The notes beneath the pieces were generated by a model that saw only the letters and a list, made by a program, of their open reading frames with translations, ran no database searches and was not told the DNA's origin. Positions 1 through 64,000 of a stretch of 64,000 bases of DNA are shown here, piece after piece; position 1 is the stretch's first letter; each line of letters opens with the position of its first letter. Made by a program: the position numbers and the translations under genes. Origin of the DNA: Agapetus fuscipes (lineage: Eukaryota > Arthropoda > Insecta > Trichoptera > Glossosomatidae); assembly GCA_951799405.1 (NCBI GenBank), contig OX637332.1:2423001-2487000 (forward strand). Reading direction: 5' to 3'.

Positions 1-50
1 GGCCGTGAAAGCTTCAATGTACAATTTTTTAATATGGCTGTAAAATTTAC

Positions 51-386
51 CTGCAAATGCCTCTTCCAAGTATCGGAGAGTTCCGTGACTCTCTGCCTCA
101 GGTCTTTGAGGGACAGGTTAGCTTCTGCTTCCCTCAACTTCACAGCAATCAACTCTTCTTGAAGATGCGCCACCGAGTTGTCGACAGCCGTCTCTCTCAG
201 ACTCTTCTTGTCTTCTTCCAGCTCGCCGATCCGAGCCTTCAGTTCTCGTATCAGAGCGCCGTTTTCGGCTTCGCTCAGCCTCACCTTGACGAGCTCTTGC
301 TGCAAGCATTGTATCATGTCGTCTCGCTGAAGAAGCTCTTCTTGCTTGAGAGTTGTGCTGTCTAGAGACGATGGAGTGGAGTGCTC
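51..386 (-). CDS. Evi5: Evi5 exon 9 (coiled coil repeats)
   Basis: Acceptor CACAG|GAGCA and donor TTGCAG|GTAAAT. Encodes residues 457-568 with two copies of the EVI5 coiled-coil repeat: LQQELVKVRLSEAE and LQEELIAVKLREAEA. It ends TWKRHLQ in phase 0, so at least one further exon lies to the left of the window. Confidence 0.95.
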
Positions 387-3300
387 CTGTGACAATAAAA
401 AAACAAATTTTTGTTAAGGGAAATAACACTCATTTCACTTTTTCGTTTACTGTCTATAATCTATAATCTAAGTTGCAAAGATATATTACATATTACAATG
501 TATTCCCACAAGCAGACACGTACAAGTTCACGCTTAAACATGCCACATGTGAACCTACAATATAAAACCCAATCTCAAATGAACATAAACCCTGCAACTC
601 TTGTTGTTTTGCTTTGCCAATGTCATCTCTGTGTCAGGGAAGGTCGGCAAAAGTTATAGGGCTTAAGTTCAAATGAGGTTTGGATTTTATTTGTAAGTAC
701 ACATTCAGCATTTGTAAGCGCGAACTACACGTGTTTGTTTGTGGGCATGCACTTGAGAGCCTTAAATGTTAATATATCTCTGCAACTTAGATTATAGATT
801 ATAGCCTCATACCAACCTATAAGTTAAGGAATGATCAACCAACCTATAAGCAAAGGAACTGTACTTATTTTAAATAAGTGTAATAATTTATGAGTCCCTA
901 GAACATGCATGTCAACACGATATTGCTGGCCATATAGTTAAAGCTCAAGTCTCTTTAGAATAAAAATTGACGACTGAGAAGGGGGAAAATGATGAACAGA
1001 ATAATTTTATATTTTTATCCAACTTATCACAATAGGTAATAATAATAAATCGTTAGCTGCAGCTTGCCAGGTTGATATGTCGTCCTAATGTAAAAATGAA
1101 AATTTTCAAGTCTCATATAGGGGCTGCGTGTTTGAAGTCTGCACTAAAAAGATGTTAACTTCAGTTGTTTGTTCAAAGATTGCAATTGAATCATGTGGAG
1201 AAGATACAGCCCGATTGACTCCCCCACAATAAATATATGCAAATAATATGCTGGCAGAAAGCCTAAATCGGAAGACCAGCAAAAAGATGACGAAACAACT
1301 AGAGTTCCTCATCCTAGGACACTTGCATAAAAAGCAAATCCTCAGATTTACTGCAAGAGGAAATAGACAAGGTTACCTCATCGTCATGTTGTCTTCGAGT
1401 GAGAAGTGCTGCCTGGAGACGTCGTTCTGCATCAGCCAACTGCTGTGCCAGCACATATTCTGTCTCCGCACCTTTGGCACGTTCCACCTGCCAGCGGACC
1501 AGAGTCTCCGCCAGCGATGCGCTCTCCACTTCCAAGTGATCAGCGACGCAGCGAAGGGAACGATTCTCATTGCGAAGTCGCTGGAAAAAAACTCCATTAT
1601 TTAATACATTAAATTTAATGTATGTATGTGTGTACATTTCCTATGGACTCCTAAGCCACTCAACCGGCTTTAATAATGTTGTCAGGAAACATGTAAAATA
1701 TTCTCGGAAAGGTTTCTATGAAGTTTGATGTCAATCAGATAACAAAAAAAATGAAGATGGAGGGTCTATAACTATCAAAAGAGTGTCTCAGATATGCTGG
1801 TTGCAATCTAGTAAATATGTCATAGTTAAACAGACAAAAAGAGTTTATTTACTTACCCGCAGTTCTCCCATTTCTTCTCGTTCTTTTGACTTTAAGATTG
1901 CATAATCCTTTTCTAATTTCTTCATCTTTTTACAATTGACTTTAATACTGAATGCGAGAGTCATCAGTCCTTCAGGGTCACCCTCAGCGCGACTGGGAAG
2001 CTCCTTTTGGAAGAACTGAAATGTAAACAAAAATAATTAAAAAGGGTTTCATTCTTCCAATCCAGGATCATGGAGTCATGCGTACTTTCAGTATCCACCT
2101 ATGGTCTGGAAACAAGAAACAAAAGAGATCATTCAGTACAGTGTCAAAAGACTGAGGACGTGCCAAAGAGCCATTGAAAGGAAAACGCTTCAAAGACACC
2201 AGTGTGTCACCGATGTAGAACAACGCATGGCCTACTTAAAGGGACTTAACTGGGTAGGTCACGTTGTAAAAAAACCACGATAGGTGACTGAAAACGATTA
2301 TACAATAGGATGCATACCTACATCTACGAGCTTCATAAAATCAGTGAGATATTTGTGTGTCTTTCCAAATAAAGCTTTGTGCACCATGAAACACACTTTA
2401 AACTCAACCCACTCTCATTGTATATTCTGTCTTTTATTATTGATTCACACAATCAAGTCGAGATTTGCACTTGAAATAAAGATGAATGAATCGTTTACCT
2501 TTTGCATCCCCTCCATGTCCAAGCTGAGGAGGTCATCTTTCCCGAGTGTCAGCATGGCAAGCGCCACCTTGAATATCATCTCCATGCCTTCCGAGAGGAA
2601 GGCGTCCATTATGCGGCAGCTCAGGGGTAAGGAGAGCGCCGTGGTGAAGAGGGTGAGGAACCAACTGCTGGCATACATCGTGGTAGGGAAATTCTGCAAG
2701 AAAAAACAAAAAATTCAATCACACAACTCAATATTTAGGCACGGTATTTTCAACATTAGCATAGCGACTTTATACTGAATGAAAAACATATCCTTTGTGT
2801 CAATTGTGTGGGTAGTTTTTATTATCAGTTTAAAGTCACATAAGCTAACGTTGAAAATACCGAGCCTTAGGAATGCTTGTTTTGGCAACAGCTAAGGCAA
2901 CCGTAATCGGAAGGTTTTGAGTCCAATTTTCCAAGAGTTTTTCAATTTATTTTTCAAATTGGCTCTTTACTGGGTTAAAAATTTAATCTGATTTTACCAA
3001 AGACATGTAGGTTACTAAAGGTCCATTCGGCTTTACAGAAAATAGGTCTCGATTGAGAATTGGAGCTATATCCAAAGAGCATGCAACAAATTTAAAGAGC
3101 AATTTTGGGCAGTCAACTCAAAACAACAGGTCGTCCGCTTAGTGCTTGCTTGTCTTATGTCCATCAGAGGTAACCAATGTGTCTCATGAAATCACATTAC
3201 CATGTTTTACTTTTTTTTTTCTTAGCTGAGATTGTGTAGAATGTGATTGTTAAGACAATTTGATTGAAAGGTGATCTTTGAATTGCCAAACAAGTACTGT

Positions 3301-6300
3301 GGGGACGAGATGGCAATGGTGGTCTCCAACCATTCATATAACAATTACAAAACGAAAGAGTCGATAATAATTGCTGTTTAGCAGTGGCGAAGGGTGCCAT
3401 ACAACTCGATTCCCATCGGTTTCCCTTTTAAAATGATAATAAAGTAGACTGCATGGTTTCAATGGGGGAAAAATATGTATTGTTTCTTTGGTTTTAAATG
3501 TATTTTTTTACTTTGTGCCTATATTTTATGACTACTTTGTTGCCTCATTTGCAGCCTTCATTTTAAAAGGGAAGCCGATGGGAATCGAGTTGTATGGCAC
3601 CCTTCACCACTGCTGTTTTGTGTTCGTACCTGTGACCTGAAGTGTAATTGGAGATCAGGTAATTGCTCTAAGACTAAATTTTCTAACTGGTACATGCACA
3701 GTCCCAGCATCGCCATGCTCGGTTTGAACATGTCGCGCATGCCGTGGTTCTGCATGATCTTCACCAAAACTGCAAAAGTTTCTTCTTCAGGCATCTGAAA
3801 CAAAAAATAAAGTAACTCATCCTTGTTCTTCGCGTAGCTCTTTTTTCTTTAAAAAAAAACATGGGAAGAGAAGTGCAATTCATAAATAAATTTTTACCTG
3901 GCCAGAAATAAGTATTAGATTATCAATTAGTACTTAATTCATCTTTTTTTAAATGAATAAATTCATTAATTCCTTGACTTTTAGGTTGGTATGCGGCTGA
4001 CCACCCATGCTGTAAAAATGGTTCACTTTGCCAATGCCACCCCTGTCTCAGGGAAGGACGGCAAGAGTTGCAGGGTGTATGGCCATTTGAGATTTGGTTT
4101 TTATGTTGTAGGTTCACATGCGACATGTGCAAGCGCGAACTTGTACGTGTCGGGTTGTGAAAATGCATGTAATGTAAATCTCCAATGTAGCATATCTTTG
4201 CAACTTAGATTAGATTAGATTAATTAATGATTACCCAATGACATCTGCTGAAACAGGGTCTAAGTTACTGTCAAAAGGACGCGGCAGGACTTGAACTTAC
4301 GCTTGTTTAAAAAATGCCAATTAGGATACCAATGCCTTACCTGCTCGACCATACTGTCGATAATCTTCAATGAAGATGGACAAAAATCATAGAAATTTAC
4401 ACATTAAATACTCTTGCATGAAAGAAAGATCATATGCATCTACCAAATCACTGTCTTAATATAATAAAATATTAGGATGACTTATTTGTTGAGCGCTGTT
4501 TTTGTGTGTATCACACCTCAAGAGCCCTCTGTGAGCTTGGTCATTACTGTAGAAAGCGCCAATTCTCAAGCAAGACCCAGTAGCTGTAAGGCTGGATGGA
4601 CTTTTAGTGAACGGTCTTTGGTAAAGGCTTTATGAATTTTTCCACCCAGCGAAGAGCACATTTGGAAATATAAATGGTATATTTTTGTGCTCCGCCGGGA
4701 TCCGAATCCACAACCTTCCATTTACGAGTCCGAAGTGTTGCTACAGGACTACGGACCGGTCCAAGATGCCAACGACACGCAGTTTACCTGAGCGGTAACA
4801 CATCCAAGTAGCATCCGCGCCCAATGTTGCTTAACTTCGGTAATCTGATGAGAACCAGTGCTTTCAACGTGGTATCATCGTTGACATTTGCCAGAAATAA
4901 GCTTATTGATGATATTCAAAGAGTTCTACAGGAATACATTCAAATAATTCATTGTAACAAAAAAACTTACATGCTTAATCAACTCCAGAAACAAAAGTTT
5001 TATATCCTCCATTTTATAAAAGTTAAGTGCATAAATAAAATTAAAAAAAAAAATGTAAATCAGTTATACATATTTTTTTTAATTCTTATTTATATGCTCA
5101 TTCACGCCTTATATGTATGCAGGTAGCTTTATCAAATGATAAAACATGAAAGAGAGTTGGCAAGATATGAAGTTTTGAGTTTAACATTATTTCTTATCTT
5201 ATCAAATAAAAGTAATCAATTAAGAAAAACGATTAGTTGCTTTTGTAAATATATTGTGAAAACCCACAATTCTTCAATTCATAAAAATAAATTCTAAATA
5301 TTACTGTTTTTAAAGAAAACATGCACTATCTATTTATATAAAAAGAGAGTGTATGTTTGGTGAGACTCCTACTTGAGGTGGGAGTTTCCAAGCTCCCGAG
5401 TGGGCTGGTACTCATTTCTTATGAAGGCTGATTTGAAATTAGCACCGAAACAGGAAATCATTTTTGAGACCCCCGGTGGGATTCAAACCAGAGCTCTCGG
5501 CATGGAATGCGAGCACTCTACCAACTGAGCTATCGAGTGGACTTACAATGAAAATTATATTATTATTTAGATTTTTTTATGGTTTGTGTATTAGCACTGT
5601 GAAAATTCATGTTGATTGATTTGTTTTTAAAAAAACACTATTTTTTATTTAAACACTGTTTTATTTTCACACACAATACATTTTAATTACAATATAATTT
5701 AAATGTAGGTATTGTGTGTGAAAATAAAACAGTGTTTTTATAAAAAATAGTGTTTTTTTAAAAACAAATCAATACAATGAAAATCTTTGTACTCTTTAAT
5801 CTTTACAATAATAGTGAAAATAAAACAGTGGTTCAAATAAAGAAAAATTGTTTCCCTTATCTTTTGAAATATTTTGTTTATAAAATTAACCCTTTAACTG
5901 TGGGTGCACACATAGGCGTCAAGTGTAAGCTTGCATACAGTGCGGCTGTCAATCATAGATGTCATCTTATTTATTATACTTTGAACTTATCCCTGACATC
6001 TGTGTTCAACGATTCAAAAGTCTGCCAGTGAAATGTGCTACACCTTTGTGATTTTTGTTCTCGAATAACTAATACATGTGACTGCGCACATAGTTTGTTC
6101 ACAAATGTTCTCAATCAATTAAGGTAGGAAACAATGAATACATTAAAATGTGATAGAAAAAGTATTCCCTACTGGGGGTATGTATATAGCCAGAATATTC
6201 AGAAGTGAAAGAAGGTTTAACACACAATTGTTAATGAAAAAAATAGTAATTTTACCTGCATCAGAAGCAGCCCCACGATGAAGCCTGAACCCTGGCAGTA

Positions 6301-9300
6301 TCCCACTTCTCTGTCATGAAGGGAGTACGCCTTCATGACATTGAACAGGGATTCCTGTCCGGGTCCATCTTTCTCCTTGAAGAAGTCGTGCTCAGGATAT
6401 GTCCTTGCAATATCCCGACGGATGACTTTCTCATACGGTGATGTTGCCTGTACACAAACATATGAAATTTTAAATAAGATACATCACATCGCACGCTTAA
6501 TAATAAAGAGCAATAACTCAAAAATTGGGAAAATCGAGATTTTGTAATAAAACGCAAGAACAATGCGAGAAGAATAGGTAGAATGCGACAGCCGCTCAAT
6601 TTGGACGAATATGACCGAGATAAAACATTGGTCGCCTTTTTCATCCTATACAAGTTGTACTGGTTGTCTGAACTTCAAACGTGATTTCCCAACATTCTTA
6701 TTTTTTGAGTTATTGCTCTTTATGATTAAGCGTGCGACATGTTCATCTAATATTTTACTCATGATCTATTTTCTTATGTGATAATCTATAATCTATAATC
6801 TAAGTTGCAAGGATATATTCATTCAAAGCTCTCAGATGTATGCCCACAAACAAACACGTGTAGTTCGCGCTTACAAATGCTGATTGTGTACTTACAAATA
6901 AAATCCAAACCTCAAATGAACATAAGCCCTGCAACTCTTGCCGACATTCCCTGAAACAGGGGTGACATTGGCAAAGTGAAAAATAATATTGTTACAAATG
7001 TGTGATTGCGTGTCTGTGTTTGTTTACTTGTGATTGTGTGTTTTTTTTTTACTTGTGTGAGCCTTTCCCGGCTGTCGCACATCCCTTTTTAGTTCCTTGA
7101 CTTAAAGGTTGGTATGTAGCTGACCACCCATGCTGTAAAAAATGGTTCACTTTGCCAATGTCACCCCTGTTTCAGTGAACGACGGCGAGAGTTGCAGGGC
7201 GTATGCCCATTTGAGATTTGGGTTTTTACGTTGTAGGTTCACATGCGGCATGTGCAAGCGCAAATTTGTACGTGTCTGGTGTGAGAATGCATATAATCCC
7301 CAATGTAACATATCTTTGCAACTCAGATTAGATGAGTGTGTCTCTAGATGTAGGTGTTTCCCTAATTGTATAAGTGTTTGCTCAAAGGTTCTGGCGAAGT
7401 CTCACATGCTCCAGTTTGTGACCGTCATAGTGTCATACTATATAAGAGCTAAAACAGTCTGTAGCTATAATCTATCTATCTATAATCTAAGGGGCCATCC
7501 ATAAATTACGTCATCGATTTTGGCCGATTTTCGACCCCCCCCCCCCCCCTACAATCATCCTATAGTCATTATCTAATGACCCCCCCTCCCCCTCTTGCTG
7601 TAATGATGGATGAGCTTAATAATTAATAATGTTATATTACTTACATAATATTTAGTATATTTTGTAGAAATTGGTATTTACAAGAACGACGTCACTTTTG
7701 GTACTCGGAAATCATTTGCCATCATCCGCAGACCAGACTCCCCCCCCCTTAATGTGAATGACGTAATATATGGACAGCCCCTAAGCTGCAAAGATATGTT
7801 AACATTAAAGGCTCATATTAAATGCATGCCCACAGACAGGCACATGTAGGTTCGCGCCTACACATTCTGCATGCGCGCATACAAATAAAAAAAACCTCAC
7901 ATGAACATACACCTTGCAACTCCTGCCGCCTTTCCCTGAAACGGGGGTGGCGGAGACTGGTATCGAAGCTGTTGAAGCTAATAAGTAGTCAAGCGACCGT
8001 GGTGTGCATGAACCAAATGTGAAGGAAATCTAGAAATAAATTAACAAAAGTTATTATTAATTTGAACTCGTGTTTCGCAACAATATTTAAAATTTACTCT
8101 CCATGTAAAAGTGCAAACTAGACCACCGGAAGATACGAACAGTATGTTTGCAAAACAGGACTGTTTATATTTTATGAGTACTAATCATAAGCAGTGAACA
8201 CTACTTATTTATGCCACTGCCAAGTAATGAGAGCCATTGTAACACAAGTGCTAGCCAAAGGGAACAAGTTTTACAATGGCCGATTACATGCAGTGGCGTA
8301 CAATACTTCTTCTATGACCATTAAAGAAATAATAGACATTTTAATTTACTCATTCATTTGAATTATTTCAAACCTTACCTTTGTCAGGTATGTGACAATG
8401 TGATTTTATTTTTGAGATTGGTACCCATGAAGTTTTTCATGTGATGCTTTGTCAAGCAATGATTTGCCATGTAATGTTTTGTCATGTGATGTTTTGTGAC
8501 AGTGATGCTGTGTCTGTTTCAGATGTTCTATCCTGTTGCCACTACGAGGAGCTGCTTGGATGCTCACCTTCATGTACTCGGAGTACAGCATCTTCTCGGG
8601 CGAGTTGTCGGCTCCGCACAGCAGTTGCCACACAATGGCCCTGAAATGGTGCGGCACCCCCTTGCGCACAAGGTCGCGCATGTACTGGTTCTTCTTCTTC
8701 CACTGCGCCTCCCAGTCGTTGACCAGCCGACCCCACAGAGTCCATTGGTCCTCTTCACCGCCCTCCTGGCTGGAGCTCGTACCTGGAAAATTCAATCAAT
8801 GTTTGGTTCTTGTGCTTCTGGCAAACCACTCTCTCAGGTAATTACATAAATTTGAAACAGCTGTAAGTGTAACTCTTACGCCATTCCGCTAGGAGTGGCC
8901 AGAGTCTCTGCCAAGCTGCCTCCATTTCTTCCTATCCTTACATACCTCTTTCAATTAATTCATATCCATCACCTTTTTCATACATTTTCTTCTTTTACAC
9001 TCATTTTGTAGATCCCATTCTTTCACAATCTCCTCAATCTAATCACTCCATTCTTTTCATGGTCATCCTTTATCTCTTTTTACTTTCACACTTCCTCTTC
9101 ACATATACTTTGTCAGTTTATCATAATTTATTCTTAACATTATACACATTCTTGTGTACCTTAACTTTCACATCCTTTTTCAGCTTACATTCTTTCTTTA
9201 CCCATTCATTCTCATGCTTCTCAAATGTGTCATTTCCACTGTATATACCTTACTCATCTCATTCACTTACTGTCCATACTCCACTTTCATACATCATCTT

Positions 9301-12300
9301 AATATCTAAATTCTCATCTAAATTGGATCCAAAGCCACATCTCATCATACACGGAAGAATTGAGGTTAGACGAGCTCCCGGTCGATGGAGAAAATCTTAT
9401 TTGTTGAAGAACCAGAGACAGTGGTTTGCAGAAGCACAATCCCTCGTTCTTGCAGCAGTATTGAAGGCGCATATTGCTATGATGATCACCAATCCTATTA
9501 AAGAAGCAAAGGAAGAAACTGTTGGTACCTGAGGTGAGGGAGATCTGAGAGGTGTCCGAGCTCTTCCTGGAGTGCCCAGAGGCGCCCGACAAGGAGTTGA
9601 GGCTTTTGGCGTCCGCCTCGATGATTCTGTTGGCCTCCTCCAGCTTGGCGAGGAGCTTCAGCTCGCCCGATGGAAGAATGGGGTCTGACGCTTCGCTGCC
9701 GCTTGCTGGAACACAAAAAAACTCTTAAAGAAATCTTCCACGCGGATAGTACTTGGATGGGTTACCGCTCAGGTACACCGCGTGTCTTTGGCATCTTGGA
9801 CCGGTACGTAGTCCAGTGGCAACACTTTGGACTCGTAAATGGAAGGTTGTGGATTCGGATCCCGGCGGAGCACAAAAAATATACCATTTATATTTCGAAT
9901 GTGCTCTTCGCTGAGTTGAAAAATTCATAAACCTTTACCAAAGACCGGTCACTGAAAGGTCCATCCAACCTTACAACAACTGGGTCTTGCTTGAGAATTG
10001 GCGCTTTCTACAGCGACGACCAAGCTCGCAGAGGGCTCTTGAGGTGTGATACACACAAAAACAGCGCTCACCAAATAAATGATCCTAATTTTATTATTAT
10101 TATCTCAAGCAATAACAGATAGGCGGATGGTGGTATCAAAAAATATATAGATGAGCCAGCAACATTTGAAAAAAACTAAACACATTACACTTATAAACAC
10201 TTAAATTTAAACAGTGTTACTAAAAATAATCAAGAAATTTTATTTTATTTTATTTTACTTTATTAGGAGAAAAAACAGATACAGACACAGTTGCAATAAA
10301 CAAAAAAGTGGATACATATAATTTAAAATGCCTACATCCTTAAAAATTTCCCACATATATATTATAAATTTAATGTAGCTGACATAAAAATATAAAAGAA
10401 GTAGAGGAAGTCAAAATTCAAAAGTAATAAAATTAGTAAAAGAAACAAAAATAACAAGGAGAAACAAGAAGAGTAAACAAAGAAAAACATAAGAATGTAA
10501 AAGTTAAAGAAGAAAAAAGAGAAGAATAAAAAAGAAGAACAAAAAGCCCAATCAGCACCTATAAACTGGGTGTAAAAGACATTTTATATATAGTTTTCAT
10601 CAAGTCCCCCCTAAAGGAGTATTTCCCCTTATTAAACAAATCTAAATCATTAAAATATTTATTAAAATAAAAATAAAACAAGCATGCAAACATGTTGAGA
10701 CGTCAAAACAAGAAAGACAAACAAAAATGAATGAAACGCCCAAACCACCACCAAAAGGATTATTGAAAGTAGTTGATTGTGTGCCACTAGATTTGATTAC
10801 AATATCTTCTTGTATGCCATTGACTTTACCATGGATTGGGTGCATCAGTCTTCGGGGACGATCTTTGGCTTCTAGGACAAGAGCGTGACAGAAGCAGGCA
10901 TTTATATGTGAATGATTGATCATGAAGGTGCAAGCAGTGGAATGAGGAATCAGTGGGTATAAAAAGATAAGGAAGAGGAATTTTATCATTGGAATGGAGA
11001 TACGATACACAAAAATTGCATTGTCATTACGTATATTGGATACCAGATTGGATATTGAAACCAAAGGAAGCGTAAAATCGCTCAAAGGTAAAGAAATTGA
11101 ATTAGGAAGCAACAAAGAAACCAACTGGGCCAATCGCCGGCCGTACTGCAGCAGAAACCGCAACCCGATCAAAGTGTTGCAATGGACAGTACCACAAGAT
11201 GTGAGGTACGTCCTGGGAGCCGGCACTCGATGATAGGAGAGATGAAATGCCAAACTTAAATAATTTGTCTCTAAAGTTTCCATAGCCAATACGAAAGTGA
11301 CTGATGAAGCGGTTCAAGACAAGCCACTTTATAGTCAAGCACTGCTTGATGGAGGGGAAAACGAATACAGAATGTAGTTCTCTGAACTAACCCATTTTCG
11401 CTATCATTGTCGTGTCACGAGTGAAAACAGGATGTATCTAACGGCTTGCGCCAAGCGTCCCACAGGGGGTTCGGCAAGTGTATCATCGATCGACGCCGAA
11501 AGCCCGCGTTCCAGAAGACCGAAGGCAGCTAAGAGTTGTAGCTGGAGATTCAGTGGGAAGACCCCCGCTGATAGAGCCACCGTGGAAGCCAGTTGCGCAA
11601 GCTCATCCTCATACCCGTTCCGTTTGTACACTTACATCCGGGGAAGCGTATCACAGAATTCTAATGCTATGCTTTATTTTTTTGTGGCGGAAGGCCTTCC
11701 CGATGGTCGTGACTCAACCCAGCAGTGATTTTAGATCTCTCTATTCGTCCACTAAAGAAAACAAGGCATAATCCGAAGTTTCTGATTCGATGAAACTGCA
11801 TCGGGATGCGCTCCTTGCTGTAGGAGGCCGTTCTATAGACTTTAGTCATTAGTAACAATGCTCGCCTCTGACCAGAAAGCACTGCACGGCGCGTGTTGCA
11901 ACTGTAACTCTGTCGCCATTCCACAAGCGGTGGCCAGAGCCTCTGCAGAGCTGCCTCCATTTTTTCCTATCCTTACATACATACCTCTTTCAATTCATTC
12001 ATATCCATCACCTTTTTCATGCATTTTCTTCTTTCACGCTCACTTTCTATATTCCATTTTTTCACAATCTCCTCAAACTGATCACTCCATACTTTTCTCG
12101 GTCGTCCCTTACCTCTTTTTCCTTTCACACTTCCTTTGTATATACAGGTATACTTGTACTGTATTCCTATGTATGTACCGCCTGGTAGGCAGCAGCATAT
12201 TCAGCGATTTTGCGTTTCTTTTGGTTTCAATATCCAATGTGCTTTATGTGATATCCAATATACATGAAGACAATGTAACGCAACTAGGTTACATATATAG

Positions 12301-12852
12301 TGTAACTTCTTGCCTGCGTTATCCCCGAAAGGATCGCATGTGGCGATTCGGGACCTATTTTTTTACGGGTAAGGGGGCCAGCCTCACACCAACCACTTTC
12401 AGTTGAAGTGGGGGTTTCCCAGCTCCCGCGGGGGTTGGTTCTCATTTCTTGTGAAGGCTGAGTAAACCTTAATATCGAACCCTTGTTCTCGGCATGGAAT
12501 GCAAGCATTCTCCCAATTGAACTATCGACCTTTTTACGAGCTTGGTCGTCGTCGCTACAAAGCGCCAATTCCCAAGCAAGACCCAGTTGCTGTAAGGCTG
12601 GATGGACCTTTGGTTATGTATCTTTTGTGTATTGTATCTTCATTCCAATGATAAGACAGATGCCATAAAGGATTCGAAGAGCGCGGCGTTGCAGGCTCCA
12701 CTCTACGCGCAACAGGAGATGAAGAGGAATTGTAGGGATCATGTGGTACATAGAAATTTTATAGTCATGAGAAAGATTGGGGCATAGTTACCGGCCGCGG
12801 CGCCAGGCGGTGCCTCGGTGTCTGTGTGCACCCCCTCCATCTCTACCAGCAT
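51..12852 (-). CDS. Evi5: EVI5-like TBC-domain Rab GTPase-activating protein, partial gene, nine coding exons
   Basis: Join, in coding order: 12852-12792, 9705-9529, 8782-8568, 6447-6256, 3794-3630, 2693-2499, 2015-1857, 1580-1377, 386-51. This gives 568 codons with no stop and consistent GT..AG splice phases. Residues about 118-330 form a TBC domain with the arginine finger in IRRDIAR (Arg166) and the glutamine finger in YCQG (Gln203); residues about 370-568 are charged heptad-rich coiled coil. Order and motifs (VRKGVPHHFRAIVWQLLC, FKPSMAMLGLCMYQ, MYASSWFLT, CKKMKKLEKDY, LQEELIAVKLREAEA) match the EVI5/EVI5L family. Family knowledge: EVI5 proteins stimulate GTP hydrolysis by Rab11/Rab35-type GTPases in endosomal recycling, cytokinesis and cell migration. 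The gene runs off the left edge; animal EVI5 proteins are about 800 residues, so roughly 200-250 C-terminal residues are missing. The start at 12852 is the first ATG of exon 1, but the frame stays open upstream to the splice acceptor at 12871, so another 5' exon is possible. Confidence 0.95.
455..805. repeat. R250 repeat, head-to-head inverted pair
   Basis: A minus-oriented R250 copy (about 455-612) runs directly into a plus-oriented copy (about 612-805), both ending in ATAATCTA / TTAGATTATAGATT tails. The two tails are complementary, so the region could fold as a hairpin. It lies in the intron between exons 8 and 9. Confidence 0.8.
1377..1580 (-). CDS. Evi5: Evi5 exon 8 (coiled coil)
   Basis: Acceptor TTCCAG|CGACT and donor GATGAG|GTAACC. 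Encodes residues 389-456, beginning RLRNENRSL and continuing as glutamate/leucine-rich heptads. Phase 0 at both ends. Confidence 0.94.
1857..2015 (-). CDS. Evi5: Evi5 exon 7 (start of coiled coil)
   Basis: Acceptor TTTCAG|TTCTT and donor CTGCGG|GTAAGT. Encodes residues 336-388 with the conserved IKVNCKKMKKLEKDYAILK, the link from the TBC domain into the coiled coil. Confidence 0.96.
2101..2283 (+). pseudogene. LINE reverse-transcriptase C-terminal fragment
   Basis: The open frame contains VKRLRTCQRAIERK ... VTDVEQRMAYLK ... WVGHV, the pattern seen at the C-terminus of RTE-like non-LTR polyproteins. It is a decayed, 5'-truncated copy inside an Evi5 intron. A related fragment sits at 34.6 kb. 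Confidence 0.7.
2499..2693 (-). CDS. Evi5: Evi5 exon 6
   Basis: Acceptor TTGCAG|AATTT and donor AAAG|GTAAAC. Encodes residues 271-335, the TBC segment MYASSWFLTLF ... SEGMEMIFKVALAML, ending LDMEGMQK as in vertebrate EVI5. A PIF/Harbinger-like MITE lies about 45 nt upstream of the acceptor. Confidence 0.97.
2738..2866. mobile_element. PIF/Harbinger-like MITE, 129 bp
   Basis: Near-perfect terminal inverted repeats of about 38 bp beginning GGC(A/T)CGGTATTTTCAAC are flanked on both sides by TTA, the TWA target duplication typical of PIF/Harbinger. A partial copy of the same family occurs at about 59,860-59,940. Confidence 0.75.
3382..3612. mobile_element. hAT-type MITE, 231 bp
   Basis: Inverted repeats of about 55 bp start CAGTGGCGAAGGGTGCC and end in the complementary CCACTG. 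The flanks are CTGTTTAG and CTGTTTTG, an 8-bp target duplication with one mismatch, which fits hAT. The right end is 17 nt from the Evi5 exon 5 boundary. Confidence 0.85.
3630..3794 (-). CDS. Evi5: Evi5 exon 5
   Basis: Acceptor TTTCAG|ATGCC and donor CACAG|GTACG. Encodes residues 216-270, the mid-TBC segment with FKPSMAMLGLCMYQLENL. A hAT-type MITE begins only 18 nt past the end of the exon. Confidence 0.97.
3886..4385 (-). repeat. SINE-C copy split by an R250 insertion
   Basis: The left part (3886-3975) and right part (4226-4385) match the other SINE-C copies at 14.4, 42.2 and 52.9 kb: a CCAGAAA(C)AGGTATTA block, a TTAATTAAT-rich middle, ATTACCCAATGACATCTG, and a tRNA-like head with TGGTCGAGC near 4350. 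An R250 element interrupts it at 3976-4225 between ATTAAT-type flanks. Confidence 0.75.
3976..4225 (+). repeat. R250 repeat, complete copy nested in SINE-C
   Basis: Runs from TCCTTGACTTTTAGG to a tail of three AGATT units. Because the interrupted SINE-C can be aligned across it, both ends of the R250 unit are defined here. Confidence 0.85.
4462..4885 (-). repeat. SINE-B with full-length 5S rRNA-like head
   Basis: Read on the minus strand: 4885-4768 is a 118-nt 5S rRNA-like sequence with the intermediate element AAGTTAAGCAACATTGGGC and a box C region (GGATGTGTTACCGC). A tRNA-like unit follows (box A TAGTCC..., box B-like GGATTCGGATCC; about 4765-4690). A common body and a tail resembling CAGCGCT...AAATAAGTCATCCTAATATT end it. 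Confidence 0.85.
5350..5541 (-). repeat. SINE-A copy, 3'-truncated
   Basis: A minus-strand tRNA-like head (TAGCTCAGTTGGTAGAGTGC ... GAGCTCTGGTTTGAATCCC) begins at about 5541 and is followed by the SINE-A body with an internal deletion. The head keeps recognisable pol III boxes A and B. Confidence 0.8.
5560..5775. repeat. Long-hairpin element (GTTTGTGTATTA family)
   Basis: Begins GGTTTGTGTATTAGCACTG, as do the elements at 51.6 and 54.1 kb. It contains arms of about 60 bp (5613-5685 and 5705-5772, e.g. AAACACTGTTTTATTTTCAC) that pair almost completely around a short AT-rich loop. No coding sequence. Confidence 0.75.
6256..6447 (-). CDS. Evi5: Evi5 exon 4 (catalytic arginine and glutamine fingers)
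   Basis: Acceptor TACAG|GCAAC and donor CAG|GTAAAA. Encodes residues 152-215 with the TBC dual-finger motifs: I-x-x-D-x-x-R (Arg166) and Y-C-Q-G (Gln203). Both catalytic residues are intact. A 249 bp MITE begins 42 nt upstream of the acceptor. Confidence 0.97.
6489..6737. mobile_element. 249 bp MITE, copy 1
   Basis: Terminal inverted repeats of about 35 bp (TCGCACGCTTAAT then ATAAAGAGCAATAACTC). A second copy of exactly the same length sits at 37,793-38,041. The superfamily is not assigned because I see no clear target duplication. Confidence 0.85.
6780..6990 (-). repeat. R250 repeat
   Basis: Minus-oriented, with the tail (ATAATCTA units) at 6780. It lacks the last ~40 bp of the head beyond GGCAAAGTGAA. 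Confidence 0.8.
7091..7335 (+). repeat. R250 repeat
   Basis: Plus-oriented, from TTCCTTGACTTAAAGG to a CAGATTAGAT tail. Confidence 0.85.
7460..7970 (-). repeat. R250 repeat split by a MITE
   Basis: The tail segment (7460-7490, CTATAATCTAA) and the body (7785-7970, GCTGCAAAGATATG...) are one R250 copy separated by the 291 bp element at 7491-7781. Confidence 0.8.
7491..7781. mobile_element. PIF/Harbinger-like MITE, 291 bp
   Basis: Inverted termini GGGGCCATCCATAAATTACG and its near-complement (...ATATATGGACAGCCCC). The flanking TAA on each side is the expected 3-bp TWA duplication. The interior has long C runs. The empty site is visible because the host R250 copy aligns across it. Confidence 0.85.
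8020..8400. other. Intronic stretch, nothing recognised
   Basis: AT-rich Evi5 intron sequence between an R250 copy and the minisatellite. I see no ORF, clear repeat or structured RNA here. Confidence 0.5.
8415..8515 (+). repeat. Minisatellite of TTTTGTCATGTGATG-like units
   Basis: Irregular repeats of about 15-17 bp (GTGATGCTTTGTCAAG, CATGTAATGTTTTGT, CATGTGATGTTTTGTG) in the Evi5 intron beside exon 3. Related units occur at 44.2-44.4 and 44.8 kb. Confidence 0.6.
8568..8782 (-). CDS. Evi5: Evi5 exon 3 (start of TBC domain)
   Basis: Acceptor TTCCAG|GTACG and donor AAG|GTGAGC. Encodes residues 80-151: the linker WTLWGRLVNDWEAQWKKK and the first TBC motif, VRKGVPHHFRAIVWQLLCG. It joins exon 2 in phase 1 and exon 4 in phase 0. 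Confidence 0.97.
8885..9340 (-). pseudogene. LINE-1st family C-terminal/3' fragment
   Basis: Complement of the sequence family best seen at 51.0-51.7 kb; encodes, with frameshifts, the ...KVMDMNELKEVC...RKKW type C-terminus of a non-LTR polyprotein. Degenerate; in the intron between exons 2 and 3. Confidence 0.7.
9529..9705 (-). CDS. Evi5: Evi5 exon 2
   Basis: Acceptor TTCCAG|CAAGC and donor TCAG|GTACC. Encodes residues 21-79 including ELKLLAKLEEANRIIEAD, a segment conserved at the N-terminus of EVI5 proteins, followed by a serine-rich stretch with many possible phosphorylation sites. A truncated 5S-headed SINE begins about 35 nt upstream of the acceptor. Confidence 0.93.
9741..10105 (+). 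repeat. SINE-B with truncated 5S head
   Basis: Starts inside the 5S part (GGATGGGTTACCGCTCAGG), then the tRNA-like unit (9812-9880), body, and the tail type with GATACACACAAAAACAGCGC. Its 5' end is about 35 nt from the Evi5 exon 2 acceptor. Confidence 0.85.
10236..10680 (-). mobile_element. LINE 3' end (A-rich 3' UTR)
   Basis: On the minus strand a short terminal reading frame (...DLDLFNKGKYSFRGDLMKT...) precedes a long A/T-rich UTR ending in TTTATT repeats. The layout is the same as at 59.2-59.6 kb and similar to 57.3-58.0 kb. Confidence 0.65.
11100..11340 (-). pseudogene. LINE C-terminal fragment with QDVPHILWYCP motif
   Basis: The minus-strand frame carries FRDKLFKFGISSLLSSSAGSQDVPHILWYCPL, the H...C-P zinc-knuckle-like region found at the C-terminus of many insect non-LTR polyproteins. 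The first cysteines are lost. Flanking sequence (10,680-11,900) is probably the same decayed element, with no clear boundaries. Confidence 0.6.
11905..12150 (-). pseudogene. LINE-1st family 3' fragment
   Basis: Same family as 51.0-51.7 kb, starting CTGTAACTCTGTCGCCATTCC on the plus strand, which is the complement of the conserved 3' end. Confidence 0.75.
12284..12612 (-). repeat. Composite SINE: SINE-B 3' part fused to complete SINE-A
   Basis: On the minus strand a SINE-B segment ending GACCAAGCTCGTAAAAAGG runs without a gap into the SINE-A tRNA-like head (TCGATAGTTCAATTGGGAG) and the full SINE-A body to GTTGCGTTAC. The same junction is seen at 49.17 kb. Confidence 0.85.
12792..12852 (-). 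CDS. Evi5: Evi5 exon 1 (putative start codon)
   Basis: Encodes about 20 acidic residues beginning MLVEMEGVHTDTEAPP. The donor G|GTAACT ends the exon at 12792 in phase 1. An acceptor-like TTGCAG lies just upstream, so the exon begins at 12871 and may carry 5' UTR or further coding sequence spliced from an upstream exon. The frame upstream of the ATG (V-A-G-R-A-S) is open to the acceptor, so the start is likely but not proven. Confidence 0.75.
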
Positions 12853-12870
12853 GCTGGCCCGGCCCGCAAC

Positions 12871-13195
12871 CCTGCAAGCAAGGCAACACAGGCCACGTGA
12901 GGGACGCCACAAAACACTCAACACACCTTCACCTCGAGCTCAAGGACAAACAAGGTATGGGGACAACATAGACAAGACACAATACGCCAACCACCTTTTA
13001 GGTCCATCAACAAAAGGACACTTGATGATGATGAATCAGTTGGATCAGATTTCACACTGGAGCTGTTTTACGACATTGTTACCCTTTCCTCTGACACTGG
13101 ATGAAATGAAAGAAGTATGTAAGGACAGAATGAAATGGCGGTTGATCTGTAATGTTGGCGGCTAGGGCTAGATTTTTTTTAAATTAGAATTTTGT
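12871..13195. other. Region upstream of Evi5 exon 1, with a short LINE piece
   Basis: No promoter motif or upstream exon could be supported. 13,080-13,165 (plus strand) encodes DEMKEVCKDRMKWR, a fragment of the second LINE family. Confidence 0.5.
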
Positions 13196-13198
13196 ATT

Positions 13199-13430
13199 TA
13201 ATCTAATCTAAATTGCTAATATATGTAACATTAAAGATTCACATTATATGCATTTTCACAAGCAGACACGTATAAGTTCGCGCTTAAACATGCCGCACGT
13301 GGACCTACAATATAAAAACCTGAATCTCAAAGGAGCATACACCCTGCAACTCCTGCCGACATTCCCTGAAACAGGGATGACATTGGCAGAGTGAAACATT
13401 TTCTACAGCATGGGTGGTCAGCCTCATACA
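13199..13430 (-). repeat. R250 repeat
   Basis: Minus-oriented near-complete copy (TCTAATCTAAATTGC tail to GGTGGTCAGCCTCATAC). Confidence 0.85.
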
Positions 13431-13470
13431 TATTATTATTTGTTTAATTCAAAAATGTAATTTGTTGTGT

Positions 13471-13726
13471 ATGTTCCTTGACTTAAAGATTGGTATGCGG
13501 CTGACCACCGATGCTGTAGAAAATGGTTCATTTAACCAATGTCACCCCTGTTTCAGGGAAGGACGGCAAGAATTGCAGGGTGTATGTCCATTTGAGATTT
13601 GGGTTGTATTTTGTAGGTTTACATGCGGCACGTGCAAGCGCTAACTTGTAAATGTCTGCTTGTGAGAATGCATATAATGTGAATCCCCAATGTTACATAT
13701 CTTTGCCACTTAGATTAGAATAGATT
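13471..13726 (+). repeat. R250 repeat
   Basis: Plus-oriented complete copy, facing the previous one about 40 bp away, so the pair is an inverted repeat. Confidence 0.85.
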
Positions 13727-13732
13727 ACTTCA

Positions 13733-13985
13733 AGGACAAAGATTCGATGTACAGAACGGGTTTGAGACATCTCTTGAAGCTGCTTCTCTAACAACATGTG
13801 GAGGTCGTTTCCATGCCCTACAGCCCGCCACTGCAAAAGCACACTCACAAAACACTTTACCAGACTTGCACAAAGGCTTTTTGACCAATGTTCTGGCTCT
13901 ACTTTCCACAGAGCGCAAAATAAAAATCAGTTTTCTTGAGGAATTGATGAATGCCCTTTGTATCACTGAGCACAATTTATATTCA
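13733..13985 (-). pseudogene. CR1/L2-like LINE C-terminal fragment
   Basis: The minus-strand frame contains GKVFCECAFAVAGCRAWKRPP, a decayed version of the FG(D/E)RAF(A/R)VA.P..WN.LP motif better preserved at 24.05 and 45.98 kb. Confidence 0.65.
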
Positions 13986-14296
13986 TCGTCAGTGAAGACA
14001 AAATGAATGAAAAGCAGTCAATAACTTAGAAAACTATTTTTAAACAGAAAAGAAGAAATCAAAGTAAAAGATTGGCAATCGTTGCGAGATTCCGAATAGT
14101 TCTGTCTGCCAGCTCAGACGTGAAAGGACTTAAATGCTAATTAAATCAATTAGTGTTTAAAAGTGGCGATGGTGGCTTTGTGTGGAAGTGCCGATGCAAA
14201 GTACGGCACGCGATACCGCTAAAGGTGTAATTAAAAATACAACATCGTGTTTTCTAATAATTTCAACAGCTTCAACAGCGGCAATCTTTTTTTTTT

Positions 14297-14790
14297 TAAA
14301 TAGATTTGTGGAAAGGGATGCAACTCACCAACCTATTTTGCCTGGCCAGTTGTCTTCATGCGAAAGCAGAAGCTTGTTTTTTTTTATAAATAGATTTGTG
14401 AAATGGAATGCAATTCACGAACCTATTCCGCCTGGACAGAAAAAGGTATTAATATCATCAATTAATAATTCATTATTGTTTATTTTAATTAATTATTAAT
14501 TAATAATTACCCAATGACATCTGTTGAACCAGGGTCAAAGTTAAGGTCAAATGACTCAGGCGGGGATCGAACCAACGTTGTTCTATTGCAAACACGCTAG
14601 AAAGATCAGCCCAATTGGCCCCCTCGGCCGTAACACCGACACCGACTTGTGTGCATGCAATGGCATCTGTTGAACCAGGGTCGAAGTTATGGTCAAGTGG
14701 GCCAGACGCAGAATCGAACCAACGCTATTCTGTTCCAAATACGCTAGTCGAACATGCGCCTAGCTTACCCCTCGGCCATAAAACCGACGA
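14297..14790 (-). repeat. SINE-C copies (one full, with partial duplicates)
   Basis: A full copy (about 14,385-14,640) is flanked by a second AAATAGATTTGTG segment at its left and a second tRNA-like head at 14,655-14,790. The heads read on the minus strand as ACGGCCGAGGGG...GTTGGTTCGATCCCC, with a recognisable box B. Confidence 0.75.
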
Positions 14791-14934
14791 ATCAAATCAC
14801 AACTTGAAATTATGTATCAACGAAAAAAAATGTTTAAAAATACAGCCCGGTTGATGTCTCGAAGCCTAGACATTAAAGTTATGAATTGCTGAGGTGTGAG
14901 GTCGAATCCTTCGTTTGCAACGCAAAACGCAGCT

Positions 14935-15380
14935 GAGCTACACATATAGTGTAACTTCTTGCCGCATTGTCCCCGAAGGCGTCGCATGTGGTATTTCAAA
15001 GAGATTTAAAGAGTTTTTCTTCATTGGTAGAACTGTCTATTTTTCACTTTTTATTACGTCAAAAATTACAAAAGATTTCGGTTTTTATTAGGTATATTTT
15101 GAGAAGTAGCATGTGGCGTGTGTAACCTATTTATTTTCACATATAAGGGACCGGCCTTACGCCAAACACTTCACTTGAGGTGGGAGTTTCCAAGCTCACA
15201 AAGAGGATGGTTTTCATTCCTTGTGAAGCCTGGTGAACCCTAGTCGTATTTTTAAAGGTAAATAAATCTTTCAACCCAGTGAAGAGCATTTTGGAAAATA
15301 TAAAAAACAATGTGCTTCGCCGGGAGTCGAACTCAAAATACGAGTCGGTAGCCTTAACCACTAGACTACGGACCGGCTAG
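14935..15380 (-). repeat. Hybrid SINE: SINE-B head with SINE-A tail, interrupted
   Basis: On the minus strand: tRNA-like head CCGTAGTCTAGTGGTTAAGG ... GAGTTCGACTCCC (15,375-15,305), a short SINE-B body, then the SINE-A 3' half to the end at 14,935. A 117 bp insertion interrupts the SINE-A tail. Confidence 0.8.
14992..15108. mobile_element. 117 bp insertion with 8-bp target duplication
   Basis: Flanked by GCATGTGG on both sides (14,984-14,991 and 15,109-15,116), while uninterrupted SINE-A copies have a single GCATGTGG. Ends are only weakly inverted (TATTTC.../...GAAGTA). An 8-bp duplication is compatible with a hAT-mobilised MITE. Confidence 0.7.
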
Positions 15381-15519
15381 CAATTAGACGTATGAGTCGA
15401 GTAATTCTTAAAGCGTCAATTTAGGTTTTTCTTTCAGAAGTGAGATAAATGTATGGAAACATAGAAAACGACATTCTCTACGTTTCAATATTTTAATCTC
15501 ATTCTTTGTTTCCATACTA

Positions 15520-15745
15520 TAATCTATAATCTAAGTTGCAAGGATATATTGATTTAAAGTTTTCAAATGCATGCCTACAAACAAAAACGTGTAGTTCGCG
15601 CTTACACATGCTGAATGTGTACTTACAAATAAAATTCAAACCTCAAATGAACATAAGCCCTACAACTTTTGCCGAGCTTCCCTGACACAGGGGTGACATT
15701 GGCAAAGTGAACCATTTTTTTACAGTATGGGTGGTCGTATAACAT
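15520..15745 (-). repeat. R250 repeat
   Basis: Minus-oriented, truncated in the head after GGGTGGTC. Confidence 0.85.
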
Positions 15746-16159
15746 GGGATTCGTATAAAAGTTTATCCAAATTAAATAAGTGTTTACATTGCCTAAATTG
15801 TATCTGAGAAATCGATTTTAAAAATATGTGTAAGTAAAATAAATAAATTCCTCAGTAGCCGGGTGATTGCCTTTGAAATTTTAAGTCGACAAAATAATAA
15901 TACAGAATACGATGTTTTTACCATGATATTTCCGTCAATATCAACTGAGCCTACCTTCTTCTTTTCCTGATTTACTACCATGTAAAACAGATCTATTTAA
16001 ATTAAATTAATAAAATAATCAAGACACATCAATTCAGATTTGAAATCTGAGCCTTTTTAACATCAAAATCGAGGGGCGTTCATACAAATTTAGTCATTCT
16101 ATAATGAACTACGTGCCTTATGATCGGTAGTACTAGACGATAACAACAATAATTGGTCA

Positions 16160-16480
16160 ATGTACGCAGCCGTCATTCCACTAGGCGTAGCCAGTACCTC
16201 CGCAGACGTGTCCCCACTTTTTTTTCCATTCTAACACATTTCTTTCATCACTTTGACATTCATCACCCTCTTCTCTTTTCTCAATCTTCAGATTACAATC
16301 ATTTGCAATCTTGCTTATTTTATGAATCCATTCTTTCGCTTCAACGCTTACCGTTGACCTTCCCTTTGTACATTAAATTTTTCACATTGTTCTCTTTTGT
16401 ACTTTCACTCTCATATTATCATTCTTACCGCACTTATCCACATCCTAGTCATTACGGACCGTATCATTCAGCGTCCATAT
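16160..16480 (-). pseudogene. Second LINE family, 3' fragment
   Basis: The complement matches the family seen at 18.1-18.3 and 56.1-56.3 kb (...ICGG(T/A)GHP...NGGR end). Frame is broken. Confidence 0.65.
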
Positions 16481-16488
16481 AAGTAAAT

Positions 16489-16870
16489 CTGTACCTTAGA
16501 GCATAAACAACGGTAGTCACATTTAGTAAAATGTGCAGAAGACGAGCTTTAGTGAAAATGTGCACTTTTATAAAACCATCATAACTTCTAAACTAGACGA
16601 GATATTTATGATCTGTAAAAACTGTTTATCTTCTTTTATCGATATTTATTTAATGTGAAGTAATGTGAACCACGTATTTGGAACTTCCGTGGTTTATGCG
16701 CGCATTTATATGTGCATCCCATATTTATTACACTTGATATCTCAGTTACTATGAGTCCGAGGACTCCAATATTTTTATCACTTATAGAACAACTAATATT
16801 TATAATAACTGCATCATTAACTCAAAAACGCAAAAAAGTGGACTACCGTTGTTTATGCTCTAAGGTACAG
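16489..16870. mobile_element. 382 bp MITE with perfect 30-bp inverted ends
   Basis: The termini CTGTACCTTAGAGCATAAAC... and its complement at 16,841-16,870 match without visible mismatch for about 30 bp. AAAT flanks both ends, a possible 4-bp target duplication. No coding sequence; superfamily unassigned. Confidence 0.8.
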
Positions 16871-17690
16871 AAATTATTTATCTCCCTTACCAAATAGTCC
16901 GTACATACAAGACTTATCACCCTTGCTTACGGTAAAGAGATGGCAAGGTTTAAAATCCCAGATTTGTTTCAGGAAGATGAAGAGATTCCGTTTTATTCTC
17001 TGAAAGAAGTGATGTTTATAAGAAAGAGAATAAATAGTCCACAAACTTTTTTAACGCAGATACTTGTAGTTACTATATCCGTTTCAACCAACGAACTAAA
17101 CACGAATATTTCCTAGTGGGAAAGAGAGCAAAGATGCCCCCAGTGTGTCTTCACTGTAAACAGACAAGTGTGAGAGACGCAAGAAAATAATTTTCCGCGC
17201 ACGTTTTTCGATTGTTTTCGTGGGTAAATAGTCAATTTTGAAACAAAAATACATTTTTATAAAACTTCATGGTTTGTGTAATTATTGAATGTCGAAACAC
17301 AAGATAGAGAAAGCAAGAAAAGCTCCGTCGGCATTTTTTTAGTGTACATTGTATTCTGTTGTGTTTGACAGGTCTGGCTGAGAGTTGTGTCTCATACTAT
17401 GCTTCAATGCTACGCGCTAGTTTCGGGTCCGCTCTTATTACATGTCAATAAACAGACGCATGTTTTTATACGGACGAGTCCGTAGATTTATTTTCATATG
17501 TGATATAACCGACGTCTATTTCTGTGGCAATTAGTTCAGATATGGACCAGAGACCGGCCATGTGCCGCCACTTCGCACTGAACAGACCTTTCCAATAAAA
17601 ATTATCAACAACAATCATTATTGCTACGAGATAACAACTCTGTTAGTGTAATGCCTGGGCGAGTGCATTTCAAGTGAAAATTATTTTTAA
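16871..17690. other. Unassigned sequence
   Basis: AT-rich, with no ORF, repeat family or motif I recognise. Confidence 0.5.
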
Positions 17691-17787
17691 AATATGAACT
17701 GATTAACGACTGATTTCCCTCAAAATCTGCCGTTTTTGTTTGTTTGAACTTGTCGATCGATCAACGCTAAAGCAAAAAATAGTATTT

Positions 17788-18045
17788 TCTACTGTACCCT
17801 TAGTACGAGTTTGCAAAACTTGAGTAATGTTAAGTTTACGGCAATTATTAAAGAGTGATTTCCCCAAAAATCTGCCGTTTTTTGTTGTTTGTTTGAACTT
17901 GATTTTCTTCATCACTGTAACTCGATTGCTAAGACCATAAAGTGTAAGAAACAAAAACAGCAGATTTTGGGAGAAATCACTCTGTAATATTTTCCGTATA
18001 CTTTACTTTTCTCAAGTTTTGCAACTCGTACTAAGGGTACTGTAC
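17788..18045. mobile_element. MITE with long (~100 bp) inverted ends
   Basis: Left TACCCTTAGTACGAGTTTGC and right GCAACTCGTACTAAGGGTAC begin arms of about 100 bp that also share GAGTGATTTC...AATCTGC. A piece of the inner arm is repeated at 17,710-17,750. Confidence 0.75.
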
Positions 18046-18089
18046 ACTTTCATTGTTATTCAAAAAACATTTGATCTATAGCTGATGCA

Positions 18090-18305
18090 CGCATGCTGGT
18101 TTTTGTTGTATTTTGAAGGAATGGATAGACCAAATAGATTGCGAACGAATGGAACCTGCAGAGTAAAAATAAGAGATGAGTATGTATGAAGAAAGTGATA
18201 AATGCTGAAGAGATGAAAGAAGTATGCAAGGCCAGAAAAAAGTGGAGACGCATCTGCGGAGGTACCGGCCACCCCTATTGGAACGGCGGCAGGATACAGT
18301 AACAA
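18090..18305 (+). pseudogene. Second LINE family, 3' end
   Basis: Reads KVINAEEMKEVCKARKKWRRICGGTGHPYWNGGR on the plus strand with upstream frameshifts, a non-LTR polyprotein C-terminus. Confidence 0.75.
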
Positions 18306-18549
18306 CACCTTCTCTCAGGGTCAGTCTCCCCTCCACTGACTCACGCCTCATTTTGCCAAGCTGCATCCGCAGCGGATTCACAGTAATCCTGTCCTTAGAT
18401 TTAAATTATTATTATTTCGTATTATGTGTATCATTATTCACGCTACTCGTGATCTAGCAACAATCCCACAAGGAGTGCCACCCGAGGTATGCTATTAGCT
18501 TCAGTAACATCGAACCATTTACTTTTAGAGTCATGGGCACGCCTCTGAC

Positions 18550-18790
18550 CTAGAGGTTCTTGTTTTGTCGTGCCGTTTCTTTCACTTCACGGGAAGGCCT
18601 TTCGCCACTTGAGAAAATATATAGCTTTGCATGAGCGTCCATGTGCTGTGGGTCCTTCTGACACATACATACAGGACGGGTACGAGGAGGGTTTGAGCAT
18701 ACGCCCTGTATATCCATCCCATCCGGGGATGTGTCACAGGACTCGCATGCAAAAGTTATGTGAGATGCGAGTGGCAGAAGGCCCTCCCGT
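18550..18790 (-). other. Unknown repeat encoding a CQKDPxHxDAH peptide
   Basis: A minus-strand open frame includes a CESCDTSP segment and then NPPRTRPVCMCQKDPQHMDAH. A second locus at about 25,250-25,345 carries the related DPPLTRRRAFMCQKDPRHID. The shared peptide suggests a coding part of an unrecognised transposon; function unknown. Confidence 0.4.
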
Positions 18791-19127
18791 GAAGCTACAT
18801 TTTCCCAAGTGTTTACACAAAGCAAAGGAGGCAAAGGATGATACAGTAACAGGTACGTACGAGTAAAAATGCATGTTTTATTAAGCACGAAAGACTCCTG
18901 GTAAACACTTCTAAGCTCCTATATATTGCTGCCACCAGCGCACAGCCAAATAAACTGAACTTGATATGACCAGGAAACGTACGAAATAAAACTGAAAACT
19001 AGTTCAGAGTGCACTCGAATAGAAATAAGCGTCTCCTGTGTACGTGCTAGCACCGACAGGTTTCTAAAGAACTTCTTGCGCTTCTGCAGTGAAGATTGGC
19101 GATCACCATAGCAGTTTGAACATTCGA

Positions 19128-19270
19128 ATTTGTTCCTTGACTTAGGGGTAAGTGGGAGTAAAAAATGGTTCACTTTGCCAGTGTCACCACACCTGCTTCA
19201 GGGAAGGCCGTCGGTAAAAGTTGCAAGGTTTTTGTTCATTTGAGGTTTGGTTTTAATTAGTATCTACGTA
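19128..19270 (+). repeat. R250 repeat, 3'-truncated
   Basis: Head half of R250 (TTCCTTGACTTAGGGG...), cut short just before the SINE-B copy at 19,276. Confidence 0.75.
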
Positions 19271-19275
19271 CACAT

Positions 19276-19835
19276 TTGGACCGGTCCGTAGTCCAGTGGT
19301 AACACTTCGGACTCGTAAATGGAAGGTTGTGGGTTCAAATCCCGGCGGAGCACAGAAAATATACCATTTGTATTTTCAAATTTGCTCTTCGCTGGGTTGA
19401 AAAATGTCTTAAACCTTTACCAAAGACCGGTCATCAAAAGGTCTAATCTAATCTAATCTAAGTTGCAAAGATATGTTACATTGGAGATTCACATTACATG
19501 CATTCCCACAACCAGACATGTACAAGTTCGCGCTTGCACATGCCTCATGTGAGCCTACAACATAAAAACCAATCTCAAATGGACATACACCCTGCAACTC
19601 TTGCCGTCCTTCCCTGTAACAGGGGTGACATTGGCAAAGTGAACCATTTTTACAGCATGGGTGGTCAGCCGCATACCAACCTATAAGTCAAGTCCATCCA
19701 GTCCATCCAGCCTTACAGCCTAACTAGGTCTTGCTTGAGAATTAACGCTTTCTACAGCGACGACCAAGTTCGCAGAGGGCTCTTGAGGTGTGATACATAC
19801 AAAAACAGCGCTCACCAAATAAACCAGTCTATTTT
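19276..19835 (+). repeat. SINE-B split by an R250 insertion
   Basis: tRNA-like head and body at 19,276-19,441 and the tail at 19,695-19,835 (GATACATACAAAAACAGCGC). A minus-oriented complete R250 copy lies between. Confidence 0.85.
19443..19694 (-). repeat. R250 repeat nested in SINE-B
   Basis: Complete minus-oriented copy with TCTAATCTAATCTAA tail and CCTATAAGTCAAG head, which again defines both ends of the unit. Confidence 0.88.
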
Positions 19836-20184
19836 TTTTAATGCAGCATTTGTAAGCTTACACGTGTCTATTTGTGGGCATGCCTTAAACATGAATTTTC
19901 ATTGCCAATTTATGTTTGCAACTTATATTACAGATAATTATAGACACTGCAAAACTTGAGAGAGATATTGTGTTTCTACCAAACCACTGTCTCAGGTTTA
20001 TTCAAGCAAGATGTTCTCCTTCTACCTGGAGCTCGTCGTCCCTCAATTCTTCTCTGTATGGAGAGATGCAGGAGCGAATACTTTATATTCCTTATTTTGT
20101 GGCCGAAATACAACAATTTTTTTTCCCTTTGACAGACGTCAAGAGTCCTCGAAAACGGTGTGATAAAGCAAAGTAATTGGATCA

Positions 20185-20345
20185 TTCCTTTTATATGACC
20201 GGCCCTGTGCTGTGGAATGCCCTACCGCATGAGCTTAGAGCCATAGAGAGTGCAAGTGCGTTTAGGTCGGGATTGAAGACATGTTCGCTTCGGAGATGTT
20301 ACAGTTGAATAGTACCTTTGCAGTTATTTATGATAAAACTGCACT
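20185..20345 (+). pseudogene. CR1/L2-like LINE C-terminal fragment
   Basis: Encodes MTGPVLWNALPHELRAIES...FRSGLKT, the terminal motif of CR1/L2-type polyproteins. Confidence 0.7.
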
Positions 20346-20471
20346 ATAAATATTGTCTTTATTATTGTAATTATTATCACGAGTTCGGCTCTGAACTCAG
20401 CATTTTAACTCTATTAATCCAGACAGCAATTTTAGATATTTTTATAAACAAATTTTTGGACCTTATAATAC

Positions 20472-20881
20472 TGTTATGTAAATAACAAATACTATAAATA
20501 TTAGGTAGGTAGGTGTATTTTAATGGCCGATGAGAGTTGGAGTAATTATTATAGGTACCTAGGAAAGAGACATTCAGTTATGTACCTACTGGAAGCTTTT
20601 TGTTCTGGAAGGTTCTAGCAAAATTGGCTTCTAGCACCTACTGTCTTTAGGAGTATAAAGGGCTGCAAGCGGCTCGCAAGAGTGAGTACATATACGTTGC
20701 TCTGCTTTTGAACAAGAAAGACATTGAAGACCAACTGTGAAATAAATGTGAAGTGCTAAACCATAAATGTGAATTGTTAAAAATAAATATAAATTGTTAA
20801 ATAAACCTAAGTGTACAATAAATATCCATGAAAGAAGACCAGTTTTTCCAAGACAGACTTTTGAACCCTAAAAACACAACA
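20472..20881 (+). mobile_element. Solo LTR of the TGTTATG Gypsy family
   Basis: Starts TGTTATGTAAATA and ends CCTAAAAACACAACA (TG...CA), flanked by ATAC on both sides (4-bp target duplication). A TATA-like AGTATAAAGGG lies at about 20,650. Same family as the LTR at 60,677-61,192. Confidence 0.9.
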
Positions 20882-20885
20882 ATAC

Positions 20886-21280
20886 CTACTCGTAGCTGAA
20901 TTGCGGTGACCTAAAACCACTATTTGTACGATTCTCTCCGGAAGCACATATTTAGAAATTCCGTTTCGACTTCATTAAATCCCTCCAAATAACTATAAAC
21001 GAAAATATTTGTGCGGAACGCGGGATATTGCGAAAGCGCAAATATATACAATTTTAACACATAATGCCAAGATGTATACTAACAAAGTAATCTCCAAATG
21101 TAAGATAAATATAAACACTGCAACTCTTGCCGACTCTCCTCGTGAAACTGGATGACTTTGGCATAAGCGAAAAAGATGATTTTGATAGTGTTACGAATGT
21201 TTGAGATTATGTCTCTGCATGCTTACCTACTATGATTGTGTGACTTTGTGTTTTTACTTACTGTTGTTGTGTTATTTTAA
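20886..21280. other. Mostly unassigned
   Basis: Contains only a short R250-like piece (about 21,115-21,175, minus). Nothing else recognised. Confidence 0.5.
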
Positions 21281-21380
21281 AATATAAATGGTATATATTT
21301 TTTGTGCTCCGCCGGGATTCGACCCGACAACCTTCCATTCAGAGTCCGAACTGTTACCACTGAACTACGGACCGGTCCGA
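21281..21380 (-). repeat. SINE-B fragment (tRNA-like head)
   Basis: The complement contains the CCGTAGTTCAGTGG...GTCGAATCCCGGCGGAGCAC unit, truncated in the body. Confidence 0.8.
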
Positions 21381-21434
21381 GCGAAATTTCATTCAATTGG
21401 ACCCAATGTAAATAGCAACAAAATTTATTTATTA

Positions 21435-21680
21435 CCCTTGACTTATATGCTGGTATGAGAGACCGACCACCCATACTGTACAAAATGGTTCACTTTGCCA
21501 ATGTCACCCTGTGTCAGGGAAGGTCGGCAAAAAGTGTAAAGCTTATGTTCATTTGAGGTTTGGATTTTATTTGTAAGTACACATTCAGAATTTGTAAGCG
21601 CGCATTACACTTGTTTGTTTGTGGGCATGCATTTGAGAGCTCTAAATGAATATATCCTTGCAACTTAGATTATAGATAGA
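21435..21680 (+). repeat. R250 repeat
   Basis: Complete plus-oriented copy ending TTAGATTATAGATAG. Confidence 0.85.
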
Positions 21681-21689
21681 TCACTAAGT

Positions 21690-21950
21690 ATTTCCTAGGC
21701 CCCCAGAGGCAGCGTGTATGACTGTGGAGGTGTACGGGGCCCGGCAGCCGTGCGTGACGCCATGGTACTGAGAGAACCTCTGGGGTGAAGACTTGCCGTA
21801 ATTGCTGTGAACTCGAGTGTGGTTCGGTGAATACACACTACACATACATCAACCGCAACAGCGCTTCCTAGTCACTTTCACGTCAAGGTCCCCTAAATCA
21901 GAAAAATAAATCTCATCGACTAAGGTTCCATTGCCTTCCATTTATGCGAT
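21690..21950. other. Locally GC-rich unassigned segment
   Basis: Higher GC than its surroundings (GGGGCCCGGCAGCCGTG near 21,740). No convincing splice-bounded exon or family motif found. Confidence 0.4.
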
Positions 21951-21954
21951 TATT

Positions 21955-22021
21955 GAACGGTCCGTAGTCCAGTGGTAACGCTTCGGACTCGTAAATGGAA
22001 GGTTGTGGGTTCGAATCCATC
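21955..22021 (+). repeat. SINE-B head fragment
   Basis: Only the tRNA-like unit (TCCGTAGTCCAGTGGTAACG ... GGTTCGAATCC) is present. Box A and box B are intact. Confidence 0.75.
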
Positions 22022-22740
22022 ATATCACTGCAGCTCAGCGCCGCCGGCATAGTGTTTAAATACCTACTCCCGCTAATTAATTATTGTTAAAATAATATTA
22101 TGCGATAGGCACCTATTATTATTGGAGCATTGGAGATACTTATGTATTTGTATTATGTGTTTTGGGCTATGTGCTACACCTTTGTTCTGTTGGTGTCTTT
22201 AAGAATAAATAAATTAAAAAAAAAAAACACTAAAAATGAAAATTTAAAAGACTCAGCAGCCATTTTTTTTCTATCCTTGCACACTTCTTTCGCTTTATCG
22301 TTTCTCTGCGTACCGATATAAAATATGTATGTCTTAATAAGATTAATTAATTAGACTTGAATATACGAGTATAATATATTTCCTAAATTAAAAAAATATT
22401 CATACACAAATAATTTTATTTTGTACTAAATATTTTCGCAGTCCCCAAATTGGGAAGCACTGAACTGTAACCCCTTACGTTTGAACTCGACAAAAGCATC
22501 TCACTTAAAAATTCATAGAACAAAAACAGCACCTCTAGTGAGCGTTTAAGTAATCCAACATTTTTGTAAAAAGCCACGAAAAGTGTACTTCTTGTTTTAT
22601 ATACTTGAAAACTGGGCACCAGCGTGCTACAGAGTTCAAGGGTATAACAAGTTACGTACAGGGAGCGACAGGTGAGAAGATGCAAAGAAAAAAAATTCGT
22701 CGGCGCTATGGCCAAGCGAGTCAAGACGGTAATTTCGACT
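22022..22740. other. Unassigned AT-rich sequence
   Basis: Poly-A and AT stretches (e.g. a 12-A run near 22,215). No gene or repeat family recognised. Confidence 0.4.
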
Positions 22741-22744
22741 AGCG

Positions 22745-23398
22745 TATTTGAAATGCATTTTCACAAGCAGACACGTACAAGTTCGCGCTTGCGCTTGCGC
22801 ATGCCGCATGTGAACCTACAATAATAATAATAATATTAGGATGATTTATTTGGTGAGCGCTGTTTTTGTGTGTATCACACCTCAAGAGCCCTCTGCGAGC
22901 TTGGTCGTCGCTGTAGAAAGCGCCAATTCTCAAGCAAGACCCAGTTATTGTAAGGTTGGATGGACCTTTCAGTGACCGGTCTTTGGTAAAGGTTTATGAA
23001 TTTATCAACTCAGCGAAGAGCACATTCGAAATATATATGGTATAATTTTTTGTGCTCCGCCGGGATCCGAATCCACAACCTTCCATTTACGAGTCCGAAG
23101 TGTTGCCACTACGGACTACGGACCGGTCCAAGATGTCAACGACACGCGGTGTACCTGAGCGGTCACCCATCCAAGCACTGTCCGCGCCCAATGTTGCTTA
23201 ACTTCGGTGATCTATGGGAACCGGTGCTTTCAACATGGCTAACGTCGTTGACGTGAACAATATAAGAATCAAATCTCAAATGGACATACACCCTGCAACT
23301 CTTGCCGACCTTCCCTGAAAACAGGGGTGACATTGGTAAAGTAAACCATTTTCTAAAGCATGGGTGGTCAGCCGCATACCAACCTATAAGTCAAGGAA
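22745..23398 (-). repeat. R250 repeat split by a 5S-headed SINE-B
   Basis: Tail-side part at 22,745-22,820 and head-side part at 23,253-23,398. GTGAAC occurs on both sides of the insertion, consistent with a target duplication. Confidence 0.85.
22827..23252 (-). repeat. SINE-B with full-length 5S head, nested in R250
   Basis: On the minus strand 23,252-23,135 is a 118-nt 5S rRNA-like head, then the tRNA-like unit, body, and the GTGATACACACAAAAACAGC tail ending in (TAA)n. Confidence 0.9.
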
Positions 23399-23399
23399 C

Positions 23400-23815
23400 A
23401 TACACGACAAATTACATTTTTAAAAACAAAAAATAATAATATGTATGGACATCAAAACTAAAACAGAAAACAAATTCCAATTTAAAAAACCCTCGAAAAA
23501 CCTAATAGACCTCTACAAGATGTCTGATAAAGGAAGAAATAGAATGAAATGTAATTGCAGTGCGGAATGAAAAAGTTTTTCTTGCGGATTCGAACCGATC
23601 GCCAAACGAGAAGCAAACAAAAATAAGTTTTTTCTGGAAAATAACAAGCCAGACCAGAGTAACGATGTTTGTAAACAGAAAGGCCGAAAATCGTGAGCGG
23701 ACTTCAGGAAGAAAAGATGCTAGCATCAGTAAAAGATTGCTACGAATCTGCAACATATTAGTTGTTGTTATGTTTGTCTGTGTTAGTTTAACAATCAGTC
23801 TATGATCTAATCGAA
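23400..23815. other. Unassigned sequence
   Basis: AT-rich; no domain, splice-bounded exon or known repeat seen. Two overlapping ~80-codon ORFs on opposite strands show no recognisable motif. Confidence 0.4.
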
Positions 23816-23821
23816 TCTAAA

Positions 23822-24240
23822 TCCGCTTTTAGAGCGACTCCACTGGCTGAGGTTTCCTCAACGCGTCAAATTTAAACTTGGCCTTATCACATACAGAGCT
23901 CTCCATGATGCAGCTCCTTTCTACATCCAAGAGCTGATTGTCTCAAAAGTCCTGGGCTCTAGAGAGCAAACACTAAGATCAGCAGAGAACGGAGCGGAAA
24001 CCCTGCTAAATGAACCTAGAAGAAAAATTGCCACTGTTTTCGGAGACCGTGCTTTTGCGGTGGCCGGCCCTGCGACCTGGAATTAACTACCACCAGAAAT
24101 CCGGAGGTCTTGGACGATTGAGGAGCTAAAGAAGAGGATGAAGACACACTTTTTCGCCCAGTAAGCTGCTAAGCGCCCTTGGAGTGACATTGAGTTACGA
24201 AACGGCGCTGATAAAGAAATCATCATCATCCTCATCTAAG
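23822..24240 (+). pseudogene. CR1/L2-like LINE 3' end with (ATC)n tail
   Basis: Encodes LHWLRFPQRVKFKLGLITYR, ALHDAAPFYIQELI, GDRAFAVAGPATWN then a stop in place of the expected residue, and MKTHFF. This is the C-terminal region of a CR1/L2-type reverse transcriptase. It ends in an ATCATCATC microsatellite, the usual 3' terminus of these LINEs. Confidence 0.8.
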
Positions 24241-24345
24241 TTGCAAAAATATGTAACATTGGGGATTCACACTTGCATTCTCACAAGCAGACACGCACAA
24301 GCACGTCAACCTACAACATAAAAACCAAATCTCAAATGGACATTC
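24236..24345 (-). repeat. R250 repeat fragment
   Basis: Tail half only, starting immediately after the (ATC)n tail of the LINE. Confidence 0.75.
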
Positions 24346-24571
24346 TAAACATATTCTTAGTTTGCCCATTATGGTCTAACCGGTCATATATATCTATGCT
24401 TTTTTCCCAATAAAACGCTCCGGTCTTATATTTTTACGACGGAGAAATACGACCGAATGAAATCTGATGATAGTATACTTCAGTATAAGCCACTCTTATA
24501 AATGAAGGTAAATGAACTACCACATGCTCTTCGGCATTTATCATGCACCCATACAGCTTTTCATCTGTTAT

Positions 24572-24940
24572 CTAAGTTGCAAAGATATTTATACATTTAA
24601 AATTCATATTGAATGCATGCCCACAAACAGACATGTGTAATTTCTGCGTTGACAAATGCTGCATGTGTACTTACAAATGAAGATACTGTAACTGTAACTC
24701 TGTCGCCATTCCGCTAGGGGTGGCCAGAGCCTCTGCAGAGCTATCTCCATTTTTTCCTATCCTAACATACCTCTTTCAATTCATTCATATCCATCACCTT
24801 TTTCATGCATTTTCTTCTTTTACGCTCACTTTCAGATCAAAACCGCAAATGAACATTTGTCGAAATTCCCAGAAAAGGGTGATATTAAAAAAAAAATACA
24901 GTATGGGGTGGTCAGCCTCATGCCAACCTATAAATAATAA
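24572..24940 (-). repeat. R250 repeat split by a LINE 3' fragment
   Basis: R250 parts at 24,572-24,670 and 24,836-24,940. The insert (about 24,680-24,835) is the extreme 3' end of the LINE family seen at 51 kb, in minus orientation. Confidence 0.75.
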
Positions 24941-24989
24941 ATAACATTTAGGTGTATAAAAACAACATAACTTTAAAAAGAAATCTATA

Positions 24990-25150
24990 TAAAAAAAGTC
25001 GATAAGTATACATATAAAATTAATTGATTTATTTAAAAAAAAAGTAATTTTGATTAAAACATTGTTTTAAATTTTCACACACGATATTGATGAATTACAA
25101 TTCACAAATGGTTTCGACCTATATGGTCATCTTCAGGCCATACAAAATTA
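24990..25150 (-). repeat. Penelope-like/hammerhead-type terminal fragment (candidate)
   Basis: The minus strand at 25,136-25,112 reads CTGAAGA, a GACC/GGTC stem with loop ATAT, then GAAA. This resembles the hammerhead core found in Penelope-like element termini. Flanking TTTTCACACAC and AAACATTG blocks resemble the hairpin elements at 5.6, 51.7 and 54.1 kb. Confidence 0.45.
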
Positions 25151-25249
25151 TGAATGAATAAGCCGCCAACATAAGCTGCAATTTTTTTCTATCGTTACAT
25201 ACTTCTTTCATTTCAACCAGAGTCATAACCCTTTTCATACTCGTCAGAT

Positions 25250-25610
25250 TACACATGAGCGTCTATGTGCCGTGGGTCCTTCTGACACATAAATGCACGA
25301 CGACGGGTAAGAGGAGGGTCTGCGTACACATTTCTGGGGTTAAAGTACGAGACAAAAGCCGTGAACGCGTTGCATTGTGTAGCTCGTATCACAGGACAGA
25401 CTATCCCCGTTTTGTTTGGCCGGGACCTGGGAGGGGGGTTAGTAGGGTGTTGGGTGTACTTGGGGGTGGGGGTGAGATCGATATAGCCCCCTCGCTCGCG
25501 CACCAGCCACCCCCGTGGGAGGGGGAGCAGGAAAGATTCATCTCTATCCGCGGCGACAACCCATGTTTCAGCCGGTGTGTGAGAGAGCACGAAAAATGAA
25601 GCATTGTGTA
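25250..25610. other. GC-rich island; unknown repeat plus unique sequence
   Basis: 25,250-25,345 matches the CQKDP-peptide repeat at 18.6 kb (minus strand). The GC-rich remainder (G runs near 25,430-25,480) has ORFs on both strands but no recognised domain or supported splice sites. Confidence 0.4.
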
Positions 25611-25654
25611 AAAAAAGCGATGTGATTTTTTAACTAAGTATGTATATGTGTAAT

Positions 25655-25755
25655 TGTAAATCTGTCACCATTCCGTTAGGGGTGGCCAGAACCTCTGCAG
25701 TACTGCCTTCATTTATATCTATCCTTACATACCTCCTTCGATACATTCTTCTTCT
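25655..25755 (-). repeat. LINE-1st family 3' end fragment
   Basis: The complement of the CTGTCACCATTCCGTTAGGG start and CTATCCTTACATACCTCC block shared with the 51 kb LINE fragment. Confidence 0.7.
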
Positions 25756-25766
25756 TCGTGTCAGCT

Positions 25767-26000
25767 TCACACCGTATTGGCCCAGTAACGAGCAGTGTCT
25801 ACAGCTCTTTGGTTCCCCGCAAAGAGATCATCCATGGAGCAGCTTGTCGGACAGGAGGGACAACACCGCAGGTGCTCCATTGTTTTCTGAGCTCCACGTT
25901 CACATAGTGTAGAGTCCTCCCGTCCCAGAAATCCCCAGGACAACATGTTGGCCCGGGCTCTTCCAACATTGATCCTCAATCTGTTCGTAGATTCATTCAT
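25767..26000 (-). pseudogene. LINE C-terminal fragment (LNRLRINVGRARANM)
   Basis: The minus-strand frame reads TNRLRINVGRARANMLSWGF ... KTMEHLRCCPSC ... AVDTARYW: a zinc-knuckle-like C-terminus of a non-LTR polyprotein. One open frame of about 75 codons remains. Confidence 0.7.
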
Positions 26001-26009
26001 ATCCATATT

Positions 26010-26525
26010 AGGCTTCTATTACACAAAACTTTCCTATTAACGAAAGCTCCTCCCGTTTGCTCTATTCTAAGAACTAAAAGAGACTCACAAAACCACAAAA
26101 AAAAAACTAAAACCGAAGCATATTATGTTTCAATTTATAATGAATTGTTTGCGCATACCCTTCCATTACTCTCCTCCTAGTAAATATTGAGAAATTCTTT
26201 GATAGCGTGCGAAATATGATATAGAGCCATTGAGGTATAGAGCATTATAAATTGATGCAAAGAATTCCTGTACAAAGTTTTTGCCAAGGCTATAAATCAA
26301 CGTCCCTAGGAAAGAGCAAACTCTGGCGGAGTTAATACTTTTAGAATGTTTAATATGAAATGTGTAAAGTTTAATACAAAAAAAAACTATATAAAAGTCT
26401 ATAATAAAATCGCCTTCGCGAAAATTCCCCACCATTAAGTGAATAAAAAAATGTGTGGAAAATACAACAGCAATCCTAGAGAGTATTTTTTTTTCATCCA
26501 TTTTTTCTTCTTTACGCGATGTTAC
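26010..26525. other. Unassigned AT-rich sequence
   Basis: No recognisable gene or repeat. A 111-codon minus-strand ORF (26,166-26,501) is hydrophobic, without a known motif, and probably chance. Confidence 0.4.
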
Positions 26526-26529
26526 ATTA

Positions 26530-26960
26530 CTGCAACTCTAACTCTGTCACCATTTCGCTAGAGGTGGCCAGAGCCTCTGCAGAGCTGCCTCCATTTTTTC
26601 CTATCCTTACATACCTCTTTCAATCCATTCATATCCATCACTTTTTTCATGCATTTTTTTCTTTTGCGCTCGCTTTGTACATTCCATTCTTTCACAATCT
26701 CCTCAATCTGATCACTCCATACTTTTCTCGGTCGTCCTTTACCTCTTTTTCCTTTCACACTACCTCAGAATACGTACTTTGTCAGTCTATCATCATTCAT
26801 TCTTTCCACATGCCCAAACCATCTCATCACATTATTTTGTACCTTAACTTTCACATCCTTTTTCAAAATTACATTCTTTCTTTATCCATTCATTCCTAAC
26901 TCTATCCCTCAGAGCTTTTCCTGTCATGCTTCTCAAATGCTTCATTTCCACCGTTCATAC
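26530..26960 (-). pseudogene. LINE-1st family C-terminus
   Basis: The minus strand encodes MKGKRGKGRPRKVWSDQIEE then IVKEWNVQSERKRKKCMKK and GLKEVCKDRKKWRQLCRGSG, preceded by frameshifted upstream parts. Same family as 51 kb. Confidence 0.85.
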
Positions 26961-27034
26961 TAACATTTAATTTACATAAAGGCTTATACTAGAGATACCG
27001 TAAGTATCAAGCAACCGGAGACAAAGAATAAGAA

Positions 27035-27325
27035 ACGCGACTGAGCTGCACATGTAGTAAAACTCCTTACCGATTTGTCTCCGAAGAGGTCTCATGTTAT
27101 GTGCGGAGCTTGTACAGGTAAAGGGGTACGCCATACGCCAACCACTTCCCGTTGAAGTAAGGATTTTCCAGCTGGTCCTCATTTCTTGTTAAGGCTGAGT
27201 GAACCGTGCCGGTATTTTATATTGCTATTAAAATAAAAACCGTAACGGGAAGTCATTTCTGACGCCATCGGTGGGGATCGAATCTTAGCTATCATGTAAG
27301 TTTCCTACCAACTGACATATCGACC
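27035..27325 (-). repeat. SINE-A, full-length but diverged
   Basis: The tRNA-like head near 27,325-27,265 is damaged; the body and the tail (CTACATGTGCAGCTCAGTCG) are recognisable. Confidence 0.75.
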
Positions 27326-27474
27326 AAACATAAGGATTACGCTTTACAAAGTTTTTACAAAGAAACGCTGTCGCTGTTCCACTAGGGATGGCCAGAACCT
27401 CTACCGAGTCTCTTCTACTTATTACTTTCCTGACTTGTCAATTATCTTCTATCAGTTCATATACATCTAAATCT

Positions 27475-27697
27475 TAGCTGCAAATATATATATCATTTAA
27501 GATTCATATTAAACGCATTCCCACAAGCAAACATGTATAAGTTCGCGCTAATACATGCCGCCTGTGGACCTACAATATACAAACCCAATCACAAATAAAC
27601 ATAAGCCCTGCAACTCTTGTCGACCTTCCCTGAAACAGGGGTATCATTTTTTTACAGTATGGGTGTTCAGCCTCATACCAACTTATAAGTCAAGAAA
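27475..27697 (-). repeat. R250 repeat
   Basis: Near-complete copy with a small internal deletion after CAGGGGTATCATTT. Confidence 0.85.
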
Positions 27698-27699
27698 CA

Positions 27700-28135
27700 T
27701 CGATGTTCACAAAATCACTAATTTGATCAGGGCATTATTTTCTCGTTCTTTCCCTTCCCCTCTTGCATCTTGCATTCACCCTTTTAAAAAGGTAGCTGGC
27801 TATGTAATCTGCAGTGTTATCCTTTATTATATTGCCCTTCGTCGTCGTCATTCGTCGTCGAGTTTCGATTTTCAAAATCAATGCCATCACAGCAGATGAA
27901 ACACATTCATGCTCTATAGCAAATTAATTTTTGTATATATGCTGCAATGCGGCGAGCTTACGCGTGTGTGTTTACAAATGTATGAAATCTTTTAGGAATT
28001 AATCTGTTTGTTCATACTAAAAATGTATGGAACAATATTGACATCTAGCGGCAAAACTTAAAAGTTTTTTTTACATTTTCTTTTATTTCATGCAAATTAA
28101 AAATAAAAAAAAAGCCAAATAAAAATGGATTTCAA
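27700..28135. other. Unassigned sequence
   Basis: A CGTCGTCGTC-like short repeat near 27,840-27,860; otherwise nothing recognised. Confidence 0.4.
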
Positions 28136-28137
28136 TC

Positions 28138-28216
28138 TGTAATCTAAGTTGCAAACATATATAACATTTGAGATTCATATTACATGCATTCTTACGAGCA
28201 GACATGTATAAGTTCT
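28138..28216 (-). repeat. R250 fragment beside the array
   Basis: Tail third of R250, broken off at AAGTTCTAATC where the array begins. Confidence 0.75.
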
Positions 28217-30285
28217 AATCTAATCTAATCTAAGCTGCAAAGATATATATCATTTAAGATTTATATTAAATGCATTCCCACAAGCAGATATGTATAAGTT
28301 CCCGCTGACATATGCTGCATGTGTACTTACAACATAACAGCCCATTCCAAATGAACATAAGCCCTGCAACTCTTGCCAACCTTCCCTGAAACAAAGGTGA
28401 ATTTGCAAAGTAAACCATTTTTTAAAGTATGGGTGGTCAGCCTCATACCAACCTATAAGTCAAGAAAAGTATTTTGTGTATTTCTTTACATAATCTTAGT
28501 TGCAAAGATACATACCATTTAAGATTCATATTAAATGCATTCCCACACGCAGACAGGTACAAGTTCACGCTTACAAATGCCCAATGTGGACTTGCAAAAT
28601 AAAAAAACTAATCTCAAATGAACATAAGCCCTGCAACTTTTGCCGACTTTTCCTCAAACAGAGATAAAATTTGCATGGTAAACCATTGCTTACAGTATGG
28701 GTGGTCAGCCACATACTAACCTTTTAGTCAAGGAAATTATTTTGTTTAGTTCTATAATCTAAGTTGCAAAGATACATACCATTTGAGATTCATATTAAAT
28801 GCATTCCCACAAGCAGACAGGTATAAGTTCGCGCTTACAAATGCCCCATGTGGACTTATAAAATAAAAAACTAATCTCAAATGAACATAAGCCCTGCAAC
28901 TCTTGCCGACTTTTCCTCAAACAGAGATAAAATTTTCATTGTAAACCATTCTTACAGTATGGGTGGTCAGCCACATACTAACCTATAAGTCAAGGAAATT
29001 ATTTTATTAAGTTCTATAATCTAAGTTGCAAAGATACATACCATTTGAGATTCATATTAAATGCATTCCCACAAGCAGACAGGTATAAGTTCGCGCTTAC
29101 AAATGCCCCATGTGGACTTATAAAATAAAAAACTAATCTCAAATGAACATAAGCCCTGCAACTCTTGCCGACTTTTCCTCAAACAGAGATAAAATTTTCA
29201 TTGTAAACCATTCTTACAGTATGGGTGGTCAGCCACATACTAACCTATAAGTCAAGGAAATTATTTTATTAAGTTCTATAATCTAAGTTGCAAAGATACA
29301 TACCATTTGAGATTCATATTAAATGCATTCCCACACGCAGACAGGTACAAGTTCACGCTTACAAATGCCCAATGTGGACTTGCAAAATAAAAAAACTAAT
29401 CTCAAATGAACATAAGCCCTGCAACTTTTGCCGACTTTTCCTCAAACAGAGATAAAATTTGCATGGTAAACCTTTGCTTACAGTATGGGTGGTCAGCCAC
29501 ATACTAACCTTTTAGTCAAGGAAATTATTTTATTTAGTTCTATAATCTAAGTTGCAAAGATACATACCATTTGAGATTCATATTAAATGCATTCCCACAA
29601 GCAGACAGGTACAAGTTCACGCTTACAAATGCCCAATGTGGACTTGCAAAATAAAAAAAAACTAATCTCAAATGAACATAAGCCCTGCAACTCTTGCCGA
29701 CTTTTCCTCAAACAGAGATAAAATTTGCATTGTGAACCATTGCTTACAGTATGGGTGGTCAGCCACATACTAACCTATAAGTCAAGGAAATTATTTTATT
29801 AAGTTCTATAATCTAAGTTGCAAAGATACATACCATTTGAGATTCATATTAAATGCACTCCCACAAGCAGACAGGTATAAGTTCGCGCTTACAAATGCCC
29901 CATGTGGACTTATAAAATAAAAAACTAATCTCAAATGAACATAAGCCCTGCAACTCTTGCCGACTTTTCCTCAAACAGAGATAAAATTTTCATGGTAAAC
30001 CATTCTTACAGTATGGGTGGTCAGCCACATACTAACCTATAAGTCAAGGAAATTATTTTATTAAGTTCTATAATCTAAGTTGCAAAGATACATACCAATC
30101 GAGATTCATATTAAATGCATTCCCACAAGCAGACATTTATAAGTTCGCGCTTACACATAATGCATGTTGACTTACAACATAAAAACCCAATCTCAAATTA
30201 ATATAAGCCCTGCAACTCTTGCCAATCTTCCCTGAAACAAAGCTGAAATCTTCAAAGTGAACCATTTTTTAAACTATGGGTGGTC
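28217..30285 (-). repeat. Tandem array of eight R250-derived units (262-266 bp period)
   Basis: The marker TAAG/TTAG + TTGC recurs at 28,231, 28,496, 28,760, 29,022, 29,284, 29,548, 29,814 and 30,076, giving periods of 265, 264, 262, 262, 264, 266 and 262. Units carry R250 in minus orientation plus a shared spacer (AAATTATTTTATTAAGTTC). The middle units are closer to each other than to dispersed copies, as expected for unequal exchange. The outer units are more diverged. Confidence 0.93.
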
Positions 30286-30299
30286 GATTTTCTTTTACA

Positions 30300-30750
30300 A
30301 AGGCTGCATGTTTTTATTTTACATGTTTTCCGAATTTTAACGCGAGGAAACTATGCGCAATATACACATTCACCAAATGTTAAGGGGTTGGGCTGCGTAG
30401 CAGCCAGGGGCAACGCCCCTAGTGCATATTAATTATAATAACAATTAGAACCTTTGTGTACAAAGGCGTGAAACGATTCCATTAGCCTCTTCATACAAAA
30501 GCTAATAGGTTTAATTTCTCGATCTTCCGAGACAACGTATCCCCCCCTCCCATACTTTACCACTTCTGTAAGCTTCTGAGTTCCTGCTACACAAGTTTAG
30601 GCATTTTAGAGCCCGACCCTTCCCAAGTACTCTTTTAGGCTTTAAAAAGGTTACAAAAAGGTCCCAGAACCTTTTTTAACCTTTTTGTAACCTTTTTAAA
30701 ACCTAAAAGGTTACTTGGGTTTTACACTAGCTAAATATTGTTACTGACAT
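30300..30750. other. Unassigned sequence with a short palindrome
   Basis: 30,640-30,715 contains alternating AAGGTTAC / GTAACCTT units able to pair. No gene seen. Confidence 0.4.
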
Positions 30751-30855
30751 TGGAGGGAAGCAGCACAAGACAGAGAGTCCTGGAGGATTGTGGTGCGGGA
30801 GGCCCTGAGCCTTCAAGGCTTATGAGCCGAAGAAAGTAAAGTAAGTAAGTAAATA
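30750..30855 (+). repeat. LINE 3' terminus with (GTAA)n tail
   Basis: GGAGGGAAGCAGCACAAGAC ... GAGGCCCTGAGCC then AAGTAAAGTAAGTAAGTAAA. The same terminus occurs at 39.0-39.1 kb. Confidence 0.7.
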
Positions 30856-31012
30856 TTGTTACTAGTTTATAATAATAATAATAATTGGCCAATCTTTATA
30901 TGGCGCCGTTTAGTGGCACTAGCCACCTCAAGGGCGCTTTTATGTGTTGAAGCTTCTGTTAAACAAATGTGAGTTTAATGGATAGCGAAATGAGTAAAGT
31001 ATGTAAATTAGA

Positions 31013-31970
31013 TGGAAGGAGCATGTAGAAACAACTATTGAAAGACTAAGGAAAATTTACTATGTATTCCGCAAAATTAGAGATATTCTAGAGGTAAAAA
31101 CTTTGAAGTCTACCTATTTTGCGCTTGGACAGTCATTGATGCAGTATGGAATGGTCGGATGGGGCGGCACATTTAAAACAACACTCGAGCCTCTTAGGGT
31201 GGTGCAGAGAATGGTTATCAAAATAATGTTAAAGAAGCCTTTCGACTATTCCACATTGCAATTATATCATGACTTTCCGGTGCTAACAATTGACCAATTG
31301 TATAAGAGAGCGGCTCTCTACCAAGTTCATAAGGATTACTTTATCCACGGATATAATCCGGGGGATATTGTAATCCCGAGTGGTAGATCGCGTAGAGAGT
31401 CGCTTCTAATCAAAGTTCCTAGAAAGAATACAGCAACCGGCCAACATCACTACGATTATTTGGGTGTAAGGTGGTACAATGCACTTTTTTCCAGGTATAA
31501 GCATGATAAGCACGCAGATCCTAGGGCCATTAAGTACATGATCAGCAAATATTTGAAAGAGGTGTAAATAGTTGAGTGTTTATATTTGATTGGTTTTTTG
31601 TATATTATTCTTATCATTATTATTTTTGTTATTTTTTTCATATATCTACATGTGTGTATATATGTATAATTCCTATTTCTGTATTTTCTATTTAAACATG
31701 TTACCTCTTTATGTTATTTTATTTTATTTTTTGTCTTTCTGTTTTTGCTGAGTAAATGACTAAATGGTGTATATATTATTTTTGTTTTTTATGATTTTTA
31801 TCTATTAAGTGATTAATTTTAAGTTAAGATAAGTTGGAATCCTCCCCAAAACACAAGCTATGCTTACTTTGGGGAGTATTTATTGTAATTAGATTTTTAA
31901 AATTTATTTTTATTGTAATACTTTGTACATATTGATAAAAAACAATAAAGACCTTATGAATTATGAATTA
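31013..31970 (+). mobile_element. 5'-truncated LINE 3' end with reverse-transcriptase C-terminus
   Basis: An open frame from about 31,013 to the stop at 31,567 (about 184 codons) encodes the thumb/C-terminal region of a non-LTR reverse transcriptase: WKEHVETTIERLRKIYYVFR, then TYFALGQSLMQYGMVGWGG and a tail rich in basic residues. It is followed by a 390 bp AT-rich 3' UTR and a terminal GAATTAT repeat with an AATAAAG signal at about 31,945. The catalytic YxDD part is absent, so this is a dead 5'-truncated insertion, but the remaining frame is intact. Family assignment within the Jockey/CR1-type LINEs is inference. Confidence 0.8.
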
Positions 31971-32395
31971 TGTACGGTGGAAATGAAGCATTTGAGAAGC
32001 ATGACAGGAAAAACTCTGAGGGATAGAGCTAGGAATGAATGGGTAAACAAAGAATGTAATTTGAAAGAGAATGTGAAAGATAAGGTACAAAAGAATGTGA
32101 TAAAATGGTTTGGGCATGTGGAAAGAATGAATGATGATAGACTGACAAAGTTTATTTACAAAGAAAGCGTGAAAGGAAAAAGAGGGAAGGGACGACCAAG
32201 AAAAGTATGGAGTGATCAGATTAAGGAGACTGTGAAAGAATGGGATATACAAAGTGAGCGTAATAGAAGAAAATGCATGAAAAAGGTGATGGATATGAAT
32301 GAATTGAAAGGGGTATGTCAGGATAGGAAAAAATTGAGGCAACTCTGCAGAGGCTCTGGCCACCCCTGGCGGAATCGCGACAGAGTTACAGTGTT
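31965..32395 (+). pseudogene. LINE-1st family C-terminus, longest open copy
   Basis: Encodes VEMKHLRSMTGKTLRDRARN, VIKWFGHVERMNDDRLTKF, GKRGKGRPRKVWSDQI, KKVMDMNELKGVCQDRKK and ends CRGSGHPWRNRDRVTV. The order matches the C-terminal region of RTE-like insect LINE polyproteins. There is no reverse transcriptase core. It starts exactly at the tail of the preceding LINE. Confidence 0.85.
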
Positions 32396-32529
32396 AAGCA
32401 ACTTCCTAAAGCAGCCAACACTGGTCTCTGTTCTCAACTCCAGAGGTAGACTATTCCAGCAGGATGGACCAGCCGAACTAAAAGCCCTGTCTCCGAAACC
32501 GGTTCAGTTCCGTCGAAGTGGCAGTTGAC

Positions 32530-33160
32530 GCCTGTTTACGGCGTCACTCTGTGCAGAACGAAGAGTGCGTCGTTTAACACCTATCTGGTCGACTCTGCAC
32601 AATTATGTCTGTGTATGTTTATATACTTATAATCGTGTATCTGTGTTTTTACTTACTTGTATAATGTGTGTCTAGATGTACGTACTTGTATGGTTTTACC
32701 TACTCGTTTTTGGTCGAAGCTTCTGCTTGAGACGTTTCTGACATGGTCTAGATAGGTATAGACAAGGTCATGAATAGCCTTTAGAAACCGTGCTTTAGAG
32801 GGCATCAGTAGCCGATTAGTACCCGAGCCGTTAAGTGAGAAGTACAAAAGATTAAACTGTGAACCAAATAAGTCGTCACAATATAATATATTCATGGGTG
32901 GACTATTATGTTGTTTTTCTAAATAACATAGAAATGGCATTCCTGAAGTGTGTGCAGTATATATCGTGGGCCGAACAGAGCCGAACGGTCACGGAAGCAG
33001 CCGAATTGCACCGTGCGATTTCATCGGGCCGTCGATTATCTCTAGTCAGTTCTGGGCAACCTGTGAGCGGGGTCAGACGTCGGCGAACAAGCAACCTCTC
33101 CGGAGGCAAGCATAATAACATGACAGGACCTATAGTGACCCGACATTTGGTAAAGGTAGA
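32530..33160. other. Unassigned, locally GC-richer near 32,970-33,110
   Basis: Opposite-strand ORFs occur at 32,859-33,254 (+) and 32,906-33,121 (-), but no known motif supports either. Confidence 0.4.
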
Positions 33161-33299
33161 TTATTTTTTTAATACAGTGAAGAGCACATTTAAATATTTT
33201 TTTATGTTCCACCGGCATTCGAACCTACTACATACCTTCCATTCACGAGTCTGAAGTGTTGAGCACTAGATTGTTAGAAAAAAATCATATTCAAAATTG

Positions 33300-33626
33300 C
33301 CTTTTTTTTTTTAAGAGATCCTGTGCGGGAGACTCCCTAGATTCTAAAGACTCTAGGGGTCTATGACACTTGTTGTAGTGCCGCAGAGGTGTACGAGCTT
33401 GGTCGTCGCTACAAAGCGCCAATACTCAAGCAAGACCCAGTTGCTGTAAGGGTGGATGGACCTTTGGTGACCGGTCATTGGTAAAGGTTGATGAATTTTT
33501 CAACCCAGCGAAGAGCACATTCGAAATATAAATGATATATTTTTTGTGCGCCGCCGGGATCCGAATCCACAACCTTCCATTTACGAGTCCGAAGTGTTGC
33601 CACTACGGACTACGGACGGGTCCAAC
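33300..33626 (-). repeat. SINE-B, alternative-tail subtype
   Basis: On the minus strand: damaged tRNA-like head at 33,626, shared body, then the tail CTCTGCGGCACTACAACAAG ... GGAGTCTCCCGCACAGGATC ending in poly-A. The same tail occurs at 39.75, 56.5 and 59.95 kb. A further diverged SINE-B-like piece lies at 33,165-33,265. Confidence 0.85.
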
Positions 33627-33629
33627 GGC

Positions 33630-33925
33630 CTTAGATTTTCTTCGCATAATTGTTATTTTCTTGAGGAGTAAATTGAAAGCAAGACGCGTAATTTTAATAT
33701 GAAGTGTGAAGGAAATGAAAACGATAGAGAACATTAGGCGTTACTTGGCGTTATTTATGTCTGGAGACAGATTCTTGTAATTTGCTTTCCTTTTGAGTCG
33801 TAGGGAACCAAAAGCGGCAATCTAAGGTTTTTTAGAAAATTAGATAAATGTATGGAAACACAGGAAATCATTTCCTCATCATTACCATGTATTTATTTTA
33901 TTTTCGAGAAAAAAAAACATTGCCA
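33630..33925. other. Unassigned AT-rich sequence
   Basis: Shares a short block (GATAAATGTATGGAAACA) with 15,445-15,465; otherwise nothing recognised. Confidence 0.35.
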
Positions 33926-33929
33926 CCAA

Positions 33930-34165
33930 AGGTCCATCCAGTCTTACAGCAACTCGGTTTTAAGTGAGAATTGGCGCTTTGTAGCAACGACCAAGCTCGT
34001 ACAAAGTCCGGTACATAGCTCAGCTAGCACTCCATGCCGAAAGCAAGGAATCGATCCCCACCGAGAATGTCTGAAATGATTTCCCGTTTCCGTGTTTATT
34101 TCAAACCCAAAATATATACCGGTAAGGTTTACTGAGCCTTCACAAAAAATGAGATGAATGAAAAC
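33930..34165 (+). repeat. Composite SINE-B/SINE-A, 3'-truncated
   Basis: The SINE-B body (GGTCCATCCAGTCTTACAGC) runs into a SINE-A head (ACATAGCTCAGCTAG...CGAAAGCAAGGAATCGATCC) and part of its body, broken at about 34,165. Confidence 0.75.
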
Positions 34166-34169
34166 TTTG

Positions 34170-34335
34170 AAAAAGTTTCAGGGAAGGTCGGTAAAAGTTA
34201 AAGGGTTAATGCTCATTTGAGGTTTGGATTTAAATCTTTAAGTACACATGCAGCACTTATAAGCGCGCACTTAAACGTGTCTGCTTGTGGGCATGCATCT
34301 TTAAATGCTAACACATCTTTGCAACCTATATAATA
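34170..34335 (+). repeat. R250 repeat, 5'-truncated
   Basis: Starts at TTTCAGGGAAGGTCGG inside the unit and runs to a degraded tail. Confidence 0.8.
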
Positions 34336-34586
34336 GACTATTATTACTTTCATGGTCCTTCGTTAACATTTTATGCCAAATTAGAGGTGACGGCTTTTAT
34401 ATCACCTCGCGTCACACAATAAAAACATAATCGAGACATAAAGCAACTGGGTCAGAAAAAGAACGCGCCGCTGATAGTAGGGACACATCCGCCCCGATAA
34501 TGCGGCGCTCAAGACAATGAAAGTATCGGCAATAAAAAACCTACGCGTTTTACGACAAATTGCCCACCGACATTTATTTTAATATG

Positions 34587-34944
34587 ACATACGAAACAGA
34601 CTGAGGACGTGCCAAAGGGCCATTGAAAGGAGGGTGCTGGGAATCAGCCTCTGAGACAGGGTTCCAAACCAGGAGATCCGTAGACGCAATAATGTCATAC
34701 AGCGAGTGCCTACTGAATAAGGCGCTGAGCAGGTCACGTCGCATGGCAGGTGGCCGAAAAGGATCGTCCAATGGCGGTCCAGGATGTCCAAGCGGGGAGA
34801 CCTCATTTGAGGTGGCTGGATGACTTCAAGAGAACTGCAGGCAGAGGATGGTTGAACACAGCAGCCGATAGTCGGGAATGGAGAGGATTGGAGGAGGCCT
34901 ACGTCCAGGAGTGGACTGAGAAAGGCTGAGGAAGAAGGAAGAAG
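34587..34944 (+). pseudogene. RTE-like LINE C-terminal fragment with (GAA)n tail
   Basis: Encodes, with stops and frameshifts, RLRTCQRAIERRVLGISL, then RWLDDFKRTAGRGWLN, SREWRGLEEAYVQEWTEKG and a stop, followed by GAAGAAGGAAGAAG. This is the canonical end of RTE-type polyproteins. The Gypsy-like element at 34,949 inserted directly behind its tail. Confidence 0.8.
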
Positions 34945-34948
34945 ATAT

Positions 34949-35257
34949 TGATACGGCACACTTTTTTGGTGCAGGCCCTGAATTTCGCCATCCGTCGAAC
35001 TCCTTGACAAAACTTAACCCTACACGCTGATTGGCCGGCGTTCGGCAAGACACCGGCCGAGCCGAATTTACTGTAACAAAATTTATGTGTTTTATTGTAA
35101 TAAAAAGGGAATAATTTGTCACAAGGTTTGTCGGCCTGTTGGCCCGAAGACCGGTTCTGTTTGTAATTTGTACTGAAAAGAGAAAAAGAGAATAAAAAAA
35201 CGAAAGTTAAGAAAAACCCTTCAACCAAGTCTTCCTCATTTTAAAGAGAGGGTATCA
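34949..35257 (+). repeat. 5' LTR
   Basis: Starts TGATACGGCACACTTTTTT, ends AAAGAGAGGGTATCA. Likely AATAAAAAGG polyadenylation-type signal near 35,100. Confidence 0.95.
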
Positions 35258-35259
35258 AT

Positions 35260-35277
35260 TGGCGCCCAACGTGGGGC
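35260..35277 (+). promoter_or_regulatory. Primer-binding site, tRNA-Lys type
   Basis: TGGCGCCCAACGTGGGGC matches the known Lys1,2-type primer-binding sequence (complement of the tRNA-Lys(CUU) 3' end) over 18 of 18 positions, 2 nt after the 5' LTR. Confidence 0.9.
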
Positions 35278-35354
35278 CAAGTCACTTGGAAAGTGACAAC
35301 CCAAGTACCGGAGGACTGACTTGTGGCGCCCAACAAAGAACCAGAAGCAAGACA

Positions 35355-36773
35355 ATGAAGACTGCGCGGCCCGGTGATGACTTGATGGAGCAGGGAGCTT
35401 CAGTCAATGAATACAGGACGCCAGTGGCACGGCTCCCCATGCCATTTTCGGGGAAGCCGGAGGAAGACCCAGGGCTATTTTTGGAGTCAGCCCTGGCGTA
35501 CTTCAAGGAGAATGCAACCCCGGAGAGCGAATGAGTGATGTGGGCAATGGATTGGCTGAGGGGGGAGGCGGCTGCCTGGATGGCGGAGCTCCCAGTGACA
35601 GACTGGCTGGAGGTTGAATGTGCCCTGGAGGGAAGATTCAACAGCAAGTCAAGGAGGGAGAGAGGCCACTTCCTGTACCTCTATGGACGGCAGGAGCTCG
35701 GGGAGGAGGCAATGGGATTCATCCTGAGGAAGAGAGCGCTGGCCAAGCGCTTCTGCAGCACGCACTCTGAGCAGGAGGTCATCCAGCACACCATGGACCT
35801 CCTGTTGCCGCAGTGCCAGGCGAGACTTCAGAGCGCCAGCGCCTCCTGGAGCAAGCTTCTCGCAGCTGCGGCAGGCTGTGAAAGCAGGGGCAGCAGCGAT
35901 GACCACCATCCACTCGTCGGATCTCATCAGCAAGGAGGGCGATGGCCAGCCCAGGAACAGCAACAAGGGGATTGGCATCCAGCAGCCTATCACCATCAGA
36001 CCGAAAGGCAGTCACCAGGCCAGAAAAATCGTCCAATGGCATGGCAGCCACGGCCAGGTAGCGAGCAAGAGACCGCACGGTCATATTGGCACTGTTCAGG
36101 GTCACATCTCGACCGGTCTTGCCCCGACCGTGAGGGGAAGCCTTCGCAACCGGAATCAAGCCAGGATGAAGGTGAACCGGAGCATGCAAGTGTCAGCATG
36201 CTGAGGAACGCGAAAGTTCCTGAGGACACTCTGAGAGCAGTCGAGGAGTTTCAACGTGTGGAAGAGACACTGGCTCCAGAAGTTTCAGAATCCAGCCACG
36301 TCTGCCCTAGCCAGGATGGGAGGCCTGTACAGCCTGAGGCAGACGTGCTGCCAAGAGACATGGAAGATGACCCTTTGGAGAGAGAGCTGTACTTTGAACG
36401 CGAAGCCCACCCGCAAGTGTGCGAAGTGGAAGACTCGACGTTTGACACGAGCAAGAGGGACCTGAAACCAGTCAGCATGGAGGTGCAGAGTGGACGACAA
36501 CTCGTGCTAGAGGACTCCGGCTCGAAGAGGAATCAGAGCCATGGGATGGCCAGGAAACAGCCACCCCGCACCAGCAGAGACGTGCACCTAGATCAGCTTA
36601 GGTTACCGCCCGACAAGCAGGAGGAGGATCCGATCGAGCAGTACACGAGGCCGCCGGATACGACGCCTCGCCTTCAGCGCGCACCACCTCTCCACGAACA
36701 TCGGAAGAGAAGGAAAAGGATGAAGGAACCGTGGCCAGGAGTGAAAAATCTGTGGCAAGGGTTGAGAGCGTAA
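35355..36773 (+). pseudogene. Gag-like polyprotein gene with one in-frame TGA
   Basis: The first ATG is at 35,355. The frame reads LPMPFSGKPEEDPGLFLESA ... KENATPESE then TGA at 35,532-35,534, and resumes in the same frame with MWAMDWLRGEAAAWMAEL, a retrotransposon Gag capsid signature (FxGxPEEDPxxFL...LRGEAAxW). It continues to a stop at 36,773. TGA in place of CGA (Arg) would be a single transition. Around codon 255 a zinc-knuckle-like WHCSGSHLDRSCP is seen, but its first cysteine position is tyrosine and spacing is short. The C-terminal third is acidic then strongly basic (HEHRKRRKRMKEPWPG) and may be residual 3' polyprotein sequence. No protease, RT or integrase. Confidence 0.8.
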
Positions 36774-36810
36774 GGAGGGTTAAGTTTTGTCAACAGAAGA
36801 TGGTGGGAAT

Positions 36811-37119
36811 TGATACGGCACACTTTTTTGGTGCAGGCCCTGAATTTCGCCATCCGTCGAACTCCTTGACAAAACTTAACCCTACACGCTGATTGGCCGG
36901 CGTTCGGCAAGACACCGGCCGAGCCGAATTTACTGTAACAAAATTTATGTGTTTTATTGTAATAAAAAGGGAATAATTTGTCACAAGGTTTGTCGGCCTG
37001 TTGGCCCGAAGACCGGTTCTGTTTGTAATTTGTACTGAAAAGAGAAAAAGAGAATAAAAAAACGAAAGTTAAGAAAAACCCTTCAACCAAGTCTTCCTCA
37101 TTTTAAAGAGAGGGTATCA
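36811..37119 (+). repeat. 3' LTR
   Basis: Identical to the 5' LTR by eye over 309 bp, followed by ATAT (target duplication). Confidence 0.95.
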
Positions 37120-37157
37120 ATATACGATTAATGTTTTTTATGATTTTGTACATTTTT

Positions 37158-37312
37158 CGATGGGCATTATGTCGGTGGACATTTTGTCGCGTGGATATTT
37201 TGCCAGTGGACACTGTGTCGGTGGGCATTATGTCGGTGGACATTTTGTCGCGTGGATATTTGTCAGCGGACACTATGTCGGTGGACATTCTGTCAATGGG
37301 CATTTTGTCGTG
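37158..37312 (+). repeat. Minisatellite, ~15 bp x 10
   Basis: Units of the type GGACATTTTGTCGGT / GGGCATTATGTCGGT / GGATATTTTGCCAGT in a higher-order pattern that repeats after about five units. Confidence 0.85.
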
Positions 37313-37319
37313 GTACTGA

Positions 37320-37790
37320 GCGCCCGTAAACCCAGCGATAATAACCTTTAAATGTCACCGTGTAACATTTACAACTCCTGAAAGACTAACCATACAATAA
37401 TAGCCCTAAAAGAGCATCCAACCTGGACTTTGCAAGGCAATTTTATGCGAACAAAAGCTGTACTGAAATAAACTCAGCAAGGGCAAGTCGTAGAACGGCT
37501 CACATTCACCCCTTTGCAGTCGATATCAGCAGTGAAACTGATTGATAATCCTACCCTCATAGCCGACCTGCATTCTCTCGAGCACAGAAGGAAAGTCGGA
37601 ATGATCAGTGTCTTCTATAGGTACTATAATGGTGTATGTTCTTATGAAATATCCTCATTTATGCCTCTTCCTCTCGTCACACATTCTGACCTCGCAGTCG
37701 ATATCAAAACTATGAGACCTTGGTGTTTATATGACACATTATTTTGAAAACTGCCCGTTTATGAAACGAGATACCAGAGATTAGAGTATA
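37320..37790. other. Unassigned sequence
   Basis: No ORF with a recognisable product and no repeat family seen; a broken non-LTR-like remnant near 37,440-37,740 (LIDNPTLIADLHSLEHRRKV ...) is possible. HRRKVGMISVFYRYYNG resembles the terminal part of some LINE polyproteins. Confidence 0.4.
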
Positions 37791-37792
37791 AG

Positions 37793-38041
37793 TCGCACGT
37801 TTAATAATAAAGAGAAATAACTCGAAAATTGGGAAAATCGAGATTTTGTAATAAAACGCAAGAACAATGCGAGAAGAATGCGTAGAATGCGACAGCCGTT
37901 CAATTTGGACGAATATGACCGAGATAAAACATCGGCCGCCTTTTTCATCCCATACAAGTTGTACTGGGTGTCTGAACTTCAAACGCGTTTTCCCAACATT
38001 CATGTTTTTTGAGTTATTGCTCTTTATTATTAAACGTGCGA
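37793..38041. mobile_element. 249 bp MITE, copy 2
   Basis: Same length and about 90% similar by eye to 6,489-6,737; inverted ends TCGCACGTTTAAT...ATTAAACGTGCGA. Confidence 0.88.
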
Positions 38042-38044
38042 TGT

Positions 38045-38620
38045 GTTCGCACTTTAATTTAAATTTGTCCTATTCAAAACCAATATCAATCGCCACTTTC
38101 TTTCAGATTCTCAAAACAAAGGCAATACAACAAAACACAACGCAGCTAACAGCTCTGCTACAAAAGATATAAACAGCCACATCACCAACAAGTCTGCGAC
38201 ACTATAGCAAATGTCATAGACCTCTAGATTCTCTTAAATTTATGGAGTCTCCTCCCTTACAGCACAGGATATACAAAGACAACTGGATATAAACATGGCT
38301 ATGATTATTGTATAAATTGTTTTGTCGTGTCTAGAATGTGATGCTCTTTTATCCTTAAAACGCTGAGAAAAGTGTGGCTAAATGAGATGGATGAAATTGT
38401 CACCCCTAGAGAAATGGAAACAAAGCTATCAATCGCATCACTCGAAAAAATTCTTCATTATCAGATATAAAGAGGTCAGACTTACGCTATCCTTTTTCAT
38501 TTAAGTAAGTACGTTTTCCTTGTTACCGTAAAAGCAGATTTTTTTTTTGTGAATGCTTACTACGTAAACTTACTGCCAAATATAGTGTCGGTAATAATAT
38601 CAAGAAGACTTTAATTGGGC
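38045..38620. other. Unassigned AT-rich sequence
   Basis: Nothing recognised. Confidence 0.4.
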
Positions 38621-38727
38621 ATGCAGTATGTGCAGAGGACTTCAGGATAATCAGAAATGTCTTGGGTGGTGCCCCCTCCGGTGTTTGACCACTCGGATGT
38701 CCCAGGATGCGACGGGAAAACTATGTC

Positions 38728-39105
38728 GAGGCGGTCGCCAAAGTTTTGAGAGTAAGGGGACCATGGAGGGAAGCAGCACAAGACAGAGCCTCTGCAGTAC
38801 TACCTTCATCTCTACCTATCCTTACATATCTCCTTCAATTCATTCATATCGACGCTGACGCCAAAGTTATGAGAGTGAGGGGACCATGGAGGGAAGCAAC
38901 ACAAGACAGAGCCTCTGCAGTACTGCCTTCATCTCTACCTATCCTTACATACCTCCTTCAATTCATTCATATCAACGTTGACGCCGAAGTTCTGGGAGTG
39001 AGGGGGCCATGGAGGGAAGCAACACAAGACAGAGAGCCTTGGATGATTGTGGTGTATGGAGGCCCTGAGCCTTCAAGCTTTGTGAACCGAAGAAAATATA
39101 GTAAG
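38728..39105 (+). repeat. 123-bp tandem units made from two LINE 3' ends
   Basis: GCC(A/G)AAGTT recurs at 38,737, 38,860 and 38,983 (period 123). Each unit joins a GGACCATGGAGGGAAGCA segment (LINE with the (GTAA)n tail) to GCCTCTGCAGTACTGCC, the reverse-oriented 3' end of the 51 kb LINE family. The last unit runs into a complete LINE terminus ending near 39,105 with AGTAAGTA. Confidence 0.85.
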
Positions 39106-39109
39106 TATT

Positions 39110-39745
39110 AACCAAACATGATATAAAGGTAAAAATTATACGTGAAGCGATTGTAAGAAGTGAAGTACCGTTGATTTGAATTTTTAGGTGATGTCTAATA
39201 CACACAGCTTATCTATCAAGGTAGTCCTACAACTGACTTCATTGTTACGTTATTCGAGTCCGATTTTTTGTTTTGTGCACAACAGGTTTCCCTTATTACA
39301 GTGCATCCTCACACATTTACAAGCTAGGAGGAACTCTTTGACCATATTTTTAAAAGATTCTAAATTAATGTAAAATATATCTATGCCAGCGGAGTTAATT
39401 AGAGTTACACTTTAAATTGTGCCATGACATCGGTACGTGATAGCGGTACATGAAAAATATCATGCTGTCTTCCCCGACCGTTGTCATCTGGCACATAAAG
39501 CTTGAAAAGCCTCTAACAGGGTGAGACTGTTAATTATATCGCATTACGCAAACTTTTCCTTATATACCAGCGCTAAAGAAGAGCCTAGAGCCCATTATAG
39601 CATGTCTACATTCTTTCACACATACATAACAATGTCCTCTACGAGTATATTTTGTTATGTTCCTGGGTTCTTATATTTAAAGAAGGCAGTTGATTTTTAC
39701 TTCTGTCCCATTTATTTCAGATTGAACCAGATACTTTTTACACTG
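39110..39745. other. Unassigned AT-rich sequence
   Basis: The block AGCGCTAAAGAAGAGCCTAGAGCCCATT (39,569-39,596) recurs at about 40,212-40,239, so parts belong to an unnamed repeat. No gene seen. Confidence 0.4.
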
Positions 39746-39749
39746 TCGC

Positions 39750-40072
39750 TCGCTTTTTTAAAGAAATTCTGTGCGGGAGACTCCCTAGATTCTAGAGACT
39801 CTAGGGGTCTATGACACTTGTAGTGCCGCAGAGGTGTACGAGCTTGGTCGTCGCTACAAAGCGCCAATACTCAAGCAAGACCCGGTTGCTGTAAGGCTGG
39901 ATGTACCTTTAGTGACCGGTCTTTGGTAAAGGCTTTATATTTTTTTTCAATCCAGCGAAGAGCATATTTGGAAATATAAATGGTATTTTTTTGTGCTCCG
40001 CCGGGATCCGAATCCACAACCTTCCATTTACGAGTCCGAAGTGTTGCCACTGGACTACGGACCGGTCCAAGC
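39750..40072 (-). repeat. SINE-B, alternative-tail subtype
   Basis: Head near 40,072-40,000 with intact box A (TAGTCCAGTGGC) and GGATTCGGATCC box B region, shared body, and the GGGAGTCTCCCGCACAG tail. Confidence 0.87.
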
Positions 40073-40079
40073 TTACCAA

Positions 40080-40420
40080 TAACTACTAAAACTTCTTGCT
40101 TTACGTTTACGTAAATATTATTTTATATATTATTATTATTATTTTATATATTATATTATTATTTAAATATTATATATCATATTAGAAGAGTTTTAACTCT
40201 CCTAATATGCCAACGCTGAAGAAAAATCTAGAGCCCATTCTAGTGTGTCGAGATTTCTCCACACACACTTACAAGCTTGAGTACCTGCTAGAAGGATCCA
40301 GGCACCGACACACTAGCATAATAATCTTATTATCGGCTATTATGATCATCAAATAATATTTCAACTGCTTATATCTCCTGCTTAATAAATAATTAAGCTG
40401 TCCCAGTTATTCATATGACA
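40080..40420. other. Unassigned, AT microsatellite
   Basis: TTATTATTATTTTATATA-type low complexity at 40,118-40,185; otherwise unknown repeat. Confidence 0.4.
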
Positions 40421-40624
40421 GCCTTTGAAGCAAAACTGTAAAAATAAAAGAAATGTTTTGATTGTTTACTTACAGATTTGAGGAAAGCCGTTTTTCTCAG
40501 TATGTTATCTTCACTTCTTCCTGCAAATAACAAAATAACAATTATAATATTTGTAATTAATGTAAATGATTTTTCAGGTAACACAAGACCGTTCACAAAG
40601 GTTAACTGAGCCTTACAACAAATG

Positions 40625-40745
40625 GTTGCAAATGAACATAAGCGATGCAACTCTTGCCGACCTTCCCTGAAATCATGGGTGACATTGGCAGAGTGAACCA
40701 TTTTTTTCAGTAAGGGTAGTCAGCATTATACCAACTCATAAGTCA
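40625..40745 (-). repeat. R250 repeat fragment
   Basis: Head half, ending CATAAGTCAAGGAA. Confidence 0.8.
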
Positions 40746-40784
40746 AGGAATATAAACAATAAATAACATTTGACACCGACAGTC

Positions 40785-41085
40785 CGGTCAATAGCTTAGT
40801 TGGGAGAGTGCTTGTTGCATTCCATGCCGAGAGCTCGGGTTCGAATCCCACCGAGGCGAGGGTGTCAGAAATGATTTCCCGTTTTGGTGCTTTATTCAAA
40901 CCCAAAATAAAATACCGTCAAGGTTTACTCAGCCCTCACAACAAATGAGTACCAGCCCAATCGGGAGCTGAGAAGCCCCCACTTTAACTGAAGTGGTTGG
41001 CCGGCTCCCTTACCTGTAAAATAAATAGGTTCCACTCGTCATATGAGAAGTAACTCTATATGTGCGGCTTAGCCACGTTTTGTAG
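40785..41085 (+). repeat. SINE-A, near full-length
   Basis: TCAATAGCTTAGTTGGGAGA ... GAGCTCGGGTTCGAATCCC head, body, and a degraded tail (TATGTGCGGCTTAGCCACG). Confidence 0.85.
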
Positions 41086-41089
41086 TCTC

Positions 41090-41640
41090 CCTATATTAAA
41101 AAAAATCTTTACGAAAAAGTCAGCATGTATACCAATCACATAAAATTAAAAAATATGAATGAAAAATCCATGATAATAAGGCATGAGTGTTGATATAATA
41201 CTAATGCCATGTTTATAATAATAGAAAGTGTTTGAAATTTACAACAATAATATTACTTTTAATACTGATTGTTATAAAAACATGGAAGTAAGCCTTTTGC
41301 ACGCATATTCCTATTATTGTTTTTAACGAAACAATGGCTTATGCAACTTTAAACAATATGTAAGAAAGATTTTAAACAAGAGTATTGCCGTAACTAATTT
41401 TATAAGCGACAATTTAAGCAACGCCCGCACTAAAAAATTCAAGAAAATCGTTAGAGCCGTTTTTTGAGAAAAGTTAAAGGTTATGTTTTTTTTTGTATAC
41501 CAGTCATGTTAAATTTTCAAGTTGGTTAATCAAAATCTGTGATTTTCAACTGCCTAAATCATAAAATTGGATTCTCTACGATCAGTTGGTTCGGCTGGGA
41601 CACACGGACGGACGGACGGACAGGTTCGAAAAATTAGGTT
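41090..41640. other. Unassigned; repeat with GGAC units
   Basis: 41,600-41,640 has (GGAC)4 and AGGTTCGAAAAATTAGG, the latter also at 42,489-42,510, marking an unnamed repeat that hosts the palindrome at 41,655. Confidence 0.45.
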
Positions 41641-41654
41641 TTTTGACATGTCCT

Positions 41655-41804
41655 GGGTGTCTATTCACGATAGGGGATAGAGAAGACTCATCTCGATTTT
41701 CCCCGAAAAAGGAATAAAGGTATTGTGCCTCACAATACCATTTATTGCTTTTTCTGGTAAAATCGAAATGAATCTACTCTATCCCCTATCGTGAATAGAC
41801 ACCC
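41655..41804. mobile_element. 150 bp palindromic MITE
   Basis: The whole unit folds back: GGGTGTCTATTCACGATAGG at the left and its complement at the right, with matching interior arms (TCGATTTT, AATACC) and a 3-4 nt centre at CTC. Confidence 0.85.
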
Positions 41805-42164
41805 TGGTGCAGGACAACTCATTTCTGTCGAAACCTCATTTTTTTATTTGCCGACGAATACAAGACTTTATATAACAGTTCCTACGGGCTGCTAGAAAGT
41901 AAAAATGAGACTGTATCAATGAGTCTGCAAATACTTGCAAATTATGTTAACGTTTAAGATTCATATTTAATGCACGCATACACGCAGACATGCACTTACA
42001 AATTCTCGTGAAATGTCTATGCATATATTTCTACATTTTCTTTTATAAATTGTTTATGGAAAATTCACTGTTTTTTCAAACATACGATTTAAAAACTGCA
42101 TTTATTATTTCGAATTACTGCTTTTCTTTCTACATAAAAACTATAAAACAGACTTCCTTCTCTT

Positions 42165-42435
42165 TTTTAAATAGATTGTGAAGAGGAATGCTTTCCACTA
42201 AAATATTTTACATGGCCAGAAACAGGTATTAATAGTATCTATTTATCAATGAAGAATTCATTATTAAATATTTAAATGAATTATTGATTGATAATTATCC
42301 AATTACAACTGTTGAATTATGATTAAAGTTATTTTCGATAGGTCGTGGCGCGCGCGGGGTTCGAACTCGAGCTTGTTTCAATAACGCATAAGGGTAACGC
42401 CGTTTAAATTTGTACCATAACTGTCGACCGGCAAG
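42165..42435 (-). repeat. SINE-C copy
   Basis: AAATAGATTGTGAAGAGGAATGC, CCAGAAACAGGTATTAAT, the ATTATT-rich middle, CCAATTACAACTGTTG and a tRNA-like head with GTTCGAA and box A-like TGGTACAA. Confidence 0.8.
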
Positions 42436-42718
42436 ATTCAAGAAAACGAAAACATCGTGAGTTAAATTAAGGTCTATTCAAAATGACGGACAGGTTCGAA
42501 AAATTAGGTTTTTTTACATTTCGATATCTCATTTCTTTTTTCGACGACGAATACAAGATTTTATAGCAGTTCGTAAACACTGTTCAGTAAAAAATATAAG
42601 AGCACCATTTTGAATGTCTATAAATATGAATGTTGTTTGTCTATGAATGTTTAATAAAAATATGAATACGCACATTTAATAACTACCTAAAATCGTTCGT
42701 TTATTGTATTTCAATAAG

Positions 42719-42935
42719 TTTCCTTGACTTATAGGTTAGTATGAAGCTGACCACTCATACTGTAAAAAATGGTTCACTTTACCAATGTTACCATTGTGTC
42801 AGGTAAGGTCGGCAAGAGTTGCAGGGTTTATGTTCATTTGAGATTGGGTTTTATATTGTAGGTTCACATGCAGCATGTTTAAGTACGAACTTAAAGTCTT
42901 AAATGCAATATATTTTTGTAACTTAGATTATAGAT
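42719..42935 (+). repeat. R250 repeat
   Basis: Complete head, small deletion near the 3' end, TTAGATTATAGATTA tail. Confidence 0.85.
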
Positions 42936-42939
42936 TAAT

Positions 42940-44165
42940 TATCATAGATTTAGATAGATTGGCAATGTTTTTTTTTGCGTACATTTTTCACAGTATCCAG
43001 CACCGATATAAAAATTAGGTACCTCCGTGGTCCAAATTTCATTTAATCGTTTAGCCCACAGATCACGGAATAAACCTTTTTGCTATTTTGAATAACAAAC
43101 ATCAAACAGTGCATTTAAAATATTAATAGCATGTAGTAAGGTTGATTAGATAGTTTTATGTTTCAATTAGGTACGTAAATGTTATTTGTTAGTCAACCAT
43201 AAATAAACGGTAAGTAGGTGTATTTTTTTAAACCTACGTGAATACACCTTAATACTGGTAACATACGGTAAAGATTGTAAATAAAAAACCGCCCGACATT
43301 ACCTTAAACTTGTGCCATTTGAAAAATAATACTGTCAGCAATGATAAAAACATACAATCATTAGAAGAATTAATGGATCTAAGTAAAAAATGTACAACTG
43401 ACAACATATTCGAATACATACCTTAATAATGCCAAGCTAACTTCCACTCAAAACACACACGACAAATTCCCGAGTCTGATGTAAACGTTCTCAAAAGAAA
43501 ATGAAGGTATCAAATGAGTTTTTTTGTGTTGTCCACACTACATCAAAGAGTTACCATACGTGAACAAATACTTAAGATTGCAAGATTTTTGTCAGTTCCA
43601 ATGGAATTGGTAACATACTAAAAGAAAAATTTCGGAGCCAAAAATGGAGACAACCCTTAGCAATCAATATTTCGTGTTTAAATAAGTAAATATTATTGTG
43701 GCTAGTACAGAAAATGAAAGATACGTTACTAAGGTATATGCAAAAATACTCAACTTTAAAAACGTTTGACTATTTTGATCGTATCATGCCATCAAAGGGT
43801 CAAAAACGGGTTGCGGACATGTAAAATTTGTATGGGAATGGAAAAAAGGCGTTTTTGTTTTATTTTTTAATTACATCGCCACTTAATGCTTTTTGCAGTT
43901 TTTTTTTGTATTTCGATACGCTTTTTATTTACTTTACTCTGATAATTTTAGAATTCAGTAGAGATCACCAGTTTTTATGAAAAAGCTGAAAATCATTAGG
44001 GGACACACGCACAAGACAAAAGGTACAAATTTCGACGGCGATACCCATAATTATTCGAGTGCAAATGCTTTATCCGCTCGACCATACCAGCGACAATTTT
44101 TTCTTTACATGACAAATGAAAATATATCAATCTCTGATAGCAGAGAAATATGAAGTATAATATGT
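42940..44165. other. Long AT-rich stretch without recognised gene
   Basis: No ORF with support. A tRNA-like piece (minus strand, TGGTCGAGCGGATAAAGC at about 44,090-44,073) probably belongs to a SINE-C head. Confidence 0.45.
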
Positions 44166-44169
44166 AAGC

Positions 44170-44395
44170 TGAATGATTGACTGAATGCTTGAGCCAAATA
44201 TATGACAAGTGAGAACGGCACAGTGACATAACGATACATGACAGAACAACACATGACAGGAATACATGAAAAACATCACTATGACAAAACAACACAGAAA
44301 ATAAATCACTGACAAAATATCACATACCTAAAACAGAACATAACATAAACGGCACATGAAGAAACATCACAGGACAAGACATCACACATAGCACA
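44170..44395 (-). repeat. Minisatellite, TGTCATGTG units
   Basis: On the minus strand TTGTCATAGTGATGTTTTTC, TGTCATGTGTTGTTCTGTC and similar units of 15-19 bp. Related to 8,415-8,515 and to 44,770-44,850 (opposite orientation). Confidence 0.65.
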
Positions 44396-44559
44396 AACAT
44401 TTATTTTGCCTATTATGAGTCCTTGAATTATAGTTTAGCGTGGGGCTACCTACCTCACATCTGAAAAATAATGCATACAATGCCGTTGCCACCCCTAGTT
44501 GTAGGTTAAAGCAGCATAAGTTGCGAAATAAATATTTGTATCATCTTTATATAGAATGC

Positions 44560-44775
44560 TTGAATTCCATGCCGAGAGCAAGGGTTCGATCTCAAGGTTT
44601 ACTCAGCATTCACAATTAATGAGAACCAGCCCCTTCAACTGAAGTAGTTGGTGTAAGGCCGGCCCCCTTACCTGTAAAAATAAATAGGTCCCCAATCGCC
44701 ACATGCAATCCCTTCGGGAACAACGCAGGCGAGAAGTTACACTATATGTGTAGCTTAGCTGCGTTTTTTATGTTT
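44560..44775 (+). repeat. SINE-A, 5'-truncated
   Basis: Starts in the tRNA-like head (CATGCCGAGAGCAAGGGTTC) and lacks part of the body; tail GTGTAGCTTAGCTGCG intact. Confidence 0.82.
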
Positions 44776-45129
44776 TGTCATGTGATGTACTATCATTGTG
44801 AAGTTCTGTCATGTGATTTTCTGTCACGTGTCGTTTCGTCTCTGTGCCGTTCTAATATGGAACCCCCAAATGTATGACTCGAATGTATCAAAACAAGTTT
44901 TTTCCATCCCAAGGAGTATCTAATAATATATCTGGCATAGCTAATAAGCCATATTGAATGTTGAAACGTATGGGATTGTCATTGGCCCGACAGCTGTTCG
45001 CGTAGGCAGTGATTTTATTGCGATCCTTTCTGTAGCCCAACACTTTTCAAGTTTTGAGATATTGAGAAAAAAATGAGGTTTAAAAATGTGCATGCTTTCA
45101 GATAGAAGAGTCACTCAGTACTTAGAAAA

Positions 45130-45570
45130 ATAATTGAAATATGTGCAGGGGATATGAAAAACCTGAGCAGAATGACTGGATAAACTTTGCAAGAAAGAAT
45201 GCAGAATGAAAGGCGTTAAAAATAATGTAACCTAAAAGAGGATGTGAGGAAAAAGGTGCAAAAGAAAATAAGAAGAAAGAATGCACGTTTGGAAAGAATG
45301 TGAAAGCTTGACAATAACAAACGTAAGAGGCAAAAGAGAAAAAGAAAAGGGGAGAAGGAGAAAAAAAAACGCTTAATCAAATTAGTGAAATCGTAAAAGG
45401 AATGGAATGTATCTACATAGTAAACGTAACAGAAGGAAATGCATGAAACAAGTGAATGATATGAATGAACACAGAGAAGTATGACAGGATAGGAATAAAT
45501 GGAAGAGAATCTGGAGAGGATCTGGTGGACCACTCCTAGTGAAAACGGAAATAGCATTACAGTTACAGTA
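45130..45570 (+). pseudogene. LINE-1st family C-terminus, degenerate
   Basis: Same order as 31.97-32.4 kb (ATGACTGGATAAACTTTGC ... ATGAAACAAGTGAATGATATG ... GTGGACCACTCCTAG) with many frameshifts. Confidence 0.7.
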
Positions 45571-45574
45571 TTAA

Positions 45575-45860
45575 AAGAGGTTCCACGACAAATTGGTCAC
45601 AGACAACTCGTCCATGGACAAATCGGTCACACGACAGATCGTTCTGACGAATTTTCGCAAACAACAAATAATTACAACAGTAATTACAAAGGTTTTTTGG
45701 AGATCAACTTTTCTGTGATGAAGCTGTCTGTGGACCTGTATTGTATGTGACCGAAATGTCCTTGATCGAAAAATCGTGTGGACTGACTGTCGTGCTACCT
45801 ATGTGCCCATGGACGAGCTGTCTTCGGTGACACGATTGAAAAAGACTCCGACGACAGAGT
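45575..45860 (+). repeat. Degenerate GTCC/GACA minisatellite
   Basis: Units such as ACAAATTGGTCACAGAC, ACAAATCGGTCACACGAC and CATGGACGAGCTGTC. The complement resembles the 15-bp array at 37.2 kb. Confidence 0.5.
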
Positions 45861-45924
45861 AAATGTTTGAGAGCTCATTGAGAAAAAATGCGTTGATAAC
45901 AGAGGATGGACACTTAAGTCAGCG

Positions 45925-46150
45925 CACACCATTGGCAGAACCCTGGAGCGTCCGAGGAGAAGCCCGACTACCGTGTTTGGCGAGCGGGCTTTCCGTGTTG
46001 CTGCGCCCATGGCCTGGAACTCTCTGCCGGCAGGACAAGGACAACGGACAAGGAGGCAGTTTTCAGAAAAGCCCTGAAAACACATTTGTTTTCACAATCT
46101 GCAGCGCCTTTGGGATGACCAACGGTCATGAAAATACCCAATAATAATTA
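45925..46150 (+). pseudogene. CR1/L2-like LINE C-terminal fragment
   Basis: Encodes TVFGERAFRVAAPMAWNSLP and then a shifted frame ending before ATAATAATTA. Confidence 0.78.
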
Positions 46151-46367
46151 AAGATCTCTTCGCGTAAGGGTTTTTAAGAATGTTATTTTAGAACAGTTTT
46201 TCTAGAGATGTGCTGCGTTTCAGAAAGAAGCCGGCTCGTGATTTTTGCTCGGCCCGCAAAGCCTTATCTGTCTTGGAGCGGAGGCGAGATGACGTCACGA
46301 ACATGGCGTAGGGTGCGGGGATCGTAAAGACAAGGAACTCGCGAACGTAAAAAATATATTTCAAGTG

Positions 46368-46695
46368 CACGGTCTATAGCTCAGGTGGTAGAGTGCTTGC
46401 ATTCCATGCCGAAAGCTCGGGTTCGAATCCCACCGAGGGTGTCAGAAATGATTTCCCGTTTCGGTGTTTATTTCAAACCCCAAAATAAAATACCGGCAAG
46501 GTTCACTCAGCCTTCACAAGAAATGAGTACCAGCACTCTTGGTAGCTGGGAAACCTCCACTTCAACTGTAGTGGTTGGCGTAAGGCCGGTCCCCTTACCT
46601 GTAAAAATAAATAGGCTAAACTCGACACATGCGATCCCTTCGGGGATAACGCGGCAAGAAGTTATACTATATGTGTAGCTTAGTTGCGTTTTTTG
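46368..46695 (+). repeat. SINE-A, best full-length copy
   Basis: tRNA-like head 46,370-46,437 with box A TAGCTCAGGTGG and box B GGTTCGAATCC, a body with GTCAGAAATGATTTCCCG, CACTTCAACTGTAGTGG, AAATAAATAGG, and tail GATAACGCGGCAAGAAGTTA ... GTGTAGCTTAGTTGCG. It resembles a tRNA with a TGC-type anticodon position, but the loop is altered. Confidence 0.92.
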
Positions 46696-46699
46696 CACA

Positions 46700-47100
46700 T
46701 ACATTCTGAAAGTGCGAGTGTAAACCTTGCAGAACTTGCACCAAGAAAGTCATTAAGAGGGGAAATAGATTAAAGAAATTTGTAAACAATTAAGGGTCTT
46801 TTTATTGACTAGTGAAGGAGTAATAAATCAAATCGTGGAGAGAAAAAAACTATGTGTTTTATTTTACATTATTATTTTAATAAATTTGATTGAGCGCTCT
46901 CGTCAATGAATCGCCACTCAAAGGTAAAACTGCTGTGCTGAATCGCTGATTTGAGAAATCGTGGATTAATTTTTTTATTGGGTGTAACTTCACATAGTAA
47001 GTGAACTAATTATAAGAAAATACTCACGAGAAACTCACAAACTACAGAACTTTCACACTTATTTAGTGTTTCCTCTTGTAGAACACAGGGAAAAAGGTGT
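46700..47100. other. Unassigned AT-rich sequence
   Basis: Nothing recognised. Confidence 0.4.
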
Positions 47101-47149
47101 ATTTATCTAAGAAACCCACAAAGTTCCATCCAGCCTTACAGCAAGCTCG

Positions 47150-47655
47150 CATGAGTCTGGTCCAGCACAATTTCACAAATTTGTGATAAATGAGAATCAG
47201 TTCATCCTCAAATTGTCGTCCAAAAGGGGTGCCTCCAGAAGACGTTGGCTAAACGAAACGTCGAGAGAGAAAAAAACAGTTCAGATACAGATACTGAGAC
47301 AGCCGGTGGTCGCATGAGTCTTGTCCAGCACAATTTCACATATTTGTGATAAATGAGAATCAGTTCATCCTCAAATTGTCGTCCAAAAAGGGTGCCTCCA
47401 GAAGACGTTAGCTAAACGAAACGTCGAGAAAAAAACATTTCAGAGACAAGATTATTGGACAATCGGTGCTCGCATGAGTCTGGCCCAGCACAATTTCACA
47501 AATTTGTGATAAATGAAAATCAGTTCATCCTCAAATTATCGTCCAAAAAGGGTGCCTCCAGAAGACGTTGGCTAAACGAAACGTCGAGAGAGAAAAAAAC
47601 AGTTCAGATACAGATACTGGGACAGCCGGTGCTCGCATGAGTCTGGCCCAGCACG
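47150..47655 (+). repeat. Tandem triplication, ~161 bp period
   Basis: CGCATGAGTCTGG/TCCAGCAC recurs at about 47,150, 47,312, 47,471 and 47,634. Each unit holds TCCAAAAAGGGTGCCTCC and AGAAGACGTTGGCTAAACG then AAACGTCGAGA. GACGTT/AACGTC can pair as a small hairpin of the kind seen at Penelope-like termini, but the core is not a clear hammerhead. Confidence 0.85.
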
Positions 47656-47884
47656 CTTGGCCGGTCAGCCTTACGCTCTGTTTGCGATGACCGCCCAACA
47701 CACTCACATTCACACGTCACGATTATCCCACAATGGGGGGCACAATGCCTCTCGCGCATTGTTTCCAATGTGCCGACTCCATCACCGGCGACTGTGAGTA
47801 TAAAACACATCGATCAGACTCAAACAAAACGAAACGTGTGTGTAAATTAAGCAGCGCTTTTAGCGAGTATTTCACTTTTTATAC

Positions 47885-48388
47885 ATCTAAATCTAAGCTG
47901 CAAAGATATATATCATTTAAGATCACAAGCAGACATGTATAAATCTAGGTAGCAATTATTTATTAACATTGATTGGGATTATGTGTAAGTAATTCGGTAG
48001 CTTAATTAAAACTTTAAGATTTATGTATGTCAATGTGTCAAATGTTTTACAGTTTTACATCTTTGTAATATTGTAAATGTTTTTATTTATTAATGTTGTA
48101 TGTATGATTGTACATCTTTTTGTTTTATATTTAATTGTAAAAAAGGCTCTTAAGCTGTACATTGTGTTAAATAAATAAATAAACTCATATCAAATGGATG
48201 CCCACAAACAAACAGTTAGCGCTTACAAATGCTGAATGTGTACTTAGATATTAAAATCCAAACCTCAAATGAACATAAGCCCTGCAACTTTTGCCGACCT
48301 TCCCTGGAACAGGGGCGACATTGTCAAAGTGAACATTTTTTTTAAAGTAAGGGTGGTCAGCCTCATACCAACCTATAAGTCAAGGAAC
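47885..48388 (-). repeat. R250 repeat interrupted by a LINE-like 3' end
   Basis: R250 tail part at 47,885-47,943 and body/head at 48,183-48,388. The intervening AT-rich segment ends in (TAAA)n (AAATAAATAAATAAAC), as LINE 3' ends do. Confidence 0.7.
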
Positions 48389-48394
48389 GCATTG

Positions 48395-48820
48395 TTTATA
48401 ATTTGCCGAGTCTATCACCGGTACTTCAAAACACCTTACTTTTAGGAGCAGAATGGTTACAAATATTCTTATAAAATAATTTTCAAAACAAAAACGAAAA
48501 TTCATAGACGAACCTTATTTTTATTTCTGGCACCTTTAACCTGGGGATGCTGTTTGTACTTGCATGGTGCATTCACAACGTTTCGTTAGAGTTTTAACGA
48601 AGTTGAATACTTGAAACATAGTGTGTCGAGATTCTATCACCTCAACGTACCTCCAGCATTACCATGAATTACTTTATTGTATTTTTATTTCACTTTGTGT
48701 TGGATGATATGCGCACGATGACTGAACACAAGGCTGTTGAAAAAACAGATTTATAAAGCTACATACATTGCAACGAAATGCAACAAAAATAAAACGGTAG
48801 ACATGGCTTATTTAGAAGAG
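48395..48820. other. Unassigned sequence
   Basis: Nothing recognised apart from a TAGTGTGTCGAGATT block also near 40,240. Confidence 0.4.
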
Positions 48821-48837
48821 ATGACTCGTAAGAACAA

Positions 48838-48935
48838 ATGACAAGGTATGGAACGGCCTATGCCACCCTGGTTTCAGGGAAACGCGGCAGGAGTTGCGAA
48901 TATTATGTTCATGTGAGGTTTGGTTTATTTTGTAT
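48838..48935 (+). repeat. R250 repeat fragment
   Basis: Diverged middle part (CACCCTGGTTTCAGGGAAAC...) cut by SINE-B at 48,943. Confidence 0.6.
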
Positions 48936-48942
48936 ACACAAG

Positions 48943-49375
48943 ACTGGTCCGTTGTTCAGTGGCAACACTTCGGACTCTGAAAGTTGTGGGTTCGAATCCC
49001 GGCGGAGCACAATAGATATTCCATTTATATTTTCAAATTTGCTCTTCGCTGGGTTGAAAAATTAATAAACCTTTACCAATGACCGGTCACCAAAGGTCCA
49101 TCCAGCCTTACAACAACTGGGTCTTGCTTGAGAATTGGCGCTTTGTAGCGACGACGACCAAGCTCGTAAAAAGGTCGATAGCTCAATTGGTAGAATGCTT
49201 GCATTCCATGCCGAGAGCAAGGGTTCGATCTCAAGGCTTACTCAGCCTTCACAAGAAATGAGAACCAGCCCCCCCCCCGGGAGCTGAGAAACCCCCACTT
49301 AAACTGAAAGTGGTTGGTGTGAGGCCGGCACCCTTATCCGTAAAAATAAATAGGTCCCGAATCGCTACATGCGAC
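48943..49375 (+). repeat. Composite SINE-B/SINE-A, most complete example
   Basis: tRNA-like head (CCGTTGTTCAGTGGCAAC ... GGTTCGAATCCC), SINE-B body to GACCAAGCTCGTAAAAAGG at about 49,173, then SINE-A head (TCGATAGCTCAATTGG), body with an internal deletion, and a tail truncated at CGCTACATGCGA. Confidence 0.88.
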
Positions 49376-49400
49376 ATATAGATATATTAGACATATTTAT

Positions 49401-49650
49401 TCCTTGACTTATAGGTTGGTATGAGGCTGACCACCCATACTGTAAAAAATGGTTCACTTTGCCAATGTCACCCCTGTTTCAGGGAAGGTCAGCAAAAGTT
49501 GTGGGGCTTATGTTCATTTGAGGTTTGGATTTTATTTGTAAGTACACAATCAGCATTTGTAAGCGCGAACTACACTTGTTGGTTTGTGGGCATACATCTG
49601 AGAGCTTTAAATGAACATATCCTTGCAACTTAGATTATAGATTATAGATA
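49401..49650 (+). repeat. R250 repeat
   Basis: Complete plus-oriented copy with TTAGATTATAGATTATAG tail. Confidence 0.88.
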
Positions 49651-49739
49651 TGAGCCTTAAAAACCAATATATCTTTCCAACTCAGATTATAAATGAAAAG
49701 CTTAGGTCTAAGCGTAGATGATTGAGCTTGTGACTTCTT

Positions 49740-49870
49740 CTTCTTTTACGTCAGTCATTCACGTCCACTGCTGTTCATAGGCTTCCCCTATATCTCTCCA
49801 TGCATCTCTATCTTCGGCTTTCTGCATCCAGTCACCAGAAATCCTTTTGATGTCGTACGACCATCATGTT
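49740..49870 (-). pseudogene. RTE-like LINE 3' end
   Basis: The minus strand encodes AEDRDAWRDIGEAYEQQW and then a stop, the canonical RTE terminus. Confidence 0.75.
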
Positions 49871-49924
49871 TTAACTTGCAACTATAATGCCTTAATAAAT
49901 ATTCTAATAAAAAAAAAAAAATAG

Positions 49925-50058
49925 GCTGATTTATTTGGTGAGCGCTGTTTTTGTGTGTATCACACCTCAAGAGCCCTCTGCGAGCTTGGTAGTCGCTGTA
50001 GAAAGCGCCAATTCTCAAGCAAGACCCAGTTGCTGCAAGGCTGGATGGACCTTTGGAT
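49925..50058 (-). repeat. SINE-B tail fragment
   Basis: Complement of the GCGCTCACCAAATAAATCAG tail and the shared body, truncated at GGTCC. Confidence 0.82.
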
Positions 50059-50224
50059 GGCACTCTCCCACCACCTCCCACCCAGTTCATACAACTCATG
50101 CGGAGTTGCTTCACTCGGTGAACAATATTACAATTTTTTTTTCAAGTGGCTGAGGGCCTTCCCGATGAAGTTAATCAGCTAGTGTAACTCTATTCGTGTC
50201 AAAGAAAAGAAAGTCCTCCAGATC

Positions 50225-50820
50225 AGAGGCTATTGCATGACATGATCTTTGGTAAAGGTTTATCAATTTTAAAACTCAGCGAAGAGCAAATTTGAAAATA
50301 TAAATGGTGGTGTAATGTAAATAGTAGATAATTATAGGTATACATCGTAGGTAGTAATAGTTATTATATCATTATGTCAAAAGTAGGTTAATATAGGTGT
50401 ACACCGTAGGTAGCAATAGACCTAAGAAATCTAGAAATTAAATGATCCTTTTGTAGTCTCGAACTTGGTAGAATATGCTGGCAAAATTAGTCACTGGAAA
50501 GTACTGTCTGTGAAGTATATAAGGCGGAGAATTGAGTGTGTTAGGGCAGTGCGATAGTTAGGTTTTGATAGGAAGAGTGTAAGCGATCCTAAACTGTGAA
50601 AAATAAATTTGTGTTACCAAAAGAGTTAAAAATAAATATAAATTTGCAGAAATAAATTAAGTGTAAATAAAGATCCTGAAAGAAGACCTGTGTGTATTAA
50701 TTTATAGACTTTTCGAACCTAAAAACATAACAGTATATTTTTTGTGCTCCGCCGATATTCGAACCCACAACCTTCCATTTACGAGTCCGGGTTGTTGCCA
50801 CTGGACTACGGACCGGTGTG
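50225..50820 (-). repeat. SINE-B split by a solo LTR
   Basis: Body at 50,225-50,310 and tRNA-like head at 50,733-50,820 (complement of CGGTCCGTAGTCCAGTGGC). The solo LTR sits inside the AAATGGTATATTTTTTGTGC block. Confidence 0.87.
50311..50732 (+). mobile_element. Solo LTR of the TGTTATG Gypsy family
   Basis: Starts TGTAATGTAAATAG, ends CCTAAAAACATAACA, with TATATAAGGCGG promoter-like sequence near 50,518. Flanks GTGG and GTAT form at best a decayed duplication. Confidence 0.85.
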
Positions 50821-51039
50821 TACTTGCACATCGGAACAAAGTGATTGTTGTTGATGTAGTTTGAAGGCTGTACGATTCGATCCGTTGATTTTTTACATGG
50901 AAAATGCAGCATTTTATTTTATAAATACACCTACGTACTCGCGCTGGCTGATTTCCTGTATTTCCCATATCAACTGATAGCGTTCGGCTTCGATGTGGTA
51001 TTTTTATTTTACTACCGAACTCTATAATCTATTGAACGT

Positions 51040-51680
51040 GCATTGTTTACTGTAACTGTAACTCTGTCGCCATTCCGCTAGGGGTGGCCAGAGCCTCTGC
51101 AGAGTTGCCTCTATTTTTTCCTATCCTGACATACCTCTTTCAATTCCTTCATATCCATCACCTTTTTCATGCATTTTCTTCTTTTACGCTCACTTTGTAC
51201 ATCCCATTCTTTCACAATCTCCTCAATCTGATCACTCCATACTTTTCTCGGTCGTCCCTTCCCTCTTTTTCCTTTCACACTTTCTTTGTATACATGCTTT
51301 GTCAGTCTATCATCTTTCATTCTTTCCACATGCCCAAACCATCTCATCACATTCTTTTGTACTTTAACTTTCACATCCTCTTTCAAATTACATTCTTTTT
51401 TTACCCATTCATTCCTAACTCTATCCCTCAGAGTTTTTCCTGTCATGCTTCTCAAATGCTTCATTTCCACCGTACATACTTTACTCATTTCGCTATTATT
51501 CACTGTCCATGCTTCACTTCCATACATCAAAGTCGGTAACAATATGCCATTGTGTACCGCCATTCTCAAAAGTAAATCCGATTTTCTAATTATCATCAAG
51601 TTGCCGACTAGTCCGTTTACTTTATATTTTTTTATATATTGTATTGTTTGTGTATTAACACTGTGAAAATTTATTTTCAA
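51040..51680 (-). pseudogene. LINE-1st family C-terminus, longest fragment
   Basis: The minus-strand frame of 189 codons (51,680-51,111) reads LPTLMYGSEAWTVNNSEM, EMKHLRSMTGKTLRDRVRNE, VMRWFGHVERMKDDRLTKH, GKRGKGRPRKVWSDQIEEI, KKVMDMKELKEVC, and the 3' part adds RQLCRGSGHPWRNGDRVTV. It is the region behind the reverse transcriptase core of an RTE-like LINE. Apparently 5'-truncated, as are all copies here (about eight), so an active master element is not in this window. It abuts the hairpin element at 51,640. Confidence 0.87.
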
Positions 51681-51905
51681 TAATTATTTTGTTTAAGGAT
51701 TTAAATCAAACACTGTTTTATATTTTCACTTTTACAATTATTTATTCTTTAATTTTACTAACGTGTGGCAATTTGATTGTAATACTTAATGGTACCATTG
51801 ACTTTTATTTAAAAAAAAATGATGATCAAAGATCGAAAACGTTAGTAAAATTGAAGAATAAATAATTGTAAAAGTTTGATTTGAATCCTTAAACTAAATA
51901 ATTAT
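51640..51905 (+). repeat. Long-hairpin element (GTTTGTGTATTA family)
   Basis: Starts GTTTGTGTATTAACACTGTG. Arms around 51,700-51,770 and 51,838-51,900 pair (ATTATTTATTCTTTAATTTT with its complement). The right arm begins with a GATC AAA GATC stem followed by GAAAACGTTAG, a decayed version of the hammerhead-like core at 54.17 kb. Confidence 0.7.
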
Positions 51906-52003
51906 TTTTATTTTTTAATTTAGCGATGTTCGGGTTCACAGAGAGGCTTTGAAATATGTTACAAGTATGGAGTTAGTAATTATTATATATCGATGGTTAT
52001 CGC

Positions 52004-52250
52004 TCCTTGACTTATAGGTTGGTATGCGGCTGACCACCCATGCTGTAAAAATGGTTCACTCTGCCAATGTCACCCCTGTTTCAGGGAAGGATGGCAAGAG
52101 TTGCAGGGTGTGTGCCCAATTGAGATTTGGTTTTTATGTTGTAGGTTCGCATGCGGCATGTGCAAGCGCGAACTGGTACGTGTCTGCTTGTGGGAATGCA
52201 TATAATGTGAATCTCCAATGTAACATATCTTTGCAACTTAGATTAAATTA
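52004..52250 (+). repeat. R250 repeat
   Basis: Complete plus-oriented copy. Confidence 0.88.
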
Positions 52251-52375
52251 GATGGTTACAAACAAGAAAATGATGCTGACCAAACAAATCAACCAAATTT
52301 AGTTACCATTTCTACGAAGAATTCCAATACCATGATTTTAGTTGGGCGTATGCTAGTGTTACAAAAATGATACTA

Positions 52376-52715
52376 AGCTACACATATAGTGCAGTGCTTC
52401 TTGTCGCGTTTTCCCTGAAGGGGTCGCTGCGTCGCAAGTAACGAGTGGAACCTATTTATTTTTACAAGTAAGGAGGCCGGCCTTACGCTCGCCATTTTAG
52501 TTAAAGAGAGGGTTTCCCAGCTCCTGAGGAGGATGGTACTCATTTCTTGTGAAGTCTGAGTAAATAAAATACCTTGCCGATGTTTTTATTTTGGGTTTGA
52601 AATAAATACCGAAACGGAAAATCATTTCTGAGACCCTCGGTGGGATACGAACCCGAGCTCTCGGCATGGAATGCAAGCGCTCTACCAACTGAACTATGTA
52701 TATCGACCGGACGGA
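52376..52715 (-). repeat. SINE-A, full-length
   Basis: Head at 52,715-52,640 (box B GGTTCGTATCCC), body and tail to CTATATGTGTAGCTTAG. Confidence 0.88.
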
Positions 52716-52724
52716 GCATTCTAC

Positions 52725-52885
52725 TTTTTTCACGAATAAATCAAAATTCAATACAAAATTCTAGAGCCTTAGCCGCCAACATTGCAAATCAACCGCCTTT
52801 TTTTCGGTCCTTACATACTTGTTTCATTTCATCCATTGTAATAACCTCACAGAGCCAGCCTCATACCTTCCAATATCTCGAGGAA
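52725..52885 (-). repeat. Short LINE-like piece
   Basis: 52,775-52,860 complements the second LINE family (GTTGGCGGCTAAGG ... AAATGAAACAAGTATGTAAGG). Confidence 0.55.
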
Positions 52886-52889
52886 CATT

Positions 52890-53150
52890 TTTTTTTTAAA
52901 TAGATTTGTGAATAGGAATGCAATTCACCAACTTATTTTGCATGCCCAGAAACAGGTATTAATATCATCAATTAATAATGCATTATTGTTTGCTTTAATG
53001 AATTATTAATTAATAATTACCCAATTACACTTGTTGAACCAGGGTAAAAGTTATGGTCAAATGACCCAAGCGGAGATCGAACCAACGTTATTTCATTCCA
53101 AACACGCTAGAACGATCGGCCCACTTGGTCCCGTCGGCCACAACACCGAC
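52890..53150 (-). repeat. SINE-C copy
   Basis: AAATAGATTTGTGAATAGG ... CCAGAAACAGGTATTAATAT ... ATTACCCAATTACACTTGTTG, head with GTTGGTTCGATCTCCGC and ACGGGACC on the minus strand. Confidence 0.85.
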
Positions 53151-53154
53151 CCTG

Positions 53155-53580
53155 TCAGCTGTATATTATTTAAATATACTTTTAAAGTAATTGTGTTTAA
53201 AAATACGTGGCGTTTTTTTCTGTACATTACTAATGATTGAAATTATGAATACAATGAATATTAGAAAATGTAGGTAGGTGGCGGTACACGAATAACAGAC
53301 ACAAAATGCATAATATAAAAATTAAAAAAGCAATTTCATAACAAGCAACCAAAAAAAAGTGTGGCTTTGACCTGAATCGATTGAGGATAAAAGTGTAGAG
53401 CGACGCAAGTAGGTAGCTACCTTAATGCCATTTTTTTCACGCGTTAACAGATGTGTTTTGGCAAGGAAATAATAAAAATCAATTGTTGTTTTTTACTAGA
53501 AACGCTGCGAATAGTGTTTTTTTTTTAAATGGATTTGTACCAACCTATAAGTCAAGAAACTTTAGTTCGTCCGTCGTTTC
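53155..53580. other. Unassigned AT-rich sequence
   Basis: Nothing recognised except the R250 head end ACCAACCTATAAGTCAAG at 53,540-53,557. Confidence 0.45.
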
Positions 53581-53587
53581 GTCGAAC

Positions 53588-53960
53588 GTTCCTTAATTTA
53601 GAGGTTGGTATGCGGCTGCCCACCCATGCTGTAAAAATGGTTCACTTTGCCATTGTCACCCCTGTTTCAGCAAGAGTTGCAGGGTGTATGTCCATTTGAG
53701 ATTTGGTTTTTATGTTGTAGGTTCCCCACTTCGACTGAAGTGGTTGGCGTAAGGCCGACCCCCTTACCTGTAAAAATAAATAGGTTCAACTCGCCACATG
53801 CGACCCCTTCGGGGATAACGCGGCAAGAAGTTACACTATATGTGTAGCTTAGTTGTGTATGTGTGTGTGTGTTCGCATGAGGCATGTGCAAGCGCGCACT
53901 TGTACGTGTCTGGTTATTAATGCATGTTATGTTTATATCCAATGTAAAATTTAACAAAAA
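53588..53960 (+). repeat. R250 repeat interrupted by a SINE-A 3' fragment
   Basis: R250 at 53,588-53,722 and 53,873-53,960. The insert (about 53,724-53,862) is the SINE-A tail from CACTTCGACTGAAGTGG to GTAGCTTAGTTG plus a (TG)n run. Confidence 0.82.
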
Positions 53961-53997
53961 ATCTTTGATAAGTACTCGAATAGGTATTCTGACACCG

Positions 53998-54560
53998 GTC
54001 AACGACGATACTATGCTGGAAGCACCGGTTCTCATCAGATCACCGAAGTTAAGCAATGATATTTTTTAGGGTTTGTGTATAAATACTGTGAAAATTAATG
54101 TTTTTAAGTTTGTTATTCAATAAACAACACTTTTAACTTTTAAACACAGTTTTTAATTTCGACCTGATAATGACTGAACAGTCGAAAACGTTAGTAGTAT
54201 AATTTAAAATTCAATAATTTTTTAAATATATTATATTTGTGAAATTAAAAACAATGTTTAAAAGTTAAAAGTGTTGTTTATTGAATAACAAACTAAAGAA
54301 GTTAAGCAACATTGGGCGCGGATGCTACCTGGATGGGTGACCGCTAGGTACACCGCGTGTTGTTGGCATTTCTTAGATCGGTCCGTAGTCCAGTGGTTAC
54401 ACTTCGGACTCGTAAATGGAAGGTTGTGGATTCGAATCCCGGCGGTGCACAAAAAATAAACCACTTACATTTCCAAATGTGCTCTTCGCTGGGTTGAAAA
54501 ATTCATAAACCTTTACCAAAGACCGGTCACTGAAAGGTCCATCCAACCTTAAGAAGTTAC
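53998..54560 (+). repeat. SINE-B with full-length 5S head, split by a hairpin element
   Basis: 5S part 1 is 53,998-54,056 and part 2 is 54,310-54,367 (117 nt together, including GGATGGGTGACCGC), then the tRNA-like unit (54,377-54,452, box A TAGTCCAGTGGT, box B GATTCGAATCC) and body to CATCCAACCTT. Confidence 0.92.
54057..54297 (+). mobile_element. Hairpin element with hammerhead-like core and 12-bp target duplication
   Basis: Flanked by GAAGTTAAGCAA on both sides (54,045-54,056 and 54,298-54,309), so the 241 bp unit is a real insertion. About 50-bp arms (TTTGTTATTCAATAAACAAC... and complement) pair. Between them lies CTGATAA (54,164-54,170), a GACTG/CAGTC stem, GAAA (54,184-54,187) and AACGTTA. 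That is the order of a hammerhead ribozyme with a minimal stem III, as reported for Penelope-like elements. The canonical CTGATGA has one change (G to A). Confidence 0.75.
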
Positions 54561-54564
54561 ACAT

Positions 54565-55200
54565 AGTAGGTATCGCAACGAAACGTAAAAAAAAAATGAA
54601 CCAGGGTCTCGGACCTGGAAAATCTGATGGCTGAAACCATTTCTGAACAAACCTGCTCCTCATTTCGTATTAAATATATAAAAGAAAATTCAATGAAAAG
54701 GCGAAAGAATTTTTTTACTCCATATTGCAGATCTTTCACAGCAGTCTATTCAAAGAACGATACACTTCCTTTTTGTTTTCCATTCGCAGAGGCCAACTGA
54801 AAAAAAAATTGCCAACCCGCCGCGCGGATCTATTATTTCTAGTATTTTGCTCGCCGCACTTTCGAGTGCAAACTAAATATGGGGGAAGAACAAAGTAGTG
54901 CGTTTCAACTCCAACATAGCGTTGCACCAAAATAAATACGGAAACTAATACGCCCACAAGAGGTGCTGCTTCACTTTCCATGTACGAGTACAATAGAACC
55001 TCGATTCTCCGGGATGACTGACTGGGGTAGCGATTTTAAAAATCAATGAAAAAAATATTTTTGTCACAAAGTTTTTCGTTTTTAAGTTATAACTGCGTTT
55101 GAAACTGCTTGAGATTGTGTGGGATAGCAAAAGGAAGTAATGGCAGTAAGTGTCTTGAAAAAGTGGTTGGTTATTGCTATAAAAAATGATGTATAGAGCC
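54565..55200. other. Unassigned sequence
   Basis: No supported gene. 54,800-54,880 is GC-richer (CCCGCCGCGCGG) without a recognisable motif. Confidence 0.4.
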
Positions 55201-55207
55201 AATATAG

Positions 55208-55725
55208 TGTTATGTAAATAGTAGGTATAAACAAAATAAATAGGGTAGGTGCATATAGATTCTAGCTGTAGGATGAATTATTATTAAGTACCTAGAGTAA
55301 GGAAATATTTTATAAGTAATAAGTGTATTGGAAGCTATTGGAATATCATAGACGTCTCCAGGCGAAATTAAGTTCTAGTAAGTTTGATAGCCATAGCTAT
55401 AAAAGGCGCAACTCGCCTGCAGGTGAGTCAGTCTCCAAGTACTAGTAGCCTTTACAGGCAAAGACAGCGAAAGTGAACAATCATGTGAATTGTAAAAGAA
55501 ATTGTGAACAAAAAAAAATATTAAATTTTACTCGCCCCTTAACCTAAGACAATTTGTTTATTCAATTTTTAATTTTAATTTTTTAAAAATGAAAGGTTAC
55601 AAAGTGAATGCCTCATCAATTAATGATAAAATAGATTACTTTAAAATAAATCTCCGGCAGTTTTAATCAAGAAGACCAATATTTAAATCTTAAAAAAAAA
55701 ACATAAGAAGCCTAAAAACACAACA
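55208..55725 (+). mobile_element. Solo LTR of the TGTTATG Gypsy family
   Basis: TGTTATGTAAATAG ... CCTAAAAACACAACA with ATAG on both sides. Promoter-like CTATAAAAGGCGC near 55,397. Confidence 0.92.
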
Positions 55726-55869
55726 ATAGGAAATCAACAAGGAAAATGTAATAAAAAAAATGAACGATGCATTCTGCCCGGATTGTTTATGGTTTGTCTA
55801 TGGATTACCTGGTGAAAGTCTAGTAGCGTATGGGGTTGTATGAAAAATTTCATATATTCTGTCCGGTAA

Positions 55870-56010
55870 TCCATTATCCAGGTGTGCAAGATGAATCGGC
55901 CATGTAATACGACAAGAAGGTCTTTTGCATGCCATAATGGAGGGGATGACCGAGGGGACCAACTCTAGGGGACGCCCACGCCAGGAGTACCTGGAGGACC
56001 TGTTGGTGGA
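55870..56010 (+). pseudogene. LINE C-terminal fragment (GHVIRQEGLL)
   Basis: Encodes IGHVIRQEGLLHAIMEGMTE then NSRGRPRQEYLEDLLVDVRC, a typical CR1-like LINE polyprotein end. Confidence 0.72.
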
Positions 56011-56089
56011 CGTGCGCTGCTTAACCGGGCAGAATAGTTCTAGTGTGAAAAGGAGATTATAGTTACAACACATTAAAATGTGATTTTAT

Positions 56090-56280
56090 TTTAGGAAGGA
56101 ATGTATAGACCAAACCGGTGAGATTGCGAAAGAATGGAACCTGCAGAGTGAGAATAAGAGAAGAGTATGTATGAGCAAAGTTACGAATGTTGAAGAGATG
56201 AAAGAGATGTGCAAGGGCAGAAAAAAATAAACACGCATCTGCGGAGGTGCCGGCCACCCCTAGTTGAAAGGCGGCAGGAA
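56090..56280 (+). pseudogene. Second LINE family, 3' end
   Basis: Matches 18.1-18.3 kb: VEEMKEMCKGRKK, then a stop, and ICGGAGHP. Confidence 0.72.
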
Positions 56281-56284
56281 ACAT

Positions 56285-56480
56285 TTAAGTACAGTACATT
56301 CACTCTGTATATCCCTCAAGATTTCAATAATTTGATCAAGCCATGCTTTTCTCCGTCTTCCCCTCTTGGCTCTTACATTTCCTATGTAGATATTATTTGT
56401 CAAGCTTTCATATTATATTCCATTCACAAGTCTTATACCTTCTTATAATATTCATTTACACCTTTTTTTACAACAAAAAC
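56285..56480. other. LINE-like remainder, unassigned
   Basis: Thymine-rich complement of LINE sequence is likely (CTTTCATATTATATTCC), but too diverged to place. Confidence 0.35.
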
Positions 56481-56483
56481 AAC

Positions 56484-56640
56484 AAGGTCCATTAAGGATT
56501 ACAGCAACTGGGTCTTGCTTGAGTATTGGTGCTTTGTAGCTCGTCGACCAAGCTCGTAAGCACCTCTGTGGCACTACAACAAGTTTCATATACTCCGAGA
56601 GTCTAAATAAAAATCTAGGGGTCTCCCGCACGGGATTTCA
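56484..56640 (+). repeat. SINE-B alternative-tail fragment
   Basis: GGTCCATTAAGGATTACAGC ... CACCTCTGTGGCACTACAAC ... GGGGTCTCCCGCACGGGATT and poly-A. Confidence 0.82.
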
Positions 56641-56644
56641 TAAA

Positions 56645-57110
56645 AAAAATCAATTTGATCTTCTCAGTAGCCGAAACAGCTCGGATAATCGAGGCTCTAA
56701 CGTAGTATTTTGTGAAAGCTATACTCGAGTTTACACGAGTTTTATTCTGAGAGAAACGTAGTCCCTGCGGAGTCTTCTCATGGATAATTCAGGCGCCTCG
56801 TGGTGGCAGAGGTGAGACCAAGGGTCCGTAAACTGTACAAGACCATGGCAAGACGCCATGAATTATAAACCGTGCTTTATGGCCTTTAAAGGGAATAAAG
56901 GGAGCTATCTGTTATCTGGAAAAAAAACAAGAATTTTTGAAATGTACAATATATGACGTGCATTGCAAGAGAGGACAGATAAGAAGGATCCAGTTTCATG
57001 CAAATGATCGATATATAAGTTCATGGCAAAGGTATTTTTTTTGTTATTGTTTGACGAGGTTGTTATGAGCTCGACTTTCCTTACTGTTAAATTTGATTCA
57101 CTTTGCCAGT
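56645..57110. other. Unassigned sequence
   Basis: No gene or known repeat supported. Confidence 0.4.
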
Positions 57111-57114
57111 TTCG

Positions 57115-57329
57115 GTCCGTAGTCCAGCGTAGAGCAAATTTAAAAATCAATTGTTTTTTTATGCTCCATCGGGATATATAATATATAAAGTATGTATCCC
57201 GGTAATTATATAAAAAAAAAACGGGTCAATTACACAAGCAAAACCCAATTTCTGTAAGGCTGGATGTACCTTCGGTGATTTTTTTTTATTTGGTTAAGAG
57301 ACACATGGAGTTTTCAAACCAGTGAAGAG
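57115..57329. repeat. SINE-B remnants
   Basis: TCGGTCCGTAGTCCAGCG (57,113-57,130, plus strand) and TTTCTGTAAGGCTGGATG (57,250-57,267, minus-type body) are short SINE-B pieces in a rearranged order. Confidence 0.5.
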
Positions 57330-57334
57330 CCTAT

Positions 57335-57373
<39 letters not shown>

Positions 57374-57985
57374 TAAATTCACGACACTTAGTGCCTTTTA
57401 CAATACATACTAAAAATAGTGTTATAAATACAAGAGTAAGTAAAAAGTATAAAATGAAACAACAAATATATCAGAACTACAATTGAAAACTATCAAATAC
57501 AAGGATAAAAAAGTAACATAAAACAAAATAATGATTACATAAGTAGGTATTAATACTTTAAAAAAATAGAGAGATGAGATAAAAAAACAAGAGAAAAAAC
57601 AGTTTATGAATGTATAAATAGTAAGAAGAAATTAGAAGTAAGTAGCTGAATATAAAAACACAATTAAAAATAGATTGAAAAAGACTTATAAATACATATA
57701 TATGAAAGTAAAATGAAACAAAACAAACACAATAACAAAAACCATATAAAAATAAGAATAAAAATCAAAGTTACTATATAGAGAAAAAATATAAATAAAA
57801 AATCAAAATAAATATACAAGCAACAGAAATAAAAACATTATTCATCCAAAAAGTACCTCAACAGACCAGCTCTATACCTATCAAAGCTATTGTTGGGTGG
57901 GTCAAAGTCTAGTGTACAGGTATTACCACTACGTTGAAGGCGATTTATGCAACTGTTATATTGTGCATTTGTATTGGAAACTATT
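57330..57985 (-). mobile_element. LINE 3' end with (TAAA)n tail
   Basis: The plus strand starts with (ATTT)10, i.e. a minus-strand (AAAT)n tail. The minus strand reads NAQYNSCINRLQRSGNTCTL ... GLLRYFLDE then a stop at about 57,838, followed by a 460 bp A-rich UTR. Confidence 0.7.
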
Positions 57986-58004
57986 TGAAAAATAAACGAT
58001 TTTT

Positions 58005-58082
58005 TTTTTCTCCGCTTGGAATCGAACCGCCTACCTCCCATTTACGAGTCCGGAGCGTTAACTACTAGACCACGGACCGGTC
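58005..58082 (-). repeat. SINE-B-like tRNA head
   Basis: The minus strand reads GTCCGTGGTCTAGTAGTTAA, CTCGTAAATGGGAGG, GGTTCGATTCC, with boxes A and B conserved, then a poly-A run. It abuts the LINE above. Confidence 0.75.
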
Positions 58083-58099
58083 TTAGGCATAGCTTAGAT

Positions 58100-58890
58100 C
58101 AGTGGTTCCCAAACTTTTAATTTCGCGTACCACTAATGAAATTAGAAATCAGTGGCGTACCACTGAAGTGCAACGCAAAAAAGCTACACATATAGTGTAA
58201 CTTCTTGCCGCGTTATCCCCGAAGGGGTCGTATGTGGCGAGTTAAACCTATTTATTTTTACAAATAAGGGGGCCGGCCTTACGCCAATCACTTCAGTTGA
58301 AGTGGGAGTTTCCCAGCTCCCGAGGGGGCTGGTACTCATTTCTTGTGAAGGCTGAATAAACCTTGCCGGTATTTTTATTATGGGGTTTGAAATAAACACC
58401 GAAATAGGAAATCATTTCTGACACCCTCCTCGGTGGGATTCGAACCCGAGCTCACGGGGTAGAATGCAAGCACTCTACCAACTGAGCTATCGACCGGACC
58501 AGTTAAACAGCAACAGTTAAAAAAAACATTCAAATGGTAAAGTAATAAAAACTGCAACTGTTAATGAAAACATTATGCTTATTTATTTATTATAGTGAAA
58601 AATACAAATTTTTAGTGCAGGGGTGTCCAACATAATATTGTGGAGGGCCAGATTTAGTATTTTTGTAATTGTGGCGGGACAGGCCTGTCTTAGTCTGAAA
58701 AATGGTGCTGCATGTTCGAAACAAAAGAGGAAATATTTGGCTCAGTTGTACTTAACTTGAAGCGCGAAATTGAAAAACGTTTTATCTTATTATTTACTAT
58801 GTGTTTCCTATGGCCATGGCTGCTTGCGTACCACCTTGAGAAGCGTCGCGTACCACTGGTGGTACGCGTACCATAGTTTGGGAACCACTG
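58100..58890. mobile_element. Non-autonomous hAT element (791 bp with nested SINE-A)
   Basis: Terminal repeats CAGTGGTTCCCAAACT and complement, and an exact 8-bp target duplication GCTTAGAT (58,092-58,099 and 58,891-58,898). Sub-terminal GCGTACCAC repeats are typical hAT transposase-binding-like motifs. No transposase coding sequence. Confidence 0.95.
58172..58500 (-). repeat. SINE-A nested in the hAT element
   Basis: Full-length: head at 58,500-58,430 (box A TAGCTCAGTTGG, box B GGTTCGAATCC), tail CTATATGTGTAGCTTTTTTG at the left. Confidence 0.9.
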
Positions 58891-58904
58891 GCTTAGATGA
58901 TTCT

Positions 58905-59185
58905 CGTTGTTAGTAGAGCGTGCACATGTTAGCTAGTGACCAAATGCCGCTGGGCTCGCCCATGTACGGAATCTGGTGCGGGCACGCACCTACTGCGCGG
59001 ATTAGCACAGATATGAGCGGGTACATTATCTGAGTTCTGTTATGAAATAATCACCCATACTCTTTACAATGTAAGCGAGAAGTTGGAATGGCATTTCCAG
59101 TGAAGACAACATAAATCGTCACCTAGATTCAGAAGCTAAGAACCATAGAAGTCGCAACGGAACCAAGGCTTGGAATTTTCAATTT
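58905..59185. other. Unassigned sequence; left copy of a ~58 bp duplication
   Basis: 59,122-59,180 (AGATTCAGAAGCTAAGAAC ... AAGGCTTGGAATTTTCAAT) is repeated with mismatches at 59,819-59,876, on the far side of the LINE and R250 insertions. Confidence 0.5.
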
Positions 59186-59189
59186 ATTT

Positions 59190-59600
59190 ATTTATTTTCT
59201 TGAGGAGAAAAGACAGATACAATTATAAAAACAAGAAAAATGGGCACATATGCAGTAAAGTGCCTTTTAATCCTAAAAAAAATCCCACAAATATGTTAAA
59301 AATTTAAAGTAGCTGACAAAAAAAAAGTCAAAAATAAATTAAATTAATAACAGAAAAAAATGAGAGGAAAAAAGAAGAAAAGAGAAATTAAAAATAAACA
59401 AAAAAATATACAGAAAACCTAATCAAGACAAACTGGATGGCAAAGACATTTTTGTATACTTTTTAATAAGTCAGATCTAAAGGAGTACTATATAAATCTA
59501 ATTCATTAAAATATCTATTAAAATCACTGCACATTCTATACATAGGAGCTCTTTGAACTGAGTTTGTTCGACATTTGGGCAGAAAAAATATTTGTGACGA
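59190..59600 (-). mobile_element. LINE 3' end
   Basis: The minus strand reads KCRTNSVQRAPMYRMCSDFN, DLYSTPLDLTY then a stop, followed by an A-rich UTR and (TAAA)-type tail at 59,185-59,200. The CRTN...P..R(M)C..(F/Y)N pattern is a common insect LINE C-terminus. Confidence 0.75.
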
Positions 59601-59825
59601 ACGGGATGCGGCTGACCACCTATGCTGTAAAAAATGGTTCACTTTGCCAATGTCACCCCTGTTTCAGGGAAGGACGGCAAGAGTTTCAGGGCGTATGCCC
59701 ATTTATGTTGTAGGTTCACATGCGGCGTGCGCAAGCGCGAACTTGCACGTGTCTGCTTGTGAGAATGCATATAATGTGAATCCCCAATGTAACATATCTT
59801 TGCAACTTAGACTAGATTAGATTCA
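59600..59825 (+). repeat. R250 repeat
   Basis: 5'-truncated by about 20 bp (starts GGGATGCGGCTGACC), full tail TTAGACTAGATTAGATT. Confidence 0.85.
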
Positions 59826-59944
59826 GAAGCTAAGAACTATAGGGGTCGCAACGCTACTAAGGCTTGGAATTTTCAATGTTAGCATATGTGACATTAAAAA
59901 CCATGCTTTAAATTGATAGAAAAAAAACTACCCACACGTTTTTT

Positions 59945-60056
59945 TTTAAGGAATCCTGTGCGGGAGACTCCCTAGATTCTAGAGACTCTAGGGGTCTATG
60001 ACACTTGTTGTAGTGCCGCAGAGGTGTACGAGCTTGGTCGTCGCTACAAAGCGACG
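59945..60056 (-). repeat. SINE-B alternative-tail fragment
   Basis: Tail plus the start of the body (GAGCTTGGTCGTCGCTACAA), cut at 60,056 where the retrotransposon leader begins. Confidence 0.82.
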
Positions 60057-60676
60057 TTTTATATATATAGCTGTTTTGAATACGTACTTTAGCAAAAATA
60101 ATAATTTGTCTGATTACACTGATTGGTAGGTAGGTACTGTCTTTTAATATTTATTTTTAATTCACCAATATTTTTAACATAATAATGTCTGATAGTACAT
60201 AATTATTTATTTCGTCTCAAGTCTTTCAAACACACAGGTAGGTATTTAATGTACATTCACACACTTGTAAACAAAGGATAGTTATTCAAAAACTTTTTCT
60301 CGATGAATCTGGAACGTTCTTTTGTAATATTTTTCAAGATTTTTATTTATTTATTTTATTTTTTTTTAATCACACACAATAATAAAAAAAACTATGGTCC
60401 AATTTGATGACTTTCTCAATGCGGTAAAATAGTCATTATGTTATGTCCAGAATTATGTCCAGAATTATGTTCCATATGATGTTCCAGAATTTATAAACAA
60501 CTTGCTTTTGCGTCTTTTCTTTTAACAAAAATTTATTTAAACACTTGTTTTCACAAAAGTCAGTTCACACAAAGTTCAATTTGAATAAAGTTCATTTTAA
60601 CACTATTTAATTTATTTTATTTATTTTTAGACAGAAGATCTTAATTTTTCTTGACAATTCCGCACCTGACGCCAAT
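60057..60676 (-). other. Leader-like sequence behind a Gypsy LTR
   Basis: AT-rich, no ORF above about 40 codons. Read on the minus strand it directly follows the LTR end (…CGTAACA) and begins with a primer-binding-site-like TGGCGTCAGGTGCGGAATTG. It is probably the untranslated leader of a second, truncated element copy. Confidence 0.55.
60655..60674 (-). promoter_or_regulatory. Primer-binding-site-like sequence
   Basis: TGGCGTCAGGTGCGGAATTG starts 2 nt after the LTR on the minus strand. It has the TGG start expected of a tRNA 3' end complement. I cannot name the tRNA with certainty. Confidence 0.6.
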
Positions 60677-61192
60677 TGTTACGAAATTAGGGTTCAATTG
60701 TCTTCAAATTAAAAATACACAGGTCTTCTTCAATAGTTATTTATTTTACACAGTTACAAAATTTATTTTCACACTACTTTCTCGATTATTCCACTTGGTT
60801 TTGGTTCACTGATCAGATGACTTCGAAGTGTTTGTAAGTCTCTATGATACTGGCCGCTCTGCAGGCCATTTGCACCCTTTATACTCTTTAGAGCAGTATA
60901 ATCTAGACCTATAGTTGCTAGAAGGTTCCAGAGTAATTATTACTTCTCGATGTTTCACGTACTACCTAGACACAACCAAAATCCTACCTACCAATGCAAT
61001 ACAGTATTCCTATAATTATAACAAATACCTACTTAGCCTAGAGAATTCTACACTTATACATAATTATCGATCTTACCTACCAATACTTTTGAGGATTCTT
61101 ATAACTATAACTATCCATACTTATTTCAATATTTATATTTACATAACACTATAACTACCCATACTTATTTCAATATTTATATTTACATAACA
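60677..61192 (-). repeat. LTR (516 bp) of the TGTTATG Gypsy family
   Basis: The minus strand starts TGTTATGTAAATATAAATA directly after the pol stop and purine tract, and ends CCCTAATTTCGTAACA. The first ~45 bp are duplicated in tandem. Promoter-like AGAGTATAAAGGGTGC near 60,885. Start, end and interior blocks match the three solo LTRs. Confidence 0.92.
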
Positions 61193-64000
61193 CTACCCCC
61201 CACCTAGACTGTTTCGTCCCGGAACAGTCTTGACTCTGTGTAGGTAGGGGCATGCTGATCCACGTCGACACCCTGTGGTCAGGAAGAAGTGGCAGTCCAC
61301 GGATTTCTCCCCACTGGCTCTCGGCTGCGCTTGCTCGCAGCACACCATGACACTGATGCCGACTCCCGAGAACACTGCTTCAATCATACTCCGGATTATC
61401 CGCCAGTCTCGATTAGCGCGGCCGCCACCCATCTTCGGTATTGCCAGACGCGCCTGCTGATCCTCCAACATGTAGTCACGCAGCTCAACAAGGCCGTCCC
61501 ACAATGCCTTGTAGTCCTCTTCCAGGTTGCTGGAATCCGGGACAACCAGGCAGTATGCTTGTTGACGCCCCTTCGGTAGTCTCAGAGCTCTTCCTTGCGG
61601 GCTGCTCGAGGGTTGCGGTTCTCCGAATTTGTATCGGAAGACCCGTGCAATTCCTCTAGACATATCTAGATCTTCCGGTACACTGCATGCCAGTGTGTGG
61701 TCCCTAGTGACCTCAAATAAGTCCTTGTGGACTTCTGTGGTCACTCCATGGCGAAACTTCTGCCCTGCCTTCGCGTTCTCCCAAAACGTCTCAAAGGCTG
61801 GTGATCTTTCGGATGCGACGCACTGTCGTACTTTTTGGGCTGGTTGGTCATCATTATCGCCTAGGTATGGTGAGAGGCGATTGTAGTGCACGACCCTTGG
61901 TTTTCCGTTTGGTCTTTTTTTTATGCGGTAGACCACATCGTTGATGCGCTCCAAGATCTCGTACGGCCCGTCCCAGGAACGCTGAAGTTTCGGACAGTAT
62001 CCTTGGCGCCTCTTGGGGTCAAAAAGCCACACCCAGTCACCAGCTTTGTACCCCATGCTGTCAGCTCTGGTGTCATAGCGCTCCTTCATTTGATCGCTGG
62101 CTTCCCCGATGTTCATGCGGACCTGATCATGGATGTCATCCAGCCTCCTGCGAAGGTCTGTCACATAGTCTTCTCCGGCTAGGTCTTCACCTGGTTTGCA
62201 GCCAAATTTGAGATCACAAGGAAGTCGCATTTCTCGCCCAAACAGTATGCTGCTGGGAGTCTTCTTCGTCGTTTCCTGAACAGCCGACCGGTAAGCCAAT
62301 AAGAACAAAGGCAGATGTCGGTCCCAGTCCCGCTGATGGCTGGACACTACTTTGGCTAAGTACCTCCCCACGGTACGGTTCATCCTTTCCACCATTCCAT
62401 CAGACTGTGGATGTAGCGCAGTGGTCCTGGTCTTGTAGATCCCTAGCCGCTCACACATTTGCTGGAAGATAGCAGCTTCAAAGTTCCTTCCCTGATCAGA
62501 ATGTAATTCCAGGGGTACGCCAAACCTGCTGATAAATTCGGTAACTAGAACTTCAGTCACGGTTACGGCCTCTTGGTTAGGGATTGAGTAAGCTTCCACC
62601 CACTTGCTGAAGTAATCCATCACCACCATGATGTACTTGTTACCCTTCTCAGTTGTAGGAAATGGGCCAGCTATGTCGATGGCAATTCTTTCAAAGGGGC
62701 TGCCAACATTGTACTGACGCATTGGTGCTCGCCTTTTCCTTTGCGGTCCATTGGCCGTTGCACAGGTTACACATTTTCGACACCAATCTTTGACGTCTTC
62801 GCTGCAGTTGATCCAGTAAAATCGCTCTTTCACTTTCTCCAGCGTCTTCTTAACGCCTAGATGTCCTCCAGAAGTTCCTCCATGCAGCAGTCCAAGGATT
62901 TCCGGTACTCGGCTCCTCGGAACGAGGGTTTGCTTTCTTCTAAGTGTGCCGTCTTCCTTCTCGATCTTTCGTTTCAGAAACCCTCCTTCTATCACTATGG
63001 ATCCCCATTGAGCCCAATAAGCCTTGACAGTTGGTGATAAGGGGGCGAGTTTTTCCCAGGTTGGCCTTTCTCCTTCTCGCGCCCATTCCATCACATACTT
63101 CAAGTCCGGATCATTCAGTTGGTCTTGCGCCAATTTTTCATCTTGCCAGTCCTCATCTTCGGTGGTCGTCCTTTGGACAATTGCTACCTTGTCCTCCATC
63201 TTGCTGCAATGTTTGCAGTCACTGGCGCATGGTCGTCTGGATAATGCATCCGCATTTCGATGAAGCGTGCCAGGTCTATGTTCGGAGTCATAATCATACT
63301 CCTGGAGCCTTTCAATCCATCTAGCCACTTGCCCTTCTGGGTTTTTGAATTTCAGAAGCCAAACCAGTGCAGCATGATCAGTCCGTAGTGTGAATTTTCT
63401 CCCGTACAAGTATTTGCGGAAGTGTTCCACTGATTTTATCACGGCAAGAAGCTCTCGTCTGGTCACGCAATAATTTCGTTCTGGCTTGGAAAGCACTTTA
63501 CTGAAGTAACCCAGAACAGTCTCATGCCCATCCTGTATTTGGGAAAGGACGCCTCCTATCCCCACATTACTAGCGTCGGTATCCAGGATGAACTTTCCAT
63601 CTTTTCGTGGGTAGCTCAAGATGGGGGCACTTGTTAATCTTCCCTTAAGCTCTTCAAATGCTTGTGCGCAGGAATCACTCCAATGGAAGCGAGTGTTTTC
63701 TTCCGTAAGCTTGGTGAGCGGTTTTGCAATGTCCGCAAATCTTGGCACAAACCTCCTGTAATAAGTGCACAGCCCCAGGAAACTCCTAGTTTCATGTTTG
63801 TCCTTCAGCACGGGCCAGTCTCTTACTGCCTTGATTTTGGCAGGGTCAACTTCAACTCCACGTTGAGAAACTATGTGTCCCAGGTAATTTACTTGTTTCT
63901 TGAACAGGTTACACTTTTTCGGGTTGAGCTTCAGTCCAGCGTCTTGTAGTCGCCCGAAAACTTGCTCCAGATTTCTCAACTGATGGTTGAAGTCCTTTCC
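61193..64000 (-). CDS. Ty3/Gypsy Pol with C-terminal macro domain and CCCH zinc finger (5' end outside window)
   Basis: The minus-strand frame is open from the right edge to TAG at 61,193-61,195 (936 codons visible). Counting from the Leu at 63,979: reverse transcriptase end 1-120 (LGLCTYYRRFVPRFADIAKP), RNase H about 128-250 (ILDTDASNVGIGG, TRRELLAVI, RTDHAALVWLL, HRNADALSRRP), H2C2 zinc finger about 366-406 (H366, H373, C403, C406), integrase core about 420-580 with D435, D495 and E531 (D-x35-E), GPY/F about 665-707. Residues about 745-880 resemble a macro domain of the TARG1/OARD1 type: HKDLFEV, LACSVPEDLDMSRGIARVF, YKFG, AIPKMGGGRANRDWR, MIEAVF. Residues 896-914 form C-x7-C-x5-C-x3-H. The active-site YxDD, protease and Gag lie beyond 64,000. 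No chromodomain or envelope gene. No stop or frameshift, so possibly recent. By eye the catalytic Lys and Asp of human TARG1 are not conserved; it may bind ADP-ribose rather than hydrolyse it. Confidence 0.93.
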   Translation of the reverse strand, partial: GKDFNHQLRNLEQVFGRLQDAGLKLNPKKCNLFKKQVNYLGHIVSQRGVEVDPAKIKAVRDWPVLKDKHETRSFLGLCTYYRRFVPRFADIAKPLTKLTEENTRFHWSDSCAQAFEELKGRLTSAPILSYPRKDGKFILDTDASNVGIGGVLSQIQDGHETVLGYFSKVLSKPERNYCVTRRELLAVIKSVEHFRKYLYGRKFTLRTDHAALVWLLKFKNPEGQVARWIERLQEYDYDSEHRPGTLHRNADALSRRPCASDCKHCSKMEDKVAIVQRTTTEDEDWQDEKLAQDQLNDPDLKYVMEWAREGERPTWEKLAPLSPTVKAYWAQWGSIVIEGGFLKRKIEKEDGTLRRKQTLVPRSRVPEILGLLHGGTSGGHLGVKKTLEKVKERFYWINCSEDVKDWCRKCVTCATANGPQRKRRAPMRQYNVGSPFERIAIDIAGPFPTTEKGNKYIMVVMDYFSKWVEAYSIPNQEAVTVTEVLVTEFISRFGVPLELHSDQGRNFEAAIFQQMCERLGIYKTRTTALHPQSDGMVERMNRTVGRYLAKVVSSHQRDWDRHLPLFLLAYRSAVQETTKKTPSSILFGREMRLPCDLKFGCKPGEDLAGEDYVTDLRRRLDDIHDQVRMNIGEASDQMKERYDTRADSMGYKAGDWVWLFDPKRRQGYCPKLQRSWDGPYEILERINDVVYRIKKRPNGKPRVVHYNRLSPYLGDNDDQPAQKVRQCVASERSPAFETFWENAKAGQKFRHGVTTEVHKDLFEVTRDHTLACSVPEDLDMSRGIARVFRYKFGEPQPSSSPQGRALRLPKGRQQAYCLVVPDSSNLEEDYKALWDGLVELRDYMLEDQQARLAIPKMGGGRANRDWRIIRSMIEAVFSGVGISVMVCCEQAQPRASGEKSVDCHFFLTTGCRRGSACPYLHRVKTVPGRNSLGGG

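Follow-up and report, generated by a model that had tools for sequence, protein, structure and literature searches.

Why does the Pol frame of a Gypsy retrotransposon continue past its integrase into what looks like a domain for handling ADP-ribose, and what might such a domain do there? The question is raised by one end of the window, that is, the whole 64,000-nucleotide stretch of Agapetus fuscipes DNA analysed here. A reading of the letters without database searches (the sequence-only reading) had proposed that this Pol ends in a TARG1/OARD1-like macrodomain and a CCCH zinc finger, and that the element may have captured an ADP-ribose-handling gene from a host.

Structure of the Pol frame and the end of the element

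The Pol frame is open on the minus strand from the window edge to its stop and is partial, with 935 codons (Table 1). Pfam matches to this frame comprise RNase H, the integrase zinc-binding domain, the rve core, and the p58/GPY-F C-terminal domain; the end of the reverse transcriptase, a domain cut by the window edge, scored below the cut-off. The Ty3/Gypsy order of reverse transcriptase, RNase H and integrase, together with GPY/F, is present in both the window Pol and its relatives. A tail of 192 codons starts about 30 residues past the end of GPY/F, and integrase and GPY/F run into it in one open frame, just as the sequence-only reading had described. Across this extension the other minus-strand frames contain 7 stops each and the three plus-strand frames 5 to 7.

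The order of finger, stop, purine tract and long terminal repeat (LTR) described in that reading was also found. The element as seen consists of one LTR-like stretch, the purine tract and a motif resembling a primer-binding site (PBS), with its 5′ part beyond the window; no second LTR copy was found in the part of the window searched. The motif TGGCGTCAGGTGCGGAA, which resembles a primer-binding site, lies on the side of the LTR away from Pol and suggests a second, partial internal region or element in tandem that shares the LTR. The start of the LTR (61104-61191) is made of two tandem 44-bp copies that are 98% alike.

Table 1 Features of the element in the window
Feature	Position	Strand	Basis and remarks
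Pol frame: reverse transcriptase end, RNase H, integrase, GPY/F, macrodomain, CCCH finger, stop	61193..64000	-	Open reading frame and Pfam
TARG1/OARD1-type macrodomain	61343..61738	-	Sequence and fold; residues 12-143 of window:61193-61771:-
Codon aligned to TARG1 Lys84, reads Pro	61538..61540	-	Counted from alignment
Codon aligned to TARG1 Asp125, reads Ala	61415..61417	-	Counted from alignment
CCCH zinc finger, C-x7-C-x5-C-x3-H	61238..61306	-	Pfam and pattern
Purine tract AGGTGGGGGG	61196-61205	-	Sequence; overlaps last codons, then TAG (61193-61195)
LTR-like stretch, 516 bp, ends TGTTA...TAACA	60677..61192	-	Sequence; directly past stop
TGGCGTCAGGTGCGGAA, PBS-like	60658..60674	-	Sequence; two bases past LTR, side away from Pol

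Elsewhere in the window, no further copy of its Pol was detected at E ≤ 1e-2, the Pol proteins of eight relatives matched nothing else at E ≤ 0.001, eight further open reading frames had no Pfam match at E ≤ 0.01, and no tRNA genes were found. Three stretches match the 5S rRNA family (4767-4885 and 23134-23252 on the minus strand, 53998-54109 on the plus strand), and the first two adjoin a repeated tail with a tRNA-B-box-like motif; these matches and the tail are perhaps a 5S-derived SINE. A repeat array with a spacing of about 262 bp occupies 28129-30295 and is related to copies scattered elsewhere in the window.

Identity of the macrodomain

When the extension was searched by phmmer against PDB sequences, human OARD1/TARG1 was matched at 5.8e-11 across 132 residues, and the fold predicted with a family alignment, a good prediction, agrees with a TARG1-type macrodomain. 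The macrodomain pattern that had been recognized in the letters by eye is thus borne out by both search and fold. The Pfam Macro model gave no match to the window copy at E ≤ 1, and the NCBIfam DarG model matched at 1.1e-5, its 24.9 bits falling well short of a cut-off of 250. A structure model built from the single sequence was set aside (pLDDT 54; TARG1 first appeared at rank 11, with an E value of 0.18).

Distribution and inheritance of the extension

Protein searches with the tail returned, in one case, only the 99% near-copy P0001 and, in another with 513 candidates, nothing. Both missed relatives that were found through the integrase, and the null result from a tail protein search is weak evidence. 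Scans of IMG/VR with the tail or with the integrase part likewise returned nothing, while the family alignment retrieved 28 loci there, with a best segment identity of 32%. No relative was found in a search of genome contigs. By tblastn, the tail matched 24 plasmid records and 296 phage records, with best identities of 28.4% and 30.3%, respectively, among the 20 matches listed for each; several of the listed matches are annotated as macro domain or phosphatase.

The integrase part proved more productive. It gave 1642 protein matches at E ≤ 1e-20, the best 120 of which were examined, and 26 of these 120 have macrodomain sequence after GPY/F; one more, P0020, retains only a tail remnant, and the other 93 showed no match to an extension profile at E ≤ 10. 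Of the 26, 11 served together with the window as seeds for this profile, and the 15 unseeded macrodomain-bearing relatives matched it at 4.8e-41 or better (P0020 at 7.7e-5). The extension is therefore not peculiar to one copy, as it might have been: these 26 relatives and P0001 carry it in frame after GPY/F. The earlier proposal of a captured ADP-ribose-handling gene stands to the extent that a TARG1/OARD1-type domain and a CCCH finger in a Gypsy Pol are common to a lineage; its suggested use is taken up below.

An integrase tree of 62 rows was built from the window, the 26 macrodomain-bearing relatives with P0020, and, from the remaining 93, the 34 nearest. All macrodomain-bearing rows fell in one 30-row branch (support 100/99), together with P0020, P0004 and P0028, and two rows of this clade are without the whole extension. 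On this tree the macrodomain label requires 3 changes (about 20 when the labels are shuffled), a number consistent with a single gain and two losses as read from these sequences. A macrodomain tree of 48 rows was composed of 24 Gypsy domains, OARD1 as the sole cellular sequence, and 23 domains from IMG/VR contigs (26 of the 28 loci were taken and three dropped as identical); P0001, P0006, P0019 and P0029 were omitted as near-identical or incomplete. Here the Gypsy domains formed one branch (100/98) that joined OARD1 (100/97), away from IMG/VR. The domain is thus nearest to TARG1 in sequence and fold, and within this limited sampling it groups with OARD1 as against the IMG/VR macrodomains.

Several groupings recur in both trees, namely the window with P0002, P0013 with P0022, P0003 with P0005, and, weakly in the macrodomain tree, P0010, P0012, P0014, P0025 and P0027, as would be expected if the domain had travelled with the element. 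The trees conflict in three places: P0009 and P0021 group as sisters in the integrase tree (96/97) and lie apart in the macrodomain tree, in which the branch of P0009 is long; the macrodomain, unlike the integrase, places P0024 with P0003 and P0005 (98/78); and P0017 goes with P0026 only by macrodomain. Limited alignment length, long branches or an exchange of sequence among elements could underlie these conflicts. Taken together, the trees show one integrase clade in which, judging from the aligned proteins, the domain was largely inherited together with the element.

Callosobruchus maculatus (P0019, P0024) and Molorchus minor (P0029), both beetles, are the only insect hosts named among the macrodomain-bearing rows. 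P0010 and P0018 come from records named Erysiphe pulchra, a powdery mildew, and this origin may be contamination. Several wider relatives outside the clade are called 412-like by their sources.

Catalytic residues

The roles of Lys84 and Asp125 of TARG1 are covered in excerpts of PMC5087735 and PMC7050489, the latter of which prints the second residue as Glu125. Alignment with OARD1 confirmed that both are replaced in the window copy, as had been judged by eye. P0001, a separate record that is 99% identical over 94% of the query, has the same Pro and Ala yet differs elsewhere, so a sequencing error is unlikely. Across the lineage, Lys84 is kept in 23 of the 27 rows with a residue there, Asp125 in 22 of 26, and the full pair in 21 of the 26 rows in which both sites are covered. 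At these two positions the other five rows read Pro and Ala (the window and P0001), Arg and Asp (P0009), Lys and Asn (P0013), and Arg and Asn (P0022). The positions aligned to Asp20 and Gly43 are conserved in all 28 rows.

Since P0002, the closest relative of the window copy, has both catalytic residues, their absence from the window branch is most plausibly a derived state. The sequence-only reading had favoured binding over hydrolysis; this may apply to the window copy but does not carry over to the lineage, where the kept pair makes putative hydrolysis the better guess. Even for the window copy, loss of the pair is no proof of lost activity, because SCO6735 is a hydrolase despite having neither TARG1 residue, according to the available text of PMC5087735.

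The CCCH finger and the C-terminal tails

The zf-CCCH model of Pfam scored 21.8 bits with the tail alone (cut-off 20.5) and 18.1 bits, below the cut-off, in the whole frame, and a pattern check returned exactly the cysteine and histidine spacing claimed earlier. The pattern C-x7/8-C-x5-C-x3-H is present in 17 of 28 rows (the window and 16 of the 27 others) and in none of 94 macrodomain-less rows within their last 150 residues; zf-CCCH was matched at E ≤ 0.1 in 14 of 22 A1 members. The 11 rows in which the finger is absent include P0006, P0019 and P0024, which end early.

Past the finger position, the tails of the clade are of three types (FRD..LRRGQC, VPGRNSLGGG and VLGQNSLKEG), the last of which is seen in finger-less rows. 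The C-terminal tail of the window copy is coded over the purine tract. P0018 continues in frame for about 350 more residues after the finger and ends in C-x2-C-x4-H, the beginning of a zinc-knuckle-like motif, as though a Gag came after Pol in one frame.

Constraint on the macrodomain and its possible decay

Selection was judged here from protein conservation rather than dN/dS. The catalytic pair, the open frame and the pattern of the alignment have been retained by most members, and at this level this argues for selection on the macrodomain; the median pairwise identity among the 24 other members is 51% for the macrodomain and 71% for the integrase. That the extension is a chance read-through or an assembly artefact might be suggested by its rarity and by the failure of Pfam Macro to match the window copy; with these identities between members, the in-frame relatives described above and their confinement to one clade, we regard such an origin as scarcely credible.

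A more serious alternative concerns the window copy and its near-twin P0001, in which the macrodomain could be a decaying passenger with no present role. The window copy has changed 11 of 36 conserved macrodomain columns, compared with 10 of 200 in the integrase, and its macrodomain tip branch is the second longest (0.89 and 1.35 in two trees; that of P0009 is longer). Tajima counts of the window against P0002 lean to the window with all four outgroups for the macrodomain (24:9, 22:12, 23:15 and 24:13, the chi-square exceeding 3.84 in the first only) and less so for the integrase (27:18, 33:25, 30:30 and 24:25, none above 3.84). Constraint in the window copy is therefore likely to be relaxed, as far as substitutions can tell. 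Similar macrodomain departures occur in P0022 (13 of 39), P0029 (12 of 41), P0009 (10 of 40) and P0013 (9 of 39). Against decay, the frame is open in both the window and P0001, the finger region has changed in only 1 of 8 conserved columns, and the fold is well predicted with the family alignment. Moreover, the ratio of macrodomain to integrase tip branches on a fixed tree does not clearly differ across lineages (medians of 3.66 and 2.71 for the 4 lineages lacking the full pair and the 20 having it, respectively; P = 0.15). We consider decay a distinct possibility, though somewhat short of an even chance. The separate idea that loss of the pair speeds up the whole domain was not carried by this difference, which is not significant.

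Proposed role of the domain

The explanation that best accounts for the observations as a whole, to which we give about an even chance, is capture followed by use as an ADP-ribosyl hydrolase on the integrase in most members, with the window branch derived. On this view, a macrodomain of the OARD1/TARG1 type was once acquired by a Gypsy clade and became attached, along with a CCCH finger, to the C-terminal end of the integrase, the place at which some other Gypsy elements bear a chromodomain. In most members the macrodomain would act as a putative ADP-ribosyl hydrolase anchored to the integrase, and the finger would provide a putative RNA contact. The macrodomain might strip ADP-ribose from the RNA or cDNA of the element itself or from its integration complex, and host ADP-ribosyl transferases would thereby be kept from stalling reverse transcription or integration. 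Excerpts of the literature describe fitting substrates: acidic side chains and the ends of nucleic acids are cleared of ADP-ribose by TARG1 (PMC7050489, PMC8053099), uracil in RNA is a substrate of TARG1-like macrodomains from human, fly and bacteria, and thymine in DNA is a further substrate of TARG1 (PMC13036486). The window copy and P0001 would form a derived branch that has lost both catalytic residues but retains the finger and an open frame; for their domain, ADP-ribose binding without catalysis of the TARG1 type, or slow decay, is the most likely state. Since one or both catalytic residues are missing from 5 of the 26 rows that span the two sites, and the finger from 11 of 28 (at least 3 of them cut short), neither the pair nor the finger is indispensable.

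For the lineage, the main rival is a reader instead of an eraser, which would steer integration by anchoring the integrase at sites of DNA damage or on ADP-ribosylated chromatin, in the manner of chromodomains and from the same position. The ALC1-like class holds both readers and erasers, according to a portion of PMC7050489, and the residues aligned to Asp20 and Gly43 persist even where the catalytic ones are lost. Reading would not need the catalytic pair, however, which most rows have kept, and we think a reader role unlikely. A mostly kept TARG1-type pair beside an integrase, at about 51% median identity, points to a step of retroelement replication at which ADP-ribose matters, and within the clade the pair, the finger and the whole domain are each present in some natural members and absent from others. 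The roles of RNA and DNA ADP-ribosylation in animal cells are largely open, as stated in excerpts of PMC8053099 and PMC13036486. In Drosophila without PARP-1, 8 mobile elements changed significantly, 5 of them rising and 3 falling, and the rise may be indirect according to the authors (PMC7712786, in part).

Comparison with known systems

No report of a TARG1 or macro-CCCH Gypsy element was found among titles and opening lines of abstracts in the open-licence literature, a scope outside which lie repeat libraries and most subscription journals. The available portions of PMC9503650, PMC5348765, PMC6431247 and PMC7998251 describe no macrodomain in a Gypsy element; "macro" does not occur in those of PMC6431247, PMC7998251 and PMC9289625, nor "macro domain" in that of PMC12477816. 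Domain capture by Gypsy elements as such is already known, for chromodomains, RNase H, AlkB, a coiled-coil and NADAR. Parts of the respective papers describe a second RNase H (PMC5348765) and, in an ostracod element, a coiled-coil extension of 250 residues after GPY/F (PMC7998251).

The closest known systems differ from the present one in instructive ways. TARG1/OARD1 (C6orf130) is an ALC1-like macrodomain hydrolase, whereas the Gypsy version is fused to an integrase and often followed by a CCCH finger, and the window copy is without the Lys84/Asp125 pair. Viral MacroD-type macrodomains, such as that of alphavirus nsP3, are also among these systems. Chromoviruses likewise have an extra domain at the integrase C-terminus, in their case GPY/F with a chromodomain, a chromatin reader; no chromodomain was among the Pfam matches of the window Pol at E ≤ 1. 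The AlkB of orchid Gypsy elements, an m6A demethylase, is likewise a captured eraser of a nucleic-acid modification, but it is encoded in an additional open reading frame, acts on methyl and not ADP-ribose, and has activity demonstrated in vitro, as reported in excerpts of PMC9289625.

NADAR occurs in an Ectocarpus Gypsy lineage and in oyster Tx1 LINEs, and the blastp matches in the Gypsy case are almost exclusively bacterial, according to sections of PMC12477816; Pfam found no NADAR in the visible part of the window Pol, the N-terminus of which lies beyond the window. As NADAR is another family, its capture would be independent of that of the macrodomain. We offer only tentatively, and think it rather doubtful, that the clade encodes a retroelement's own nucleic-acid de-ADP-ribosylase, guided by the CCCH finger and held on the integrase, that hosts restrict such elements by ADP-ribosylating their RNA, cDNA or integration complex, and that this clade and the algal NADAR elements would be instances of a recurrent and undescribed arms race in which ADP-ribosylation and LTR retrotransposons are opposed. 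Among the systems compared, the Ectocarpus NADAR element (Gypsy-12_Ec32), in which an ADP-ribose-handling domain has likewise been captured in a Gypsy Pol, is the closest in theme, as far as the available text of its description goes.
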